Below, one piece after another: positions 1 through 64,000 of a stretch of DNA of 64,000 nt (positions are counted from its first letter, which is position 1; every line of letters begins with the position of its first letter). The DNA lies in NCBI RefSeq assembly GCF_000266905.1, contig NC_018027.1, forward strand, positions 248,001 to 312,000, read 5' to 3'. The translations under genes and the position numbers were made by a program. This DNA is from Mycolicibacterium chubuense NBB4 (GTDB lineage Bacteria; Actinomycetota; Actinomycetes; Mycobacteriales; Mycobacteriaceae). The notes under the pieces were generated by a model. The model ran no database searches and had not been told where the DNA came from. It worked only from the letters and a program-made list of their open reading frames with translations.

Positions 1-1118
1 ACGATCTCGCCGGCCAGCTCTCCGGCGTCAAGGACAAGCAGACCCTCAACGCCACGGTGAACAAGCTCAATGCGGCGCTCAACGACGTCACCACAGCGGT
101 CCACAACATGGGCCTGGACAAGCCCGGCGGCCCGCAGGCGGGTCTGCGAGACCTGAGGCAGAACGCCAACCGTCTCGCCGACGGGAGCCGTCAGGTCGCC
201 GGCGGGGTCGACGAACTCGTCGACCAGGTCAAGGTGATGGCCGACGGCCTCAACCAGGCGTCGGCTTTCCTGCTGACGATGCGACATGACGCGGCGGCCT
301 CGTCGATGGCGGGGTTCAACATCCCGGCCGAAGTGCTGGGTGCCGCCGAATTCCAGAAGGCCGCCGCCGCATTCATCTCGCCGGACGGCCACTCGGTGCG
401 GTATCTGGTGCAGACCAAGCTCAACCCGTTCAGCTCCGAGGCGATGGATCAGGTCAACGTGATCAGTGACGTCGCCCGGGGTGCGCAGCCCAACACCACG
501 CTCGCCGACGCCTCGATCTCGATGGGCGGCTATCCCGCCGCGCTGCGGGACACCCGGGCCTACTACGAGCACGACATCCGGTTCATCATCGCGGTGACGC
601 TCATCATCGTCCTGCTGACCCTGACGGTGCTGCTGCGCTCGGTCATCGCACCGCTGTATCTCGTCGGTTCGGTGGTGCTGTCGTACTTCGCGGCCATCGG
701 CATCGGGGTGCTGACGTTCCAGCAGTTGCTCGGCCAGCAACTGCACTGGAGCGTGCCGCCCTTGGCCTTTGTGGTGCTGGTCGCCGTGGGTGCCGACTAC
801 AACATGCTGTTCGTGTCGCGATTACGCGACGAATCGCCGCGCAGTGTGCGCTACGGGGTGATCCGCACGCTGAGTGCCACGGGTGGCGTGATCACCGCGG
901 CGGGCCTGATCTTCGCGGCCTCGATGGGCGGTCTTCTGTTCTCCAGCATCGGCATCGTGGTGCAGGCCGGTTTCGTCATCGGGGTGGGGATCCTGCTGGA
1001 CACCTTCGTGGTGCGAACCATCACGGTTCCGGCGATCGCTGCGCTGGTCGGGCGGGCGAACTGGTGGCCGTCGCGGATGGGCGCGCCGAGCCGCGAACGG
1101 GTTAGCGCGCGTCAGTGA
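1..1118 (+). CDS. mmpL10: MmpL-family lipid transporter, C-terminal part (5' end outside window)
   Basis: The reading frame is open from base 3, so this is the last ~371 residues of a longer protein. RND-type MmpL proteins export lipids or their precursors across the inner membrane using the proton gradient. The visible part begins with a periplasmic-type region, then carries a group of about five hydrophobic helices (from ~residue 190 onward), including the segment [14 protein letters not shown], which contains the Asp-Tyr pair conserved in MmpL proton-relay helices. It ends in a short basic cytoplasmic tail. The order MmpL, fatty acyl-AMP ligase, PE-PPE protein, GAP protein matches what I recall of the trehalose polyphleate locus (mmpL10-fadD23-PE-gap-like), hence the symbol. 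The family is clear; the paralogue assignment rests on synteny. Confidence 0.85.
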
Positions 1119-1173
1119 TGTGTGTGAGACTACGGAACGAGTTTGAGCGGTCGGGGGTAGGGATGGACGCGTC

Positions 1174-2925
1174 GTGACGTCCCAGTCGACGATCCTGTCG
1201 ATGCTGCACGGGCGTGCCACTCTGCGCCCCGACGACGTCGCCTTCACGTTCACCGACTACGTCCGCGATCCCGCCGGCATCGCCGAGAGTCTCACGTGGT
1301 CGCAGCTGTCGCGACGCACGCTGGCCGTCGCCCGCGAGATCCGCCGGCACGCGTCGGTCGGTGACCGGGCGGTGATCCTGGCCCCGCAGGGCCTGCAGTA
1401 CATCCTGGCTTTCCTCGGTTCCCTGCAGGCCGGCGTCATCGCGGTTCCGCTCCCGCTGCCGCACCGCGGCTCCAGCCATGACCGGGTCAGTGCGGTCTTC
1501 ACCGACACGACGCCCACGATCGTTCTCACCGCGTCCGCGGTCGCCGCCGATGTCCGCGAATACGTCGAGCAGGCGCGCACGCACACCGCGCCCGCGATCG
1601 TCGAGATCGATTCCCTGGAACTGGACGGCCCGGTGCCCGACGGCGATCCGCAACCCGAGCCGGCTGAGCTGCCGGACACCGCGTACCTGCAGTACAGCTC
1701 GGGCTCGACGCGGTTGCCCACCGGCGTCATGATCTCGCACCGCAATCTGCAGGTGAACTACGAGCAGCTGATGCGCAGCCTCTTCGCGAGCTCGCACGTG
1801 CGGTCCACCGCGGGGCTCACGATCGTGTCGTGGTTGCCCTTCTACCACGACATGGGCTTGGTGCTGGGCGTCTGCGCACCCATCCTCGGCGGCTTCCACG
1901 CCAAGCTGACCAGCCCGGTGGCGTTCCTGGAGAAGCCGTCTCGGTGGATCCGCGCGCTGGCCCAGACCCCGCAGGCATTCTCGGCGGCGCCCAACTTCGC
2001 CTTCGAACTGGCCGCCCGCAAGACCACCGACAACGACCTCGCCGGGCTCGACCTGGGTGGGGTGCTCGGCATCATCAACGGCGCCGAACGGGTCGCGCCG
2101 GCCACCCTGGAACGCTTCACCGACCGGTTCGCGCACTTCGACTTCCGCGACCACATGCTGCGTCCGTCCTACGGCCTGGCGGAGGCCACGGTCTTCGTGG
2201 CGGCGGGCACCTGGAACGAGTCCTCCGGCGCCGCCCACTTCGACGCCGACGAGCTGTCCGCGGGCCGCGCGGCGCGGTGTGCGGCCGGAGCCGGTGCGGC
2301 CCTGGTGAGGTACGCGCTGCCGCAGTCCCCGGCCCTCCGCATCGTCGACGTCGACACCGGCACCGAATGCCCGCAGGACGCCGTCGGCGAGATCTGGGTG
2401 CACGGCGACAACGTCGCGGCCGGCTACTGGAGCAGGCCCCCGGCCGAGCAGCAGTGCTTCGGCGCGACGATCGCCGACCCGTCGCCGGGCACCCCCGAGG
2501 GGCCCTGGCTGCGCACCGGGGACCTCGGCTTCGTCCACGAGGGCGAGTTGTTCATCGTCGGCCGCATCAAGGATCTGCTGATCATCCGCGGGCGCAATCA
2601 CTATCCCGAGGACATCGAGGCGACCGTCCAGGGCATCACCCGGGGCCGGGTCGCGGCGATATCGGTTCCGGTGAACAGCACCGAGAAACTCGTCACCGTC
2701 ATCGAGCTCAAGAAGCGCACCGACATCAACGTCGATCCGATGCGCTGGCTCAGTGAGGTCAAAAGCGATGTCACCTCCGCGATCTCCAATGCGCACGGCC
2801 TGAACGTCGAGGATCTCGTGCTGGTCCCGCCCGGGTCGATTCCGACGACCACCAGCGGCAAGGTGCGGCGTGCCGCCTGCGTCGAGCACTACCGGCAGGA
2901 TCAGTTCACCCGGTTGGACGCGTGA
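1174..2925 (+). CDS. fadD23: Fatty acyl-AMP ligase (FadD23/FAAL type)
   Basis: 583-residue adenylate-forming enzyme that activates a fatty acid as acyl-AMP and passes it to a polyketide synthase. The AMP-binding core motif YLQYSSGSTRLPTGVMISH is near residue 170, PSYGLAEATVFV follows near 330, the hinge TGDLGF near 450, and the C-terminal catalytic lysine lies in SGKVRRAAC. The GSTR form of the P-loop and the neighbourhood point to a FAAL rather than a CoA ligase. The start is GTG 1174; the nearby ATG at 1163 is out of frame. It lies 55 bp after mmpL and its stop is 16 bp before the next gene, so the three are probably one transcript. The likely pathway is trehalose polyphleate or a related trehalose ester. 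Confidence 0.85.
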   Translation: MTSQSTILSMLHGRATLRPDDVAFTFTDYVRDPAGIAESLTWSQLSRRTLAVAREIRRHASVGDRAVILAPQGLQYILAFLGSLQAGVIAVPLPLPHRGSSHDRVSAVFTDTTPTIVLTASAVAADVREYVEQARTHTAPAIVEIDSLELDGPVPDGDPQPEPAELPDTAYLQYSSGSTRLPTGVMISHRNLQVNYEQLMRSLFASSHVRSTAGLTIVSWLPFYHDMGLVLGVCAPILGGFHAKLTSPVAFLEKPSRWIRALAQTPQAFSAAPNFAFELAARKTTDNDLAGLDLGGVLGIINGAERVAPATLERFTDRFAHFDFRDHMLRPSYGLAEATVFVAAGTWNESSGAAHFDADELSAGRAARCAAGAGAALVRYALPQSPALRIVDVDTGTECPQDAVGEIWVHGDNVAAGYWSRPPAEQQCFGATIADPSPGTPEGPWLRTGDLGFVHEGELFIVGRIKDLLIIRGRNHYPEDIEATVQGITRGRVAAISVPVNSTEKLVTVIELKKRTDINVDPMRWLSEVKSDVTSAISNAHGLNVEDLVLVPPGSIPTTTSGKVRRAACVEHYRQDQFTRLDA

Positions 2926-2941
2926 GTAGGGTGTGGTGGAG

Positions 2942-4078
2942 ATGAGGCGACTACTCGCATCGGTCACGGCGCTGATAACCGTTGGTATGACAGGCGGATT
3001 CGGCCTGGGCGTCGCGACCGCGGATGACGGCACGACCCCGCCGGGTCCCGGTGCCACCACCGACGGGCCCCCGCCGATCGGGACACCGGGGCGGGGGTAC
3101 GCGCTCGGCGGCGCTCACGTGCTGGGCATCCCGTACGACGAATACATCATGCGCACGGGCGCGGACTGGTTCCCCGGGCTGAAGCGGCAGATCGTCGACT
3201 ATCCCGCCGGGCAGGTCCAGGGGCACACCCTGGAACGGCTGTTCCCGGGGATCGGCGAGCTCGACAAGTCCCTTCCCGGTCTCGGTATGGACGGGCCCAG
3301 CATCGGCGAGTCCGTCGACGTCGGAACCCCGAACGTGATCAACGCGGTCCGCGACGGCGGCCGGGGCACCGCGATCGGCCTGTCCGAGGGTGCGATGGTG
3401 CTCAACGACGTCAAGGCCAAACTGGCGTACGACCCGGCCGCGCCGCCGCCGGACCAGTTGAGCTTCGCCATGTACGGCGACCCGGTGGGGAGGCACGCTT
3501 TCGGGGAGAGCTTCCTGACGCAGAACTTCCCCGTCGGCAGCGTCGTGCCCGCGCTCGACTACCGGATCCCGCCGCCGGTGGAGAGCCAGTACGACACCTA
3601 CGAGTTCGTCTCCGCCTACGACAGCATCGCCGACTGGCCGGACCGGCCGGACAACTGGATGTCCATCGCCAACGCGATCGTCGGCCTCGCCACCGGGCAC
3701 ACCGCGGTGGCGTTCACCAAGCCGAGCAACGTGCCGCCGCAGAACATCAGGACGACGGTCAACTCCCGCGGCGCGAAGACGACGACCTACATGATCCCCG
3801 AGGAGCACCTCCCCCTGGTGCTGCCGTTCAAGTATCTCGGGGTGCCCAAGGAGACGCTGACCAAGCTCGACGCGGTCCTGAAGCCCTATGTGGACGCGGG
3901 ATATTCGCGCAACGACGACCCGCGGACCGCTCCGGTCACGGTGGACCCGAACCGGGGTTACGACCCCGCGGCGGTCACGGCGCCGGCCACGCAGGCCGCG
4001 TTCGGTGGCGGCGCCGATCCGGTGTCGCAGCTGCTTGCCGGTATGCAGTACGTGCTGAACCACCAGCCCAAGCCGTAG
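2942..4078 (+). CDS. Secreted PE-PPE domain acyltransferase/hydrolase-like protein
   Basis: 378 residues from ATG 2942 (GTG 2933 in frame is the alternative). The N-terminus has a signal peptide ([15 protein letters not shown]...TADD) followed by a Pro/Gly-rich linker. The body resembles the PE-PPE (PF08237-type) alpha/beta-hydrolase domain found in Chp1/Chp2 (Rv3822, Rv1184c), which transfer acyl chains between trehalose esters outside the membrane. The stretch [20 protein letters not shown] is in the position of the nucleophile elbow (S in GLSEGA). Gene order after mmpL and FAAL mirrors the PE gene of the trehalose polyphleate locus. A role in the final acyl transfer is inferred from family and context. 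Confidence 0.75.
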
Positions 4079-4084
4079 CCGCCG

Positions 4085-5366
<1,282 letters not shown>

Positions 5367-5387
5367 GCTGATCCGCGGCGGGCTGAC

Positions 5388-5549
5388 CTAGGGGCGGGTG
5401 CTGAGCTCGTCGCGGTAATGCCGGACGCGCTGGTCCAGTTCGGCGGCGTCGGCGTTGCGGCCCTCCCGGCGGGCCAGGTCGGCGCGGGTGGAGAGTTCAC
5501 GGATCGCCGTGCGAATGTCGTTGATGCTCTTAGGCTCACGAAGCGACAC
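5388..5549 (-). CDS. Small charged helical protein, 53 residues
   Basis: Begins at GTG 5549 preceded by AAAGG at a good distance and ends at TAG 5390-5388. The product (VSLREPKSINDIRTAIREL..., ending DELSTRP) is rich in Arg, Glu and Asp and likely forms two amphipathic helices, with no membrane segment or cysteine. Upstream in-frame codons extend to 5771 but would run into the acyl-CoA dehydrogenase gene and lack a better start. Function unknown; credible as a gene because of the ribosome site and composition unlike a shadow frame. Confidence 0.6.
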   Translation of the reverse strand: MSLREPKSINDIRTAIRELSTRADLARREGRNADAAELDQRVRHYRDELSTRP

Positions 5550-5665
5550 GATGCTGCCTTTCGTCTGTGATTGGCTGCTCTCCCGAAGGGTACCCCCGGA
5601 CCCCCGGCCTGTACCTGGATGCGCACGACCGGTTCGGTGCGGATCCGCGCAGAGTCCGGGACCGG

Positions 5666-7420
5666 TCAGGGCCGCATCTCGTACGCGCCGTCGTAGGCGC
5701 GCACCTGCTCCCACACCCTGCCGAAACGGGCCGGGTCCGCCACCGGTTTGCGGACGGCCGACAGCGCCCACGCCTGCTGTGCCGACGTGGAGCTGGGCTT
5801 GCCGTGCAGTGCGACCGCGTAGCCCGAGAAGTCGCGGACCTGCACGTCGAAGATCTGGTCGACCAGCTCAGGTGCGAGGCCGGTCAGCTCGGCCTGTTCG
5901 AGGATCAGCTGACCGTAGACCACGAGGGAGAACAGGTGGCCCACGACGAGGACGAAGTCGAGGTCGGCCTGCTGATCGGAGTCGGGGGCCGCGGTGGCCA
6001 GTAGCTCCTTGAACGCCTGCACCTGCTCGTAGAAGCGCCCGACGTTCGCGATGCCGGTGTTCCTCTCGTAGACCGGAGCCCAGTCTGCGAAGCGCACCTT
6101 CGAGGCGCCGCGGGCTGGCCCCTGCGACCAGAAGAACACGTCGTCGGCGGGGTCGTCGCGGGTGCCGATCGGCGGGTACTCGGCGGGGCTGAACATGAAG
6201 TTCGGCATGAACTTCAGGATCTGCGCGACGTTGACGTGCACCGTGCCCTCCAGGCGTGGCAGTGCTCCGATCAGACGTGCGACCTGGCTGAAGTACGTGT
6301 TCTTCTCGAAACCCTTGGCGGCCAGCACATCCCACAGCAGCGTGACGACCTTCTCGCCTTCGGAGGTCACCTTCGACTTCGTCACCGGGTTGAACAGCAG
6401 GTAGCGGCGGTCCTCGGGGCTCGCGCTGCGGAAGTAGTCGATGGCGCGGTCGCTGAAGAGCTTCATCGCGATCAGCCGGGCGTACGCGTCGACGAAGCTC
6501 GCCCGGACGTGCGGGAAGTCCGTGACCGGCTTGCCGTACAGGATGCGATTGTTCGCGTGGGTGATCGACTCGTAGAAGGCGTGCTCGCACATGCCGATCG
6601 AGCCGCTGCACAGGTTGAACTTGCCGACGTTGACGGTGTTCAGCGCCGCCGAGAACGCCTCGGGCCCTGTGCAGAGGATGTCTTCCTCGTGCACCGGGTA
6701 GTCGTGGAGCGCGAAGTTGCTGACGAACATCTGGCCGTGCACGACATTGCCGATCAGCTCGTAGTTCTCGTGACCGCTGTCGGCGACGAACCACACGTAG
6801 CCGTCGGCGCCCTCGACGTCGGCGCGGCGTCCGAACACCGACACCATGCCGGCCACGTTGCCGTTGCCGATGTAGTACTTCTCGCCGGACGCCCGGAACA
6901 CGACGCCCTCGGCGTCGTCTGCGGTGGCCGGGGTGAGCAGCATGTCGGTGTCGTAGATGTCGGCGCCGTGCTCGCGCTCGGAAAGCCCGAACGCCATGAC
7001 CCCGCCGGCCTCGAGCTGCGCGGCCGCCTTCTCCTTGGCCTTGACGTTGTCGCTCTGCCAGATGGGGCCGAGCCCGAGGATGGTGACCTGCTCGGCGTAC
7101 CAGTAGGAGAGGCCGTAGAACCCGAGGATCTCGCTCAGCACGGCGTTGCGGGACGTGTCCCACCGCCTGTTCGCATCACCGCCGGCGAACTCCGACGGGG
7201 TGAGGAAGGTGGCGAACAGCCGCTCTCGGTTCACGAACTCGAGGAAGTCGCCCACCCACTCGGCGTCCAGGTCGTCGCGCAGCAGACGCGTCTTTCCACG
7301 CTGCTCGAACCACTCGATCAGGGCGCGCAGGAGACGCCGCGATTCGGGATCGAGGCGCTGCGGATCGAACGTGTTCGGGTTCAGCAGCAATCCGGTGGAA
7401 TTCGGCAGGGAATTCGGCAT
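5666..7420 (-). CDS. Acyl-CoA dehydrogenase family flavoprotein (long form)
   Basis: 584 residues, longer than the ~380 of simple FadE enzymes. The middle holds acyl-CoA dehydrogenase blocks: MAFGLSEREHGAD, FRASGEKYYIGNGN and FGRRADVEGADGYVWFV in the beta domain, then the helical region with CSGSIGMCEHAFYESITHA. Expected role is FAD-dependent oxidation of an acyl-CoA thioester; substrate unknown. Although Rv0244c (fadE5) lies near sdh in M. tuberculosis, the N-terminus here (MPNSLPNSTGLLLNP) does not resemble what I recall of FadE5. Start ATG 7420 lies inside a cluster of GCCGAATTCC repeats. It follows the cysteine-repeat gene by 60 bp on the same strand. Confidence 0.8.
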   Translation of the reverse strand: MPNSLPNSTGLLLNPNTFDPQRLDPESRRLLRALIEWFEQRGKTRLLRDDLDAEWVGDFLEFVNRERLFATFLTPSEFAGGDANRRWDTSRNAVLSEILGFYGLSYWYAEQVTILGLGPIWQSDNVKAKEKAAAQLEAGGVMAFGLSEREHGADIYDTDMLLTPATADDAEGVVFRASGEKYYIGNGNVAGMVSVFGRRADVEGADGYVWFVADSGHENYELIGNVVHGQMFVSNFALHDYPVHEEDILCTGPEAFSAALNTVNVGKFNLCSGSIGMCEHAFYESITHANNRILYGKPVTDFPHVRASFVDAYARLIAMKLFSDRAIDYFRSASPEDRRYLLFNPVTKSKVTSEGEKVVTLLWDVLAAKGFEKNTYFSQVARLIGALPRLEGTVHVNVAQILKFMPNFMFSPAEYPPIGTRDDPADDVFFWSQGPARGASKVRFADWAPVYERNTGIANVGRFYEQVQAFKELLATAAPDSDQQADLDFVLVVGHLFSLVVYGQLILEQAELTGLAPELVDQIFDVQVRDFSGYAVALHGKPSSTSAQQAWALSAVRKPVADPARFGRVWEQVRAYDGAYEMRP

Positions 7421-7480
7421 GGTGTGGAATCTAGCGCGTCCCGCGTGGGAATTCGGCGCGCTGAAGCACCCGGACGGTGC

Positions 7481-7957
7481 TCAGCCACGCCCGATTCGCA
7501 CGTTACGCAGGCCGACGGTGTTGCGGAGGCCCGAGCAGTTGACGCAACCGACGCAGCCGATGCAGTCCTGGCAGTTCACACAGCCCACGCAAGCCTTACA
7601 CCCCGTGCAGGAGACACAGGCCAGACAGGCCACGCAGCAGCGGCAGGCGATGGACAACACCATCAGGATGCATCCGGCGACCGCGGCGCTACCGGCCGTG
7701 GCGATCGACCCCGCGACCGCGGCGCTGCCCGCGGTGGCGATCGAGCGAGCGACGGCCGCGCTGCCCGCGGTCGCAACGGACCCCACCACCCCCGCGCTGC
7801 CAGCGGTGGCGATCGACCCGGCGACCACGGCGCTGCCGTTCGTGGCGATCGATCGGGCGACGACGGCGCTGTCGATCGTCGAGATCGACCGCGCAACCGC
7901 GCGACTGTTCTCCGTGCCGGGAGAACGGACGACAGCTCGCGCGTCGTCGTTCGTCAT
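7481..7957 (-). CDS. Hexapeptide-repeat protein with a C-terminal Cys-x-x ladder
   Basis: 158 residues from ATG 7957 (an in-frame GTG at 8002 gives 173). Residues 18-155 are 23 six-residue units in one unbroken register. Units 1-13 (18-95) alternate SAAVAG-type and SIATAG-type hexamers, i.e. 12-residue pairs. From residue 96 the first position becomes Cys, and from 108 to 141 there are twelve Cys at exactly three-residue spacing (units such as CVACLA, CVSCTG, CVNCQD, CIGCVG). The last units are LRNTVG and LRNVRI. There is no signal peptide; 90-105 is hydrophobic. The periodicity suggests a parallel beta-solenoid with stacked cysteines that could bind metal or be disulfide linked. I do not recognise a characterised family. 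It lies 139 bp after sdhB on the same strand. Confidence 0.68.
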   Translation of the reverse strand: MTNDDARAVVRSPGTENSRAVARSISTIDSAVVARSIATNGSAVVAGSIATAGSAGVVGSVATAGSAAVARSIATAGSAAVAGSIATAGSAAVAGCILMVLSIACRCCVACLACVSCTGCKACVGCVNCQDCIGCVGCVNCSGLRNTVGLRNVRIGRG

Positions 7958-7972
7958 CGCGCCAGCACGCAG

Positions 7973-8104
7973 GCGCTCATCGCCATTTTCTGTCCCCTGC
8001 ACTTCGTGCGGGGCCCCACTTCGCGCAAGCGCTCATCGCCATTTTCTGCTCTTCGCGCAAGCGCTCATCGCCATTTTCTGCTCTTCGCGCAGGCGCTCAT
8101 CGCC
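7973..8104 (-). repeat. 32-bp direct repeats between sdhB and the cysteine-repeat gene
   Basis: The core gcgctcatcgccattttctg occurs at 7973, 8029 and 8061, with a truncated copy at 8093. Copies at 8029, 8061 and 8093 are exactly 32 bp apart; the 7973 copy is separated by 56 bp because a GC-rich insert (gtcccctgcacttcgtgc) interrupts it. On the minus strand each unit reads ATGGCGATGAGCGC, so units carry both ATG and overlapping ATGA. The truncated copy contains the sdhB stop codon. This is reminiscent of mycobacterial interspersed repetitive units, which also carry overlapping start/stop signals between operon genes, but identity with MIRU is not claimed. Confidence 0.85.
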
Positions 8105-8852
8105 GACGGAACAGTTTGTCTCCCAACCACACCACCGGGTCGTACTTGCGGTCGGCCACCCGTTCCTTCATCGGGATCAGCGCGTTGTCGGTGATCTTGA
8201 TGTGTTCCGGACACACCTCGGTGCAGCACTTGTTGATGTTGCAGTAGCCCAGGCCGTGCACCTCCTGGGCATCCTCGGCGCGCCGGGGATGGACGTCGAG
8301 GGGATGCATGTCCAACTCGGCCATCCGCATCAGATACCGCGGCCCCGCGTACGCCTCCTTGTTCTCCTCGTGGTCACGGATGACGTGGCAGACGTTCTGG
8401 CACAGGAAGCACTCGATGCACTTGCGGAACTCCTGGCTGCGGTTCACGTCCTCCTGCTGCATCCGGTACTCGCCGGGCTGCAGGTCCTTCGGTGGCGTGA
8501 ACGACGGGATCTCCCGTGCCTTCTCGTAGTTGAAGCTGACGTCGGTGACGAGGTCGCGCATCACCGGGAACGTCCGCAGCGGGGTGACGGTGACGGTCTC
8601 GTCCTCGCCGAACGTCGACATCCGAGTCATGCACATCAGCCGCGGCCGGCCGTTGATCTCGGCCGAGCACGACCCGCACTTGCCGGCCTTGCAGTTCCAC
8701 CGCACAGCGAGGTCGCCGGCCTGGGTCTGCTGCAGGCGGTGGATGATGTCGAGCACCACCTCGCCCTCGTTGACCTCGACGGCGTAGTCCTTGAGCTCTC
8801 CGCCGGCCGCGTCGCCCCGCCACACCCGCATCTTCGCTTCATAGGCACCCAT
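8097..8852 (-). CDS. sdhB: Succinate dehydrogenase iron-sulfur subunit (Sdh1 type)
   Basis: 251 residues. Passes electrons from the flavoprotein to the membrane quinone site through three Fe-S centres. The [2Fe-2S] ligands are C54, C59, C62 and C74; the second cluster region has CIECFLCQNVC and the third CNINKCCTEVCPEH. Length and sequence fit the Rv0247c-type subunit. It starts 3 bp after the sdhA stop, which indicates tight coupling. Its stop codon lies inside the last copy of a 32-bp repeat array. Confidence 0.93.
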   Translation of the reverse strand: MGAYEAKMRVWRGDAAGGELKDYAVEVNEGEVVLDIIHRLQQTQAGDLAVRWNCKAGKCGSCSAEINGRPRLMCMTRMSTFGEDETVTVTPLRTFPVMRDLVTDVSFNYEKAREIPSFTPPKDLQPGEYRMQQEDVNRSQEFRKCIECFLCQNVCHVIRDHEENKEAYAGPRYLMRMAELDMHPLDVHPRRAEDAQEVHGLGYCNINKCCTEVCPEHIKITDNALIPMKERVADRKYDPVVWLGDKLFRRR

Positions 8853-8855
8853 GGC

Positions 8856-10772
8856 TCAGCCCTTCCGTTGCGGGTGGTCGACGAGTTCCTCGTCGGTGTA
8901 GTACTTCTCCAGCTCCGAGAGCTCGAAACACTCGAGCAGGTCGGTGCGCATCGGCACCTGCGGTTCCTTCTCGACGGTGACGTCCGGAACCACGGGGTCG
9001 TCTCCCGAGGTCCGGCACGCCAGCAGCGTGTTGCGCCAGTTGGCATCCATCGACGGGTAGTCGTCGCGGGTGTGCCCGCCGCGGCTCTCGGTGCGGGTGA
9101 TCGCCGACTTGGCCACCGACTCGCAGACCAGCAGCATGTTGCGCAGGTCCATGGACAGGTGCCAGCCGGGGTTGAACTTGCGGTCGCCCTCGACCTTGAC
9201 GTTGCGGTACCGCTGCCGCAGCTCGTCGAGTTTGTCCAGCGCCTCCTGAATCTCGTCCGCCTTGCGGATGATCCCGACCAGGTTGTTCATCGTGTCCTGC
9301 ATGTCGAGCTGCAGCGTGTACGGATTCTCCGGCGCCGACCCGTCCGACGGACCGTCGAACGGCGCGAGCGCCATCTCCGCCGCGGCGCTGACCGCATGAT
9401 CGGTGACCTGCGGCCGGCCGGACAGTGCCCTGACGTAGTCGGAGGCGCCGAGTCCGGCCCGGCGGCCGAACACCAGCAGGTCCGACAGCGAGTTGCCGCC
9501 GAGCCGGTTGCTGCCGTGCATGCCGCCCGCGCACTCGCCCGCGGCGAACAGGCCGGGCGTGGCCGCCGCGCCGGTGTCCGGGTCGACCTCGATGCCGCCC
9601 ATCACGTAGTGACAGGTGGGACCGACCTCCATGTCGTCGGTGGTGATGTCGACCTCCGCCAGCTCGATGAACTGGTGATACATCGACGGCAACCGCCGCT
9701 TGATCTCCTCGGCGGGCATACGTGAGGCGATGTCGAGGTACACGCCACCGTGCGGCGTACCGCGTCCCTCCTTGACCTCGGTGTTGATCGCCCGCGCGAC
9801 CTCGTCGCGGGGCAGCAGGTCAGGAGTGCGGCGCGCGGAGTCGTTGTCCTTGAGCCACTGATCGGCTTCTTCCTCCGACTCGGCGTATTGGCCTTTGAAG
9901 ACGTCGGGGATGTAGTCGAACATGAAGCGCTTGCCCTCGGAGTTCTTCAGCACTCCACCGTCGCCGCGCACGCCCTCGGTGACGAGGATGCCTTTCACGG
10001 ACAGCGGCCACACCATGCCGGTGGGGTGGAACTGGATGAACTCCATGTTGATCAGCGCCGAGCCCGCCCGCAGCGCGAGCGCGTGCCCGTCGCCGGTGTA
10101 CTCCCACGAGTTGGAGGACACCTTGTAGGACTTGCCGATCCCGCCGGTCGCCAGCACGATCGCGGGCGCCTCGAACAGGACGAAGTTCCCGGTTTCGCGG
10201 TAGTACCCGAACGCACCGGCAACCCGCCCGTTATCGAGGATCAGCTCGGTGATCGCGGTCTCGTGGAAGACCCGGATCCGCGCTTCGTAGTCGCCGAGCT
10301 CCTCTTTGTCCTCCTGCTGCAGCGAGACGATCTTCTGCTGCAGGGTGCGGATGATCTCCAGGCCGGTGCGGTCACCGACGTGGGCCAGCCGCGGGTAGGT
10401 GTGCCCGCCGAAGTTGCGCTGGCTGATACGGCCGTCCTTGGTGCGGTCGAACAGTGCGCCGTAGGTCTCGAGCTCCCACACCCGGTCGGGCGCTTCCTGC
10501 GCGTGCAGCTCGGCCATCCGCCAGTTGTTCAGGAATTTGCCGCCGCGCATGGTGTCACCGAAGTGCACCTGCCACGAATCCTTGGTGTTGACGTTGCGCA
10601 TCGCCGCGGCGCAACCGCCCTCGGCCATCACCGTGTGTGCCTTGCCGAACAGCGATTTGGTCACCACGGCCACCCGAAGGCCCCGCTCGCGGGCCTCGAT
10701 CACCGCTCGCAATCCCGCACCACCGGCACCGATCACGACCACGTCGTAGGAGTGCCGTTCCACGTCAGCCAT
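8856..10772 (-). CDS. sdhA: Succinate dehydrogenase flavoprotein subunit (Sdh1 type)
   Basis: 638 residues. Oxidises succinate to fumarate at a covalently bound FAD. GAGGAGLRA near residue 15 is the dinucleotide fold; AHTVMAEGG places the FAD-linking histidine at His46; NFGGHTYPR and the C-terminal HGSNRLGGNSLSD carry substrate and FAD contacts. Corresponds to Rv0248c by neighbours and length. Its stop lies 3 bp before sdhB and its start 47 bp after the sdhC stop, so sdhC-sdhA-sdhB form one operon read on the minus strand. Confidence 0.94.
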   Translation of the reverse strand: MADVERHSYDVVVIGAGGAGLRAVIEARERGLRVAVVTKSLFGKAHTVMAEGGCAAAMRNVNTKDSWQVHFGDTMRGGKFLNNWRMAELHAQEAPDRVWELETYGALFDRTKDGRISQRNFGGHTYPRLAHVGDRTGLEIIRTLQQKIVSLQQEDKEELGDYEARIRVFHETAITELILDNGRVAGAFGYYRETGNFVLFEAPAIVLATGGIGKSYKVSSNSWEYTGDGHALALRAGSALINMEFIQFHPTGMVWPLSVKGILVTEGVRGDGGVLKNSEGKRFMFDYIPDVFKGQYAESEEEADQWLKDNDSARRTPDLLPRDEVARAINTEVKEGRGTPHGGVYLDIASRMPAEEIKRRLPSMYHQFIELAEVDITTDDMEVGPTCHYVMGGIEVDPDTGAAATPGLFAAGECAGGMHGSNRLGGNSLSDLLVFGRRAGLGASDYVRALSGRPQVTDHAVSAAAEMALAPFDGPSDGSAPENPYTLQLDMQDTMNNLVGIIRKADEIQEALDKLDELRQRYRNVKVEGDRKFNPGWHLSMDLRNMLLVCESVAKSAITRTESRGGHTRDDYPSMDANWRNTLLACRTSGDDPVVPDVTVEKEPQVPMRTDLLECFELSELEKYYTDEELVDHPQRKG

Positions 10773-10819
10773 CTGTCCTCACTTGTCTTTTCGAACGCAC
10801 GTCGGGGCCAAATCCGTTG

Positions 10820-11638
10820 TCACGGAATGATGGGCAGATCTTTCATGCCCATGGCGACGAGCATGATGTAGAAGTCCGTCAGCATCAGCGTGCCCAGCGT
10901 GATCCACGCGTACTGCTTGTGCCGGGTGTTCAACCTACTGATCTGTGTCCACATCCAGTAGCGCACAGGGTGTTTCGAGAAGTGCTTGAGCCGGCCCCCG
11001 GCGACGTGACGGCAGGAGTGGCACGAGAGCGTGTAGGTCCACAGCAGGATCACGTTGATCCACAGGATGACGTTGCCGACTCCGATGCGGAAACCGTCCT
11101 CGCCCCACATCGCGACGATCGCGTCGTAGGTGTTGATCACCGAGATGATGCCCGCGATGTAGAAGAAGTAGCGGTGGGTGTTCTGGATGATCAGCGGAAA
11201 GCGGGTCTCACCGGTGTATTTCGCGTGCGGCTCGGCCACGGCGCAGGCGGTCGGGGACTGCCACACCGACCGGTAGTAGGCGCCCCGGTAGTAGTAGCAG
11301 GTCAGCCGGAACAGCAGCAGGAACGGCAGGGACACCGCCGCATACGGCAGGATCGGCCAGTCCGGGAGGAACTGCGGCCAGAAGTGGCTGGCCTCCGGGA
11401 TGCACCCCTTGCTGACGCACGGTGAGTAGAACGGCGTCAGATAGTGGTACTGCGGGACGTAGTAGTAGTCCTGCATGAACGCCCGCACCGTCGCGTAGAT
11501 GAGAAACGCGGCGAAACCCAGGTCGGTCACGATCGGGGACTTCAGCCAGTTGTCGGTGCGCAGGGTGCGCGCCGAGATTTGGGCCCGGCCAGGGGAGAAG
11601 ACGCCGGTCGCTTTGCGGTCGGCGGTGGGTGCGCTCAC
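10820..11638 (-). CDS. sdhC: Succinate dehydrogenase membrane anchor subunit (Sdh1 type)
   Basis: 272 residues with about five hydrophobic helices (LGFAAFLIYATVRAF, LPYAAVSLPFLLLFRL, YFFYIAGIISVINTY, VILWINVILLWTYTL, WITLGTLMLTDFYIML). This single large anchor, with a His-rich pair HSCRH in a helix-flanking segment, matches Rv0249c-type Sdh1 rather than the small SdhC/SdhD pair. Anchors the SdhAB arm and provides the menaquinone site. First gene of the sdhCAB transcription unit; the next gene upstream on the same strand starts 62 bp away, so the two may be co-transcribed. Confidence 0.85.
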   Translation of the reverse strand: MSAPTADRKATGVFSPGRAQISARTLRTDNWLKSPIVTDLGFAAFLIYATVRAFMQDYYYVPQYHYLTPFYSPCVSKGCIPEASHFWPQFLPDWPILPYAAVSLPFLLLFRLTCYYYRGAYYRSVWQSPTACAVAEPHAKYTGETRFPLIIQNTHRYFFYIAGIISVINTYDAIVAMWGEDGFRIGVGNVILWINVILLWTYTLSCHSCRHVAGGRLKHFSKHPVRYWMWTQISRLNTRHKQYAWITLGTLMLTDFYIMLVAMGMKDLPIIP

Positions 11639-11700
11639 GTTTCCCTCTCGATGTTCTTATGTCACACGAACTCGTGGTGCCCTGCCCAGGCACCTGCGGC

Positions 11701-11997
11701 TCAGTGCGTCCCGCCCAGACCCTCGTCGTCGACGCCGCGCCAGAAGTCGGTGTCGTACTGGGTGTCCGGAATCGGGATGCGCTCGCCGACGTGATGGTGT
11801 CGGCTGACGCCGCGCGCGAGTTCGAGTTCCTCGGCATCGATGTCGAGACGATCGATATCGTTGAGGATGCGTTCGGCGTCGTTGACGATGCGACGGGTGG
11901 CTGGAGTGTTCCCGTATCGCGATGCCAGCGATGTCACGCAACGCCGAAGACTTCCGATCAGATCGTGAAGCTCGGCGAGCTCTGTGGTGCTGGACAA
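11701..11997 (-). CDS. Rv0250c-like conserved small protein
   Basis: 98 residues from TTG 11997, chosen because a near-perfect ribosome site AGGAGGT lies a few bases upstream; ATG 12024 in frame is the alternative. Resembles my recollection of Rv0250c: N-terminal helices (SSTTELAELHDLIGSLRRC), the NTPATRRIVNDAERIL block and a C-terminal IPIPDTQYDTDFWRGVDDEG. Soluble, acidic, no membrane segment. Its place just upstream of sdhCAB is conserved in mycobacteria and suggests a role tied to that operon, but no function is known to me. Confidence 0.75.
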   Translation of the reverse strand: MSSTTELAELHDLIGSLRRCVTSLASRYGNTPATRRIVNDAERILNDIDRLDIDAEELELARGVSRHHHVGERIPIPDTQYDTDFWRGVDDEGLGGTH

Positions 11998-12105
11998 GTG
12001 ACCTCCTGGGCTGAAGGGTGTCATGGATCACAGTACGCAACTGATGCTAGCGACATCACCCAGGTAGAGGGTGAGACAGATCACTTTGGAGAGTGGAGAC
12101 TGCCG

Positions 12106-12864
12106 ATGGCCGACGGTGTGTTGACGACGCGGGCTCAGAAGTTGCTGGCCCTGCACCAGCCGGGCGACCCGGTGGTGCTGCCGACCGTATGGGATGCGTG
12201 GTCGGCGCGGCTGGCTGCCGACGCCGGTTTCGCCGCGCTGACGGTCGGGAGCCACCCGGTGGCCGATTCGGTCGGCAAACCCGACAACGAGGGCATGACG
12301 TTCGACGATCTGCTGACCCGCGTCGCGCAGATCACGGCGGCCGTCGACCTTCCGGTGTCGGTCGACATCGAATCCGGGTACGCCGAGACGCCGGCCCGGC
12401 TGATCGAGGGGCTGCTGTCGGTCGGTGCGGTCGGGTTGAACATCGAGGACACCGTGCACAGTGAGGGTGGGCGGCTGCGGTCGGCCGACGAACACGCCGA
12501 GCTGGTCGGTGCGTTGCGGGCTGCGGCCGACGCGTCCGACGTGCATGTCGTGGTCAATGCGCGCACCGATCTGTTCCTGCGTAAGGACGGAGACGACAGC
12601 GACCGGGTGGACCGGGCGATCGCCCGGCTGCGCCAGGCCGCTGACGCCGGCGCCGACGTGTTGTACCCGGTCGGGTTCCACGATCCGGACACGTTGCGGC
12701 GCTTGACCTCTGAGCTCCCGCTGCCGGTGAACGCGATCGCCGCACCGGACAAGGACGACCCGGCGTCCTACGGGCCGCTGGGGGTCGCGCGGATCAGCTT
12801 CGGCCCGCGGTGGCAGGCGGCGCTCGCCGAACGCGCGAAGGAGATCCTGGCCCGCTGGCGCTAG
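12106..12864 (+). CDS. Isocitrate lyase/PEP mutase superfamily enzyme
   Basis: 252 residues, TIM-barrel family that makes or breaks C-C or P-C bonds next to a carboxylate. Seen: PTVWDAWSARLAADAGFAAL at the first strand, VDIESGYAETP with metal-binding acids, GLNIEDT and VVNARTDLFLR. Members of this short class include 2-methylisocitrate lyase-like and oxaloacetate-hydrolase-like proteins; the substrate cannot be named. Start ATG 12106 has GTGGAG upstream. The gene runs divergently from the Rv0250c homologue, and its stop TAG overlaps the stop of the convergent universal stress gene in the tetranucleotide CTAG. Confidence 0.82.
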   Translation: MADGVLTTRAQKLLALHQPGDPVVLPTVWDAWSARLAADAGFAALTVGSHPVADSVGKPDNEGMTFDDLLTRVAQITAAVDLPVSVDIESGYAETPARLIEGLLSVGAVGLNIEDTVHSEGGRLRSADEHAELVGALRAAADASDVHVVVNARTDLFLRKDGDDSDRVDRAIARLRQAADAGADVLYPVGFHDPDTLRRLTSELPLPVNAIAAPDKDDPASYGPLGVARISFGPRWQAALAERAKEILARWR

Positions 12865-13328
12865 TTCGCGGTCTCCACGATGAGCACTTCGGTCTTCGCC
12901 CGATCGCGGATGATCCGGGGAACCGACCCGACGAGCCGTCCCACCATCGAGTTCAGCCCCACGTCACCGACCACGAGGAGGTCGGCTCCGGTCTCATCGG
13001 CCAGCGCGATCAGCGCATCGGCGGGTGAGCCTTCCACCGCTCGTTCCTCCACATCGGGGGCGCCGGCGCGGCGGGCCCTGGCGGCGGCGTCGCGGAGCAG
13101 GTCGTAGACGGGGGCGTTGCCCTCGGTGCGGTAGTCCTCGTGCTGCGGCTGATCGGGGTCCGGCGCGCCGGTCTCCCGATGCTTCGACGTGTAGGCCGAG
13201 GCCACGATCAGCGTCGCGTCGGACTCGGCGGCCAGCGACGCCGCCTTGTCCACGGCGCGAAGCGAGGTCTCTGAGCCGTCGGTTCCGACGACGATGGTCC
13301 GGTATGCCGTCACGTGCTGTGCTCCCAT
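12861..13328 (-). CDS. Universal stress protein (UspA family)
   Basis: 155 residues. The N-terminal VVGTDGSETSLRAVDKA and the C-terminal ATP-binding pattern G-x2-G-x9-G-S (VVGDVGLNSMVGRLVGSV) classify it as an ATP-binding Usp. Such proteins accumulate under hypoxia, starvation or redox stress in mycobacteria. An inverted repeat GAACA-N2-TGTTC lies 31 bp upstream (13359-13370) with TACTCT/TAGGGT-like -10 candidates between, so the promoter is probably there. Convergent with the PEP mutase-like gene. Confidence 0.88.
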   Translation of the reverse strand: MGAQHVTAYRTIVVGTDGSETSLRAVDKAASLAAESDATLIVASAYTSKHRETGAPDPDQPQHEDYRTEGNAPVYDLLRDAAARARRAGAPDVEERAVEGSPADALIALADETGADLLVVGDVGLNSMVGRLVGSVPRIIRDRAKTEVLIVETAN

Positions 13329-13358
13329 CGTTCGGCGTCGGCCCTTACCCTAGAGTAG

Positions 13359-13370
13359 GAACAACTGTTC
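13359..13370. promoter_or_regulatory. Inverted repeat upstream of the universal stress gene
   Basis: gaacaactgttc, arms of 5 bp around 2 bp, 31 bp before the usp start. Its position relative to the -10-like sequences fits an operator; the binding protein is unknown. Confidence 0.35.
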
Positions 13371-13389
13371 ACTCAATCCTCCCCGCGCG

Positions 13390-14469
13390 TCATCCGAGGC
13401 GAATCTGGTTGCCACCGTTGCGTTTGGCGACGTACATCGCGGCGTCCGCCACCGCGACGAGCTCGTCGATCAGCGTGCGGGGTTCGATGTCGAAGCCGTC
13501 GAGCGGGACACTGCCTGCGCCGATGCTGGCGGTGACGTCGTGCGGCAGCGCGGCGATCGCTCGGCACAGCCGCGTCGCCAAGTCTCCGGCGCCCTCGCTG
13601 TGGGAGAGCACGGCGATGAGGAACTCCTCTCCGCCGGCACGGCAGATCGCTGCGCTCGAAGGGCAGTGATGGCGCAGCAGTTCGGCCACGGCCAACAGGG
13701 CGCGGTCGCCGGCTGCGTGCCCGTGGGTGTCGTTGACGCGCTTGAAATCGTCGAGGTCGACCATCACCAGGCTCAGATGGCCGTCCGCACCGCCGGCGTT
13801 GGCCACGAGCTGGGTGACGGCGCCGGCGAATCCTCGGCGGTTGAGCAGTCCGGTCAGCGGATCTGCGTCCGACCACGCGGCATAGGTCCCCAGCGCCTGC
13901 GACATCCCGCGGATGGCCAGCGGCACCGACAGGTTGAGGAACCAGATGAGCCAGAAGGCCCCCAGCGCGGTGGCCACATCCGTGGTCCCGGCGAGACGCC
14001 ACGACGCCGAAGCCGCGATGACCACGGCGACCGCGAAGTTGAACAGCAGCAGTCTCGTGTTGTGGAAGAAGGCGATGTAGCCACCGGTCACCGCGGTTGC
14101 GGTACAGGCGAGGACCGCGACCGCCGACGTCGGCTGGGCGAAGCTCCAGACTGCGATGAACAGGGTTCCGCCGACGATCATCACCTCCGACTGACGCCGC
14201 GTGGGCCATCGCCTCAGCCAGAACACCGTCATCCCGGCGGTGAAGACGGCGCCGAACACGCCGATGGCCAGCATGGCCGGGGACTGACTGCGCGCCCCGC
14301 CGAGCGAGCTGACCGCGACCATCGTCGAGCACGCGGCGACGATCGCCATCACATGCTGCGTCGAGCGCCGGTACCCGCGCTGAGCCAGGAACTGGCTCGT
14401 CCAGTGGAAACGGTCAGATTCGTTCCACCACCGTTGAATTCGTGACACCTGGTGGTGCACCCCCCGCAT
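13390..14469 (-). CDS. Membrane-bound GGDEF diguanylate cyclase
   Basis: 359 residues. About six transmembrane helices occupy residues ~35-195, followed by a GGDEF domain starting at SDADPLTGLLNRRGF. The active-site motif reads GGEEF (279-283), a functional variant, so c-di-GMP synthesis from two GTP is expected. No RxxD inhibitory site is visible five residues before the motif and there is no EAL domain. The N-terminal membrane module probably senses an envelope signal. Start ATG 14469 is served by a TATAGT -10 at 14510-14505. It lies upstream of the usp gene on the same strand. Confidence 0.88.
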   Translation of the reverse strand: MRGVHHQVSRIQRWWNESDRFHWTSQFLAQRGYRRSTQHVMAIVAACSTMVAVSSLGGARSQSPAMLAIGVFGAVFTAGMTVFWLRRWPTRRQSEVMIVGGTLFIAVWSFAQPTSAVAVLACTATAVTGGYIAFFHNTRLLLFNFAVAVVIAASASWRLAGTTDVATALGAFWLIWFLNLSVPLAIRGMSQALGTYAAWSDADPLTGLLNRRGFAGAVTQLVANAGGADGHLSLVMVDLDDFKRVNDTHGHAAGDRALLAVAELLRHHCPSSAAICRAGGEEFLIAVLSHSEGAGDLATRLCRAIAALPHDVTASIGAGSVPLDGFDIEPRTLIDELVAVADAAMYVAKRNGGNQIRLG

Positions 14470-14504
14470 AGCTTCTTCACATCAGCTAATGGCCCCAAGC
14501 TAGG

Positions 14505-14510
14505 ACTATA
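14505..14510 (-). promoter_or_regulatory. -10 element for the diguanylate cyclase gene
   Basis: Minus-strand TATAGT, 35 bp before the ATG at 14469, a close match to the SigA -10 consensus. The surroundings (CTAGCTT, ATTAGCT) are AT-rich compared with the window. Confidence 0.45.
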
Positions 14511-14567
14511 CAGATCAGAGCTGCTTTATTGGGCGGAGAGCAATTACTCGTCGACGGGAAGTCCGGA

Positions 14568-14999
14568 TCAGAAGAATTGGCCCGCGACGAAGCCGGCCAG
14601 CAGGACGCCGAAGCCGCCGATCTCGCCGGCGATCAACGCGGCCATACCGACGCGGAGGGTCGTGTCGACGTGTTCGAACTGGTTCGTGGTGTCCTGGCGG
14701 ACGCCGTGGACGACATAGGTGGCGATCGCGAGCACGAAGAACGCCACCACGACCGCGGCGGCCGTCAGATTCACCCAGCCTGGCCACGCGCTGAACTCGA
14801 CGAAGACGGCGAGCAGCATGGTCGCGAACGCGTACAGCAGCGCCGCCCGGTGGGCGATGTCGACGTACGGGTGGGCCAGATGGGTGGGGTTGGTGGCCAT
14901 CTGCCGGTATTTCCAGACACCGAGGACCAGTGCCCACCCGAAGATGAGTCCGGACGCGAGAACCACCAGAGCCGTGTCGGCGCCCAGTCTGACCACCAC
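14568..14999 (-). CDS. Four-helix integral membrane protein, unknown function
   Basis: 143 residues with hydrophobic stretches at about 10-28, 47-67, 74-95 and 118-141. The loop after the first helix has KYRQMATNPTHLAHPYVDIAHR, with several His that could bind a ligand. No family name recognised. Lies downstream of hsp20 on the same strand but separated from it by a strong hairpin, so probably has its own promoter. Confidence 0.65.
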   Translation of the reverse strand: MVVRLGADTALVVLASGLIFGWALVLGVWKYRQMATNPTHLAHPYVDIAHRAALLYAFATMLLAVFVEFSAWPGWVNLTAAAVVVAFFVLAIATYVVHGVRQDTTNQFEHVDTTLRVGMAALIAGEIGGFGVLLAGFVAGQFF

Positions 15000-15013
15000 G
15001 GTCAGACAACGTA

Positions 15014-15043
15014 ACCGGTGGGAACCGCGGGGTTCCCACCGGT
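15014..15043 (-). terminator. Perfect 13-bp hairpin downstream of hsp20
   Basis: accggtgggaacc (15014-15026) pairs exactly with 15031-15043 around a 4-base loop. It begins 15 bp beyond the hsp20 stop. No long U-tract follows on the minus strand, in line with actinobacterial terminators that often lack one. Confidence 0.65.
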
Positions 15044-15057
15044 CGTCGCTTCCCGGG

Positions 15058-15510
15058 TTACTTGCTGTCGATCGCGATGCGCTGCGCCTCGGCTCCCTTG
15101 TGCGCGCCTGCCACCCGTACCGTCAGCACCCCCGCGTCATAGGACGCCGAGACGGCGTCGCCGGTGACGTGCGCCGGCAGTGCGAACGAGCGGTGGAACG
15201 ACCCGTAGCGGACCTCACTGATCTTGCGGACCCGGCCGTCGTCCCGGCTCTCCTCTTCGCGCTCGTCGCGCCGCTCGCCGCGAATGACCAGACGGCCCTT
15301 GTCGACCTCGACGTGGACGTCCTTGTCGACGTCGACGCCCGGCAGATCGACCCGGATCACCGCGTCGTCGCCGTCCTTGTCGACCTCGACGGCGGGGTTG
15401 ACCCCCGCGGCCCAGTCGCCGGCGGTGGCGGACCCGAAGAAGTCGCGCACCCAGCGTTCGGTGTTCGCGGTGGTCCACGCCGGCCGCGCCCACAACCCCA
15501 CATTGCTCAT
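15058..15510 (-). CDS. hsp20: Small heat-shock protein, Hsp20/alpha-crystallin family
   Basis: 150 residues. N-terminal aromatic arm, an alpha-crystallin domain (~45-135) with VIRVDLPGVDVDKDVHVEV and YGSFHRSFALP, and a short C-terminal tail. ATP-independent holdase that prevents aggregation. Position between sdh and nirB matches Rv0251c (hsp/acr2). The ATG at 15510 has AGGAG upstream. A HAIR-type HspR operator and a TATATG -10 lie upstream, so repression by HspR with heat or oxidative induction is expected. Confidence 0.92.
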   Translation of the reverse strand: MSNVGLWARPAWTTANTERWVRDFFGSATAGDWAAGVNPAVEVDKDGDDAVIRVDLPGVDVDKDVHVEVDKGRLVIRGERRDEREEESRDDGRVRKISEVRYGSFHRSFALPAHVTGDAVSASYDAGVLTVRVAGAHKGAEAQRIAIDSK

Positions 15511-15568
15511 AACGGTCTCCTCATGAACTGGTGACCGGCTCCGTCACCGGTCTGCCTGCCATATAGAA

Positions 15569-15589
15569 CTTGAGCCGACCACGCTCATG
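15569..15589 (-). promoter_or_regulatory. HAIR-like HspR operator upstream of hsp20
   Basis: CTTGAGC-N7-GCTCATG, against the known HAIR consensus CTTGAGT-N7-ACTCAAG. The outer-inner C/G change is symmetric and a single arm base differs. It overlaps the -35 region of a minus-strand promoter whose -10 is TATATG immediately downstream, an arrangement that fits repression of hsp20. Confidence 0.7.
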
Positions 15590-15601
15590 TTCCGGCGGTG
15601 T

Positions 15602-15647
15602 GTTCGCCTGCGGCGAACGGGCTCACACCGGTCGATCGGCGCCGGTG
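15602..15647 (+). promoter_or_regulatory. Two inverted repeats upstream of nirB
   Basis: GTTCGCC-TGC-GGCGAAC (15602-15618) is a perfect 7-bp-arm palindrome. CACCGG (15626-15631) pairs with CCGGTG (15642-15647), flanked by CTCA and GAG that extend the symmetry imperfectly. They lie 69-114 bp upstream of the nirB start. NnaR or GlnR, the known regulators of nitrite assimilation in actinobacteria, are natural candidates; I cannot assign which. Confidence 0.45.
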
Positions 15648-15702
15648 AGGACACCGTGATGGGCGCTTCACACGAGGCGACACGGAGGCAATATCGAATT
15701 CC

Positions 15703-15708
15703 TAGCCT
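15703..15708 (+). promoter_or_regulatory. -10 element (TAGCCT) for a probable leaderless nirB mRNA
   Basis: TAGCCT fits the mycobacterial TANNNT -10 and ends 7 bp before the A of ATG 15716, the spacing of leaderless transcripts. No ribosome site precedes this ATG. Confidence 0.5.
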
Positions 15709-15715
15709 GGCCCCC

Positions 15716-18247
15716 ATGGCGTCAACATCGAACGTCGTGGTGGTCGGCCACGGCATGGTCGGTCACCGGTTCGTCGAGGCCCTGCGCTCCCGCGACACCG
15801 AGGGCCGCTGGCGGGTGACGGTGCTGGCCGAGGAGTCGGATGCCGCATACGACCGGGTGGGCCTGACGTCGTACACCGAGCACTGGGACCGGCCGCGGCT
15901 CGCGTTGCCCGGCAACGACTACCCCGATGACGACCTGGTCGAGGTCCGGCTCGGAAGCCGGGTCGCGGCGGTGGATCCGGTGACGCGGTCGGTCACGACC
16001 GCCGACGGCACCCGGATCGGATACGACGCCCTGGTTCTCGCGACGGGGTCCTCTGCTTTCGTGCCGCCGGTGCCGGGTCGCGATCTGCCGCAGTGCCACG
16101 TCTACCGCACGCTCGACGACCTCGACGCGATCCGTGCCGACGCTGTGCGGGCGGTGGCCGCCGGCGGTGACGCGGCGGGGGTGGTGATCGGCGGCGGCCT
16201 GCTCGGGCTGGAGGCCGCCAACGTACTCCGCGGATTCGGGGTCGCCGCGCACGTGGTCGAGACGGCGCCGCGGTTGATGGCCGCCCAGCTCGACGAGGCC
16301 GGTGGGGCGCTGCTGACCCGGATGATCGGCGAGCTGGGCATCGCGGTACACGTCGGCGTGGGTACCGAGGCCATCGAGGCGTCCGCGCAGGGTGGGGTGC
16401 GGGTGAGCCTCAGCGACGGGACGACGATCGACGCGGGCGTGGTGATCTTCGCCGCGGGTGTGCGTCCGCGCGACGAGCTCGCCCGTGCGGCGGGTCTCGC
16501 GCTCGGCGAGCGCGGCGGCGTGCTCACCGACGCCGGTTGTGCCAGTGCGGCACCCGGGGGGTCCGGCATCTATGCCATCGGCGAGGTCGCCGCCATCGAG
16601 GGCCGATGCTACGGCCTGGTCGGGCCGGGCTACACCAGCGCCGAGGTCGTCGCCGACCGACTGCTCGGCGGCACAGCGGAATTCGGTACCGCCGACATGT
16701 CGACCAAGCTGAAACTGCTGGGCGTCGACGTGGCCAGCTTCGGCGACGCGATGGGACACACGCCGGGCTGCCTCGAGGTGGTGGTCCACGATGCGGTGAA
16801 GCGGACCTACGCCAAGCTCGTGCTCTCCGACGACGCCCGCACGCTGCTGGGCGGCATCCTCGTCGGTGACGCCGCCGCCTACGGCGTGCTGCGCCCGATG
16901 GTCGGCGAACCGCTGCCGGGAGATCCGCTCGAGCTGATCGCACCGTCCGGAAACAGCAGTGGTGCGCCCTCATTGGGCGTCGCGGCACTGCCGCCTGCCG
17001 CGCAGATCTGTTCCTGCAACAACGTGACCAAAGGTGATCTCACCGACGCGATCGCGGCGGGCCGCACCGACGTGGCCGGGCTGAAGAAGTGCACGCAGGC
17101 GGGCACCTCGTGCGGATCCTGCGTGCCGCTGTTGAAGCAGATGCTCGACGCGGAAGGGGTCGAGCAGTCGAAGGCCCTCTGTGAACACTTCGGTCAGTCC
17201 CGCGCCGAGCTGTTCGAGATCGTCAGTGCCACCGAGGTTCGCACGTTCTCCGGTCTCGTGGCGCGGTTCGGCAGCGGAAAGGGTTGCGACATCTGCAAAC
17301 CCGTCGTCGCGTCGATCCTCGCGTCGACCAGCTCGGGCCACATCCTCGACGGCGAGCAGGCCTCGCTGCAGGACTCCAACGATCACTTCCTGGCCAACAT
17401 CCAGCGCAACGGCAGCTACTCGGTGGTGCCCCGGGTGCCCGGCGGCGACATCACGCCCGAGCACCTCATCCTCATCGGTGAGATCGCCAGGGACTTCGGC
17501 TTGTACACCAAGATCACCGGCGGCCAGCGCATCGACCTGTTCGGCGCCCGGGTGGACCAGCTGCCGCAGATCTGGCGCCGGCTCGTCGACGGCGGCATGG
17601 AGTCCGGGCACGCCTACGGCAAGGCGCTGCGCACGGTGAAGAGCTGCGTGGGCAGCGACTGGTGTCGCTACGGCCAACAGGATTCGGTGCAGATGGCGAT
17701 CGACCTGGAGCTGCGCTACCGCGGGCTGCGGGCGCCGCACAAGATCAAGATGGGTGTGTCCGGGTGCGCCCGCGAATGCGCCGAGGCGCGGGGCAAGGAC
17801 GTCGGCGTGATCGCCACCGACAACGGCTGGAACCTCTATGTCGGCGGCAACGGCGGCATGACCCCCAAGCACGCCCAGCTGCTGGCCGCCGACCTGGACG
17901 ACGACACCCTGATCCGCTACGTCGACCGGTTCCTGATGTTCTACATCCGCACCGCGGACCGCCTGCAGCGCACCGCCGCGTGGGTGGAGCAGATGGGCCT
18001 GGAACATCTGCGCGAGGTGGTGTGCGACGACTCGCTGGGCCTGGCCGCAGAATTCGAGGCGGCCGTCACCCGCCACGTCGAGGGCTATGCGTGCGAATGG
18101 AAGGGCGTGCTCGACGACCCGGACAAGCTGTCGAGGTTCGTCTCGTTCGTCAACGCGCCCGACGCTCCCGATCCGACGGTGACCTTCACGCGTCACGCGG
18201 GGCGCATGGTCCCCACCGACATCGGCATGCCCACGGTAGGAAGGTAG
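15716..18247 (+). CDS. nirB: Assimilatory NADH-dependent nitrite reductase, large subunit
   Basis: 843 residues. Reduces nitrite to ammonium with electrons from NADH through FAD, Fe-S centres and siroheme. Domains in order: two pyridine-nucleotide/FAD folds (VVVVGHGMVGHRFVEAL at the start; VVIGGGLLGLEAANVL in the middle), the BFD-like [2Fe-2S] region (CSCNNVTKGDL ... CGSC), then the siroheme/[4Fe-4S] reductase with CVGSDWCRYG and GVSGCARECAEARG. ATG 15716 is taken because it gives the usual N-terminus; in-frame codons continue upstream to 15587. Corresponds to Rv0252. nirD follows by 7 bp. Confidence 0.95.
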   Translation: MASTSNVVVVGHGMVGHRFVEALRSRDTEGRWRVTVLAEESDAAYDRVGLTSYTEHWDRPRLALPGNDYPDDDLVEVRLGSRVAAVDPVTRSVTTADGTRIGYDALVLATGSSAFVPPVPGRDLPQCHVYRTLDDLDAIRADAVRAVAAGGDAAGVVIGGGLLGLEAANVLRGFGVAAHVVETAPRLMAAQLDEAGGALLTRMIGELGIAVHVGVGTEAIEASAQGGVRVSLSDGTTIDAGVVIFAAGVRPRDELARAAGLALGERGGVLTDAGCASAAPGGSGIYAIGEVAAIEGRCYGLVGPGYTSAEVVADRLLGGTAEFGTADMSTKLKLLGVDVASFGDAMGHTPGCLEVVVHDAVKRTYAKLVLSDDARTLLGGILVGDAAAYGVLRPMVGEPLPGDPLELIAPSGNSSGAPSLGVAALPPAAQICSCNNVTKGDLTDAIAAGRTDVAGLKKCTQAGTSCGSCVPLLKQMLDAEGVEQSKALCEHFGQSRAELFEIVSATEVRTFSGLVARFGSGKGCDICKPVVASILASTSSGHILDGEQASLQDSNDHFLANIQRNGSYSVVPRVPGGDITPEHLILIGEIARDFGLYTKITGGQRIDLFGARVDQLPQIWRRLVDGGMESGHAYGKALRTVKSCVGSDWCRYGQQDSVQMAIDLELRYRGLRAPHKIKMGVSGCARECAEARGKDVGVIATDNGWNLYVGGNGGMTPKHAQLLAADLDDDTLIRYVDRFLMFYIRTADRLQRTAAWVEQMGLEHLREVVCDDSLGLAAEFEAAVTRHVEGYACEWKGVLDDPDKLSRFVSFVNAPDAPDPTVTFTRHAGRMVPTDIGMPTVGR

Positions 18248-18254
18248 CCCGGCG

Positions 18255-18602
18255 ATGACTCTGCTCGACGACATCCGGATCTGGACGACGGCGTGCCGCT
18301 ACGAGTTCCTGATCCCCAACCGCGGCGTGGGGGTGCTGCTGCCCGACGGAGCGCAGGCTGCGCTGTTCCGCCTCGACGACGGCACCGTGCACGCGGTCGG
18401 CAACATCGACCCCTTCTCCGGCGCGGCGGTGATGTCGCGCGGGTTGGTCGGGGACCGCGGCGGGCGGCCGATCGTGCAGTCCCCGTTGAAGAAGCAGGCG
18501 TTCGCCCTCGACGACGGCACCTGCCTGGACGATCCCGCGCACGCACTGCCGCTGTATGCGGCCCGGATCACCGCCGACGGCGACGTCCAGGTCGGCTCCT
18601 GA
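18255..18602 (+). CDS. nirD: Nitrite reductase (NADH) small subunit
   Basis: 115 residues, Rieske-fold small subunit of the assimilatory enzyme (Rv0253 equivalent). As usual for NirD there are no CxH...CxxH cluster ligands, only two isolated Cys, so it is structural rather than a redox carrier. VGVLLPDGAQAALFRLDDG and IVQSPLKKQAFALDDGTCLDD are typical blocks. Forms an operon with nirB; an inverted repeat lies just after its stop. Confidence 0.92.
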   Translation: MTLLDDIRIWTTACRYEFLIPNRGVGVLLPDGAQAALFRLDDGTVHAVGNIDPFSGAAVMSRGLVGDRGGRPIVQSPLKKQAFALDDGTCLDDPAHALPLYAARITADGDVQVGS

Positions 18603-18612
18603 CCCGCCGAAC

Positions 18613-18659
18613 TTGCATTCCACGCGGCCCGCACTCGGCTTTCCGCTACTGGAATGCAA
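18613..18659. repeat. Inverted repeat TTGCATTCCA ... TGGAATGCAA after nirD
   Basis: Perfect 10-bp arms at 18613-18622 and 18650-18659 with a 27-base GC-rich loop. It begins 10 bp beyond the nirD stop and ends 19 bp before the DosR box of the ferredoxin. It could terminate nirBD or be a dispersed palindromic element. Confidence 0.6.
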
Positions 18660-18678
18660 TTTCGTCGTGACCGAAGTA

Positions 18679-18692
18679 GGGACTTTCGGCCC
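18679..18692 (+). promoter_or_regulatory. DosR (DevR) box upstream of the ferredoxin gene
   Basis: gggactttcggccc agrees with the core of the known DosR motif (GGGACTTNNGNCCC). It lies 37 bp before the fdxA start, suitable for activation. The family of DosR-controlled genes includes fdxA (Rv2007c), which supports the reading. Confidence 0.75.
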
Positions 18693-18728
18693 ACGACGGC
18701 GGCGGGAAAACTACATAACGTCGTAGCC

Positions 18729-19082
18729 ATGACCTATGTGATCGGTAGCGCGTGCGTGGATGTCGTCGACAAGTCCTGCATGCAGGAATGCCCGGCCGAC
18801 TGCATCTACGAGGGCGATCGGATGATGTACATCAACCCCAACGAGTGCGTGGACTGCGGCGCGTGCCGCATCGCGTGCCGGATGGACGCGATCTACTTCG
18901 AGACCGACCTGCCCGACGACGAGGCCCGATTCCTCGAGGACAACGCCGCGTTCTTCACGACGACACTGCCCGGCCGCGATGCGCCCCTCGGTGATCCGGG
19001 CGGAGCGACCAAGCTTGGCCGCGTCGGGGCCGACACCCCGCTGGTGGCGAGCCTGCCACCGTCAACGGCCTCTCACCCCTGA
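18729..19082 (+). CDS. fdxA: 7Fe-type ferredoxin (FdxA-like)
   Basis: 117 residues. Small electron carrier with an N-terminal CVDVVDKSCMQECPADC region for a 3Fe-4S centre and CVDCGACRIAC for the [4Fe-4S] centre, then the extended acidic tail common to mycobacterial FdxA. ATG 18729 follows a DosR-type box, so hypoxic or nitric-oxide induction is expected. Being next to nirBD it may feed a low-oxygen redox pathway; nirB itself takes NADH. The last 10 bp overlap the 3' end of the convergent chelatase gene. Confidence 0.88.
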   Translation: MTYVIGSACVDVVDKSCMQECPADCIYEGDRMMYINPNECVDCGACRIACRMDAIYFETDLPDDEARFLEDNAAFFTTTLPGRDAPLGDPGGATKLGRVGADTPLVASLPPSTASHP

Positions 19083-19759
19083 GCCTGCGCGGCGACGCGG
19101 GCCCGGGCGAATCTAGCAGCGATCAACCGGGCCACGCCGGGATGCGTGCCCAGCGGATCGGTCACCAGGTCGGCCCCCGCCGCCCGCAGCCGGTCCTGAA
19201 ACATCCCCTCGGACAACAGGTACGACGCAACGACCACCCGTCGGCCCCGGGTGCGCAGCGCCGCCACCGCGTCGGCGACCCTGGGACGACCGGTCGCGGC
19301 GAAGGCCGGCTCGACACGCGAGCCGATCGTCGCCGACAACCACGCCGCCGTGGTGTGCAGGTCGCGCAGCGCCGTCCGGTCCGACGTCCCGGCTGCGGCC
19401 AGGACGACGGAATCCTCCGGACACCAACCACTTTCGATCAACCGATCGACGAGAACCCGAACCAGCGCGGGGTCGGGACCCAGCGCCTGCGTGACGGTGA
19501 CATCGGCGTGGCCGCTGACGTCGACGTGGGCCGGGATGTCGGTGGTGACGTGGTAGCCGCGGGCCAGGAACGCGGGCACGAGCACGGCCGGCCGGTCGAG
19601 TGCCGCGCTGAGCAGTTCCGCCGGCGTCGGGCCGAGGACGTCGACGAACGCGACGTGGACCGGCCGGTCGAGCGTGAGCGATACCTGCGCGGCGAGATCG
19701 CCGATCAGCGACACCCCGCGTTGCTTGCGGGTGCCGTGTGCCACGAGCACCAGATTCAC
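19073..19759 (-). CDS. CbiX/sirohydrochlorin chelatase-like protein
   Basis: 228 residues, Rv0259c-like. The N-terminal LVLVAHGTRKQRG is the conserved CbiX metal-site motif (His in AHG), and VLVPAFLARGYHVTTDIP is the second block with a His. Insertion of Fe2+ into sirohydrochlorin would give siroheme for NirB; cobalt insertion toward B12 is the alternative. It overlaps the upstream nnaR gene by 4 bp, so translation is coupled, and the context favours siroheme supply. Confidence 0.82.
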   Translation of the reverse strand: MNLVLVAHGTRKQRGVSLIGDLAAQVSLTLDRPVHVAFVDVLGPTPAELLSAALDRPAVLVPAFLARGYHVTTDIPAHVDVSGHADVTVTQALGPDPALVRVLVDRLIESGWCPEDSVVLAAAGTSDRTALRDLHTTAAWLSATIGSRVEPAFAATGRPRVADAVAALRTRGRRVVVASYLLSEGMFQDRLRAAGADLVTDPLGTHPGVARLIAARFARARVAAQAQG

Positions 19760-20898
19760 GATGCGAACGCCTCGTCGACGGTCAGGCGATAGCCCCGTTT
19801 GACGACGGTGGACACCATCGACTTGTCGCCCAACGCCGTTCGCAGCCGCAGCACCGCGGTCTCGACCGCGTGCGTGTCGGTGCCGCTGCCGGGCAGTGCG
19901 CGAAGCAGATCGGTGCGCGAGACCACCGCGCCGGGACGGTGCGCCAGCGCCCGGATGGTGGCCATCGCCGCGGGTGAGAGGGCCTTGACGGTGCCGTCGA
20001 CCAGCACGCAGGTGCCGCGGATCTCGAGGAGATGGCCGGCCACGCGCACCGTCCGCGACTGCAGCAGCGGCAGCTCATCGGTGATGTGACGGGCCAACGC
20101 CCCCAACCGCATTCGCTCGGGCGCCGAGGTCGGCACGCCGAGCCGCACCAGCGGCCGCGCCGTGACCGGTCCCACGCACATCGCGTGCACGCCGTTGCGC
20201 AGCGCCGCGAGCACCTCGGCGTCGACACCCATCTCGGCGGCCCGCATCAGCACCGACGCGACGGCCGGCGCGGAGGTGAAGCTCACCGCGTCGAACTTCT
20301 GCTCGGCGATCCCCATGACCAGGGCGTCGAACTCGCCGTCGCGAGGCGCCGGATGCCAGCGGTAAACCCGGATCGGGACGACTTCTGCTCCCGCCGAGCG
20401 CAATTCGTCGAGAAACTCTGGGAACGGATCCCATTCCGCGGTCGCTCCGTGCAGCTGCACCGCGATCCGGGTTCCGGCGATACCACCTTCCACCAGGTAG
20501 TGCAGCACCTCGCGCGAGGACTCCGATTCCGGTGACCACTCCTCGGGCAGCCCGGCCGCGCGCAGTGCGCCGGTCGCCTTGGGTCCGCGGGAGACGATGC
20601 GCGCCGTGCCGAGCGCGGCCGTCAGCGAAGCGGCCATGCCCCACCCGTCAGCCGCCGCGACCCAGCCGCGGAAGCCGATGCCCGTGGTCGCGATGACGAT
20701 GTCCGGCGGACAGTCGATCAGCGCCTGCGTGCGCAGACGCAGCTCGTCGTCATCGGGCAGCGGCACCATCTCGATCGCGGCCGCGCTGGTGACGGCCGCA
20801 CCCCGGCGACGCAGCAGCGCGCTGAGCTCGTCGGCGCGTCGCGCTGATGTGACCGCGACCCGGAATCCGGTGAGCGGCGCCCATTCCGGCTCCCTCAT
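19756..20898 (-). CDS. nnaR: NnaR-type regulator: HemD-like domain plus winged-helix DNA-binding domain
   Basis: 380 residues. Residues ~10-265 resemble uroporphyrinogen-III synthase (GFRVAVTSARRADELSALL; VIATTGIGFRGWV; SFTSAPAV). Residues ~280-375 resemble an OmpR-type winged helix (LSPAAMATIRALAHRPGAVVSRTDLLRALPG ... VETAVLRLRTALGD). Matches Rv0260c and actinobacterial NnaR, an activator of nitrate/nitrite assimilation working with GlnR. The HemD-like part may sense a tetrapyrrole or simply be a scaffold. Translationally coupled to the CbiX-like gene, convergent with nirBD-fdxA. Confidence 0.85.
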   Translation of the reverse strand: MREPEWAPLTGFRVAVTSARRADELSALLRRRGAAVTSAAAIEMVPLPDDDELRLRTQALIDCPPDIVIATTGIGFRGWVAAADGWGMAASLTAALGTARIVSRGPKATGALRAAGLPEEWSPESESSREVLHYLVEGGIAGTRIAVQLHGATAEWDPFPEFLDELRSAGAEVVPIRVYRWHPAPRDGEFDALVMGIAEQKFDAVSFTSAPAVASVLMRAAEMGVDAEVLAALRNGVHAMCVGPVTARPLVRLGVPTSAPERMRLGALARHITDELPLLQSRTVRVAGHLLEIRGTCVLVDGTVKALSPAAMATIRALAHRPGAVVSRTDLLRALPGSGTDTHAVETAVLRLRTALGDKSMVSTVVKRGYRLTVDEAFAS

Positions 20899-21015
20899 GC
20901 CCCACTGTCTATGCAGCCCGTGTTTCGGCCGGATTAACCCGCCGTTGCTCGAGCGTATCGCCGCCGCTCAGGCCGTGAATTTCCGCTCACTGCGAGCAGC
21001 GCCCGGCTGTGAGGC

Positions 21016-22482
<1,467 letters not shown>

Positions 22483-22486
<4 letters not shown>

Positions 22487-23163
22487 TGCTGCACCGCCCG
22501 GAACTGCACCCACATGCCCGCGGTCAGCAGCGCCGGGTTCTCGCGGCCGACGTCCCACAACACCGCGGAGGTGCGGCCGATCAGCTGCCAGCCGCCGGGC
22601 GACTCCCGCGGGTAGACGCCGGTGAACTCGCCGGCCAATCCCACCGAGCCGACGGGCACCTTGGTGCGCGGTTCGGCTCTCCGCGGCACCGCGAGCCGTT
22701 CGTCGCCGCGGACCAGATACGCGAAACCCGGTGCGAATCCGCTGAATCCGACCTGCCACGGCCGGCCGGTGTGCGCGGCGACGACCTCGTCGGGGCTCAG
22801 CCCGGTCAGCCGGGCGACCTCGCCGAGATCCGCACCGTCGTAGACGACGTCGATGACGATGTCGGCGTGGCCGTCGGCGGGCGCCGCCGCATGCGCGATC
22901 GCGTCCGCACTCGGGCGCACCCGGCCGAGGCGCTGCCGGGTGGGCGCTTGGTATTCGGGTCCCGCCAGTTTCACGAGAACGGTCCGGGCGGCGGGGACGA
23001 TGTCCACCACGCCCAGCAGTTCGGCGGCGTGCAGCGCGTCGGTGAACGCCAGCACCTCCGCGGTTCCGCCGAACTCCAGCAGCAGCGCCCGATCGCCGTA
23101 GTCCAGGATCGTGCGGGCGCCACCGGTATGCATCGACTCCATCGCATCCGCAGTCACGCTCAT
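22483..23163 (-). CDS. pxpB: 5-oxoprolinase subunit B (KipI-like)
   Basis: 226 residues, Rv0264c-like. Typical blocks are [13 protein letters not shown] at the start, [25 protein letters not shown] in the second half and [17 protein letters not shown] near the end, which match the KipI/Allophanate-hydrolase-subunit-1 family. Possible starts are residue 1 and the Met at residues 8 and 11. First gene of the pxpB-pxpC-aac overlap chain; divergent from the EamA exporter. Confidence 0.85.
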
Positions 23164-23294
23164 CTGCCAAAGCTACCGCCGAGTAGCCCGGAACGCTGCA
23201 GGTCTGCGAAGCTCTCTGCGTCTTGCCAGAGGTGCCTTAGCAATAGCTCAGAGCCGCCGCGGCCTGTCGCCCCCGATATGGTCGCGGCACCGGC

Positions 23295-24173
23295 TTGAAT
23301 GCACGGGTGGGGGCGCAACAAGCACGGTCCGGCGCGCTGATGGCGGTCACCGCCATGGTGTCTGTGCAACTCGGAATGGCCGTGGCGGTCAACCTGATCG
23401 AGCACATCGGCTCCGACGGCACCGCGTGGCTGCGGCTGGCGTGGGCCGGTCTGATCCTTCTGGTGGTGGTGCGGCCGCGGCCGTCGGCGTTCACGCGCAA
23501 GACGTTCGGGATGTGCGTGGTGCTCGGGGTCGTCAGCGCCGCGATCTCCCTGTTCTTCATGGCCTCGCTCGACCGGTTGCCGTTGGGCACGGCCACCGCG
23601 CTGGAGTTCCTCGGGCCGTTGGCCGTCGCGGCGGCCCACGGCACCGGCAATCGGCGGTTCGTGTGGCCGGGGCTCGCCTCGGTCGGCGTGGTGCTGCTCA
23701 GCCAGCCGTTCAGCGGGGGCGTCGACCTCAAGGGGGTGTTGCTCGCGCTGGCCGCAGGTGCGGCGTGGGCGGTGTACATCCTGCTGACGCAGAACGTCGG
23801 CGACCAGGTGGCCGGAGTCACCGGGCTTGCGGTGTCCATGCCGGTCGCCGGGGTGGTCTCGACGTTCACCGTGAGCCCGACGGTGTTCGAGCGGATGACG
23901 CTGCACGTCCTGCTGGTCGGCCTCGGGATGGCGATCCTGCTGCCGGTGGTCCCGTTCGTGCTGGAGCTGCTGGCGCTGCGGCGGCTCACCACGGCCGCGT
24001 TCGGCACGCTGATGTGTCTGGAGCCGGCGCTGGCCTTCGTGGTGGGATTCGCGCTGCTGCACCAGGAACTGAGTGTGTCGGCGATAGCGGGGATCTTCGT
24101 CGTCGTGGTGGCCGGAGTCGGTGCGGCACGTAGCGGAGGACGGCAGAGTGATCTGCACATAGAGGTCGGCTGA
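23295..24173 (+). CDS. EamA/RhtA-family metabolite exporter
   Basis: 292 residues with about ten transmembrane segments in two EamA halves; the second half carries the typical MCLEPALAFVVGFALLHQELS motif. Family members export threonine, homoserine or other amino acids. Start is TTG 23295 or GTG 23307; no clear ribosome site, with a TATGGT-like -10 about 15 bp upstream suggesting a short or absent leader. Divergent from pxpB by 131 bp. Confidence 0.82.
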   Translation: MNARVGAQQARSGALMAVTAMVSVQLGMAVAVNLIEHIGSDGTAWLRLAWAGLILLVVVRPRPSAFTRKTFGMCVVLGVVSAAISLFFMASLDRLPLGTATALEFLGPLAVAAAHGTGNRRFVWPGLASVGVVLLSQPFSGGVDLKGVLLALAAGAAWAVYILLTQNVGDQVAGVTGLAVSMPVAGVVSTFTVSPTVFERMTLHVLLVGLGMAILLPVVPFVLELLALRRLTTAAFGTLMCLEPALAFVVGFALLHQELSVSAIAGIFVVVVAGVGAARSGGRQSDLHIEVG

Positions 24174-24186
24174 GCCGGCCGGCTCG

Positions 24187-24876
24187 TCACCCCACGAGCT
24201 GGTAGGTGGGCTCCCGCCGTTTGATGTACGCGATCACTCGGTAGGTGACCGGCAGCATGACGACCTCGACAGCGGTCTTGTACAGCCAGCCCTGCCCGGT
24301 GTAGAGCGCGAAGTCGCGGAATGTGGAGATGCCGATGGCGCTTGAGGCGATGGCGCAGAACACCAGCGTGTCGCCGAGCTGTCCGGCGAACGTGGATCCG
24401 ACGAGTCGCGCCCACAGGTGCTTCTCCTTGGTGCGCTCCTTGATCGCCACGACGACCCAGGCATTGATCGTCTGGCCGACGATGAAACCGGCGAGGCCCG
24501 CGATGATCAGCTGGGTGTAGGCGTGGACGATGTTCTCGAAGTGCTCCTGGTTGGTGTAGAAGTCCGCGGCGGGCAGGTAGATGGTGATCCAGAAGGCAAG
24601 TGCGGCAAGGATGTTCATCGCGAAACCGGCGAAGATGGCGCGCCGCGCCGCCCTGAAGCCGTATACCTCGGAGAGCACGTCGCCGATCACGTAGGTCAGC
24701 GGGAAGACGATGAAGCCGCCGTCGGTGATGATCGGTCCGAACGCGACGCCCTTGGTCGCGGTGACGTTGGAAATGATCACCAGCGCGGTGAACACGGCGA
24801 CGAGGATCGGATAGTAGGCCGATCCCACGCGCGCAAAGGTGGCGTGCTCGTCCGGGTCCGCCGTCTGCTCGGTCAC
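24187..24876 (-). CDS. yhhQ: YhhQ-family queuosine-precursor transporter
   Basis: 229 residues from GTG 24876 (TTG 24888 possible). Six hydrophobic helices; conserved FPLTYVIGDVLSEVYGFRAARR and GQTINAWVVVAI motifs of the YhhQ/VUT-1 family, which imports 7-cyano- or 7-deaminomethyl-7-deazaguanine for tRNA queuosine. It starts 12 bp after the stop of the upstream lipoprotein gene, so the two may be co-transcribed. Confidence 0.85.
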   Translation of the reverse strand: MTEQTADPDEHATFARVGSAYYPILVAVFTALVIISNVTATKGVAFGPIITDGGFIVFPLTYVIGDVLSEVYGFRAARRAIFAGFAMNILAALAFWITIYLPAADFYTNQEHFENIVHAYTQLIIAGLAGFIVGQTINAWVVVAIKERTKEKHLWARLVGSTFAGQLGDTLVFCAIASSAIGISTFRDFALYTGQGWLYKTAVEVVMLPVTYRVIAYIKRREPTYQLVG

Positions 24877-24888
24877 CGCGCCATTCAA

Positions 24889-25860
24889 TCAGCTCAGAGC
24901 GGCGGTGATCATCGGCGGCAGTTTGTCGGCGAGGACGGGGTACGACAGCGTGGAGGCATACGCGATGGCGCCCGCGAGCTCCTTGCCGGTGAAGACGTTG
25001 CGCTTCCGCTTGGTCGCCGTCAGCGCGGCGACGGTCGGGTCGGCCAGCAGCGCGGCCTGCTCCTCGTCACTCTCGGTGGTCCAGATCAGGACGTCGGCGG
25101 AGTCGAGCACCGTGGCCATCCGGTCGCGGCTGATCGTCGGGCCACCCGCGTCGACGACGGTGAACCCCATCTTGGTGAGGAAGTCGTGCCGCCACGCCGG
25201 GCCGGTCACCGTGACGGCATCGTTGTGCAGCGTGCCGTCGAGCAGCAGGACCCGCTTGCCGGCGAATTGCGGGTTGTTGTCCTTGATTCCGCTGAACTTC
25301 GCGTCGATGGCGGAGATCAGCTTCTGCATGTCGTCGTTGTGGAACACGGCCTCGCCGATGGTCGTCGCCTGCTCGCGCCACGGTTCGAAGAACGCGTCAC
25401 GCCCGGACTGGGCGACGGTCGGGGCGATGGCCGTCAGCCGGTCGTAGGTGTCCTTGTCCAGCCCGGCGTTCGTCGCGACGATGAGGTCGGGTTTCAGGCC
25501 CGCGATCTGGTCGACCTGCACTCCGTCGGCGAGGCTGAGCACCACCGGCTGCGCGCCGCCGAGGCGGGCAGCGGCCCACGGCCACACACCGAAGGGTTCG
25601 CCGCCGAACCAGTCGGTGACCGCGACCGGCACGACACCGAGGGCCAGCAGGTCGTCGGCGTCGGTGAGGCCCGCGCTGACGACCCGGGTGGGCGGTTTGG
25701 GGATCTTGGTCTCGCCGAACACGTGCTTGACCGTGACCGATCCGTCTTTGGCGACGGCACCGGGCTTCGGGGATTCGCAGGCCGACAACACCACCGCCGC
25801 GGCGGCCGTCATCGCGAGGAAGCGGCGCCGGGGGACCGCGGGAGGCACCAGAGAGAGCAC
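24889..25860 (-). CDS. fecB2: Iron-siderophore-type ABC substrate-binding lipoprotein, Tat-like signal
   Basis: 323 residues, Rv0265c-like. The N-terminus PRRRFLAMTAAAAVVLSAC joins a twin-arginine-type motif to a lipobox (LSAC), so it is probably exported folded and lipid-anchored. The body is a Fe3+-dicitrate/FecB-type periplasmic fold: PPTRVVSAGLTDADDLLALG early, LKPDLIVATNAG, then LLDGTLHND in the second lobe. No permease or ATPase gene is adjacent, so it would supply a remote transporter or act as a haem/siderophore carrier. Confidence 0.82.
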   Translation of the reverse strand: MLSLVPPAVPRRRFLAMTAAAAVVLSACESPKPGAVAKDGSVTVKHVFGETKIPKPPTRVVSAGLTDADDLLALGVVPVAVTDWFGGEPFGVWPWAAARLGGAQPVVLSLADGVQVDQIAGLKPDLIVATNAGLDKDTYDRLTAIAPTVAQSGRDAFFEPWREQATTIGEAVFHNDDMQKLISAIDAKFSGIKDNNPQFAGKRVLLLDGTLHNDAVTVTGPAWRHDFLTKMGFTVVDAGGPTISRDRMATVLDSADVLIWTTESDEEQAALLADPTVAALTATKRKRNVFTGKELAGAIAYASTLSYPVLADKLPPMITAALS

Positions 25861-25903
25861 TCGGCGAGCGTAGCTAGCCGACCTGGAAGTCGCCGGGCAA
25901 CAC

Positions 25904-26419
25904 TCAGGGCGTGGGGCCGGGAACCACAGCCGCCGGCGGCCAGACGGGCGGAGGTGCCGACGCCGGGGCCGGCGGCGCGTTGTCCGGCGGCGGGGGCGTG
26001 CCGTAGGGCGCCGGCGGCACCCATTCCGACGGGCTCATCGAACCGGGGTACATGTTCTGGAAGAAGTCCGCGGAGTTGCGCATGTTCCACAGCTCCCGGA
26101 TGAAGTCCAGCTGGCCGGTGTTGTTGAAGTCGCCGTTCGGGACCGGCGGGATGTAGGGGGCGCCGACCGGTGGCGGCGCGGGCGGCGAACCCTGGCCCTC
26201 GGCGACCGGCATGACGGTGACCGACGGTCCGTTGGGCATCGGTGCGGGTGCCGCGGCGCCGGGCGGAACCGGCGGCACCGCAGGATCGACCGGGGGCACC
26301 GGCTGAGCACCGGCCAGCCCCGCGGCGGCCAGCGCGGCACCGCCGGCGAGCGCGCCGAGCACACTGATCTTGGCGGCGTAGCGGGACGGCGCGGCGAACT
26401 TGCGGGGCGTTGAGGCCAT
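25904..26419 (-). CDS. Proline-rich exported protein
   Basis: 171 residues. An N-terminal basic segment and hydrophobic helix (ISVLGALAGGAALAAAGLAGA) look like a signal peptide or anchor. Residues 38-90 and 130-171 are Pro/Ala-rich; between them lies a short non-repetitive block GDFNNTGQLDFIRELWNMRNS (broken form of a conserved helix). Probably cell-wall associated. No enzymatic motif; family not recognised with certainty. Confidence 0.65.
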   Translation of the reverse strand: MASTPRKFAAPSRYAAKISVLGALAGGAALAAAGLAGAQPVPPVDPAVPPVPPGAAAPAPMPNGPSVTVMPVAEGQGSPPAPPPVGAPYIPPVPNGDFNNTGQLDFIRELWNMRNSADFFQNMYPGSMSPSEWVPPAPYGTPPPPDNAPPAPASAPPPVWPPAAVVPGPTP

Positions 26420-26451
26420 GGGGGCAGGCTAGTGCCTCGCGCGTTCGCGCG

Positions 26452-27048
26452 TCACTTTTCCGGTTGCCCGGTCAACGGGAGGCCGGCGTCGAGAAAGTCG
26501 AGTCCTTCGAAGATCAGCTCGGGATTCATCGGTGTGCCGTGCAGGGCCGTCATCATCACGCCGGTCATCGCGCCTGCGGTGATGCGCAGTTTCGGGTCGT
26601 CGGGCGGGCGGTTCAACCGCTTGGCGAGCGCCTCGGTGATCAGTTCGATGGTGTGGATGTACTCGTTGTACAGCGCGCCCGCGGCTTCGGGCAGCGTGTA
26701 GAGCAGTTGCTGGCGGCCCATCTCGTCCTGCCACTCGGCGCTGGCGAAACCGCCGAACACCTGGACGAGGGCGTACCGGTAGGCGGCGATCGGGGACAGC
26801 TCGGGCGGGGCGGCGAGGAACAGGTCGATGATCGGCTCCATCAGCTGATCGGGGATCAGCAGCGCGGCCTTGTTGGGGAAATACCTGAAGAAGGTGCGGG
26901 GAGAGACGTCGGCGGCCTCTGCAATCTGCTCGATAGTGGTCTCGGAGTACCCGTTCTTCGCGAACAGGCGGAACGCAGCCACGCGCACCGCCTCTCGGGT
27001 TCGGCGCTTCTTGCGCTCCCGGAGGCCCTCGTCGTCGCCCGGGGACAT
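26452..27048 (-). CDS. TetR-family transcriptional regulator
   Basis: 198 residues from ATG 27048. N-terminal helix-turn-helix TTIEQIAEAADVSPRTFFRYFPNKAAL and a ligand-binding C-terminal domain rich in helices. The frame is open upstream to 27597 but that would overlap lysE antisense-free sequence with no start signal. Neighbours are the proline-rich protein and lysE, both on the same strand; the target is unknown. Confidence 0.85.
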   Translation of the reverse strand: MSPGDDEGLRERKKRRTREAVRVAAFRLFAKNGYSETTIEQIAEAADVSPRTFFRYFPNKAALLIPDQLMEPIIDLFLAAPPELSPIAAYRYALVQVFGGFASAEWQDEMGRQQLLYTLPEAAGALYNEYIHTIELITEALAKRLNRPPDDPKLRITAGAMTGVMMTALHGTPMNPELIFEGLDFLDAGLPLTGQPEK

Positions 27049-27122
27049 GCTCCCGATTTTGCCTATCCGGCGCCGCCGCTGCCCGGTCTTGGCGATAACG
27101 ACCTGCGATCGAATTGATGTTC

Positions 27123-27731
27123 TCAGCGCACTGCCAGCGACAGACCCAGCCCGATCATCATCGCGGCGATCGTCCCGTCGAGCAGCCGCCAGGTCCGCGC
27201 GGAGGCGAAGAACCTGCGCAGCCGCTTGGCGCCGAACCCCAGGCCGGTGAACCAGACCGCGCTCGCGGTCACCGCGCCGATGCCGAACAGCCACCTGCCG
27301 TCGCGGTGCTCGTTGGCGAGTGCACCGAGCAGGACCACGGTGTCCAGGTAGACGTGCGGATTGAGGAACGTCATCGCCAGACAGGTGGCGAGCACGCCCG
27401 CCAGCCGGGCCGGCGCGGCGTCCGACGGTGTGAGCGTGCCGGGCCGCAGTGCGCGCCGCGCCGCGAGCAGACCGTAGCCGAACAGGAAGAGGGCCCCGCC
27501 GTACTTCGCGACGTCGACGACGCCGGGGTGGGCGGCGACGAGAGCGCCGAAGCCTGCGATCCCCGCGAAGATCAGCACCAGGTCCGACACCGTGCACACC
27601 GCGACCACCGGGAGCACGTGCTCACCCCGGATTCCCTGCCGCAGGACGAAGGCGTTCTGGGCGCCGATCGCCGCGATGAGCGCCATCGTGGTCGCGAAGC
27701 CGCTGAGCACGACGAGGTAGGCGGTGTTCAC
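27123..27731 (-). CDS. lysE: LysE-family basic amino acid exporter
   Basis: 202 residues from GTG 27731 (TTG 27740 possible). Six hydrophobic segments; [16 protein letters not shown] and [19 protein letters not shown] are hallmark motifs, and the sequence is strikingly close to what I recall of Rv1986. Exports lysine/arginine. In other mycobacteria it lies divergently next to lysG; here lysG is 31.6 kb away at 59343 in the orientation expected of a divergent partner. Confidence 0.92.
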
Positions 27732-28118
27732 GTCGCCCAACCTAAGGACGGTCGGCGAATCAGTACAGCTAAATATTCTTGCCCTGAGTTAGCAAAACTT
27801 CATCGACCGGTAGTCGAATTCTCGCAATAGCAAAAGTCGGACGCGCACACCATCTACAGTTGCCCCATCACTGGCCACGGAGGACGGACGAGGCGTTGAC
27901 CGCACATGACGTGGCAGATTCGGCGGCGATGAGCTGGCCGAAGCGCGAGCGGTGATCGCCGGCGGCCCGTCGAGTGCCTTCCGATCGGCCGGCATGCGGC
28001 CGTTGCCGACGATGCATCCCCGCTCAACGGTCCATTCGCGCGGCAAACGCGACGCCTACCGATCCGACCCCAGACACCGGCATCGCCTCACCACATGACG
28101 ACAGGGAGCCCGTAAACC
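27732..28118. other. Gene-free interval upstream of lysE
   Basis: 387 bp. The half next to lysE is locally AT-rich (aaatattcttgccctgag; ttagcaaaacttcatcg), which would suit a lysE promoter and LysG operator. The other half is ordinary GC-rich sequence leading to the next gene. An 85-residue minus-strand frame at 27789-28046 has no ribosome site and is not credible. No tRNA or insertion sequence was seen. Confidence 0.6.
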
Positions 28119-29087
28119 GTGACGATCAAGACCGCCATCAGCGCCGTGATGGCCGCTGTCCTGCTGGTGACGGGGTGCCCGACGCCCGACCCCGTCGCGT
28201 CAGCGGCGCCGTACCCCACCGGCCCGGTGACGATGACGGCAGGCGCCGGACCCGGGAGCGGCTTCGACCTCACCATCCGCGCGGTGGTCGAGGCCCTGCA
28301 GGCGGAGCACATCGTGAATGTGCCGCTGCCCGTGGAGAACCGACCGGGCCGGAGCGGAGCGGACTTCCTGGCCACGATGGTCGAACGGTACCGGGGCGCC
28401 GACGATCAGATCTCGGTCACGTCTCTGGCGATGATGACCAACCAGCTCAGAGGCAACTCGAAGTACGGGTACGCCGACGTCACGATGATCGCCCGCTTGA
28501 TGACCGAGTACTTCGTCGTCGTCGCCCGACCCGATTCGCCGTTCAAGAACCTCAACGACGTCATGACGGCCGTCAAGGCCGATCCGGCCCGCGTCGTGGT
28601 GGGGGCCGCCCACGACGACGAGGCGCCGTTCGACCTGCTGGTGTCCGCGGCGGGTGGGAACCCCAGAACGGTTCGGTACGCCACCCACGAGGGGGGCGGC
28701 GAGCAGACCGCCGCGCTCCTGCGCGGTGACATCGGCGTGGCCATCGGCGGAGTCAGCGAGTTCGTCGACCAGATGAGGGCCGGAGGCCTCACGGCGCTCG
28801 GTGTGCTGGCCGACAACCCGGTTCCGGGGCTCGACGTCCCCACCGCCCGGCAGCAGGGGCTCGACGTCACCCTCTCGAACTGGCGCGGCCTCTACGGCCC
28901 GCCGGACATGCCGCAGTACGCCGTCGAGTATTGGCAGCGTGCACTGGCGACGATGGTCCAGTCGCCCACGTGGCAGCAGATAGCCCAACGCAGCCAGTTC
29001 ACGACCACATTCATGGTCGGAGACGAGTTCCGGTCGTTCCTGGCCGAGACCCAGGACGACCTCAAGACAGCCTTGGCACTGTCGTGA
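28119..29087 (+). CDS. TctC/Bug-type solute-binding lipoprotein
   Basis: 322 residues. N-terminal signal with lipobox VTGC. The body has features of the tripartite tricarboxylate transporter receptor family: YPTGPVTMTAGAGPGSGFDLTIRAV near the N-terminus (shortened here), VENRPGRSGADFLATM and VVVGAAHDDEAPFDLLV. These receptors bind carboxylates. No TctA or TctB membrane gene is nearby; the next gene encodes a DUF4239 protein, so the partner is unknown. Start GTG 28119 has GGGAG upstream. Confidence 0.75.
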   Translation: MTIKTAISAVMAAVLLVTGCPTPDPVASAAPYPTGPVTMTAGAGPGSGFDLTIRAVVEALQAEHIVNVPLPVENRPGRSGADFLATMVERYRGADDQISVTSLAMMTNQLRGNSKYGYADVTMIARLMTEYFVVVARPDSPFKNLNDVMTAVKADPARVVVGAAHDDEAPFDLLVSAAGGNPRTVRYATHEGGGEQTAALLRGDIGVAIGGVSEFVDQMRAGGLTALGVLADNPVPGLDVPTARQQGLDVTLSNWRGLYGPPDMPQYAVEYWQRALATMVQSPTWQQIAQRSQFTTTFMVGDEFRSFLAETQDDLKTALALS

Positions 29088-29171
29088 CCACGCACCCGAC
29101 CGCGGCAGCGGCGAGTACACGATGCCGGGGACGAGGATGTCGAAAACCGTGACCGCACAGGAGGTTCGGCT

Positions 29172-29966
29172 GTGACCCAGTGGCTCGTCACTCATCTGCC
29201 GCCGTGGCTCCTTCTGCTGGGCATCATCATCCTGGTTCCGGGCGTGGCGGTGCTCATCCAGGTCTTCGTGCGCCGCCGCTTCCCCGGCCTGCGCGGCGAA
29301 GAGCACAACGACGTCACCAAGTTCGCGTTCGGCGTGGTCGGCTTCGTCTTCGCGTTCTTCATCGGGTTCGTCGTCTCGGCCATGTGGGGTCAGATCGGTC
29401 ACGCCGACGGAATCGTGCGTACCGAAGGAGTCGCGGGCGCCCAACTCGTCCGCGACTCGCACGTCTTCGATCAACCGGACAGAGACCGGATACGCCGAAG
29501 CCTTCTCGACTACGAGCAGGCAGCCATCGCGGAGTGGGACGAGGTCAACGAGGGCCGCTCATACCCTGGGGCGGACGAGGCGCTCGATCGGCTTTACGCG
29601 GCCTACGAGTCGGTGCAGCCGCGCACCGACGTGCAGAAGACGCTTCTCGCGTCGTCGTTCAGCAACCTGGAGGACGTGAGCAAGTCCCGCGACGAACGAG
29701 TCCTGCAGGCCCGCACCGACACCGGACCACCGTGGTCGCTGTGGGCCGTCATCGCCGTCACCAGCGGACTTCTCCTCGGGTGCGCGATCATCTACGGCGT
29801 CGAGAAACCCGCGAACCACTACGCCATGGTGGCGATCATCGGCACTCTGGTCGGGGCACAACTGTTCCTCGTCATCGAACTGTCGCATCCCTACGTCGGC
29901 GCGGTCTCGACCGTGCCCGAACCACTGCACGAAGTCGTCCGCACACTCCAGGCCGGCACCTCGTGA
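29172..29966 (+). CDS. DUF4239 (bestrophin-like) membrane protein
   Basis: 264 residues. Two N-terminal hydrophobic helices (LLLLGIIILVPGVAVLIQVF; FAFGVVGFVFAFFIGFVVSAMWG) and two near the C-terminus (LWAVIAVTSGLLLGCAIIYG; YAMVAIIGTLVGAQLFLVIEL) flank a soluble acidic middle, the DUF4239 layout. Possibly a channel. GTG 29172 has AGGAGG seven bases upstream. It follows the TctC-like gene by 84 bp. Confidence 0.75.
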   Translation: MTQWLVTHLPPWLLLLGIIILVPGVAVLIQVFVRRRFPGLRGEEHNDVTKFAFGVVGFVFAFFIGFVVSAMWGQIGHADGIVRTEGVAGAQLVRDSHVFDQPDRDRIRRSLLDYEQAAIAEWDEVNEGRSYPGADEALDRLYAAYESVQPRTDVQKTLLASSFSNLEDVSKSRDERVLQARTDTGPPWSLWAVIAVTSGLLLGCAIIYGVEKPANHYAMVAIIGTLVGAQLFLVIELSHPYVGAVSTVPEPLHEVVRTLQAGTS

Positions 29967-30065
29967 GCACCGGGGAGTGGCCGATGGAGTAGCCCGCTGC
30001 AGGAATTCCTCCTGAAGTGTGGGCAGCGAGTCCCCGGGTATCCGGAACGAGCGAACGGAGGAACC

Positions 30066-31331
30066 ATGGGTACAGCGTCGAACTCCGCGAAGGCGGTCCT
30101 CCGTGGTCTGGCTGCCGCGCGACCGTGGCAGGAGGACCTGTATCGCGACATCCACAGTCATCCCGAACTGTCGCACCACGAAGAGCGCACGGCCAAGCTG
30201 GCCTCGGACCGCCTGCGAGAGTCCGGGTACGACGTCCATGAGGGAATCGGTGGCACCGGCGTCGTCGGCATCCTGCGCAACGGCGACGGCCCCACGGTGC
30301 TGATGCGTGCCGACATGGACGCGTTGCCGGTCCGGGAGACGACCGGACTGCCCTACGCCAGCACCGTGCGCGGCACCGACGCCTCCGGACAGGACGTCCC
30401 GGTCATGCACGCGTGCGGCCACGACGTCCACGTGACCTGCCTGCTCGGCGCCGCGGCGTTGCTCGGTGAGGCCAGACAAAGTTGGCAGGGCACTGCGGTT
30501 GCGCTGTTCCAGCCGGCCGAGGAGGTCGGCGACGGTGCGCGGGGGATGGTCGACGACGGACTCGCCGACGTCCTGCCCCGGATCGACGTAGCGCTCGCTC
30601 AGCATGTCCTCCCGGCGCCGGCGGGACGCGTCGGCACCCATCGCGGCCCGGTGCTCTCGGCGGCCGACAGCATGCGCATCACGGTGTACGGCCGCGGAGC
30701 CCACGGGTCGATGCCGCAGGCAGCCGTCGACCCGGTGGTGCTCGCCGCGATGATCGTGATCCGGTTGCAGACGATCGTCGCCCGCGAGGTCGCGCCGACC
30801 GAAACCGCCGTCCTGACCGTCGGCAGCGTCCACGCGGGCAGTAAGAGCAACGTGATCGACGACCACGCGGTGCTGGAACTGAACCTTCGCACCTACGACC
30901 AATCGGTGCGCCGCTCGGTGCTCGACGCGATCCGGCGCATCGTCGTCGCGGAGTGCCAGGGCTCGGACTCGCCCAGGGAGCCGGAATTCCATCTCTACGA
31001 CAACTTTCCGCTCACGGTCAACGACGACGCCGTCACCGACCGGGTGCACGCGGCGTTCGTCGATCACTTCGGCGAACGCGTCGCCACGATGCCGGCGCAG
31101 TCGGCCAGCGAGGATTTCAGCGACATCCCCACCGCGCTGGGCGTGCCCTACACGTATTGGGGCATCGGCGGCATCGATGAGCAGCAGTACCGCAGCGCCG
31201 CCGAGGCCGGCCGGGTCTCCCAGGACATCCCGGTCAATCACTCACCGACCTTCGCACCGGTCATCCAGCCGACGCTCGACACGGGCACGGAGGCGCTGGT
31301 CGTGGCCGCGCTGGCGTGGCTGGGCCGCTGA
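30066..31331 (+). CDS. M20-family amidohydrolase (hippurate/IAA-amino-acid hydrolase type)
   Basis: 421 residues. Metal-dependent hydrolase that cleaves N-acyl amino acids. MRADMDALPV, VMHACGHDVHVTCLLGA (metal ligands Cys/His), FQPAEEVGDGARGM and the C-terminal QSASEDFSDIP are the M20D motifs. The dimerisation domain lies between ~190 and 305. It could release benzoate from hippurate, which would link it to the ben cluster 15 kb away, but that is inference. The ATG has GGAGGAACC upstream. Confidence 0.88.
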   Translation: MGTASNSAKAVLRGLAAARPWQEDLYRDIHSHPELSHHEERTAKLASDRLRESGYDVHEGIGGTGVVGILRNGDGPTVLMRADMDALPVRETTGLPYASTVRGTDASGQDVPVMHACGHDVHVTCLLGAAALLGEARQSWQGTAVALFQPAEEVGDGARGMVDDGLADVLPRIDVALAQHVLPAPAGRVGTHRGPVLSAADSMRITVYGRGAHGSMPQAAVDPVVLAAMIVIRLQTIVAREVAPTETAVLTVGSVHAGSKSNVIDDHAVLELNLRTYDQSVRRSVLDAIRRIVVAECQGSDSPREPEFHLYDNFPLTVNDDAVTDRVHAAFVDHFGERVATMPAQSASEDFSDIPTALGVPYTYWGIGGIDEQQYRSAAEAGRVSQDIPVNHSPTFAPVIQPTLDTGTEALVVAALAWLGR

Positions 31332-31333
31332 CC

Positions 31334-31987
31334 TCACCGGTGCTCGGTGGCGCCATCACCGTCGCGGGCGCCCGGCGGTCGGGGCGCGTTGAGACGGAAC
31401 CGGACACCGACCATACGGATGGCGAAGCAGACCGCCGCCGCGGCCAGCGCAGCCGGCAGACCGTAGATGTTCAGGTGCATGGCCGCGACCGTCATCGCGG
31501 CCGCCACCATCGCGGGGATGGCGTACAGCTCGCTGCGCAGAACCGTCGGGATCTCCGTCAGCAGCGCGTCGCGGATCGTGCCTCCGCCGACCGCGGTGAC
31601 GACGCCGAGCAGGACGGCCGGTCCAGCCCCGAGGCCGAACTCGACTGCCTTGGCGGCGCCGATCACCGCGAACACACTGAGCCCGAGTGCGTCCAACACT
31701 GTGATCGGCATCTCGAGGCGGTTGAGCCACCTGCTCAAACCGAAGGCGATCAGGCCACCGGCGAAGGCCAGCGTGAAATAGCGCCAGTCACGGAAAGTAG
31801 CGGGCGGGATGGCGCCGATGATGCCGTCGCGGATCACGCCGCCGCCCAGTGCTGTGATCATGCCGAGCGTCACGACTCCCACCACGTCCAGTCGTGCGGT
31901 GCGCACCGCGGTGAGCGCCCCGTTCAGCCCGAACACGAAGGTGCCGGTCAGGTCCAGCACGAGCAGTAACGGCGGTTCGGAGGCCAC
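31334..31987 (-). CDS. TRIC/UPF0126-family cation channel-like protein
   Basis: 217 residues. Two internally similar halves, each with GTFVFGLNGALTAVRT-type and VTAVGGGTIRDALL-type glycine-rich motifs, and seven hydrophobic helices, typical of bacterial TRIC homologues (YicG). Predicted homotrimeric monovalent-cation channel. Convergent with the M20 gene with a 2-bp gap. Confidence 0.85.
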   Translation of the reverse strand: MASEPPLLLVLDLTGTFVFGLNGALTAVRTARLDVVGVVTLGMITALGGGVIRDGIIGAIPPATFRDWRYFTLAFAGGLIAFGLSRWLNRLEMPITVLDALGLSVFAVIGAAKAVEFGLGAGPAVLLGVVTAVGGGTIRDALLTEIPTVLRSELYAIPAMVAAAMTVAAMHLNIYGLPAALAAAAVCFAIRMVGVRFRLNAPRPPGARDGDGATEHR

Positions 31988-32127
31988 ACGCAGTGCCTAC
32001 CACGACCGCCACGGCCCAAACGATGCGACATCTCGATCGACTCCGCACCCGCAACCACCTGTGGGTCGTCGGCGCCGAACACGGGGCGGTCGAGAACTTC
32101 CGCCGCACCGATCCGGAACGTGCACGG

Positions 32128-32352
32128 TCAGACGCCGGCGGTGGGGGCGCCGTCAGTGGCGACGGGGGCCGGAGTGGGGGGAGTCGCCGTCCGTCCGGGA
32201 CGGGCCCGCCTGACCGCGAACAGACCGACGACCGCGAGCACCAGCCCCGAGCTGAGCAGCAGGGGCCAGAACAGGGCTTGTGCCAACGCGATTCGGCGCT
32301 GCATCTTCAGGCCCCATCGGGTCGCTGAACGGGTACGGCTCGCCACTGTCAT
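32128..32352 (-). CDS. Small single-span membrane protein, 74 residues
   Basis: Start ATG 32352 has GGAGG eight bases upstream. N-terminal basic region (RTRSATRWGLKMQRR), one hydrophobic helix (ALFWPLLLSSGLVLAVVGLFAV) and a Pro/Ala-rich tail. It follows the YihY gene by 15 bp on the same strand, suggesting a two-gene unit. Function unknown. Confidence 0.6.
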   Translation of the reverse strand: MTVASRTRSATRWGLKMQRRIALAQALFWPLLLSSGLVLAVVGLFAVRRARPGRTATPPTPAPVATDGAPTAGV

Positions 32353-32367
32353 GAACAACACCTCCGG

Positions 32368-33480
32368 TCACTGGGATTGCACCGGCGTTACCCTCGCGGT
32401 CCTACGGCCAAACGCAGACAGCAGCGCACCCGCCGATGTTCGTCTGCTCTCGCGAACCGGGCCCGCCGCGGGATTCTCGGCGGTTTCGGTCCGCTCGTCC
32501 GGGGCCGGTTCCGCATCCGCGTCCGGGGCCGGTTCCTCGAAGCTGACGGCCACCTGCTGGAAACTCTTGGCGCGCTGCGCCTCTGCCTGCCCCGCATAGG
32601 CCTTGCGGTCGGCGTCGGTGAGGTCGACGTTGTCGGTGAACGGCGTCAGCAACGCCCGCGGATGCAGGCCATCGACCCGGACGACGTTGATCTCCGCGCA
32701 CACCATCAGCGACACCGAGACGAGGTACAGGAACGCGAGCAGCCCGAGCACGATCGCGAACACGCTGTTGGTGACACTGGCCGACGCCACGACGTGGTTC
32801 ACGTAGGTCGCGCCGAACCACTGCAGCATCTGCCACAGCAGCGCGGCGAGCACCGCGCCGGGCAGTACCTGCGCCAGAGTCAGCGGCCGCACGGTGGTGA
32901 CGCGGAACGCGACCACGCACACCGCGGTGTTCAGCGCGAGGGACGCGATGACGACGCCGGCCGTGCCGAAGAAACCCAGACCGGCCCAGTTCTTCCCGAG
33001 GCCGGTCAGCACGGTGGTGCCGATCACCGCCGAGCCCAGCACGGTCAGCAGCAGCAGGCTGTGCAGCCGCGCCTTGATGGGGTCGCGACGGGTGAAGCGG
33101 GGCACCGACCACACGGAGTCCATCGCGTTCTGCAGCGCCTGACCCACGCCGAGACCGCCGTAGAGGGCGCCCACGACGCCGATGACGACGCCGGTCGTGC
33201 CGCCGCTCAGCGAGGCGGGCTCACTGAGCTGGTCGCCGATCAGCGGGAGTTGACTGATCGCCGAGTCGACGATGTCGGCCCGCCATTCCGGCCGGTTCCA
33301 CAGCACGACACCCAGGGCGGTGGTCAGCAGCAGCAGGAGCGGGAACAGGGACACGAACGCGTAGTAGGTGATCAACGCCGCGAGATAATTGGCCTGGTCG
33401 TCGACGTACTTGTAGACGACCGCGATGACGAAGCCCGCGGCGCGGCTCCGCTGCTGTAGACGGTCCAGCCACCTCAGCAT
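32368..33480 (-). CDS. YihY/UPF0761-family membrane protein
   Basis: 370 residues from ATG 33480 (GGAGG five bases upstream). About six transmembrane helices; YYAFVSLFPLLLLL and GVGQALQNAMDSVW and FLYLVSVSLMVCAEIN are family motifs. The C-terminal ~70 residues form a charged, Pro/Glu-rich cytoplasmic tail. The family was once called RNase BN but the link was withdrawn; role unknown. Confidence 0.85.
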   Translation of the reverse strand: MLRWLDRLQQRSRAAGFVIAVVYKYVDDQANYLAALITYYAFVSLFPLLLLLTTALGVVLWNRPEWRADIVDSAISQLPLIGDQLSEPASLSGGTTGVVIGVVGALYGGLGVGQALQNAMDSVWSVPRFTRRDPIKARLHSLLLLTVLGSAVIGTTVLTGLGKNWAGLGFFGTAGVVIASLALNTAVCVVAFRVTTVRPLTLAQVLPGAVLAALLWQMLQWFGATYVNHVVASASVTNSVFAIVLGLLAFLYLVSVSLMVCAEINVVRVDGLHPRALLTPFTDNVDLTDADRKAYAGQAEAQRAKSFQQVAVSFEEPAPDADAEPAPDERTETAENPAAGPVRESRRTSAGALLSAFGRRTARVTPVQSQ

Positions 33481-33574
33481 CGCGTCCTCCAGGGCGGCCA
33501 GGCGTACCGGCGGCGGGTTGCCACCTCGGGCGGGGATACCCACTTGGCCCCGCCGTTCAACTCGGCGCCCCGGG

Positions 33575-34687
33575 TCAGAACGCGTACCGGATCCGGCAAC
33601 CCGGCAGCGTGGTGGCGATCAGCTCGCTGAGCTGCTGAACCCAGCGGCCCTTCCAGGGGCTCTTGTACCGGACGTTCCACTGGCCGCTCTGGCTCCGTTT
33701 TGGTTGCTGGAGGTCGGGCCGCCAGAGCAGATCCTCACCGCGGGGATGCCAGCCGAGGTTCACCTCGTGCAACGCCTCGTTGTGGGTGAGGAAGATGATC
33801 TCGCAGGCCAGCTGCTGCCGGGTGCGCTCGGTGGTGCCGTCGGCGATCTCCGCGAGCAGCTGCCCCCAGTCGGCGAGCCAGTTCTCGTGCACGATGACCG
33901 GGCTGAAGTTCAGGTGCACCTCGTAACCGGCATCGACGAAGTCGTCGAGCGCGGCGATCCGATCCTCGATCTTCGAGGTGCGGACGTCGACTGTTCGAGA
34001 GGTCTCGCGCGGCATGAGGCTGAACCGGATGCGGGTGCCTCCGCGCGGGTCGTAGTCCAGCAGCTCCCGGTTGACCAGCTTGGTCGCGAAGCTGGCCTTC
34101 GCGTTCGGCAGCCGCCCGAACAGCGCCACCAGATCGGCGATGTTGTCGGAGATCATCGCGTCGACCGAGCAGTCGCTGTTCTCGCCGATGTCGTAGACCC
34201 AGTTGGACGGATCGCACTGGTTGGGTTCGGCCTTGACGCCCTGGCGGGCGGCGTGCCGTTCGAGGTACCCGGCGATGCGCTCGATGTTGGCGAACACGGT
34301 GATCGGGTTGGCGTATCCCTTGCGGCGCGGCACGTAGCAGTAGGAGCACGCCATCGCGCAGCCGTTGGCGGTGGATGGGGCGATCCAGTCGCTGGAGCGT
34401 TCGTTGCGCCGCGCGGCCAGGCTCTTCTTCTCGCCGAGCACCAGCACCTCGCGCTTGGTGCGCACCCAGTCCTCGACGTTGCCTGCGTTCCCGTACAGCC
34501 CGGGAATCGCCTGATGCGACGGCACCTCGATGCGTTCGGCGTCCGGGAAGCGGCCGAGCACCTGGCGGGCGCGCGGGAATCTCTCGATGTCGGGCTCGTG
34601 GTAGATGCGCTTGATGTCGAGGAGCCGGTCGGCGAGGGGCACCGGAGTTCGGCGGGCTGCGACGGGATCGCCGGGGTTGGCGGCCAT
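33575..34687 (-). CDS. Spore photoproduct lyase-family radical SAM protein
   Basis: 370 residues from ATG 34687 (in-frame ATG 34741 possible). The radical SAM cluster motif is CAMACSYC (Cx3CxxC), followed by YVPRRKGYANP and later NWVYDIGEN, FSLMPRE and VIVHENW blocks of the SPL family. SPL repairs the spore thymine dimer in Bacillus; mycobacteria do not form such spores, so the substrate here is likely a different DNA or nucleotide lesion. Divergent from the holin-like gene. Confidence 0.78.
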   Translation of the reverse strand: MAANPGDPVAARRTPVPLADRLLDIKRIYHEPDIERFPRARQVLGRFPDAERIEVPSHQAIPGLYGNAGNVEDWVRTKREVLVLGEKKSLAARRNERSSDWIAPSTANGCAMACSYCYVPRRKGYANPITVFANIERIAGYLERHAARQGVKAEPNQCDPSNWVYDIGENSDCSVDAMISDNIADLVALFGRLPNAKASFATKLVNRELLDYDPRGGTRIRFSLMPRETSRTVDVRTSKIEDRIAALDDFVDAGYEVHLNFSPVIVHENWLADWGQLLAEIADGTTERTRQQLACEIIFLTHNEALHEVNLGWHPRGEDLLWRPDLQQPKRSQSGQWNVRYKSPWKGRWVQQLSELIATTLPGCRIRYAF

Positions 34688-34730
34688 ACGGCTGTCAACG
34701 ACGCGGCAGGTGCCGCTGTTCCGCGGCAGG

Positions 34731-34756
34731 GGTTTCACCATGCCCGAAGCGGGCAC
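34731..34756 (+). promoter_or_regulatory. Possible SigF-type promoter before the holin-like gene
   Basis: GGTTT (34731-34735), 15 bp spacer, then GGGCAC (34751-34756). The known mycobacterial SigF pattern is GTTT-N15-17-GGGTAT; the -35 is exact and the -10 matches partly. It lies 42 bp before ATG 34798. Confidence 0.35.
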
Positions 34757-34797
34757 CCGGAGGATCAGAAGGTGCCGAGCAGAAGGCGAGAGGTGCG

Positions 34798-35202
34798 ATG
34801 ACGGAAGCGAGAACCGAGCCGTCCGTCGGCGAGTTGATGGGCCAGCTGTCCGCACAGACGTCGCGGCTGATCCGGGACGAGATGCGGCTCGCCCAGAAGG
34901 AGTTGCAGGAGTCGGCCAAGCACGCGGGCGTCGGCGCCGGCCTGGTGGGGGCCGCCGGGCTGCTGGCGGTCCTCGGACTGGCCACGCTGATCGCGGCCAT
35001 GGTGGCGGCGCTGTCCCTGGTGCTGCCCGTGTGGGCGTCGGCGCTGATCGTCGCCGTGGCGCTGTTCGCCGCTGCGGGGATCGCCGCGCTGATCAGCAAG
35101 AAGCAGGTGCAGAAGGTGCCTCCGCCGGCAGCGGAGACCATGAACAGCGTCAAGCTCGACATCGACGAGGTGAAAGAGGCCCGCCATGGCAGCCGAACCT
35201 GA
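34798..35202 (+). CDS. Phage-holin-III-like (DUF1469) membrane protein
   Basis: 134 residues. An amphipathic N-terminal helix (SRLIRDEMRLAQKELQE), two long transmembrane helices (VGAAGLLAVLGLATLIAAMV; SALIVAVALFAAAGIAALI) and a polar tail. Usual actinobacterial partner of DUF3618 proteins in the same transcript; it overlaps the next gene by 17 bp. Despite the holin label there is no phage context; an envelope stress role is more likely. Confidence 0.8.
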   Translation: MTEARTEPSVGELMGQLSAQTSRLIRDEMRLAQKELQESAKHAGVGAGLVGAAGLLAVLGLATLIAAMVAALSLVLPVWASALIVAVALFAAAGIAALISKKQVQKVPPPAAETMNSVKLDIDEVKEARHGSRT

Positions 35203-35479
35203 CCGTCGTCCCGAACCCGGTCCCGACGCCGGCCTCGACGAGCTGCAGGCCGACATCGAACAGACGCGCAACGAGCTGGGCGACACCGTGAGCGCCCTGT
35301 CGGACAAGTTCGACGTCAAGAGCAGGGCCCAGCAGAAGGTCACCGACACCAGACACGCGGTCGCGGAACGCGGTCAACACGTGGTCCAGACCGCCGCGTC
35401 CAAGCCTGCCGTACCCGTCGGGCTGCTGGTGGCGACCGTGGCCGCGGTCGGCCTGGTGATCTGGCTGCGCCGCCGCTGA
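35186..35479 (+). CDS. DUF3618 single-span membrane protein
   Basis: 97 residues. The conserved DUF3618 block is LQADIEQTRNELGDTVSALSDKFD, followed by RAQQKV and a C-terminal helix VGLLVATVAAVGLVIWLRRR anchoring it with the N-terminus in the cytoplasm. Overlaps the holin-like gene by 17 bp, so the two are translationally linked. Confidence 0.82.
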   Translation: MAAEPDRRPEPGPDAGLDELQADIEQTRNELGDTVSALSDKFDVKSRAQQKVTDTRHAVAERGQHVVQTAASKPAVPVGLLVATVAAVGLVIWLRRR

Positions 35480-35606
35480 CGGGCCGGCATCTCGATTTGC
35501 TCCACCGCCGGCCGGCATGTGCCTGGGTCACGTCTTTCGTCAGCAGAGGTTTGCTGTATTTGCGCGCTGCGTGTGAAGCTGCCGGATCCGGGTTACGGTT
35601 TCTTGC

Positions 35607-36302
35607 ATGACTCGTTGGCTGCCGGGTTTCGACGACCGCCTCACCGAGTTGCTCGCGCAATGCGCCCGCGACGCCGGCGAGGACGTCGACACCTACGTGG
35701 CGCGCGCCGTGGCAGCGCAGATGGTCGCCGACCTGCAGGACATCGGCGGTGCCGGGCTGCGTGGATCGCTGACGCGCATGACTCAGGCGGCCGCTGACGG
35801 GGTCGTCCCGCGGGGGGTGATCGCAGACCCGCAACGTTTGCGCGCGCTGTATGCGACGGGCCAACTGGATTCACCGACCGAAGAGTCCTACGACCGCATC
35901 ACACGGGCCGCCGCCGACGCCTTGGACGCACCGTTCGCCGCACTGACCCTCGTGGACGACGGGCGGCTGTTCTTCAAGAGCGCCATCGGCATGAGCGGCA
36001 CCAGCGCGCAGGTACGGCAGATCCCGCTGTCGCAGTCTCTGTGTGAGTTCACCGTCGCCAGGGGTGCCCCGCTGGTCGTCGGGGACGCCACCACCGACCC
36101 GGCCTTCGAGACCCACCCGGCGGTCAGCCAGGGGAACCTCGTCGCCTACCTCGGTATCCCGTTCGGAGATGCCGACGGAAACGTCCTCGGATCGCTCTAC
36201 GTCTCCGACATCAGACCGCGCCGATGGGGCACCGGGCACATCCGGACGTTGAGTGACTTCACCTGCATCGCCGCCGAACGACTCCTCGGCGGGGTCGCCT
36301 GA
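35607..36302 (+). CDS. GAF-domain sensor protein
   Basis: 231 residues. Residues ~80-225 form a GAF domain (PTEESYDRITRAAADALDAPFAALTLVDDGRLFFKS, here seen in part; SQSLCEFTVARGAPLVVGDA). The first ~50 residues resemble an antitoxin-like or DNA-contact helix region (DRLTELLAQCARDAGEDVDTYVARAVAAQM). No kinase, GGDEF or HTH output is present. May bind a small ligand or sense redox through Cys in SQSLCEF. Start ATG 35607 has no strong ribosome site. Confidence 0.78.
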   Translation: MTRWLPGFDDRLTELLAQCARDAGEDVDTYVARAVAAQMVADLQDIGGAGLRGSLTRMTQAAADGVVPRGVIADPQRLRALYATGQLDSPTEESYDRITRAAADALDAPFAALTLVDDGRLFFKSAIGMSGTSAQVRQIPLSQSLCEFTVARGAPLVVGDATTDPAFETHPAVSQGNLVAYLGIPFGDADGNVLGSLYVSDIRPRRWGTGHIRTLSDFTCIAAERLLGGVA

Positions 36303-36311
36303 CCACGTCCC

Positions 36312-36572
36312 TCAGACCTTCTTGATACCGACGATCTTGCGCATCTGAGTTCCGAGCGGATATTCCAGCACCATCGGCTCGCCGTTCTCGCCGACCGGTT
36401 CCGAGGTCAGGACGACCCGGGGCACCTCCCCGGTGTCCATCGAATGCACCGTGTCGACTCTGGCGACGTAGAAGACGTGTGTTCGCGGATCCGTTTCCCC
36501 GCTCACCGTCAACGCGTCTCCGCGGCGGAGGTCTTCGACCGCTACCGCCACGATGTCGTACTGCTTGGCCAC
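36312..36572 (-). CDS. Conserved small beta-rich protein, 86 residues
   Basis: Starts at GTG 36572 behind GGGAGGAG. Product begins VAKQYDIVAVAVEDLRRGDAL and contains VSGETDPRTHVFYVARV and LEYPLGTQMRKIVGIKKV. Looks like a small beta-barrel; no cysteine or membrane segment. Convergent with the GAF gene (9-bp gap). No known function. Confidence 0.6.
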   Translation of the reverse strand: MAKQYDIVAVAVEDLRRGDALTVSGETDPRTHVFYVARVDTVHSMDTGEVPRVVLTSEPVGENGEPMVLEYPLGTQMRKIVGIKKV

Positions 36573-36658
36573 TGATCTCCTCCCGGACGACAGCTCGGTG
36601 TGCACCTTGGGGTTTCATTCTCGACGACGCGTGGCAGAGGCGGCGGCGCAGCCGCCGG

Positions 36659-37498
36659 TCAGTTCGTCTCGGCGGCCAGCCTGGCCCGCTCGCGCATCGA
36701 CGCGACCACGCCGCCGTCATTGAGGATGTCGGTCCCGGTCAGATAGCCCGCCCGGGCACTGGCGCAGAACGCCAGCAGCTCGGCCATCTCCTCGGCGGTG
36801 CCCCACCGCGGGACGGCGGCGTCGGTGACCAGCGCCCCGGCCCCGGCCTGCTCTTCGAGCCTGCCCATCTCCGTGTCCGTCGAGCCGGGGGACATCGACA
36901 CGATGCGCAAACCGCGGCCGTTGAATCGCTCGGACTGCGCAGCGCTGTACCAGCGGACGAAGTTCTTGCTGATGGCGTAGGCCAGCCCCGACCGAGCTTC
37001 TTCGGGGGCGATCGCGCAGGCGGCGAGCATGTCGGCCAGGAAGGCGTCGGCGTCCACCAGCGCCTGCGGGAAGCCTTTCGCCGGAACGAACTCGTCGGGC
37101 AGCAGGTAGGCGGCCATCGAGGCCACGTTGACGATCGCGGCGCCCTCGCCGGCGACGTCGAAGAAGACTTCGTTGACGTTCAGGGTGCCGATCGCGTTGG
37201 TCCGCATGACGTAGTCGGCGGTCCCCATGCTGGGGCTCACCCCGGCGGTGTGGATGACCGAGGCGATCGAGCCCAGGGCGGACGCGGTGTCGAACAAGGC
37301 GGTGACCGCCGGCCGGTCGGTGACATCGCAGTGGACGGCCGTGACGCTGACGCCGAGTTCGGCCAGCGTGGCGGCGGCGGTGTCGAGCCGGTCCCGCCGG
37401 ACGTCGCAGAGCACGATCGGCCGCTCTTTCCCGACGATCTTCGCCGTCGCCAGACCCATGCCGCCCGCACCACCGGTGATCACCGAAACGCTGTTCAT
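36659..37498 (-). CDS. Short-chain dehydrogenase/reductase
   Basis: 279 residues. TGGAGGMGLATA is the NAD(P)-binding motif, NVASM holds the catalytic Ser and YAISK the Tyr-x3-Lys pair; NDGG near the C-terminus is typical. Classical SDR, slightly long because of an insert around 140-165 after the catalytic Ser. Substrate unknown. Divergent from the DUF5718-like gene. Confidence 0.87.
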   Translation of the reverse strand: MNSVSVITGGAGGMGLATAKIVGKERPIVLCDVRRDRLDTAAATLAELGVSVTAVHCDVTDRPAVTALFDTASALGSIASVIHTAGVSPSMGTADYVMRTNAIGTLNVNEVFFDVAGEGAAIVNVASMAAYLLPDEFVPAKGFPQALVDADAFLADMLAACAIAPEEARSGLAYAISKNFVRWYSAAQSERFNGRGLRIVSMSPGSTDTEMGRLEEQAGAGALVTDAAVPRWGTAEEMAELLAFCASARAGYLTGTDILNDGGVVASMRERARLAAETN

Positions 37499-37598
37499 GG
37501 CTAGTGATGCTAACTAAACTGGTCGGCGTCGGGGCCCGGCTTGGCGTACTTCACTCCGCCGAATCAGCCGGCCCACTCCCCGCGTACGCTGCTCAACC

Positions 37599-38408
37599 GT
37601 GATCGATATCCCCCTGAGCGACATGCGCGACTGGTTCGGCTTCGGGGTGGCGGGTAACTTCGCGGGGCATCTCGAACAGGCCGGAGAGGCCGTGGATTTC
37701 GTCAACGTGGCCAGCGAGGGCACCGCACCCAAGGGCATCTTCCCGTGGTACGCGCCCGGCTCCGACACCTTCCTGGGTGAGTTCCCGCTGTCCAACGACT
37801 CGATCGTGCTGCCGAGCGAGAGCCCGGAGTTCTCCGGCCCGTTCAACCTGCAGATCGAGCCGGAGGTGGGGCTGGCCTGCCGGGTGGTGTGGAGCGGCGA
37901 CACCGTGGCCACGCTGCAACCGTTCGCGCTCGGGGCCTTCAACGACTGCTCGATCCGGCGCCCCGGCGCGCCGAAGATCAGCCACAAGAAGAACTGGGGA
38001 CCATCGTCGAAGGGGGTGGGGCCGGCGTTCTTCGACGTCAGCGACCTGACGCCCGACGGTCCCACCGCGACACTTCGGCTCGTCTGTTTTCTGCACAACG
38101 ACGGCGAGGAGCACGAATACGGTGTCGACAGTCCGCTGATCGGCTACTCGTACTACGGCGAGGTGCTGCTGGACTGGATCGTCGAACGCCTCGCCAATCA
38201 GAAGGGCTCTCCCGACACCCCGCTGGAGGATGTCGGTGCGCTGATGGTCGCGAGCGGGCGGCCGGAGAACGTGCTGATCGGGATCGGTGCCACGCGCTAC
38301 ACCCCGCTGGGGGAGAGCACCTTCCTCAGGAAGGGCGACGAGGCGATCGTGCGGGTCTACGACACCGCCACCGACGAGGCCGCGGAGTTGCGCCAGACCG
38401 TGAGGTAG
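37599..38408 (+). CDS. DUF5718 / fumarylacetoacetate-hydrolase-like protein
   Basis: 269 residues. Begins MIDIPLSDMRDWFGFGVAGNF and contains LQIEPEVGLACRVVW, a placement of acidic residues (Glu in IEPE) like the metal site of FAH-fold enzymes, then GAFNDCSIRRPGAPKISHKKNWG. I relate it to DUF5718, whose enzymatic role is not known to me. If FAH-like it would act on a diketo or oxo acid. Followed by an epimerase gene after 23 bp, probably one transcript. Confidence 0.65.
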   Translation: MIDIPLSDMRDWFGFGVAGNFAGHLEQAGEAVDFVNVASEGTAPKGIFPWYAPGSDTFLGEFPLSNDSIVLPSESPEFSGPFNLQIEPEVGLACRVVWSGDTVATLQPFALGAFNDCSIRRPGAPKISHKKNWGPSSKGVGPAFFDVSDLTPDGPTATLRLVCFLHNDGEEHEYGVDSPLIGYSYYGEVLLDWIVERLANQKGSPDTPLEDVGALMVASGRPENVLIGIGATRYTPLGESTFLRKGDEAIVRVYDTATDEAAELRQTVR

Positions 38409-38431
38409 CCGTCGGCTAGCATGACGCCGGC

Positions 38432-39457
38432 ATGACAGACGACGCAGACGATGTAACGGTCGCCGGCCAGCGGGCGCTGGTGCTCGGCGCGAGCGGCAAC
38501 GTGGGTGCCTGCGTGACCCGCCACCTCGCCGCCGACGGTGCCGATGTTCGTGTCCTGCTGCGAAAGACAAGCGCCACCAAAGGTATCGACGGCCTCGACG
38601 TCGACCGCCGCTACGGCGATCCCTTCGATCCGGCAACCGTAGCCACCGCGATGGCCGACCGCGACGTCGTGTACTACTGCATCGTCGACACCAGGGCCGA
38701 GCTCTGGAACCCCGCTCCGTTGTTCGCGACCAACGTCGACGGCCTGCGGACCGTGCTCGGCGTCGCGGCCGGCATGCCCCTGCAGCGCTTCGTCTTCCTG
38801 AGCACGATCGGCACCATCGCCGTCGGCGCCGACGGCGAGACCGTCGACGAGGACACGCCGTTCAACTGGGCCGACAAGGCTGGCAGCTACATCGAATCCC
38901 GGCGCCGTGCAGAAGATCTCGTGATGTCCTTCGTTCGCGAGCGGCGCCTGCCCGCAGTCGTGGTCAACGTCTCCAACCCCTACGGTCCGCCCGACTGGCA
39001 GCCCCGGCAGGGGATGTTCGTGCAGATGGCCGCCCTGGGCAAGATGCCCTTCTATGTCCGGGGCGTGGGCTCCGAGGTCGTCGGCATCGACGACGCGGCC
39101 GACGCGATGGTGCGCGCGTCCCGGCGCGGACGGGTCGGGGAGCGCTACATCGCCTCCGAACGCTTCATGTCCCACCGCGAGTTGGTGACCACCGCGGCCG
39201 ACGCGGTGGGCGCACGCCCACCGCGTATCGGTGTGCCGATGGCCGTCGTCTACGTCGTCGCGTGGGTCGGCGAGATCGTCGGCCGCCTCTTCGGTGTCGA
39301 TGTGCCGATCAGCCGGCAGAGCGCCAGACTGCTCGCGTTGACCTCGCCGGCCAGCCACGCCAAGGCCACGCGAGAATTGGGTTGGCGCCCCGCGCCCACC
39401 GAGGACGCCATCCGGCGCGCGGCCGAGAACTACGTGAGCAGGGCCGCGCAGGGGTGA
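38432..39457 (+). CDS. NAD-dependent epimerase/3-beta-HSD-like oxidoreductase
   Basis: 341 residues. Extended SDR: VLGASGNVGACVTRHL nucleotide motif, STIGTIAV at the Ser position, and YIESRRRAEDLV, in which Tyr-x3-Arg replaces the usual Tyr-x3-Lys. NPYGPPDWQP follows. The changed Lys suggests altered or lost dehydrogenase activity. A C-terminal hydrophobic segment (VVYVVAWVGEIVGRLFGV) may bind membrane or a lipid substrate such as a sterol. Ends 4 bp before the convergent TetR gene. Confidence 0.78.
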   Translation: MTDDADDVTVAGQRALVLGASGNVGACVTRHLAADGADVRVLLRKTSATKGIDGLDVDRRYGDPFDPATVATAMADRDVVYYCIVDTRAELWNPAPLFATNVDGLRTVLGVAAGMPLQRFVFLSTIGTIAVGADGETVDEDTPFNWADKAGSYIESRRRAEDLVMSFVRERRLPAVVVNVSNPYGPPDWQPRQGMFVQMAALGKMPFYVRGVGSEVVGIDDAADAMVRASRRGRVGERYIASERFMSHRELVTTAADAVGARPPRIGVPMAVVYVVAWVGEIVGRLFGVDVPISRQSARLLALTSPASHAKATRELGWRPAPTEDAIRRAAENYVSRAAQG

Positions 39458-39461
39458 CGCG

Positions 39462-40133
39462 TCACCGTTCGAAGACGGGACGGGGCGGTGGCGGGTCGAC
39501 GAGAATCGCTGGGAGAACGAAGGTCTGGATGTAGCGCCGCGCGGTGTCCGGCTTGTCGATGTCGGGGATCACCCCGAGCAGCATGGTGATCGCGGTCGAG
39601 ATGATGAACTGCCCGATGTCCCCGGTCGCGAGGCCGGGCCGGATCCGGTGCGCCGTGTCGTCGGCGCCGATCGCCTCGACGAGTTGCTCGACGAGTTCGG
39701 GTAGCGCCGGGGCATCAGCCACCAGGTGTGCGACGGTGCCCTCGTCGGTCTGTTCCGACAGTGTCTGCAGCAGCGGATCGTGAATCAGCTCGGTGGCGAC
39801 GATCACCAGGGACTCGACGAGAACGTCTGTGAGACAGGCGTTCTCGGGCATCCGCTGCAGGATCTCGATCTGGTGCCGGTGGGTCTTGCGGGCAACCAGT
39901 GCTTCCAGGAGGCGCCGACGGTTCGGGAAGTGACGGTACATCGCCGCGCGGGAGTAGCCGGCCTCGCGCGCGATGACGTCCATGGTCGATGCCTGGAACC
40001 CGCGTTGCAGAATCGACCGTTCCGCGGCGTCCATCAACACGGTCCTCGCCTGCTCCGCGGTGTTTCCGCCGCCGAGCGGACGCCCCCGCGGACGCCGGCG
40101 GGCCGTGGTGGCCGTCGGGTCGTCGTCAGGCAT
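39462..40133 (-). CDS. TetR-family transcriptional regulator
   Basis: 223 residues from ATG 40133. HTH is ASTMDVIAREAGYSRAAMYRHFPNRRRLL near residues 45-75, preceded by a basic Arg/Pro-rich arm. C-terminal domain resembles lipid- or drug-responsive TetRs. Divergent from the secreted hydrolase; the palindrome TCTATAAATAGA between them is the obvious operator candidate. Confidence 0.85.
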   Translation of the reverse strand: MPDDDPTATTARRRPRGRPLGGGNTAEQARTVLMDAAERSILQRGFQASTMDVIAREAGYSRAAMYRHFPNRRRLLEALVARKTHRHQIEILQRMPENACLTDVLVESLVIVATELIHDPLLQTLSEQTDEGTVAHLVADAPALPELVEQLVEAIGADDTAHRIRPGLATGDIGQFIISTAITMLLGVIPDIDKPDTARRYIQTFVLPAILVDPPPPRPVFER

Positions 40134-40190
40134 TGCGCTCCTTCGTGCGGTCCCAGTATGCCCGAGACCTTGTGGACCAGCGCGTTCCAC

Positions 40191-40202
40191 TCTATAAATA
40201 GA
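40191..40202. promoter_or_regulatory. Palindrome TCTATAAATAGA between tetR and the hydrolase gene
   Basis: Arms TCTAT and ATAGA around AA, overlapped at its end by GACGTC. AT-rich against the background and centred in the divergent promoter region, 39 bp before the hydrolase start, so it may be both a -10 region and a TetR operator. Confidence 0.45.
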
Positions 40203-40240
40203 CGTCACAGGCAAAATGTCTCTTTACCCGGGGGAGCAGT

Positions 40241-41968
40241 ATGCAGAAGCGGATGACGGTCGCGGTGGGGGCGGGGCTGATCTCGGCCTCTCTGTCGGGA
40301 GCCCTCTTCCTGGGTATTGCGGCCGCAGAGGCGTCGCCGCGGGCGACCCACTCCGGCTCCGTCTCGGCGACGACCGGTTCGACGCCGGATCGTGGTGACG
40401 CGTCGGCGCGGACGCCGGCTCACAAGAGACCCCGGGCAGGGGGTGCCGCAGCGAGCACATCCGCGAACGGTTCCGGCCGGGACGGTGCCGACGCGGTCGA
40501 AACGCACCAGACGGAGCATCGTCGGTCCACCCGGAAGAGCCGCCCGCCAAGGGCCTTGGAACGGACTGCGCTCAGGGCGCAGCAGCCCCCGGAGAAGGAC
40601 GCGCGGGACTCGGGTCGCACGCCGCAACGCGACCCCGAGCCGAAGGCCGAAACCCATCGCAGGACCTTCCCCGTGTCCGGCGAGAGCTACGCGGCACCAA
40701 GGAACCACACGGCCGAACCCGGCGGCGTACGGGCGCCGCGGGTCCAGCCGCGCGCGGTCGAGCCGCTCGCCCCGGCACCGCAGACCGCATCCCTGGACAT
40801 CGGCGCCACCGCAGAGCCGGACCGGCCTCGTAGAGCGACGATGTTGAACGTCGTTGGCTCCGTTGTTCTCAACATGCTCGTCGGGTTGATCCACATCGTC
40901 GACGGGCCGCCGGTGCTTCCGCCCGACAGCACCGTGACGGTCCGGACGTCGTCGCTGACACTACCGATCGGCAAGGGCCGAATCGTGCAGGCGGACTGGT
41001 ACTTTCCGGAGAACGCCGGCGACTCCACGCGGTTGATCTACCTTCAGCACGGCTTCTTGGCCAGCGGCCCGATGTACAGCTACACGGCGGCACACCTGGC
41101 GGAACGGACCGACAGCATCGTGGTGGCCCCGTCGCTGTCGTCGAACTTCTTCGCTGCCGACGCCGCCTGGGTGGGCGGCTCGACGATGCAGCGCGCGGTC
41201 GCCGCCCTGTTCGTCGGAGATCGGCCGGAACTCACCGAAAGTGCCAGTGCTGCAGCCGGATACGCGGTCACGCTGCCGGAGAAGTTCGTCCTCGTCGGGC
41301 ACTCGGCGGGCGGCACCCTGGTCACCAGCGCGGCGGGATTCATGGTGGACAACGGCGCCATCGACGATCTGGTCGGTGTGGTCATGCTCGACGGCGTCGA
41401 GCCCGCAGGCTCACACCTGGTCAGCCAGGCGCTGGCCAAGCTGACGGGCGCCGACGATCGGCCGATATACCTGATCTCCTCCGAGCGTTACTTCTGGAAT
41501 CGCGGCGGCGACATGGCGGACAAGCTCGAGCTGGCCCGACCCAACCGGTTCGACGGCGTCGGCCTCACCGGCGGGCTGCACATCGACTACATGGAGGGCG
41601 GTAACCGGCTCATCCAGCTCGGTGAATATCTGGTCGCGGGCTTCTCGGAACCGCAGAACACCGACGCGGCCGGCATCATCACCGCCGGGTGGGTGAACGA
41701 CATGTTCGCCGGAACGACCACCGAGGGGATCTACGGCCAGCCCGGGCAGAGCATCCCGGTCAGCACGCCGGCGGGCACGGCCTCCGCGGTCGTGCTGCCG
41801 CTCGGCGAGCCCGCGCGCCCGGTTTGGCCGCCCCTGCTCGACGCCGTCCTGACGGCGATCTTCGACTTCGCCGGCAAGTACTTCTTCGTCTACGAACCGT
41901 TGCCCGGACACGAGGTGCCGGTGGCTACCGGCGGGCTTGCACCGGTGGGTGCCCTCACCCCTCTCTGA
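40241..41968 (+). CDS. Secreted alpha/beta-hydrolase with a long disordered N-terminal region
   Basis: 575 residues. Signal peptide (VAVGAGLISASLSGALFLGIAAAEA), then ~165 residues rich in Arg, Thr, Ala, Pro and Glu with no predicted structure, then an alpha/beta-hydrolase domain from ~240: LIYLQHGFLASGPMY (oxyanion loop) and VGHSAGGTLV (nucleophile Ser). The architecture, a low-complexity linker before an esterase, is common in mycobacterial cell-wall enzymes. A lipid esterase is likely. GGGGGAG precedes the ATG. Adjacent to a cutinase. Confidence 0.75.
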   Translation: MQKRMTVAVGAGLISASLSGALFLGIAAAEASPRATHSGSVSATTGSTPDRGDASARTPAHKRPRAGGAAASTSANGSGRDGADAVETHQTEHRRSTRKSRPPRALERTALRAQQPPEKDARDSGRTPQRDPEPKAETHRRTFPVSGESYAAPRNHTAEPGGVRAPRVQPRAVEPLAPAPQTASLDIGATAEPDRPRRATMLNVVGSVVLNMLVGLIHIVDGPPVLPPDSTVTVRTSSLTLPIGKGRIVQADWYFPENAGDSTRLIYLQHGFLASGPMYSYTAAHLAERTDSIVVAPSLSSNFFAADAAWVGGSTMQRAVAALFVGDRPELTESASAAAGYAVTLPEKFVLVGHSAGGTLVTSAAGFMVDNGAIDDLVGVVMLDGVEPAGSHLVSQALAKLTGADDRPIYLISSERYFWNRGGDMADKLELARPNRFDGVGLTGGLHIDYMEGGNRLIQLGEYLVAGFSEPQNTDAAGIITAGWVNDMFAGTTTEGIYGQPGQSIPVSTPAGTASAVVLPLGEPARPVWPPLLDAVLTAIFDFAGKYFFVYEPLPGHEVPVATGGLAPVGALTPL

Positions 41969-42071
41969 GTTCATCGGACTCGGCTCCCGGGCGCCGACGG
42001 AATTTTTCGCGACAGCGCGGACATTTCATCTAGTGCTGCCGCGGGGCGGCCATTGACGAAGGAGACTCCCG

Positions 42072-42809
42072 ATGTCCGATCGCCGTTCGACCGCCAGCGT
42101 GGTTTCCGGACGCACCGTGCGGCGCGCCCTGGTCATGGCCGGGATCGGCGGGTTGACCGCGGCCGGCCTGCTCGGTCCGGGTGCGGCGAGCGCGCAGGCG
42201 GCGGCGTGTCCGGACGTGGAGGTGGTCTTCGCGCGCGGCACCGCCGAACCGGCGGGGCTCGGCCGCGTCGGACAGGCTTTCGTGGATGACCTGCGCAGCG
42301 ATCTCGGCGGCCGCACCGTCGGCACCTACGCCGTGAATTACCCTGCCTCCTACGACTTCCTGCAATCCGCGCCGCAGGGGGCCGATGACGCCGGCGCCCA
42401 CGTCCAGGCCACCGCGGCCTCATGTCCAACCACCAGCATCGTGCTCGGCGGTTACTCACAGGGTGCCGCGGTCGTCGACCTCATCAGCGCCGATCCCGGT
42501 GCGACGTTCGGCTTCGGCCGCCCGATGCCCGCGTCGGTCGCCGACCACGTCGCCGCGGTCGCGGTCTTCGGGAACCCCGCGGGCAGAATCGGCCGCACGC
42601 TGGCCTCGGCGAGCCCGCTGTACGGCGCCAAGACGATCGACCTGTGCAACGGAGCCGACCCGGTGTGCTCGAACGGGGACGACCGCCCGGCCCACAGCCG
42701 GTACGTCGAAGCCGGGTTTCCCACGCAGGCAGCAGATTTCGTCGCCGCCAAGGTCGCCCGGCACGGCGCCTCGGACGTGAGGATCAACGCCTCGGGCAGC
42801 GTCGGCTGA
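42072..42809 (+). CDS. Cutinase-family secreted esterase
   Basis: 245 residues. Signal peptide ending near ASAQA, then the cutinase fold: CPDVEVVFARGTAEPAGLG, nucleophile in GGYSQGA, catalytic Asp in CNGADPVCSNGDDRPAHSRY and the following His. Conserved Cys pairs are present. Hydrolyses ester bonds of lipids or polymers. ATG 42072 has GAAGGAGA upstream. Downstream of the alpha/beta-hydrolase by 103 bp. Confidence 0.92.
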   Translation: MSDRRSTASVVSGRTVRRALVMAGIGGLTAAGLLGPGAASAQAAACPDVEVVFARGTAEPAGLGRVGQAFVDDLRSDLGGRTVGTYAVNYPASYDFLQSAPQGADDAGAHVQATAASCPTTSIVLGGYSQGAAVVDLISADPGATFGFGRPMPASVADHVAAVAVFGNPAGRIGRTLASASPLYGAKTIDLCNGADPVCSNGDDRPAHSRYVEAGFPTQAADFVAAKVARHGASDVRINASGSVG

Positions 42810-42875
42810 GTCGCGCCCTGTACGGGCATCGCCGAACCGCCCCGATCGACCCGGATCGCGTGCGACAGTGCGCGG

Positions 42876-44378
42876 GTGAACGTGGCAGTGATCGGCGCGG
42901 GGCCCGCAGGCCTGGTCGCCGCGCGCTGGCTGGCGGCCCACGGTGTCGAGCCGACGATCTTCGAGCAGGCCCCGAGGCTGGGCGGCCAGTGGACCGGACT
43001 GCACGGGAGCAGCGGAGTCTGGCCCGGGATGCACACCAACACCAGCAGGGTCCTGACGGCATTCAGCGATCTGCCGCACGACGGTGACCGATCTTTCCTG
43101 GCGAGCCGCGACATCCTGCACTATCTCGACCGGTATGCGGACGTGTTCGGCCTGGTGTCGCGAATTCGCCTGAACGTCAACGTCACCGGCGTGCACCGAG
43201 ACACGTCGCGACCGGCCGGATGGATCGTCGAACACGACGGCGCCGCAGAGAGTTTCGACCGGGTGGTGGTGGCGTCGGGCAGATTCCGGGCGCCGTCGCT
43301 GCCGACCGTGCCGGGGCTGGAGACCTTCTCGGGCGACGGCGGCGCGCGCTCTACCTATGACTACCGCGGAGCCGGACCGTACCGCGGCGCCCGGGTTCTC
43401 GTCGCGGGCTGCGCCGTGAGTGCGCTGGAGGTGGCCTCCGAACTGGCGCAGGCCGGAGCGGCCCGCGTGGTGGTCACCCAACGTCGGCAACGCTACGTGC
43501 TGCCCAAGTTCGCGGCCGGGGTGCCGTCGGATCACCGCATCTTCACCCGATACGGGGTGCTTGCCGACGAGGTGCTGGCCAGGGCCGAAGTCGATCGCCA
43601 GCTCAAGGAGATCGTGGTCGAGGCCGGTGGCTCACCCGAGCAGTACGGTGCGCCGGCGCCGGACCCGTCGCTGTTCGCCGCGGGCGTGACACTCAGCCAG
43701 CACTATCTGCCCCTGGTCGGCGAGGGCCGCATCGACATCCGGCCCTGGCCGTCGTCGGTGTCGGGCGCCGAGGTCACGTTCGCCGACGGCCGCCGCGAGG
43801 CGTTCGACGCGATCCTGTTCGGCACCGGGTTCAGCCTCGATCTGCCGTTCCTGAGCCGGGAGATCCGGGCGACGCTCGATCTCGACGCGGTGCACCTGGA
43901 CGCCGACCGGTACACGTTCCACCCCGATCTGCCCGGCCTCGCGTTCATGGGCATGTGGGACCAGTCGGGTGGCTACTTCGTCCCGATGGAGTTGCAGGCC
44001 CGCTGGATCGCGTATTCGTGGGCCGGCGTTCTGCCCGCGGCGAGCCGGGCCGATCAGTGCGCCGCCGTCGCGGCCTACCGGACCCGGCGGGGGCTGTCGC
44101 AGAAGACCCGGATGAACTTGGCCGCGCTGACTTTCGCGCGGGCGGCCGGCTGTGAGCCGCGCCTGCAGACCTGGCCGCAACTGCAGCGGGCGCTGCTCTT
44201 CGGTCCCTTGGCGCCCAGCTGTTTTCGGCTCGAGGGCCCCGACGCCCTCCCGGACGCCCCGGACACCTTCGCCCGGGAGGCGGCCGCGTTCGGCGCGATC
44301 ACCTCGAACGAACTCACTGCGCGCGAGCGGGAGTACTGGGGTCTGGTGCGCCGACCTCGTCGGCAGCCACCTCCCTGA
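42876..44378 (+). CDS. Flavin-containing monooxygenase-like FAD/NADP oxidoreductase
   Basis: 500 residues. VIGAGPAGLVAARWLAAHG binds FAD; GGQWTG follows as in flavin monooxygenases; VLVAGCAVSALEVASELAQAG is the NADP fold, although GxGxSG is degenerate; FGTGFSLDLPFL near residue 310 is the ATG-type motif. Would oxygenate an S, N or ketone substrate. Its last 65 bp overlap the 3' end of the convergent LysR gene. Confidence 0.8.
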   Translation: MNVAVIGAGPAGLVAARWLAAHGVEPTIFEQAPRLGGQWTGLHGSSGVWPGMHTNTSRVLTAFSDLPHDGDRSFLASRDILHYLDRYADVFGLVSRIRLNVNVTGVHRDTSRPAGWIVEHDGAAESFDRVVVASGRFRAPSLPTVPGLETFSGDGGARSTYDYRGAGPYRGARVLVAGCAVSALEVASELAQAGAARVVVTQRRQRYVLPKFAAGVPSDHRIFTRYGVLADEVLARAEVDRQLKEIVVEAGGSPEQYGAPAPDPSLFAAGVTLSQHYLPLVGEGRIDIRPWPSSVSGAEVTFADGRREAFDAILFGTGFSLDLPFLSREIRATLDLDAVHLDADRYTFHPDLPGLAFMGMWDQSGGYFVPMELQARWIAYSWAGVLPAASRADQCAAVAAYRTRRGLSQKTRMNLAALTFARAAGCEPRLQTWPQLQRALLFGPLAPSCFRLEGPDALPDAPDTFAREAAAFGAITSNELTAREREYWGLVRRPRRQPPP

Positions 44379-45243
44379 GGACCTCGAGCACTCGCGCGAG
44401 CACACCGGGAGGGTTGTCGCTCTTGTGGGCCGCCACGAGGTCGACCCCCAGCGATTCCGGCGACAGCGGCACGTAGCGGACGCCGGCGATGTCGAGGGCT
44501 GCGGTCGGCGCCGGTACGACGGCGATACCAAGACCCGCGGCGACGAGCGTCACCAGCGTCGACGTCTCGGCGACCTCATGCCGGATCTGCGGCACGAACC
44601 CGGCTTCGGTGCACAGCGCCGCGACGAGGTTGCTCATGATCGACCGACCGTGACCGGCGTGGGTGATGAACGGCTCCCCACGCAGATCCTCCATGAACAA
44701 TTCCGGACGGGTGCTCAACCGATGGTCGGCCGGCAGCGCGATCAGCAGCCGGTCACGACGAACGGTCACCGCGGTGACACCGGCGAGTTCCACGGGTCGG
44801 CGCAGCAGCGCCAGGTCGATCTGTCCGGCGGTGAGGGCCGCGAGCTGCGCGGGAGCCAGCATCTCCCCGCGGACGCTGACCTCGACGTCGGGCAGCACGT
44901 CGCCGAGCACGCGGACCAGCCGGGGCAGCAGCGAGTACGTGGCCGAGCCGACGCAGCCGATCGCCAGCTGCCCTTCGGCGCCGTCGGCGATCCGGCGGGC
45001 CTGCAGACCGGCCGCGTCGACGTCGTCGAGGATCCGCACCACTCGGCGCAGATACGCCTCGCCCGCGGGGGTCAGTTCGACGCTGCGCGTGGTCCGCACC
45101 AAAAGCTGCGCCCCCACCTCGCGCTCGAGCTGGCGGATCTGCTGTGACAGGGGCGGCTGCGCGATGTGCAGGCGCTCCGCAGCCCGGCCGAAGTGCAACT
45201 CCTCGGCGACGGCCCGGAAGTAGCGCAGATGGCGGAGCTCCAC
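44314..45243 (-). CDS. LysR-family regulator beside the pca operon
   Basis: 309 residues from GTG 45243 (TTG 45249 possible). The HTH is LRHLRYFRAVAEELHFGRAAERLHIAQPPLSQQIRQLE (read in parts), then the periplasmic-binding-like effector domain. Divergent from the thiolase-led operon with only a 76-bp gap holding ATATC/GATAT symmetry, so it is the likely activator of pcaFDIJ with a pathway intermediate as ligand. CatM/BenM-like rather than the IclR-type PcaR. Confidence 0.87.
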   Translation of the reverse strand: MELRHLRYFRAVAEELHFGRAAERLHIAQPPLSQQIRQLEREVGAQLLVRTTRSVELTPAGEAYLRRVVRILDDVDAAGLQARRIADGAEGQLAIGCVGSATYSLLPRLVRVLGDVLPDVEVSVRGEMLAPAQLAALTAGQIDLALLRRPVELAGVTAVTVRRDRLLIALPADHRLSTRPELFMEDLRGEPFITHAGHGRSIMSNLVAALCTEAGFVPQIRHEVAETSTLVTLVAAGLGIAVVPAPTAALDIAGVRYVPLSPESLGVDLVAAHKSDNPPGVLARVLEVLREVAADEVGAPDPSTPARAQ

Positions 45244-45319
45244 GATCAAAACCTGCTGGATATCAATGGCACGAAAATGAGTATTTCACGATATGGGTCC
45301 GGCTTCCTAGGCTCGAAGC
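45244..45319. promoter_or_regulatory. Divergent promoter region of lysR and pcaF
   Basis: 76 bp, AT-rich for the window. ATATC and GATAT (about 45261 and 45290) form inverted half-sites with a long spacer, and GAGTATTTCACGATA contains T-N11-A spacing of LysR boxes. Both genes' promoters must lie here. Confidence 0.45.
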
Positions 45320-46531
45320 ATGGACGTCGTGATCTGTGACCCGGTCCGCACCCCGGTCGGCCGGATGGGAGGCGTGCTCGCGCCGCTGACCGCCGCGGAG
45401 CTGGCCACCCAGACCCTGCGCGCACTCGTGGCGCGAACGGGCCTCGGCGCCGAGGACGTCGACGACGTCATCCTCGGCAACGGCTACGCCAACGGCGAGG
45501 CTCCCGCGATCGGGCGGATCGCCGCGCTCGACGCGGGACTGGGTCCCGCCGTGCCGGGGCTTCAGATCGACCGCAGGTGTGGTTCGGGGTTGCAGGCGGT
45601 GCTGTACGCGGCAGGCCAGGTGGCCACCGGCGCCGCGCAGGTCGTCGTCGCCGGTGGCGTGGAATCGATGTCCAACGTCGAGCACTACGCGCTCGGCCTG
45701 CGCACCGGCGTGCGTCAGGGCGGGGTCGCGCTGCTGGACCGACTGGACCGGGCCCGTGAAACCGCCGGTGGCTCAAGCCATCCGATCGCAGGCGGGATGA
45801 TCGAGACCGCCGAGAACCTGCGCCGCGAATACCGGCTCTCACGGGAAGAGCAGGACGAGCTGTCGGTGCGCTCGCATCAGCGCGCGGTGGCCGCCCACGA
45901 CGACGGCCGCTTCACCGACGAGCTCGTCCCCGTCACGATCCCGGGCACCCGCGGACGGCCCGACACGACCGTCGCGCGCGACGAACATCCCCGCGCGGAC
46001 GTCAGCGTGGAATCCCTGACGGCGCTGCGGCCGATCCGCGGCCGGGTCGATCCCGAGGCGACGGTCACGGCGGGCAACGCGTCGGGACAGAACGACGGCG
46101 CGGCCCTGTGCGTCGTGACCACCGCGACGCATGCCGAGAAGCGGGGATTGACACCGCTTCTGGCGCTGCGATCGTGGGCGGTCACCGGATGCGCCCCCGA
46201 GATGATGGGCCTGGGTCCGGTCGAGGCCTCCGCACAGGCGCTGCAGCGGGCCGGGCTCACCCTCGACGACGTCGACCTGATCGAACTCAACGAGGCCTTC
46301 GCGGCACAGGTGCTGGCGGTGCTCACCGAGTGGAAGGTCGACCCCCTCGACGACCGGGTGAACCCCAACGGTTCCGGCATCTCCCTCGGCCATCCGATCG
46401 GCGCCACCGGGGCCCGCATCCTGGCCACCGCGGCGTACGAGGCCCGCCGCCGCGCCGCCCGCCACGTGTTGACGACGATGTGCATCGGGGGCGGCCAGGG
46501 GCTGGCCGCCGTGTTCGAGGCCGTCCGATGA
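45320..46531 (+). CDS. pcaF: Beta-ketoadipyl-CoA thiolase (acetyl-CoA acetyltransferase family)
   Basis: 403 residues. Nucleophile Cys87 in RRCGSG, His358 in GHPIG and Cys388 in CIGGGQG are intact. Cleaves beta-ketoadipyl-CoA to succinyl-CoA and acetyl-CoA, the last step of the pathway. Called PcaF from its operon partners pcaD, pcaI and pcaJ; sequence alone only says degradative thiolase. Its stop overlaps the pcaD start in ATGA. Confidence 0.85.
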   Translation: MDVVICDPVRTPVGRMGGVLAPLTAAELATQTLRALVARTGLGAEDVDDVILGNGYANGEAPAIGRIAALDAGLGPAVPGLQIDRRCGSGLQAVLYAAGQVATGAAQVVVAGGVESMSNVEHYALGLRTGVRQGGVALLDRLDRARETAGGSSHPIAGGMIETAENLRREYRLSREEQDELSVRSHQRAVAAHDDGRFTDELVPVTIPGTRGRPDTTVARDEHPRADVSVESLTALRPIRGRVDPEATVTAGNASGQNDGAALCVVTTATHAEKRGLTPLLALRSWAVTGCAPEMMGLGPVEASAQALQRAGLTLDDVDLIELNEAFAAQVLAVLTEWKVDPLDDRVNPNGSGISLGHPIGATGARILATAAYEARRRAARHVLTTMCIGGGQGLAAVFEAVR

Positions 46532-47298
46532 CCGCCGTCGACGTGCACGCCGTCGAGAGCGGCCGGCCGGAGCGGCCCGTGGTCGTGCTGTCGAACTCCC
46601 TGGGCTCGACGCACCGGATGTGGGACGCCCAACTCGGCGCGCTCGAGCAGCGGTTCCGGGTGGTGCGCTACGACACTCGCGGTCACGGCGGCTCACCGGT
46701 TCCGCAGGGCCCGTACTCGATCGACGACCTGACCGACGACCTGGTGGCGCTGCTCGACCGGCTCGGCGTCGCCCGCGCGCACGTGGTCGGCCTGTCACTC
46801 GGCGGCATGACCGCGATGCGGATGGCGGCCCGCCACCCCGGCCGGGTCGATCGACTGGCCGTGCTGTGCACCGCCGCCCAGTTGCCTCCGGCGAGCGCGT
46901 GGCGAGAGCGAGCAGCCACGGTGCGCGCCGAAGGAACCGCCGCGGTCGCCGAATCCGTGGTGTCCCGGTGGTTCACCCCGGCGTATCTGGCCGCCCACCC
47001 GGAGATCAGAGCCGCCCATGAACGCATGGTCGCCGCGACCCCCGCCGAAGGGTACGCCGCGTGCTGCGAGGCGATCGCCGACCTCGACCTGCGCGACTCG
47101 CTGCCGAGCATCGAGGCGGCCACCCTGGCCATCGCAGGCGCCGACGATCCGGCCACCCCGCCGGCACGGCTCGCCGAAATCGTCTCGGCCGTAACCGATT
47201 CGGAGCTGCTGACGGTCGCGCCCGCCGCGCATCTCGCCAACGCTGAACGCGCCGAAGAGATCACCCACGCCCTCATCGAACACCTGGAGCGGTCATGA
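46528..47298 (+). CDS. pcaD: 3-oxoadipate enol-lactonase
   Basis: 256 residues, alpha/beta-hydrolase. Nucleophile Ser90 in GLSLGG, an oxyanion loop at LSNSLGSTHRMW, an acid in AGADDPATPP and His in APAAHLAN. Converts beta-ketoadipate enol-lactone (the CatC product) to beta-ketoadipate. No fused carboxymuconolactone decarboxylase domain, unlike PcaL of some actinobacteria. Overlaps both neighbours by 4 bp. Confidence 0.88.
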   Translation: MTAVDVHAVESGRPERPVVVLSNSLGSTHRMWDAQLGALEQRFRVVRYDTRGHGGSPVPQGPYSIDDLTDDLVALLDRLGVARAHVVGLSLGGMTAMRMAARHPGRVDRLAVLCTAAQLPPASAWRERAATVRAEGTAAVAESVVSRWFTPAYLAAHPEIRAAHERMVAATPAEGYAACCEAIADLDLRDSLPSIEAATLAIAGADDPATPPARLAEIVSAVTDSELLTVAPAAHLANAERAEEITHALIEHLERS

Positions 47299-48071
47299 CA
47301 CTGAACAAGGTGGTTGACTCCGCCGCCGACGCGGTCAGCGACATCCCGTCGGGAGCCAGCCTCGCGGTCGGCGGCTTCGGCCTGGCCGGCATTCCCTGGT
47401 TCCTCATCGAGGCGCTCCTCGAACAGGGCGCGGACGACCTGACGATCGTGAGCAACAACTGCGGCGTCGACGGCGCCGGTCTGGGCCTGCTGCTGGAGGC
47501 GCGTCGCATCAGCCGGGTCATCGCCTCGTACGTGGGCGAGAACAAGGAGTTCGCCCGCCAGTACCTGGCCGGCGAACTGACCGTGGAGCTGACACCGCAG
47601 GGCACGCTCGCCGAGCGGATGCGCGCGGGGGGCAGCGGAATCGGCGCGTTCTTCACCCCGACCGGCGTGGGCACGCTGGTCGCCGACGGCGGGCTGCCGT
47701 GGCGTTACGACACCGACGGCAGCGTGGCCCTGGCGTCGCCGCCCAAGGAGGTCCGCACCTTCAACGGCCGCCAGATGCTGCTCGAGGAGTCCATCGTCAC
47801 CGACTACGCGCTGATCCGCGCCGCGGTCGCCGATCGAGCGGGAAACTGTGTGTTCCACGCCGCCGCACGCAATTTCAACCCGCCCGCGGCGATGGCGGGC
47901 CGGATCACCGTGGTGGAGGCCGAGCAGGTCACCGAGGTCGGCGAGCTGCATCCCGACGCGGTTCACCTGCCCGGTGTGTTCGTGCAGCGCGTCGTCGCGC
48001 TGACGCCGCAGCAGGCGGCGCGCAAGAGCATCGAGAAGCGGACCACACGTTCGAAGGAGAGTGCGCGATGA
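47295..48071 (+). CDS. pcaI: 3-oxoacid CoA-transferase subunit A
   Basis: 258 residues. [23 protein letters not shown] is the CoA-binding glycine-rich start; [30 protein letters not shown] is the core block (seen in two parts). With PcaJ it transfers CoA from succinyl-CoA to beta-ketoadipate. Longer than PcaI of ~230, with a basic C-terminal tail. ATGA overlaps on both sides. Confidence 0.9.
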
Positions 48072-48754
48072 GCTGGACCCGTGATCAGATGGCCGCCCGC
48101 GCGGCGCGCGAACTGCGCGACGGCGACTACGTCAACCTCGGCATCGGCCTGCCCACCTTGATCCCCGACTTCCTTCCCGCCGACTCCGCGGTCATCCTGC
48201 ACGCCGAGAACGGAATCCTCGGCGTCGGACCGTTTCCCGACGACGAGGACGTCGACCCCGACCTGATCAACGCCGGCAAGCAGACGGTGTCGGTGGTCGC
48301 GGGGGCGTCGTTCTTCGATTCGGCGACGAGTTTCGCCATGATCCGCGGCGGGCACGTCGACGTCGCGGTGCTGGGCGGGATGCAGGTGTCGGTCAACGGC
48401 GACCTGGCGAACTGGATGGTGCCGGGGTCGATGGTCAAGGGCATGGGCGGCGCCATGGACCTCGTCAACGGTGCGGGACGCGTCATCGTGCTGATGGATC
48501 ACGTCGCCAAAGACGGTGCGGCCAAGCTCGTGGTGTCCTGCGACCTGCCCCTGACCGGTAAGGCCGTCGTCAGCCGGGTCATCACGAACCTCGCGGTCTT
48601 CGATGTCACGGGTACGGATTTCGGTGTCGTCGAGCTCGCGCCCGGGGTCGGCTTCGACGAGGTGCGGGCGGCAACCGCGGCACCGGTCAGCGACCACCGT
48701 CACCGGCGCAGCGCGGCGAGCTCCGAACGGGAGCGCACGCCGAGCTTGGCGTAG
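48068..48754 (+). CDS. pcaJ: 3-oxoacid CoA-transferase subunit B
   Basis: 228 residues. Catalytic glutamate is Glu47 in [33 protein letters not shown] and [10 protein letters not shown] are family blocks. The last ~18 residues ([19 protein letters not shown], partly shown) are atypical and lie on the 55 bp that overlap the convergent luxR gene, so the original stop may have been lost. Last gene of pcaFDIJ. Confidence 0.9.
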
Positions 48755-51333
48755 ATGCGCGTCAGGTGGTACTGCACCGTCTTCGGTGAGACGTACAGCT
48801 CCGCGGCCACTTCGCGATTCGACAGCCCCTTGGCGACCAGCGTCGACACCGCCTCCTCCTGTGGCGTGAGTTCGATGCCGTCCCTGGTGTCGCGGAGCTG
48901 GTTGAGGCCGCCGGCCTTGAGTTCGCGGTCGCACCGCGCGACGTAGGCGGTCGCGCCCAGCGACGCGTAGAGTTCGCGGGCCGCGCTGATCGCCGCGTCG
49001 GCGGCGCGTCGCTTGCCCGCCCGGCGCAGCGTCTGCCCGTAGGCGAAGTTGACCCGCGCGGCGTCGTAGCGCAGCGGCAGTCCCTCCAGATGCGCCAGCG
49101 CGTCGTCGAAAGACCTTCGCGCTCCGATGATGTCGCCCTGGGCGCCGAGAAGCCGGCCCCGGGCATACCCGAGCCGGGCCTGGGCGCTGCGGTGACCGCG
49201 GGCGCGGGCGCGTTGTTCGTGCGGTCGCAGGAACTCGTCGGCGCCGGCCAGGTCGCCGTCGAGGACGAGCGCGTTGGCCAGCAGGTCCGGCCACGGCCAG
49301 TAGCCCGGCTCCTGCAGTGACGTCCCGGGGGCGATGCGCCGCAACGGTTCGACGATTCGGCGCACGGCACCGTAATCGGCCTGCGCCTCGGCGATGTGCG
49401 CCTTCAGCAACACCGTCGGGATCCGCATCATCGCGTACTCGCCGGGGCCGGCCGACGCGGCCTGAGCGGCGTCGGCCGCGGCGTCCCAGTCGCCGCGCAG
49501 GGCCGCGATCTGGCCGGCGGTCCACTCCAAAAGCGGTGTCACCAGGACGATTCCACTCGCCTCCGCCAGCGCCCGGCCGTGCGCGACACTGGTCAGGGCG
49601 TCGTCCCATTCGCCGGTCGCGAACTGCACCCGGGCCAGCCACCCGTACGCCCACAGCGTGATCCGCGTCGAGCCGCCGAGCGCCGCCGACGCGACCGCGC
49701 TCTCCAGGTTCGTCCGGGCTGCGTCGACGTCGTCGCGCACCAGCTGCACCCAGCCGCGTCCCATCACGACCCGCTGGGCCTGCGCACCGTGGCGGACACG
49801 CTCGGAGAGTTCGTCGTAGGCGGCCGACGCCCGCTTGGGTTGGCCCGCCGCCAACAGGCCCAGCCCCCGGATCGCCGCCGCCTCGACCGCTGCCGGGGAG
49901 CCCGGCTCGGCCAGCCCGAGAGCGCGGTCGGCCCACTGCACGAGCTGTTCACCCTGGCACTGCACGAGGGCGTGCAGGACGTGTCGCTGCGCGATGAACG
50001 CCGCCGTGCCGGGGTCGCGGTCGGCGTTGACGATGTCCCAGGCGCGCTGCAGGCGCAACTCGGCCTCGGTGGCGCGCCCGCGAAGGATCGCGAGGTAGGC
50101 CAGAACCGCGTTGCGGAGCGGGGTTTCGCGCAGGCTCTCCACTGCCGGAACGAGCGCTGCGGCGCCGACGCAGTCCCCGGCGGCCACCAGCGCGTCGACC
50201 GAACGTGTCAGACGCTCGTCGTGCAGCAGTGGGTCGGCAGTGAGCCGGCTCGCATCCCGAAACAGGGCGGCCGCCTGCGCCCACGCCCCCTCGGTTCCCC
50301 GGGAGCGGGCCAGCGCGTCGACCTCGTCGGCCAGCGCGGCGTCGGGCACCGGTGTGGCCGCCACCCGGTGCCGCAGCCGCGCTGCGGGGTCGGCGACGAT
50401 GTCGGCGGCGCGCCGATGGAGATCGGCCGTGACCCGCGGGCCGGCCACGTCGATCACCGCGGCCGCGGTGAGGCTGTCGGCCCAGTGCGGTTCGACGACG
50501 TCGCCGGGCGACAGCAGGCCCGCTCGGACCGCGGATTCCAGTGCCGCCAGCGGATCGTCGATCCCGGCCAGGCGCGCGGCGTCGGCGAGCGTGCGGTGAT
50601 CGTCGAGGACGGCGAGCGCGACGACGAGTGCGCGCCCGGCCGGACCGGCGTGCTCCAGCAGGGTGGCGACGTGCTGTGCCACCGCGTGTGGTGCGGGCAG
50701 CCGCGAATCGGGCCGCGCCCACGCGTCGCTCGGCACTTCGTCGAGAAGCGCGCGGACATGGCGCGGGTTGCCCTCGGTGTGCCGAGTCAGCCGCTCCGCC
50801 ATCGCGGGATGCAGGATCCGGCCCCGCGCCGACGCGAGTTCGGCGACCTCCGCGCGGGACAGGCCGGTCAGCCGGAGTTGCTCGGTGCCCAGACCCGGCA
50901 CGGCCGGCGCTGATCCGTCCGTCAGCAGCACCACCAGCAGGGGCAGCGTGCGGTGGCGCCGGGTCAGCGTCGAAAGAGCTTGCAGTGAAGCGAGATCGGC
51001 GTGCTGGGCGTCGTCGACCACGATCAGCGCGGGCTCATCGCCGGCGAACGCCTCCGCCATCGCTGCGGCGGCGGCCACCGGTTCCGCGGGGGCAGGGGCG
51101 GCCAGGAGTTGCGTCACCACGCCACCGGCCAGTGCGCTCTCCCACGCGGTGGCGGTGGCCCACCGGACGGCTGGGCACCGCGTCGCCACCTGCCGCAGCA
51201 GCGCGGTCTTGCCGACGCCCGGGCGACCGGTGACGGTGAGGACCCCGATGCCGTCGGAGGCGGCCGCGGTGCATCGCCGTGTCAGCTCGTCGATCTCGCG
51301 GACGCGGCCGACGAACGTCGCGTCCCCGGTCAC
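48700..51333 (-). CDS. benR: BenR-like LuxR-family ATPase regulator (LAL type)
   Basis: 877 residues. N-terminal AAA-type NTPase with Walker A GRPGVGKT (36-43) and [12 protein letters not shown] as Walker B, a long helical repeat middle (~300-800), and a C-terminal LuxR helix-turn-helix ([33 protein letters not shown] in the last 70). It follows benCD by 22 bp on the same strand, the place held by BenR in Corynebacterium glutamicum. Probably activates ben genes when bound to ATP and an aromatic inducer. Confidence 0.8.
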
Positions 51334-51355
51334 GTCCCCATGGTAAGGGCGGGAC

Positions 51356-53914
51356 TCAGCCGAGGTCGCCGCCTGCGACCGGCAGTACGGTGCCGGTGAT
51401 GTAGGACGCCTCGTCGGAGGCGAGGAAGCAGATGGCCGCGGCCTGTTCGTCGAGCGTGCCGTAGCGCTTGAGCAGTGACGAGCCGAGGGTCTGCTCGATG
51501 TGGGCGTCGAACCAGGCCTGCTCGGCGGCGTTGGACGGCTCGGGGGTGCCGCGGGAGATCCGCCGTGGTGGCGCCGCCGTTCCGCCCGGTGCGGTGGCGA
51601 CCACCCGGATGCCCGCGTCGGCGTACTCCATCGCCAGCGACGCGGTGATCGCGTTGATGCCGCCCTTGGCCGCCGAGTACGGAATGCGGTGGATGCCCCT
51701 GGTGGCCGCCGACGAGACGTTGACGACGACGCCGCGCCCGCGGTCGACCATCGCGGGGAGCACGGCCCGGCACGAGTACAGCGTCGTCATCAGCGAGCGG
51801 TCGATCTCGGCGCGGATCTCGGCGGCGCTGAACTGGGTGAACGGTTTGAAGTTGATGGCCCCGCCCACGTTGTTGATCAGCACGTCGACCCGCCCGTAGG
51901 CGGAGAGAGCCTGCTGGACAACTGCTTCCGCGCCGTCTGAGCGCTCCAGGTCCACCGTCACCGCCAGCGCCGACCCGGTGCGCCCGGCGAGTTCGTCGGC
52001 CAACTCCTTGACGAGTTCGGACCTGTCGGCGAGCACCAGTGTTCCGCCCTCGGCGTGGATGCGGCGGGCGGTGCGTTCCCCGATGCCCTGTGCCGCCCCG
52101 GTCACGACGACGACCTTGCCCGCGAACCGGCCGGGCGTCACGAAGGCCAGGGTCGCCGAGTTCGCCGCGTCGGCCATGGCCCGGCGCATGGTCTGCTTGG
52201 ACCGGTCGGCGTGTTCGATGATGAGAGTGCGGGCCGCCTCGCGGTCGCCGGATTCGAAGGCGTTGACGATGTCGACGTGGTCGCGGGCGCACAGCGGGTG
52301 ACACCAGGTCGCCTCGCGCAGCACTTCGCTCATCCGGCCCTTCACCCCGAGCGCCTGATAGGCGTGCAGGAGGTGCTCGTTGCCGGTGAGGGTGAACAGG
52401 TAGTCGTGGAACGCGGCGTTGGTCTCGGTGAACTGTTCGGCGTCGACGAAACGGTCGCCGTCGACGTAGGGCAGGGTGGATTCGGCGAGCAACCGGTAGC
52501 CCGCCAGTTGCGTGCTGGTGAGCCGGCCCAGGGTGAGTTCGAGCGCGCCCAGTTCCAGCGCGGACCGCGCCTCGAACAGGGCGTCGGACTCGCGCACTTC
52601 GGGGTGCTCCTCACCGATCTGGTAGCCGTCCGCGCTGACGACGGGCCCCTCGTCGGCTGCGTGTGACGACGGCTGCGGGGGCGGGGCGGCCATCAGTTGG
52701 CCCGCGACGCGGCGAGCGAGATCACCGTCGTCGCCTGCCGGTGGGTAGGCCGGCAGTGGCGCGAAGTCGGCCCGCGGGAGCACGCGCTGGCCGGCGACCG
52801 AGCGCGCCTCCGGGACCGGCAGGATCTCCTCGTCGTCGGTCTGGCGCGCGGCGACGGCGCGGCCGGCGGACGGGGTGGTGGCGGAGGCGGTCTTGGCGAG
52901 GCCGAACTTCTCGTAGTAGAAGCCGGTGGGTTCGATCCCGGCGCCGCTGACGTGGGTGCGCACCGCCTCGACCATCGGCGGCGGACCGCACAGATAGATC
53001 GCGACGTCGCCGTCGTTGAGGTGCTCGGCCTCGATCAGGCTCGTGACGTAGGCCCGGTCCGGCCCGCGGTTGGGCGCTGAGCTGGCCGGGTCGGACACGC
53101 AGTAGTCCCACGTGAAATGCGCCATCGCGCGGTCGAGTTCGTCGATCTCGTCGACTGCGGCGAGGTCCTCGTCGGTGCTGACGCCGTAGATGAGGTGGGT
53201 GCTGCGGGTGCTGCCGCTGTCTCGCATGGCGCGCAACATCGACAGGACGGGGGCCAGCCCGGTGCCGCCGGCCAGCAGCAGCACCGGCCGGTCCGCCTCG
53301 CGGAGGAAGAAGGAGCCATTGGGCCCGGTGAACGTCAGCTGGTCGCCGACGCGGGCACGGTCGGTCAGATAGTCCGACATCGCCCCGCCCGGGCTCAGTT
53401 TGATCAGGAACGTCAACCGGTCCTCGTGCGGCGCGTTGGAGAACGAGTACGAGCGGGTCTGGTCGGTCCCGGGAACGGCGATGTTGACGTATTGCCCGGG
53501 CAGGAAGGCCAATTCGCCGCGGTTCGGAATGTCGATACCGATCTTGACGGTGGTGGCGGACAACCGGTCCAGCTGCGCGAGCGTCCCGGTGTAGGTGGCC
53601 GCCTGGGTCTTGGCCAGATCGGAGGTGCCCGCGATCTGCAGCACCAGATCCGAGCGCGGCCGCATGCTGCACGGCAGCACGTAACCGGCCGCGGCCTCGT
53701 CGCCGGACAGGGCGTCGTCGATGTAGGTGCCGCCGTCGTACCGGGCGGATTCGCAGAGGGCTTTGCAGGTTCCGCAGGCGCCGTCGCGGCAGTCGAGCGG
53801 GATGTTGATGCGCTGCCGGTAGGACGCGTCGGCGACGGTCTGATCGCTGCGACAGGTGATGAACCGGGTGACACCGTCTTCGAACGACAGCGCCACCGAA
53901 TAGGTATCGGACAC
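51356..53914 (-). CDS. benCD: BenC-FCD-BenD fusion: benzoate dioxygenase reductase, sensor domain and diol dehydrogenase
   Basis: 852 residues in one uninterrupted frame. 1-90: plant-type [2Fe-2S] ferredoxin (Cys42, 47, 50, 82). 100-340: FAD (RSYS at 154-157) and NAD (LLLAGGTGL) domains with YLCGPPPMVEA, i.e. a complete BenC. 341-435: Ala/Pro-rich linker. 436-585: helical FCD domain as in GntR regulators (FHDYLFTLTGN; DHVDIVNAFESGDREAA; EHADRSKQ; candidate metal-binding His503, His546, His568), but with no HTH. 597-852: SDR with TGAAQGIG (605-612), NNVGG, Ser734/735 and Tyr746-x3-Lys750, a complete BenD. One protein therefore supplies electrons to BenAB and oxidises its product to catechol. 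Starts 11 bp after benB. Confidence 0.88.
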   Translation of the reverse strand: MSDTYSVALSFEDGVTRFITCRSDQTVADASYRQRINIPLDCRDGACGTCKALCESARYDGGTYIDDALSGDEAAAGYVLPCSMRPRSDLVLQIAGTSDLAKTQAATYTGTLAQLDRLSATTVKIGIDIPNRGELAFLPGQYVNIAVPGTDQTRSYSFSNAPHEDRLTFLIKLSPGGAMSDYLTDRARVGDQLTFTGPNGSFFLREADRPVLLLAGGTGLAPVLSMLRAMRDSGSTRSTHLIYGVSTDEDLAAVDEIDELDRAMAHFTWDYCVSDPASSAPNRGPDRAYVTSLIEAEHLNDGDVAIYLCGPPPMVEAVRTHVSGAGIEPTGFYYEKFGLAKTASATTPSAGRAVAARQTDDEEILPVPEARSVAGQRVLPRADFAPLPAYPPAGDDGDLARRVAGQLMAAPPPQPSSHAADEGPVVSADGYQIGEEHPEVRESDALFEARSALELGALELTLGRLTSTQLAGYRLLAESTLPYVDGDRFVDAEQFTETNAAFHDYLFTLTGNEHLLHAYQALGVKGRMSEVLREATWCHPLCARDHVDIVNAFESGDREAARTLIIEHADRSKQTMRRAMADAANSATLAFVTPGRFAGKVVVVTGAAQGIGERTARRIHAEGGTLVLADRSELVKELADELAGRTGSALAVTVDLERSDGAEAVVQQALSAYGRVDVLINNVGGAINFKPFTQFSAAEIRAEIDRSLMTTLYSCRAVLPAMVDRGRGVVVNVSSAATRGIHRIPYSAAKGGINAITASLAMEYADAGIRVVATAPGGTAAPPRRISRGTPEPSNAAEQAWFDAHIEQTLGSSLLKRYGTLDEQAAAICFLASDEASYITGTVLPVAGGDLG

Positions 53915-53925
53915 GGCGGACTCCT

Positions 53926-54459
53926 CTAGAAGTGGTAGACGTCCACCACGTGGTGGATGTAGTCGTTCTTGAGCACCACGGTCTTGCGGCGGATCAGGGG
54001 CTGCTCACCGGTGAAGTCGATGGTGTAGAACGAGGTGCCGTAGTACGGGTCGACGGTGTGGTAGCGGAAATACATGGTGTGCCAGTTGAATCGGACGTCG
54101 ACCACGTCTCCGCGGCGCTCGATCACCTCGACGTTGGTGATGTTGTGACTGGTCCGCGGCTCCGGCAGCGAGGTGGCCGAGGAACGTTCGGTGCGGATCC
54201 GGAACACCCGGTCCTCGAGGCCGCCCTTGTTGGCGTAGTAGATCAGCGAGATGTCGCGCTGCGGGTCCTCGACCAGCCGGTCGTCGTCGGTCCACGCCGG
54301 CATCCAGTAGACGACGTCGTCGGCGTAGCAGTCGAGCCACTTCTCGAACTCGCGGTCGTCGAGGAAGCGCGCTTCGCGGTAGAGGAACTGCTCGATCATG
54401 TTCTGCGTGATCAGCGTGGCGGTCGCAGGGGCGGCGGTCGCCCCGGTCGTCTCGGTCAT
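53926..54459 (-). CDS. benB: Benzoate 1,2-dioxygenase small (beta) subunit
   Basis: 177 residues. Ring-hydroxylating dioxygenase beta-subunit: EQFLYREARFLDDREFEKWLD near the start, VYWMPAWTDDDR and NVEVIERRGDVVDVRFNW. Structural partner of BenA in an alpha3-beta3 assembly. Starts 2 bp after the benA stop. In-frame codons upstream to 55014 lie inside benA antisense-free sequence and are not used. Confidence 0.93.
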   Translation of the reverse strand: MTETTGATAAPATATLITQNMIEQFLYREARFLDDREFEKWLDCYADDVVYWMPAWTDDDRLVEDPQRDISLIYYANKGGLEDRVFRIRTERSSATSLPEPRTSHNITNVEVIERRGDVVDVRFNWHTMYFRYHTVDPYYGTSFYTIDFTGEQPLIRRKTVVLKNDYIHHVVDVYHF

Positions 54460-54461
54460 CG

Positions 54462-55817
54462 TCACTTCTCCACTTCGGCGGCCAGCGCCTGTTGCATCGT
54501 CTCGAGCCAGTAGCCGTGCTGGACCGGATACAGCCCTTCGTCCTCGTTCTTCACCCCGGCCGAGACGACGCCGTGCATTCCCAGTGAGGTGGCGAGCTCG
54601 TCGGGGCCGGTCAGCCAGTGCTGGGCGCCGCGGCTCATGTCGTTCCACGGTGCCGCGGACGCGCGGAAGGTCAGCTGGCAGGACCGGAACTCCTCGAGAT
54701 CGTCGGGGGTGGCCATGCCGGAGGCATTGAAGAAGTCCTCGTACTGGCGGATGCGGTGGGCGCGGGCGGCGTCGCTCTCGCCCTTGGGGGCGATGCAGTA
54801 GATCGTCACTTCGGTCTTGTCCGGCGCGAGCGGCCGGAAGTGCCGGATCTGAGTCGAGAACTGGTCCATCACATACACGTTCGGGTAGAGGCAGAGATTG
54901 CGTGACCCCTTGACCATGAACTCGCCCTTGGCGTCGCCGTAGCGTCCTTTGAGCTCGTCGAGTTTGTCCCACAGCGGCCTGTCCTGCGGGTTGGCCGCCC
55001 AGGTCCACAGGCACAGGTGGCCGTGGGGGAACGACCAGTAGCCCCCGCCGGAGCGGCCCCAGCCGCCGGCGTCGAGTGCCTTGGTGTCGTTCTTCGACTC
55101 TCCGGTGCTGCGCCGGCTGGTGGTGGCCGCGTAGTTCCAGTGCGTCGCGGTGACGTGATAGCCGTCGGCGCCGTTCTCCGCCTGCACTTTCCAGTTGCCG
55201 TCGTAGGTGTAGGTCGACGAGCCGCGCAGCACCTCGAGACCGTTCGGGGACTGGTCGACGAGCATGTCGATCACCGTGGTGGCGTCACCGAGATGCTCTG
55301 TCAGCGGAAGCACGTCGTCGTTGAGGCTGGCGAACAGGAAGCCGCGATACCCCTCGAATCGCGCGACCCTGGTCATGTTGTGGCTGCCGTTGACGTTGAA
55401 CGTCTCCGGGTAGCCGGCCCCGTCGGGGTCCTTGACCTTGAGCAGCGTTCCGTCGTTGCGGAACGTCCAGCCGTGGAACGGGCACGTCAGCGTCATCCGG
55501 TTGTCCGTCTTGCGCCGGCACACCATCGCGCCGCGGTGCGCGCACGCGTTGATCAGACAGTGCAGGACCCCGCTCTTGTCCCGGGTGATGACCACGGGTT
55601 GCCGGCCGATGTAGGTGGTGAAGTAGTCACCGGGGTTGGCGACCTGGCTCTCGTGGGCCAGGTAGACCCAGTTGCCCTCGAAGATGTGCTTCATCTCGAG
55701 CTCGAAGAGTTCCTCGTCGGTGAAGATGCGGCGGTTGGTGCGGAACACGCCCGCCTCGGGGTCGTCGACGAGCGCGTTCGCCAGGACATCGGCGACGTGG
55801 GTACCGAAAGTGGTCAC
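54462..55817 (-). CDS. benA: Benzoate 1,2-dioxygenase large (alpha) subunit
   Basis: 451 residues from GTG 55817, chosen for GGAGG six bases upstream. Rieske ligands are Cys92, His94, Cys112, His115 (CAH...CPFH); mononuclear iron ligands include Asp218, His221 and His226 ([12 protein letters not shown]). Adds O2 across benzoate C1-C2. First gene of benA-benB-benCD-benR. Upstream lie two palindromes and LysR-type motifs shared with the divergent regulator. Confidence 0.93.
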
Positions 55818-55884
55818 GGAAAGCCTCCAGCGGGGTGGTGGTGTGGTGCTTACCTGCACGCTCCCACTGAGTGGCACCAGTCAC

Positions 55885-55912
55885 ACTAGGCAGTTGCCTA
55901 GTCCTGGCCAGG
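55885..55912. promoter_or_regulatory. Two adjacent palindromes upstream of benA
   Basis: ACTAGGCA-GT-TGCCTAGT (55885-55902) is perfect over 18 bp and is immediately followed by CCTGGCCAGG (55903-55912), also perfect. They lie 68-95 bp upstream of the benA start, near the expected transcription start, so they are probably operators for BenR or another regulator. Confidence 0.6.
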
Positions 55913-55917
55913 ACGTC

Positions 55918-55938
55918 TATCGATAAATAGCCACTATC
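55918..55938. promoter_or_regulatory. LysR-type binding region between benA and catR
   Basis: TATCGATA (55918-55925) and ATAG-CCA-CTAT (55927-55937) are nested inverted repeats, with T-N11-A spacings. Compare the BenM/CatM site ATAC-N7-GTAT. Centrally placed between divergent promoters. Confidence 0.5.
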
Positions 55939-56063
55939 AATCAGCTACAACTAGGTCTTTGTCATCGATGGATCGGCGGCCTACCGTAATCGTGTCGGCG
56001 GTCACACCGCCCGGGTCGAAGAGACCCAGGTGGTCCGCCGGCACACCATCGAGAGGACGGGAC

Positions 56064-56978
56064 ATGGAGCTGCGTCACCTGCGGTACTTCGTCGCCGTGG
56101 CCGACACCTGCCACTTCGGTCGGGCCGCCGAGCAGCTGCACATCGCCCAGCCCGCGTTGTCGTACGCGATCCGCCAGCTCGAAGGCGAACTGGACGCAAC
56201 GCTGTTCACCCGCACCACCCGGCAGGTCTCTCTCACTCCGGCCGGGGAGTTCCTGCGCGCCGAAGCGACCCGGATCCTCGATGCCGTCGACGACGCCGAG
56301 AGCGGGGTGCGCCGCATCGCTGCCGGCCGCAGCGGCCTGCTGCGGCTGGGTCTCACCGGCACCGCCGCGTTCTCCCATCTGCCGCGGATCGCGCGGATCG
56401 TCCGTCGGGAACTTCCCGCCGTCGCGCTCGACATCTCCTCCGACGTGCTCACCCCCGACCAGTGCGACGGATTGCGCACCGGCGCCCTCGATCTCGGGGT
56501 CCTGCGCCCGCCCGCGGTCGGTGACGACATCGACGTCCGCACGATCGACGTCGAGCGGCTCGTGCTGGCGGTGTCGGCGGATCACCGGCTGGCCGTCGAA
56601 CCGGTGGTCGCGATGGCCGATCTGCGCAGCGAATCGTTCATCGGCTACGGGAGCCACGATTCCGCCGTCAACCACGCCGTGCTGCGCAGTGCCCGGCGCG
56701 CCGGATTCGTGCCGCATCGTGAGCACAGCGCACCGAGCACCGCGGTGCTGCTCGCCCTCGTGGCCGCCGGGCTCGGCGTGGCCGTCGTCCCCGCCTCGGT
56801 GCGGGCCCTGCCGCTGCACGGCGTCGTGTTCCGCGACCTCGCCGACGGCGGCACCATCGAGCTGGCGCTGGCATGGCGGCACGGTGTCGACAACCCCGTT
56901 GTCGATGCCGTCGTCGCGCTGCTGGCCGCCGAGCTGGCTCCGGCCGCCGGCATCACAATCGCCCAGGAGAACTCATGA
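56064..56978 (+). CDS. catR: LysR-family regulator of catechol genes (CatR-like)
   Basis: 304 residues from ATG 56064 (AGAGGACGG upstream). HTH: LRHLRYFVAVADTCHFGRAAEQLHIAQPALSYAIRQLE, in parts. C-terminal effector domain expected to bind cis,cis-muconate or benzoate. Divergent from benA and overlapping catB by ATGA, so it is transcribed with catBAC, an autoregulatory layout. The name follows Pseudomonas usage; corynebacterial CatR is of another family. Confidence 0.83.
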   Translation: MELRHLRYFVAVADTCHFGRAAEQLHIAQPALSYAIRQLEGELDATLFTRTTRQVSLTPAGEFLRAEATRILDAVDDAESGVRRIAAGRSGLLRLGLTGTAAFSHLPRIARIVRRELPAVALDISSDVLTPDQCDGLRTGALDLGVLRPPAVGDDIDVRTIDVERLVLAVSADHRLAVEPVVAMADLRSESFIGYGSHDSAVNHAVLRSARRAGFVPHREHSAPSTAVLLALVAAGLGVAVVPASVRALPLHGVVFRDLADGGTIELALAWRHGVDNPVVDAVVALLAAELAPAAGITIAQENS

Positions 56979-58078
56979 AAATCGCCGCAGTGGAGGCGAT
57001 TCCGTTCGCCATTCCCTACACCAAGCCCCTGAAGTTCGCCTCCGGCGAGGTGCACTCGGCCGACCACGTGCTGGTCCGGGTGCACACCGACGAAGGCATC
57101 GTCGGGGTCGCCGAGGCGCCGCCCCGCCCGTACACCTACGGCGAGACCCAGGACGGGATCATCGCCGTGATCCGGCAGATCTTCGCACCACAGCTCGTCG
57201 GCCTGACGCTCACCGAACGTGAAGTCGTCACCGCGCGCCTGGCGCGCACCGTCGGCAATCCCACCGCGAAAGCCGCTGTGGACATGGCGATCTGGGATGC
57301 ACTCGGACGCAGCCTGGACGTGTCCGTCAACGCGTTGCTGGGCGGCTACACCGACCGCATGCGGGTCAGCCACATGCTGGGGTTCGACTCGCCGGAGAAG
57401 ATGGTCGCCGAGGCCGAGCGCATCGTCGACCGCTACGGCATCAGGACTTTCAAGGTCAAGGTGGGCCGTCGCCCGGTCGAACTCGACACCGCTGTGGTGC
57501 GTGCCCTGCGCGGGCATTTCGGTGACACCATCGAGCTCTACGTCGACGGCAACCGGGGCTGGACGGCAGCGGAATCGTTGCGGGCCATGAAGGAGATGGC
57601 CGATCTCGACCTGCTGTTCGCCGAGGAACTGTGCCCGGCCGACGACGTCCTCGGTCGTCGATGGCTGGTGGGACACCTCGACGTGCCGTTCATCGCCGAC
57701 GAGTCGGTGCCCACCCCGGCCGACGTGACCCGCGAGGTGATCGGCGGCTCGGCCACGGCGATCAGCATCAAGACCGCGCGCACCGGGTTCACCGGGTCGC
57801 GGCGGGTGCACCACCTCGCCGAGGGCCTCGGCCTCGAGGTCGTCATCGGCAACCAGATCGACGGCCAGATCGGCACCGCCTGCGCGGTGTCCTTCGGCGC
57901 CGCGTTCGAGCTCACCACGCGGCGGGCCGGCGAGCTGTCGAACTTCCTGGACATGTCCGATGACCTGCTCACTGTCCCGCTGCGCATCCGCGACGGCGAG
58001 TTGCACGTGCCGCCGGGACCGGGACTCGGGATCGAGATCGACCCCGACAAGCTCGACCGCTACCGCGCGGACCGCTGA
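56975..58078 (+). CDS. catB: Muconate cycloisomerase
   Basis: 367 residues, enolase superfamily. Lys160/Lys162 (TFKVKVG), metal ligands around Asp191 (VDGN), Glu217/218 (FAEEL) and Asp242 (IADESV), and the second-half Lys in ISIKTARTGF. Converts cis,cis-muconate to muconolactone. Chloromuconate relatives exist but the context with catA and catC fits the plain catechol pathway. Confidence 0.92.
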   Translation: MKIAAVEAIPFAIPYTKPLKFASGEVHSADHVLVRVHTDEGIVGVAEAPPRPYTYGETQDGIIAVIRQIFAPQLVGLTLTEREVVTARLARTVGNPTAKAAVDMAIWDALGRSLDVSVNALLGGYTDRMRVSHMLGFDSPEKMVAEAERIVDRYGIRTFKVKVGRRPVELDTAVVRALRGHFGDTIELYVDGNRGWTAAESLRAMKEMADLDLLFAEELCPADDVLGRRWLVGHLDVPFIADESVPTPADVTREVIGGSATAISIKTARTGFTGSRRVHHLAEGLGLEVVIGNQIDGQIGTACAVSFGAAFELTTRRAGELSNFLDMSDDLLTVPLRIRDGELHVPPGPGLGIEIDPDKLDRYRADR

Positions 58079-58137
58079 GAACTTCCCGGTCAGCCCACCG
58101 GGACAACCGAACATCAACGCAGAGAAAAGGTACGAGC

Positions 58138-59004
58138 ATGACCACCATCGAGAATCCGACCGACGTCGCGACCGCCGCCGCCTCCGGCGCCTCGGCCACG
58201 GCGCGCTTCCACACCGACAAGTCCCCCTTCGAGGCCGTCAAGGACACCCCGAAGGAGCGGGTGAACGTCCTGGCCCGCGAGGTGCTCGCCGCGGTGCACG
58301 ACACCATCCGCCGGCACCGGGTGACCTACGACGAATACAACGCGCTCAAGGCGTGGCTGATCAACGTCGGCGCCGACGGCGAATGGCCGTTGTTCCTCGA
58401 CGTGTGGGTCGAACACGTCGTCGAGGACGTCGCCACCGATCATCGCGAGGGCAACAAGGGCACCATCGAGGGCCCCTACTACGTGCCGGGCTCCCCCGAG
58501 CGGGGCGCCCGCGGCGCCATCCCGATGCGCGACGACGAGAAGGGCACCCGCCTGCTGTGGGAGGGGACCATCACGTCGACCGAGGGCACGCCGCTGCCCG
58601 GCAGCGTCGAACTCTGGCACGCCGACTCCGAGGGGTTCTACTCGCAGTTCGCACCGAACCTGCCCGAGTGGAATCTGCGCGGCACGTTCACGGCCGGACC
58701 CGACGGCGCCTTCGAGATCACCACGGTGCGTCCCGCGCCCTACCAGATCCCCACCGACGGCTCGTGCGGCAAGCTGATCGCCGCCGCGGGCTGGCACGCG
58801 TGGCGGCCGGCGCACCTGCACGTCAAGGTGTCGGCGCCCGGACACGAGCAGCTCACCGCGCAGCTGTACTTCCCGGGCGATCCGCACAACGACGACGACA
58901 TCGCCGACGCCGTCAAGCCCGAGCTGGTCCTCGACCCGCAGCCGATGTCCGACGGATCGCAGAAGATCGTCTACGATTTCGTGCTCGACCCGGAAAAAGG
59001 CTGA
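58138..59004 (+). CDS. catA: Catechol 1,2-dioxygenase
   Basis: 288 residues. Intradiol enzyme; non-haem iron(III) ligands Tyr168 (GFYSQF), Tyr202 (APYQIP), His226 and His228 (PAHLHV). An N-terminal helical region serves dimerisation and a lipid site. Opens catechol to cis,cis-muconate. AGAAAAGG lies before the ATG. 59 bp after catB, 6 bp before catC. Confidence 0.94.
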   Translation: MTTIENPTDVATAAASGASATARFHTDKSPFEAVKDTPKERVNVLAREVLAAVHDTIRRHRVTYDEYNALKAWLINVGADGEWPLFLDVWVEHVVEDVATDHREGNKGTIEGPYYVPGSPERGARGAIPMRDDEKGTRLLWEGTITSTEGTPLPGSVELWHADSEGFYSQFAPNLPEWNLRGTFTAGPDGAFEITTVRPAPYQIPTDGSCGKLIAAAGWHAWRPAHLHVKVSAPGHEQLTAQLYFPGDPHNDDDIADAVKPELVLDPQPMSDGSQKIVYDFVLDPEKG

Positions 59005-59010
59005 GCGGCA

Positions 59011-59298
59011 ATGCGTTATCACGTACGCATGGATGTGCATCTGCCCGCCGGGATCGACCCGCAGGAGTGTGCCGAGTTGGTCGCCCGGGAGAAGAAGTAC
59101 TCCCAGGGCCTTCAGCGGGCCGGCAAGTGGCCGCACATCTGGCGCATCGTCGGCGAGTACGCGAACTTCTCCATCTTCGACGTGGACTCCAACGACGAGC
59201 TGCACCAGCTTCTTTCGGGGCTTCCGCTGTTCCCGTACATGACCATCCACGTGACGCCCCTGGCCGTGCACCCGTCCGACATCGCACTCGCCGACTGA
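59011..59298 (+). CDS. catC: Muconolactone delta-isomerase
   Basis: 95 residues, the normal CatC length. MRYHVRMDVHLPAGIDPQE, YSQGLQRAGKWPHIWRIVGEY (in two parts) and LPLFPYMTIHVTPLAVHPSD are family blocks. Turns muconolactone into beta-ketoadipate enol-lactone for PcaD. Last gene of catR-catB-catA-catC. Confidence 0.94.
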   Translation: MRYHVRMDVHLPAGIDPQECAELVAREKKYSQGLQRAGKWPHIWRIVGEYANFSIFDVDSNDELHQLLSGLPLFPYMTIHVTPLAVHPSDIALAD

Positions 59299-59342
59299 GG
59301 AGAACCGACACCGTCGTCGTAGCATGGCTTAGCCTTGCCCAT

Positions 59343-60212
59343 GTGTCCGGACAGCTCGACGCGGGCCAGCTCGCGGCGCTGGCGGCTGTGGTCGAGTTCG
59401 GCAGCTTCGACGCCGCCGCCGAACATCTGCACGTCACGCCGTCGGCCATCAGCCAGCGCATCAAAGCGCTCGAGCAGCGCGTCGGCCAGGTGCTGGTACT
59501 GCGCGAAAAACCCTGTGCCGCGACCGCTGCGGGCGCGCCCATCCTGCGACTCGCCGCGCAGACCCAGCTGCTGCAGGCCGAGGCGCTCGCCGAAATGCAG
59601 GGCGGCTCCGCCGAGCTGCCGCGGATCGCGCTCGCCGTCAACGCCGATTCGATGGCGACGTGGTTCACCGGCGTCTTCGCCCGGTTGCCCGGCGTGTTGT
59701 TCGACGTGCGCATCGAGGACCAGGACCACTCCGCCCGGTTGCTCCGCGAGGGCGTGGTGATGGGCGCTGTCACCACCGAGCGCACGCCGGTGAGCGGGTG
59801 TCGCGTCCGGTCGCTGGGCGTGATGCGGTACCGGCCCGTGGCCAGCCCGTCCTACGTCACTCGGTACCTGCCCGACGGATTCACCGCCGAGGCGGCCTCG
59901 CTGGCACCGTCGCTTGCCTGGAATCACTCCGATGCGCTGCAAGACCAGTTGGTGCGCAAGGCGTTTCGCCGCGCGGTCCGGCGGCCGGTGCACTACATCC
60001 CCACCGCGGCCGGCTTCGGCGCCGCCGTCGCGGCCGGACTGGGCTGGGGCATGTACCCCGAGCAGCTCATCGACGACAGCTTCGTCGAGATCACCCACCA
60101 TCACCTCGACGTGCCGCTGTACTGGCAGTGCTGGAAGCTCGACAGCCCCACCGTCGGAGGGGTTACCGACGCCGTCCTCGCGGCCGCGGCGGGGCTGCGC
60201 CGCAGCCGGTGA
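59343..60212 (+). CDS. lysG: LysG/ArgP-family LysR regulator of lysE
   Basis: 289 residues from GTG 59343. HTH region LDAGQLAALAAVVEFGSFDAAAEHLHVTPSAISQRIKALE (in parts), then LVLREKPCAAT, AVNADSMATWF and YWQCWKLDSP, which agree closely with my recollection of Rv1985c (LysG). Senses lysine/arginine/histidine and activates lysE. Its usual divergent neighbour lysE lies at 27123-27731; the orientation of both genes would be divergent if the 31.6 kb between them were absent. Confidence 0.88.
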   Translation: MSGQLDAGQLAALAAVVEFGSFDAAAEHLHVTPSAISQRIKALEQRVGQVLVLREKPCAATAAGAPILRLAAQTQLLQAEALAEMQGGSAELPRIALAVNADSMATWFTGVFARLPGVLFDVRIEDQDHSARLLREGVVMGAVTTERTPVSGCRVRSLGVMRYRPVASPSYVTRYLPDGFTAEAASLAPSLAWNHSDALQDQLVRKAFRRAVRRPVHYIPTAAGFGAAVAAGLGWGMYPEQLIDDSFVEITHHHLDVPLYWQCWKLDSPTVGGVTDAVLAAAAGLRRSR

Positions 60213-60236
60213 GGACCGACAGGAACAATCGTCGGC

Positions 60237-61010
60237 ATGGGTTCGTCGGTCACGGTGCGCATTCTGGGCGTCGGCATGGGCCCGCAGCACGTCACCGCTG
60301 AGGTCGCCGACGCGCTGCGGACGGTCGACTACGTGCTCGGCGCGGAGAAGTCCGCGGACGACCGGCTGCTCGAGCTGCGCCGCGCGATCCTGCGGGCATA
60401 CCCGGGGCGCAACGGCCCGGCCGAGCTCGTGGCGCTGGCCGACCCGCAGCGCGACCGCTCGGCGGGGCTGACGACACCCGGTTACGAGTCCGCCGTCGCC
60501 GGATGGCACGACGCCCGCGCCGCGCAGTACGCCGCCGTGTTGCGGCAACGGGGCGGCACCGCCGCGTTCCTGGTGTGGGGTGACCCGTCGCTGTACGACT
60601 CGACGATCCGGGTCGTGGAGAAGGTTCGCGCCCTGTTGAAAGGGCAGGCCGACGTCGACTACGACGTCCTGCCCGGGATCAGCGCCCCGCAGCTCCTCGC
60701 CGCCCGGCACCGCATCGTGCTGCACGAGGTCGGCCGTCCGGTGCACGTCACCACCGGGCGCCGCCTGCAGGAGGCCGTCGCTGCCGGCATGGACAACATC
60801 GTCGCGATGCTCAACCCGCCGCCCGAGCGTCTCGACTTCACCGGGCTCGCGGACTGGACGATCTGGTGGGGGGCCAACCTGGGTGCGCCGGGCGAGCGGC
60901 TCCTGAGCGGGCGGCTCGCCGACGTGGTGCCCCAGATCCCCGACGCCCGGGCCGCCGCGGAGGAGAGCGACGGCTGGGTGATGGATCTGTTCCTCGCGAG
61001 GAAGACCTGA
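60237..61010 (+). CDS. cobF: Precorrin-6A synthase (deacetylating)
   Basis: 257 residues, SAM-dependent tetrapyrrole methylase fold (VRILGVGMGPQHVT at the start, FLVWGDPSLYDST in the middle). CobF methylates C1 of the corrin ring and removes acetate in the aerobic B12 pathway. M. tuberculosis is reported to lack cobF, so its presence fits an environmental mycobacterium able to make B12. Start ATG 60237; TGATG joins it to cobQ. Confidence 0.88.
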   Translation: MGSSVTVRILGVGMGPQHVTAEVADALRTVDYVLGAEKSADDRLLELRRAILRAYPGRNGPAELVALADPQRDRSAGLTTPGYESAVAGWHDARAAQYAAVLRQRGGTAAFLVWGDPSLYDSTIRVVEKVRALLKGQADVDYDVLPGISAPQLLAARHRIVLHEVGRPVHVTTGRRLQEAVAAGMDNIVAMLNPPPERLDFTGLADWTIWWGANLGAPGERLLSGRLADVVPQIPDARAAAEESDGWVMDLFLARKT

Positions 61011-62515
61011 TGGCCGGCCTGTTGGTCGCCGGGACGACGAGCGATGCCGGCAAGAGCCTGGTCACCACCGGGCTCTGCCGGGCGCTGGCCCGCCGCGGGG
61101 TCAAGGTCGCGCCGTATAAGGCGCAGAACATGTCGAACAATTCGATGGTGTGCGCCGGGCCCTCCGTGGCGAGCGAAGCGACGGGGGATGGTTCCGGTCA
61201 CGGGGTGGAGATCGGGCGCGCGCAGTGGGTGCAGGCGCTCGCGGCGCGCGCCGTACCGGAAGCGGCCATGAACCCGGTGCTGCTCAAGCCGGGAAGCGAT
61301 CACCGCAGCCATGTCGTGCTGATGGGCCGGCCCTGGGGTGAGGTGTCCTCGGCCGACTGGCTGGAGGGCAGACGGGCGCTGGGCGAGGCCGCGCACGCCG
61401 CCTACGACGACCTCGCCTCGCGCTTCGACGTCGTCATCGCCGAAGGCGCCGGAAGTCCCGCCGAGATCAACCTGCGCGCCGGCGATTACGTCAACCTCGG
61501 TCTTGCCCGCCATGCGAATCTGCCGGCCGTCGTCGTCGGCGACATCGACCGCGGCGGGGTCTTCGCCGCGTTTTTCGGCACCGTCGCACTGCTGTCCCCG
61601 GACGACCAGGCGCTCGTCGCCGGGTTCGTCGTCAACAAGTTCCGCGGCGACGTCGGGTTGCTCGCCCCCGGCTTGCGGGACCTGGAACGCGTGACCGGTC
61701 GGCGGGTGTTCGGCACGCTGCCGTGGCGGTCGGACGTCTGGCTGGATTCCGAGGACGCCCTCGATCTGTTCGGCCGCGTGTCGTCGCGACCCGGCGCACG
61801 CCGCGTCGCGGTAATCCGTCTGCCCCGCATCAGCAACTTCACCGACGTCGACGCCCTCGGACTCGAACCCGACCTCGACGTCGTCTTCGCCTCGCAGGCA
61901 GGCGCTCTCGCCGATGCCGAGCTCATCGTGCTGCCCGGCACCCGGTCGACGATCGCCGATCTGGCCTGGCTCCGATCGCGCGGACTCGACCGCGCGATCG
62001 TGGCCCACGCCGCCGCCGGCCGACCGGTCCTCGGCATCTGCGGCGGTTTCCAGATGCTGGGCCGCACCGTCCGCGATCCCGCCGGGATCGAAGGTGCCGC
62101 CACCGAGGTCGCCGGTCTCGGGCTGCTCGACATCGAGACGAATTTCGTTGCGCAGAAAGCACTCCGATTGCCCACCGGATCCTGGCTCGGTGCGCAGGCA
62201 GCCGGCTACGAGATCCACCACGGCCGGATCTCGGTGGGCGCCGGTGTCGACGAGTTCCTCGGCGGCGCGCGGGCCGGTTCGGTGTTCGGGACGATGTGGC
62301 ACGGCGCGTTCGAAGGGGACGAACTGCGGGTCCGCTTCCTGCGCGAAGCGCTCGGTCTCGAGCCGTCCGGCGTGTCCTTTCCGCGCGCCCGCGACGAACG
62401 ACTCGATCTGCTCGGCGATCTCGTCGAACAGCACCTCGACGTCGAGGCCCTGCTCGCATTGATCGGACAGGGCCCACCCCGCGGCCTTCCGTTCCTGCCC
62501 CCGGGTGCGCCGTGA
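61010..62515 (+). CDS. cobQ: Cobyric acid synthase
   Basis: 501 residues. N-terminal P-loop-like [29 protein letters not shown], and the glutamine amidotransferase half with [10 protein letters not shown] (nucleophile Cys) and C-terminal His in [11 protein letters not shown]. Amidates four side chains of adenosylcobyrinate diamide. Corresponds to cobQ1 (Rv0255c). Overlaps cobK start in GTGA. Confidence 0.93.
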
Positions 62516-63252
62516 GAATTCTGCTGCTCGGCGGAACGTCGGAGGCGCGGTCCTTGGCCGCGCTGCTGGCCGAGCACGCCGAGGTGACGACGTCGCTGGC
62601 CGGCCGGGTCAGCCAACCGCGGCTGCCCGTCGGCGAGGTCCGCATCGGGGGCTTCGGCGGGGTGGACGGATTGCGATCGGCGCTTCGCGGCTTCGATGCG
62701 GTGGTCGACGCGACGCATCCGTTCGCCAAGAACATCTCCGCCAACGCCGTCGCGGCGTGCACCGGCGGCGGCGTCCCGCTGCTGCGGCTGGAGCGGCCCG
62801 GCTGGGCCGACCGGTCCCGACCGTCGTGGCGCTGGGTGGACACCCACGAGGACGCCGCCGCGGTCGCGGCCGGGCTGGGCCGTCGCCCGTTCCTCACGGT
62901 GGGCCGCCAGGAGATCGCCCGCTTCGTGCCCGCGCTGCGCGGACACGCCGTGCTGGCCCGGGTCGTGCAGGCACCCGACGTGCCGCTGCCGGCGGCCTGG
63001 CGCCTCATCACCAGTCGGGGACCGTACGCGCTGCCGGGGGAGTTGGCGCTGATCGACGAGCACCGCGCCGACGTGCTGATCACCAAGGACTCCGGCGGCG
63101 AGCACACCTGGCCGAAGATGGAGGCGGCCGAGCAGCGGGCGCTTCCGGTGGTCATCGTGCGCCGCCCCGCTCGCGCCCCCGAACTCCCGACGGTGCACGA
63201 CATCGGCGAGGCGGTCGCGTGGGTGCGCGCCCTCACTACGATGTCCCGGTGA
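62512..63252 (+). CDS. cobK: Precorrin-6A reductase
   Basis: 246 residues from GTG 62512. [24 protein letters not shown]-binding start, [16 protein letters not shown] and [18 protein letters not shown] are hallmark motifs. Reduces precorrin-6A to 6B, the step right after CobF. In M. tuberculosis cobK lies elsewhere (Rv2070c); here it is embedded in the cobF-cobQ-cobK-cobU operon with 4-bp overlaps. Confidence 0.9.
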
Positions 63253-63773
63253 GGATCCTGGTGACCGGCGGCGCCCGGTCGGGCAAGTCGCGGCACGCCG
63301 AGAGCCTGCTGCACGACGCGGCACACGTCACCTACGTCGCCCCCGGCCGTCCCGCCGACGGCGGCGACCCCGACTGGGACGCGCGCGTGCGCCTGCACCG
63401 CGCGCGCCGCCCCGCGCACTGGCAGACCGTCGAGACCGCCGATGTCGCAACGGCTCTCGCGAACGGTGACGGTCCCGTCCTCGTCGACTGCCTGAGCACC
63501 TGGCTGGTGGCGGTGCTCGACCACGCCGATCTCTGGGACGCCCGCGCCGAGGACGTTCACGGCGTGATCGGCGCGCACGTGGACCGGTTCTGCGAGGTGT
63601 TCGAGACGGTAGCCGACGCGGTCGTGGTGACCAACGAGGTCGGCCTCGGTGTGGTGCCCGCGCACCGATCGGGCGTGCTCTTCCGCGATGCGCTCGGCGT
63701 CGTCAACCAGCGGGTCGCGGCGCTGTGCGACGAGGTGCACCTGGTGATCGCGGGGCGGGTGCTGAAGCTGTGA
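63249..63773 (+). CDS. cobU: Adenosylcobinamide kinase/phosphate guanylyltransferase
   Basis: 174 residues from GTG 63249. P-loop GGARSGKS (residues 7-14) followed by [18 protein letters not shown] and [24 protein letters not shown] (in two parts), all CobU motifs. Works in nucleotide-loop assembly. Corresponds to Rv0254c. Last recognisable gene in the window. Confidence 0.93.
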
Positions 63774-64000
63774 CGCTCACTGGTGGACCATTGGTGGTGG
63801 ACAGGCGTATGTCTTGTCATGCACCCCGGGCTCGTCGGGTCACTGCCGGAGTGACCGAGTCGCCTCGTATGGGATGACCTCGCTGAGAGTTGCGGGGCCT
63901 GGCGGCCCGGGACGTGCAGATCGGCCATAGGGCTATGCGCCACGGCGGTTGTGCGACCGCCCGGAGCGCCTCAGTGAGCGACCGACCGTCACGTCCCGGA
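63774..64000. other. Sequence after cobU with no recognisable gene
   Basis: 227 bp to the window edge. Contains a short direct repeat (tggtggaccattggtggtgga) but no good reading frame with a ribosome site, no cobalamin-riboswitch box and no tRNA-like structure. A 128-residue minus-strand frame here is antisense to cobU for most of its length. Confidence 0.5.

Follow-up and report, generated by a model that had tools for sequence, protein, structure and literature searches.

A family of small actinobacterial proteins, represented by a 158-residue protein of Mycolicibacterium chubuense NBB4, probably forms a cytoplasmic β-solenoid of the type of Tenebrio molitor antifreeze protein (TmAFP), with a core of twelve thiols that most likely binds metal. 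This joint reading, including the reality of the protein, is given a probability of roughly 0.4. The gene lies in a stretch of 64,000 nucleotides (NC_018027.1, positions 248,001 to 312,000), referred to as the window. The observation is real and unusual, and is described by no family model; it represents a new version of a known fold type.

Results

Hexad register and cysteine ladder

The gene, its parts and its neighbours are listed in Table 1. An in-frame GTG is present at 8002, upstream of the ATG of the 158-residue minus-strand frame. The protein consists of 23 hexads in a single register at residues 18-155, and the unbroken register described in an earlier, sequence-only reading of this DNA proved exact when it was rechecked. 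The residues at hexad position 1 are SSSSSSSSSSSSSCSCCCCCCLL, and those at hexad position 4 are VTVTVTVTVTVTVMCCCCCCCTV. The sequence-only reading placed a switch from Ser to Cys at unit 14, followed by twelve Cys at a spacing of three. The switch exists, but it is not a clean change, because unit 15 again starts with Ser. The ladder exists as well, but the window copy contains 13 successive Cys at this spacing (residues 105 to 141), while 12 is the usual family core. Together with C96, which is in register, and C107, which is out of register, the window copy contains 15 Cys. The last two hexads start with Leu and are located outside the ladder. The longest run of Cys at a spacing of three never exceeds 6 in 200,000 shuffles of the whole protein, as compared with 13 in the window copy, and never exceeds 9 when residues 96-143 alone are shuffled 200,000 times.

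Table 1. Positions in the window of the gene, its parts and the adjoining features
Feature	Positions	Strand	Remarks
Whole gene, 158 aa	7481..7957	minus	ATG at 7957, stop at 7481-7483
Variable N-terminal stretch, residues 1-23	7889..7957	minus	no hydrophobic signal-like segment by eye
Shaft, six 12-residue coils, residues 24-95	7673..7888	minus	every third residue S-T-S-V, almost uncharged
Transition coil, residues 96-107	7637..7672	minus	register residues C96, M99, S102, C105
Three coils with four register Cys each, residues 108-143	7529..7636	minus	
Closing coil, residues 144-155	7493..7528	minus	register L-T-L-V in window; common family form LRNAVGLRDVHA
sdhB, iron-sulfur subunit (NF009052)	8097..8852	minus	upstream neighbour, same strand
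Acyl-CoA dehydrogenase-like gene (PF00441)	5666..7420	minus	downstream neighbour, same strand
Four 32-bp direct repeat units, 66-100% like reference copy	7963..8114		between sdhB and gene

Anatomy of the family

Homologues that keep the hexad register, for which the sequence-only reading proposed a search, were found. Every third residue is nearly fixed in 78 sequences (S, T, S and V in the shaft and Cys at twelve positions), and 971 of 974 ladder-region Cys are in phase. The ladder is followed by a 12-residue closing block, in which L, A, L or A, and V commonly occur at the spacing of the ladder, although it is kept less strictly here, and with which many members end; the phase is not additionally conserved in this block (entropy 0.99 versus 0.71 and 1.12). 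Cys runs and alternation were scored for 93 distinct ORFs, 11 of 104 having been dropped; three have no scorable run. The run consists of 12 Cys in 56 ORFs, 13 or 14 in 22, and 7 to 11 in 15. Of 955 scored hexad pairs, 909 show alternation of T and V. This alternation of the sequences supports a 12-residue coil, but does not prove it, because relatedness makes the sequences non-independent and because the repeats may be propagated by duplications of 36 bp.

The shaft consensus is S-x-A-T-A-G-S-A-A-V-A-G, without Cys. Only 1.7% of the shaft residues are D, E, K or R, as compared with a charge of 10.6% in the Cys coils and 23.4% in the closing coil, and 31 of the 78 shafts contain neither a charged residue nor His. 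Being uncharged and composed of Ala, Gly, Ser, Val and Thr, such a shaft would likely self-associate.

Coding status

Selection was analysed for 24 sequences, namely the window copy and 23 loci from congeneric genomes. For the last 44 codons, pN/pS is 0.31, pN is lower than pS in all 276 pairs, and no stop is found. The other five frames of this region give pN/pS of 0.53 to 1.79, and each is interrupted by stops in 6 to 14 sequences of the set. The Cys codons of the set vary (197 TGC and 67 TGT). For the repeat part, from which L050 and L051 are excluded as short or frame-broken, pN/pS is 0.55 and pN is lower than pS in 217 of 231 pairs (22 sequences). One antisense frame of the repeat part scores nearly equally (pN/pS 0.63, 216 of 231 pairs, stops in only 1 of 22), so that the proof of coding rests mainly on the ladder and tail. 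As judged from these substitution patterns, the 158-residue frame is a real gene under purifying selection. The idea that it is a chance open frame opposite another gene, which is suggested by long plus-strand open frames in the window at the gene as well as by this antisense frame, is rejected as having a negligible probability, because the ladder and tail are under selection and the other frames carry stops there.

Distribution and annotation

Members of the family are found in Mycobacteriaceae, Pseudonocardia, Actinomycetospora and a small number of further Actinomycetota. When 84,980 species genomes were scanned, 234 loci were obtained, the best 80 of which were kept for analysis; these 80 are from Mycolicibacterium, Mycobacterium, Pseudonocardia, Actinomycetospora and actinobacterial bins. 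Among 248 sampled genomes of the genus to which the window belongs, 111 pass a threshold of E 1e-6, a few of them weakly. In a class-wide sample, 21 of 394 pass; 12 are convincing, all from the window's genus, and nine rows were judged to be low-complexity look-alikes and excluded, as were L162, L163 and the weak matches L024, L025, L026 and L029. Clear ladders are found in two genomes outside the class (L154 and L156). An 8-Cys ladder is present in a more distant group, which is represented here by database proteins only.

At least 14 relatives were found in the first protein search (5.8 billion proteins, best 7,994 candidates scored), and a simple gene caller picked the opposing frame in about 10 of 24 regions, among those listed. 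The small number of relatives in the protein database, as compared with 234 genome loci, and the opposing-frame calls suggest that many annotations probably lack the family.

Searches with the window protein and 52 members revealed no Pfam or NCBIfam model for the family. The matches are weak or apparently compositional, to collagen (15 of 52 members, best E 1.2e-6, Pfam), HxsA4 (15 of 52 members, weakly, best E 0.002, NCBIfam) and collagen-like adhesins; no metallothionein profile is among them. The window protein matches no plasmid or phage record, the distant relative P0016 finds no relative in viral contigs, and a protein search with the ladder alone gave 12 candidates and no hit. Among the open-licence papers listed by literature searches, none describes a protein of this kind.

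Several copies deserve separate mention. A bin labelled Bifidobacterium breve (L121) carries a mycobacterium-like copy with mycobacterium-like neighbours, probably due to contamination. The copy is split across two frames in L028 and L051 (G015), indicating a broken gene or an assembly error, and one genome (G032) carries two clearly different copies, L009 and L027. In the distant relatives P0018, P0021 and P0023, the frame continues into a sequence that resembles VOC/glyoxalase by eye, either as a fusion or as an overlap.

Fold

A β-solenoid, as proposed from the sequence alone, was obtained when structure prediction was run, with strands predicted at residues 20-28, 32-40 and 44-52. TmAFP (1ezg) is the best VIA match for two predicted models. 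Both sequence and prediction support the 12-residue coil of the TmAFP-type fold, and the phase of conservation in the sequences fits the published out-in-out-out pattern of this type, if the nearly fixed residues point inward. A 12-residue β-solenoid of the TmAFP type is therefore considered quite probable. A Foldseek search gave no match at E ≤0.001 and weak scores only, and a PDB sequence search gave two chance-like rows only, without finding TmAFP. The sequence-only reading assumed a Ser/Thr face changing into a Cys face. The Ser/Thr and Cys ladders are confirmed, but they more likely form the core than an outer face, because the coil appears to comprise 12 residues, every third of which is fixed.

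At E up to 1, the 52 members match 11 Pfam families, none of which is a hexapeptide family as expected for a left-handed β-helix of the LpxA type; two NCBIfam LpxD models are matched by one of the 52 members each (0.17 and 0.24). An 18-residue left-handed helix is disfavoured, because it is ill-suited to the 12-residue alternation.

State of the cysteines

When the T/V positions are taken as C2 and C8 of TmAFP, disulfides are expected at C111-C117, C123-C129 and C135-C141. C111 is absent in 10 of 78 sequences and C117 in none. Likewise, C141 is absent in 12 of 78 and C135 in none. C105 is present in 22 of 78, and position 99 is never Cys in these 78. Four of the twelve ladder positions are Cys in 78 of 78 sequences, and five more in 77 of 78. 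Because paired Cys should vanish together, these asymmetric losses in the sequences argue against TmAFP-type disulfides and favour free or metal-bound thiols. The mycobacterial cytosol is reducing. No hydrophobic N-terminal signal is seen by eye in the members, so that the protein is probably cytoplasmic and likely in reducing surroundings.

Genomic neighbourhood

In one clade, the gene is located behind sdhC-sdhA-sdhB, mostly before an acyl-CoA dehydrogenase-like gene (22 of the 80 best of 234 loci). Hence the expectation that homologues keep the sdhB neighbourhood holds for this clade and not for the others. Of the 23 sdh-linked loci, the window included, 18 have a possible start codon at -4 to +15 nt relative to the sdhB stop, and the gene is therefore probably part of the sdh operon in this clade. 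In the window itself, sdhB and the gene are separated by a longer gap of 139 nt with the 32-bp repeats; the genome contains three copies of their 20-base core, all at this locus. To the 27 congeneric genomes picked because the copy is elsewhere (15) or absent (12), tblastn was applied; neither the ladder nor the dehydrogenase-like gene was detected within 1.5 kb of sdhB in any of the 27 (for 3 of the 30 loci of this test, the motif used does not anchor the sdhB stop). Of 23 genomes with the ladder gene, 19 contain the dehydrogenase-like gene, as do 7 of 12 without the ladder gene, so that the dehydrogenase-like gene is no strict partner.

Other neighbours among the best 80 of 234 loci, named by eye, are an MmpL-like gene (20), an SDR oxidoreductase (15) and peptide ABC transporter genes (7); the remaining loci adjoin other genes. 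The family tree groups the copies by location, with 7 changes versus 30.7 when shuffled (96 columns, weakly resolved). The gene follows the SDR oxidoreductase in L045-L048 and L050 and precedes it in L032-L035, so the SDR-adjacent copies would have been placed more than once or moved locally.

Elsewhere in the window, a PE-PPE acyltransferase (NF041570) lies beside a Sap/SfLAP membrane protein (PF11139) at 2933-4840, with a gene resembling a fatty-acyl-AMP ligase by eye upstream. This region and the ligase-like gene possibly represent a glycolipid locus adjoining the sdh operon.

Discussion

The protein is predicted to fold with 12 residues per coil, and its last three coils would enclose twelve thiols in a core that is closed off by a hydrophobic coil. 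These thiols would remain reduced and most likely bind soft metal ions, such as Cu(I) or Zn(II), as a store or buffer. Self-association of the uncharged shaft is possible. The leading, putative function is soft-metal binding, at somewhat less than even odds. The axial spacing of β-solenoids is about 4.7 Å. A buried rod of twelve thiols over three coils, holding a chain of soft metals on an assembling shaft, would amount to a metallothionein with a solenoid fold, or even to a metal wire made of thiolates; this extended version is tentative.

An unlikely alternative function is that the Cys coils lock the end of a self-assembling solenoid, with core disulfides or thiol switching stabilizing or releasing this end. 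The fact that these coils follow C-terminally on a shaft with hardly any charge is consistent with it, and precedents are reported, namely disulfide capping of the solenoid end in fungal ice nucleators (PMC13288671, PMC12978214) and core disulfides in beetle antifreeze proteins (PMC8038014). However, the facing pairs in a TmAFP-like arrangement do not lose Cys jointly. The lack of a visible signal peptide and the reducing cytosol also argue against it. Alternatively, Cys may merely be a small, well-stacking core residue without chemistry of its own. Adjacent conserved Cys that form no disulfides, as reported for the Knotted Solenoid structures (PMC13123833), are consistent with this. It is improbable, considering that nine ladder positions are (almost) invariably Cys, whereas S, T and V are employed in the shaft and residues are freely exchanged in the transition coil.

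A function within the succinate dehydrogenase operon, as an Fe-S or electron-transfer component, would agree with the start codons near the sdhB stop and with the clustering of sdh linkage on the tree, but a role tied to sdhB is disfavoured and very improbable, because the linkage is limited to 22 of the 80 loci, copies of other clades adjoin other genes, and the 27 selected genomes have sdhB without an adjoining copy. Similarly improbable is a RiPP precursor with the ladder as core peptide. The short Cys-rich C-terminal part and the HxsA4 matches are compatible with it, but these matches look compositional, like those to collagen, and no recurrent neighbour cluster is seen among the gene neighbours of the contexts examined. 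The metal-binding solenoid is the preferred reading.

The family is a previously unnamed group of small proteins, present in many environmental mycobacteria and in relatives of these, and is under selection. If the Cys core caps the solenoid by redox chemistry, the protein would be a bacterial, possibly intracellular counterpart of the solenoid capping that is described for fungal ice nucleators (PMC13288671). If the core binds metal, it would provide a new architecture for metal storage and could be used in protein design as a scaffold on which metal rods are built.

Comparison with known systems

MymT is a small Cys-rich mycobacterial metallothionein and resembles the family in this respect, but it is not known to be a repeat solenoid. 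TmAFP shares with the family the 12-residue unit and, if the nearly fixed residues of the family point inward, also one inward residue in three and an inner Ser ladder. It differs in that the positions of its disulfide pairs hold T or V in the family shaft, and in that the family is bacterial and has four Cys per coil at the end. The beetle consensus TCTxSxNCxxAx has Cys at positions 2 and 8 of each coil, whereas the shaft consensus is Cys-free; the latter also lacks the outward, ice-binding TxT array, and its Thr is in the fixed phase. The comparison with the TmAFP fold also draws on PMC3196904. The fungal ice-nucleating proteins, as reported (PMC13288671, PMC12978214), are likewise β-solenoids with Cys gathered near the C-terminal end, but have six Cys there and two at the start, without an unbroken ladder; they have an ice-nucleating surface and are shown to be disulfide-dependent. 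The Knotted Solenoid proteins, as described in PMC13123833, are also bacterial solenoids whose conserved Cys lie close together without any disulfide being observed, but they have Phe, followed by Cys three residues on, at the coil starts, and their fold is knotted.
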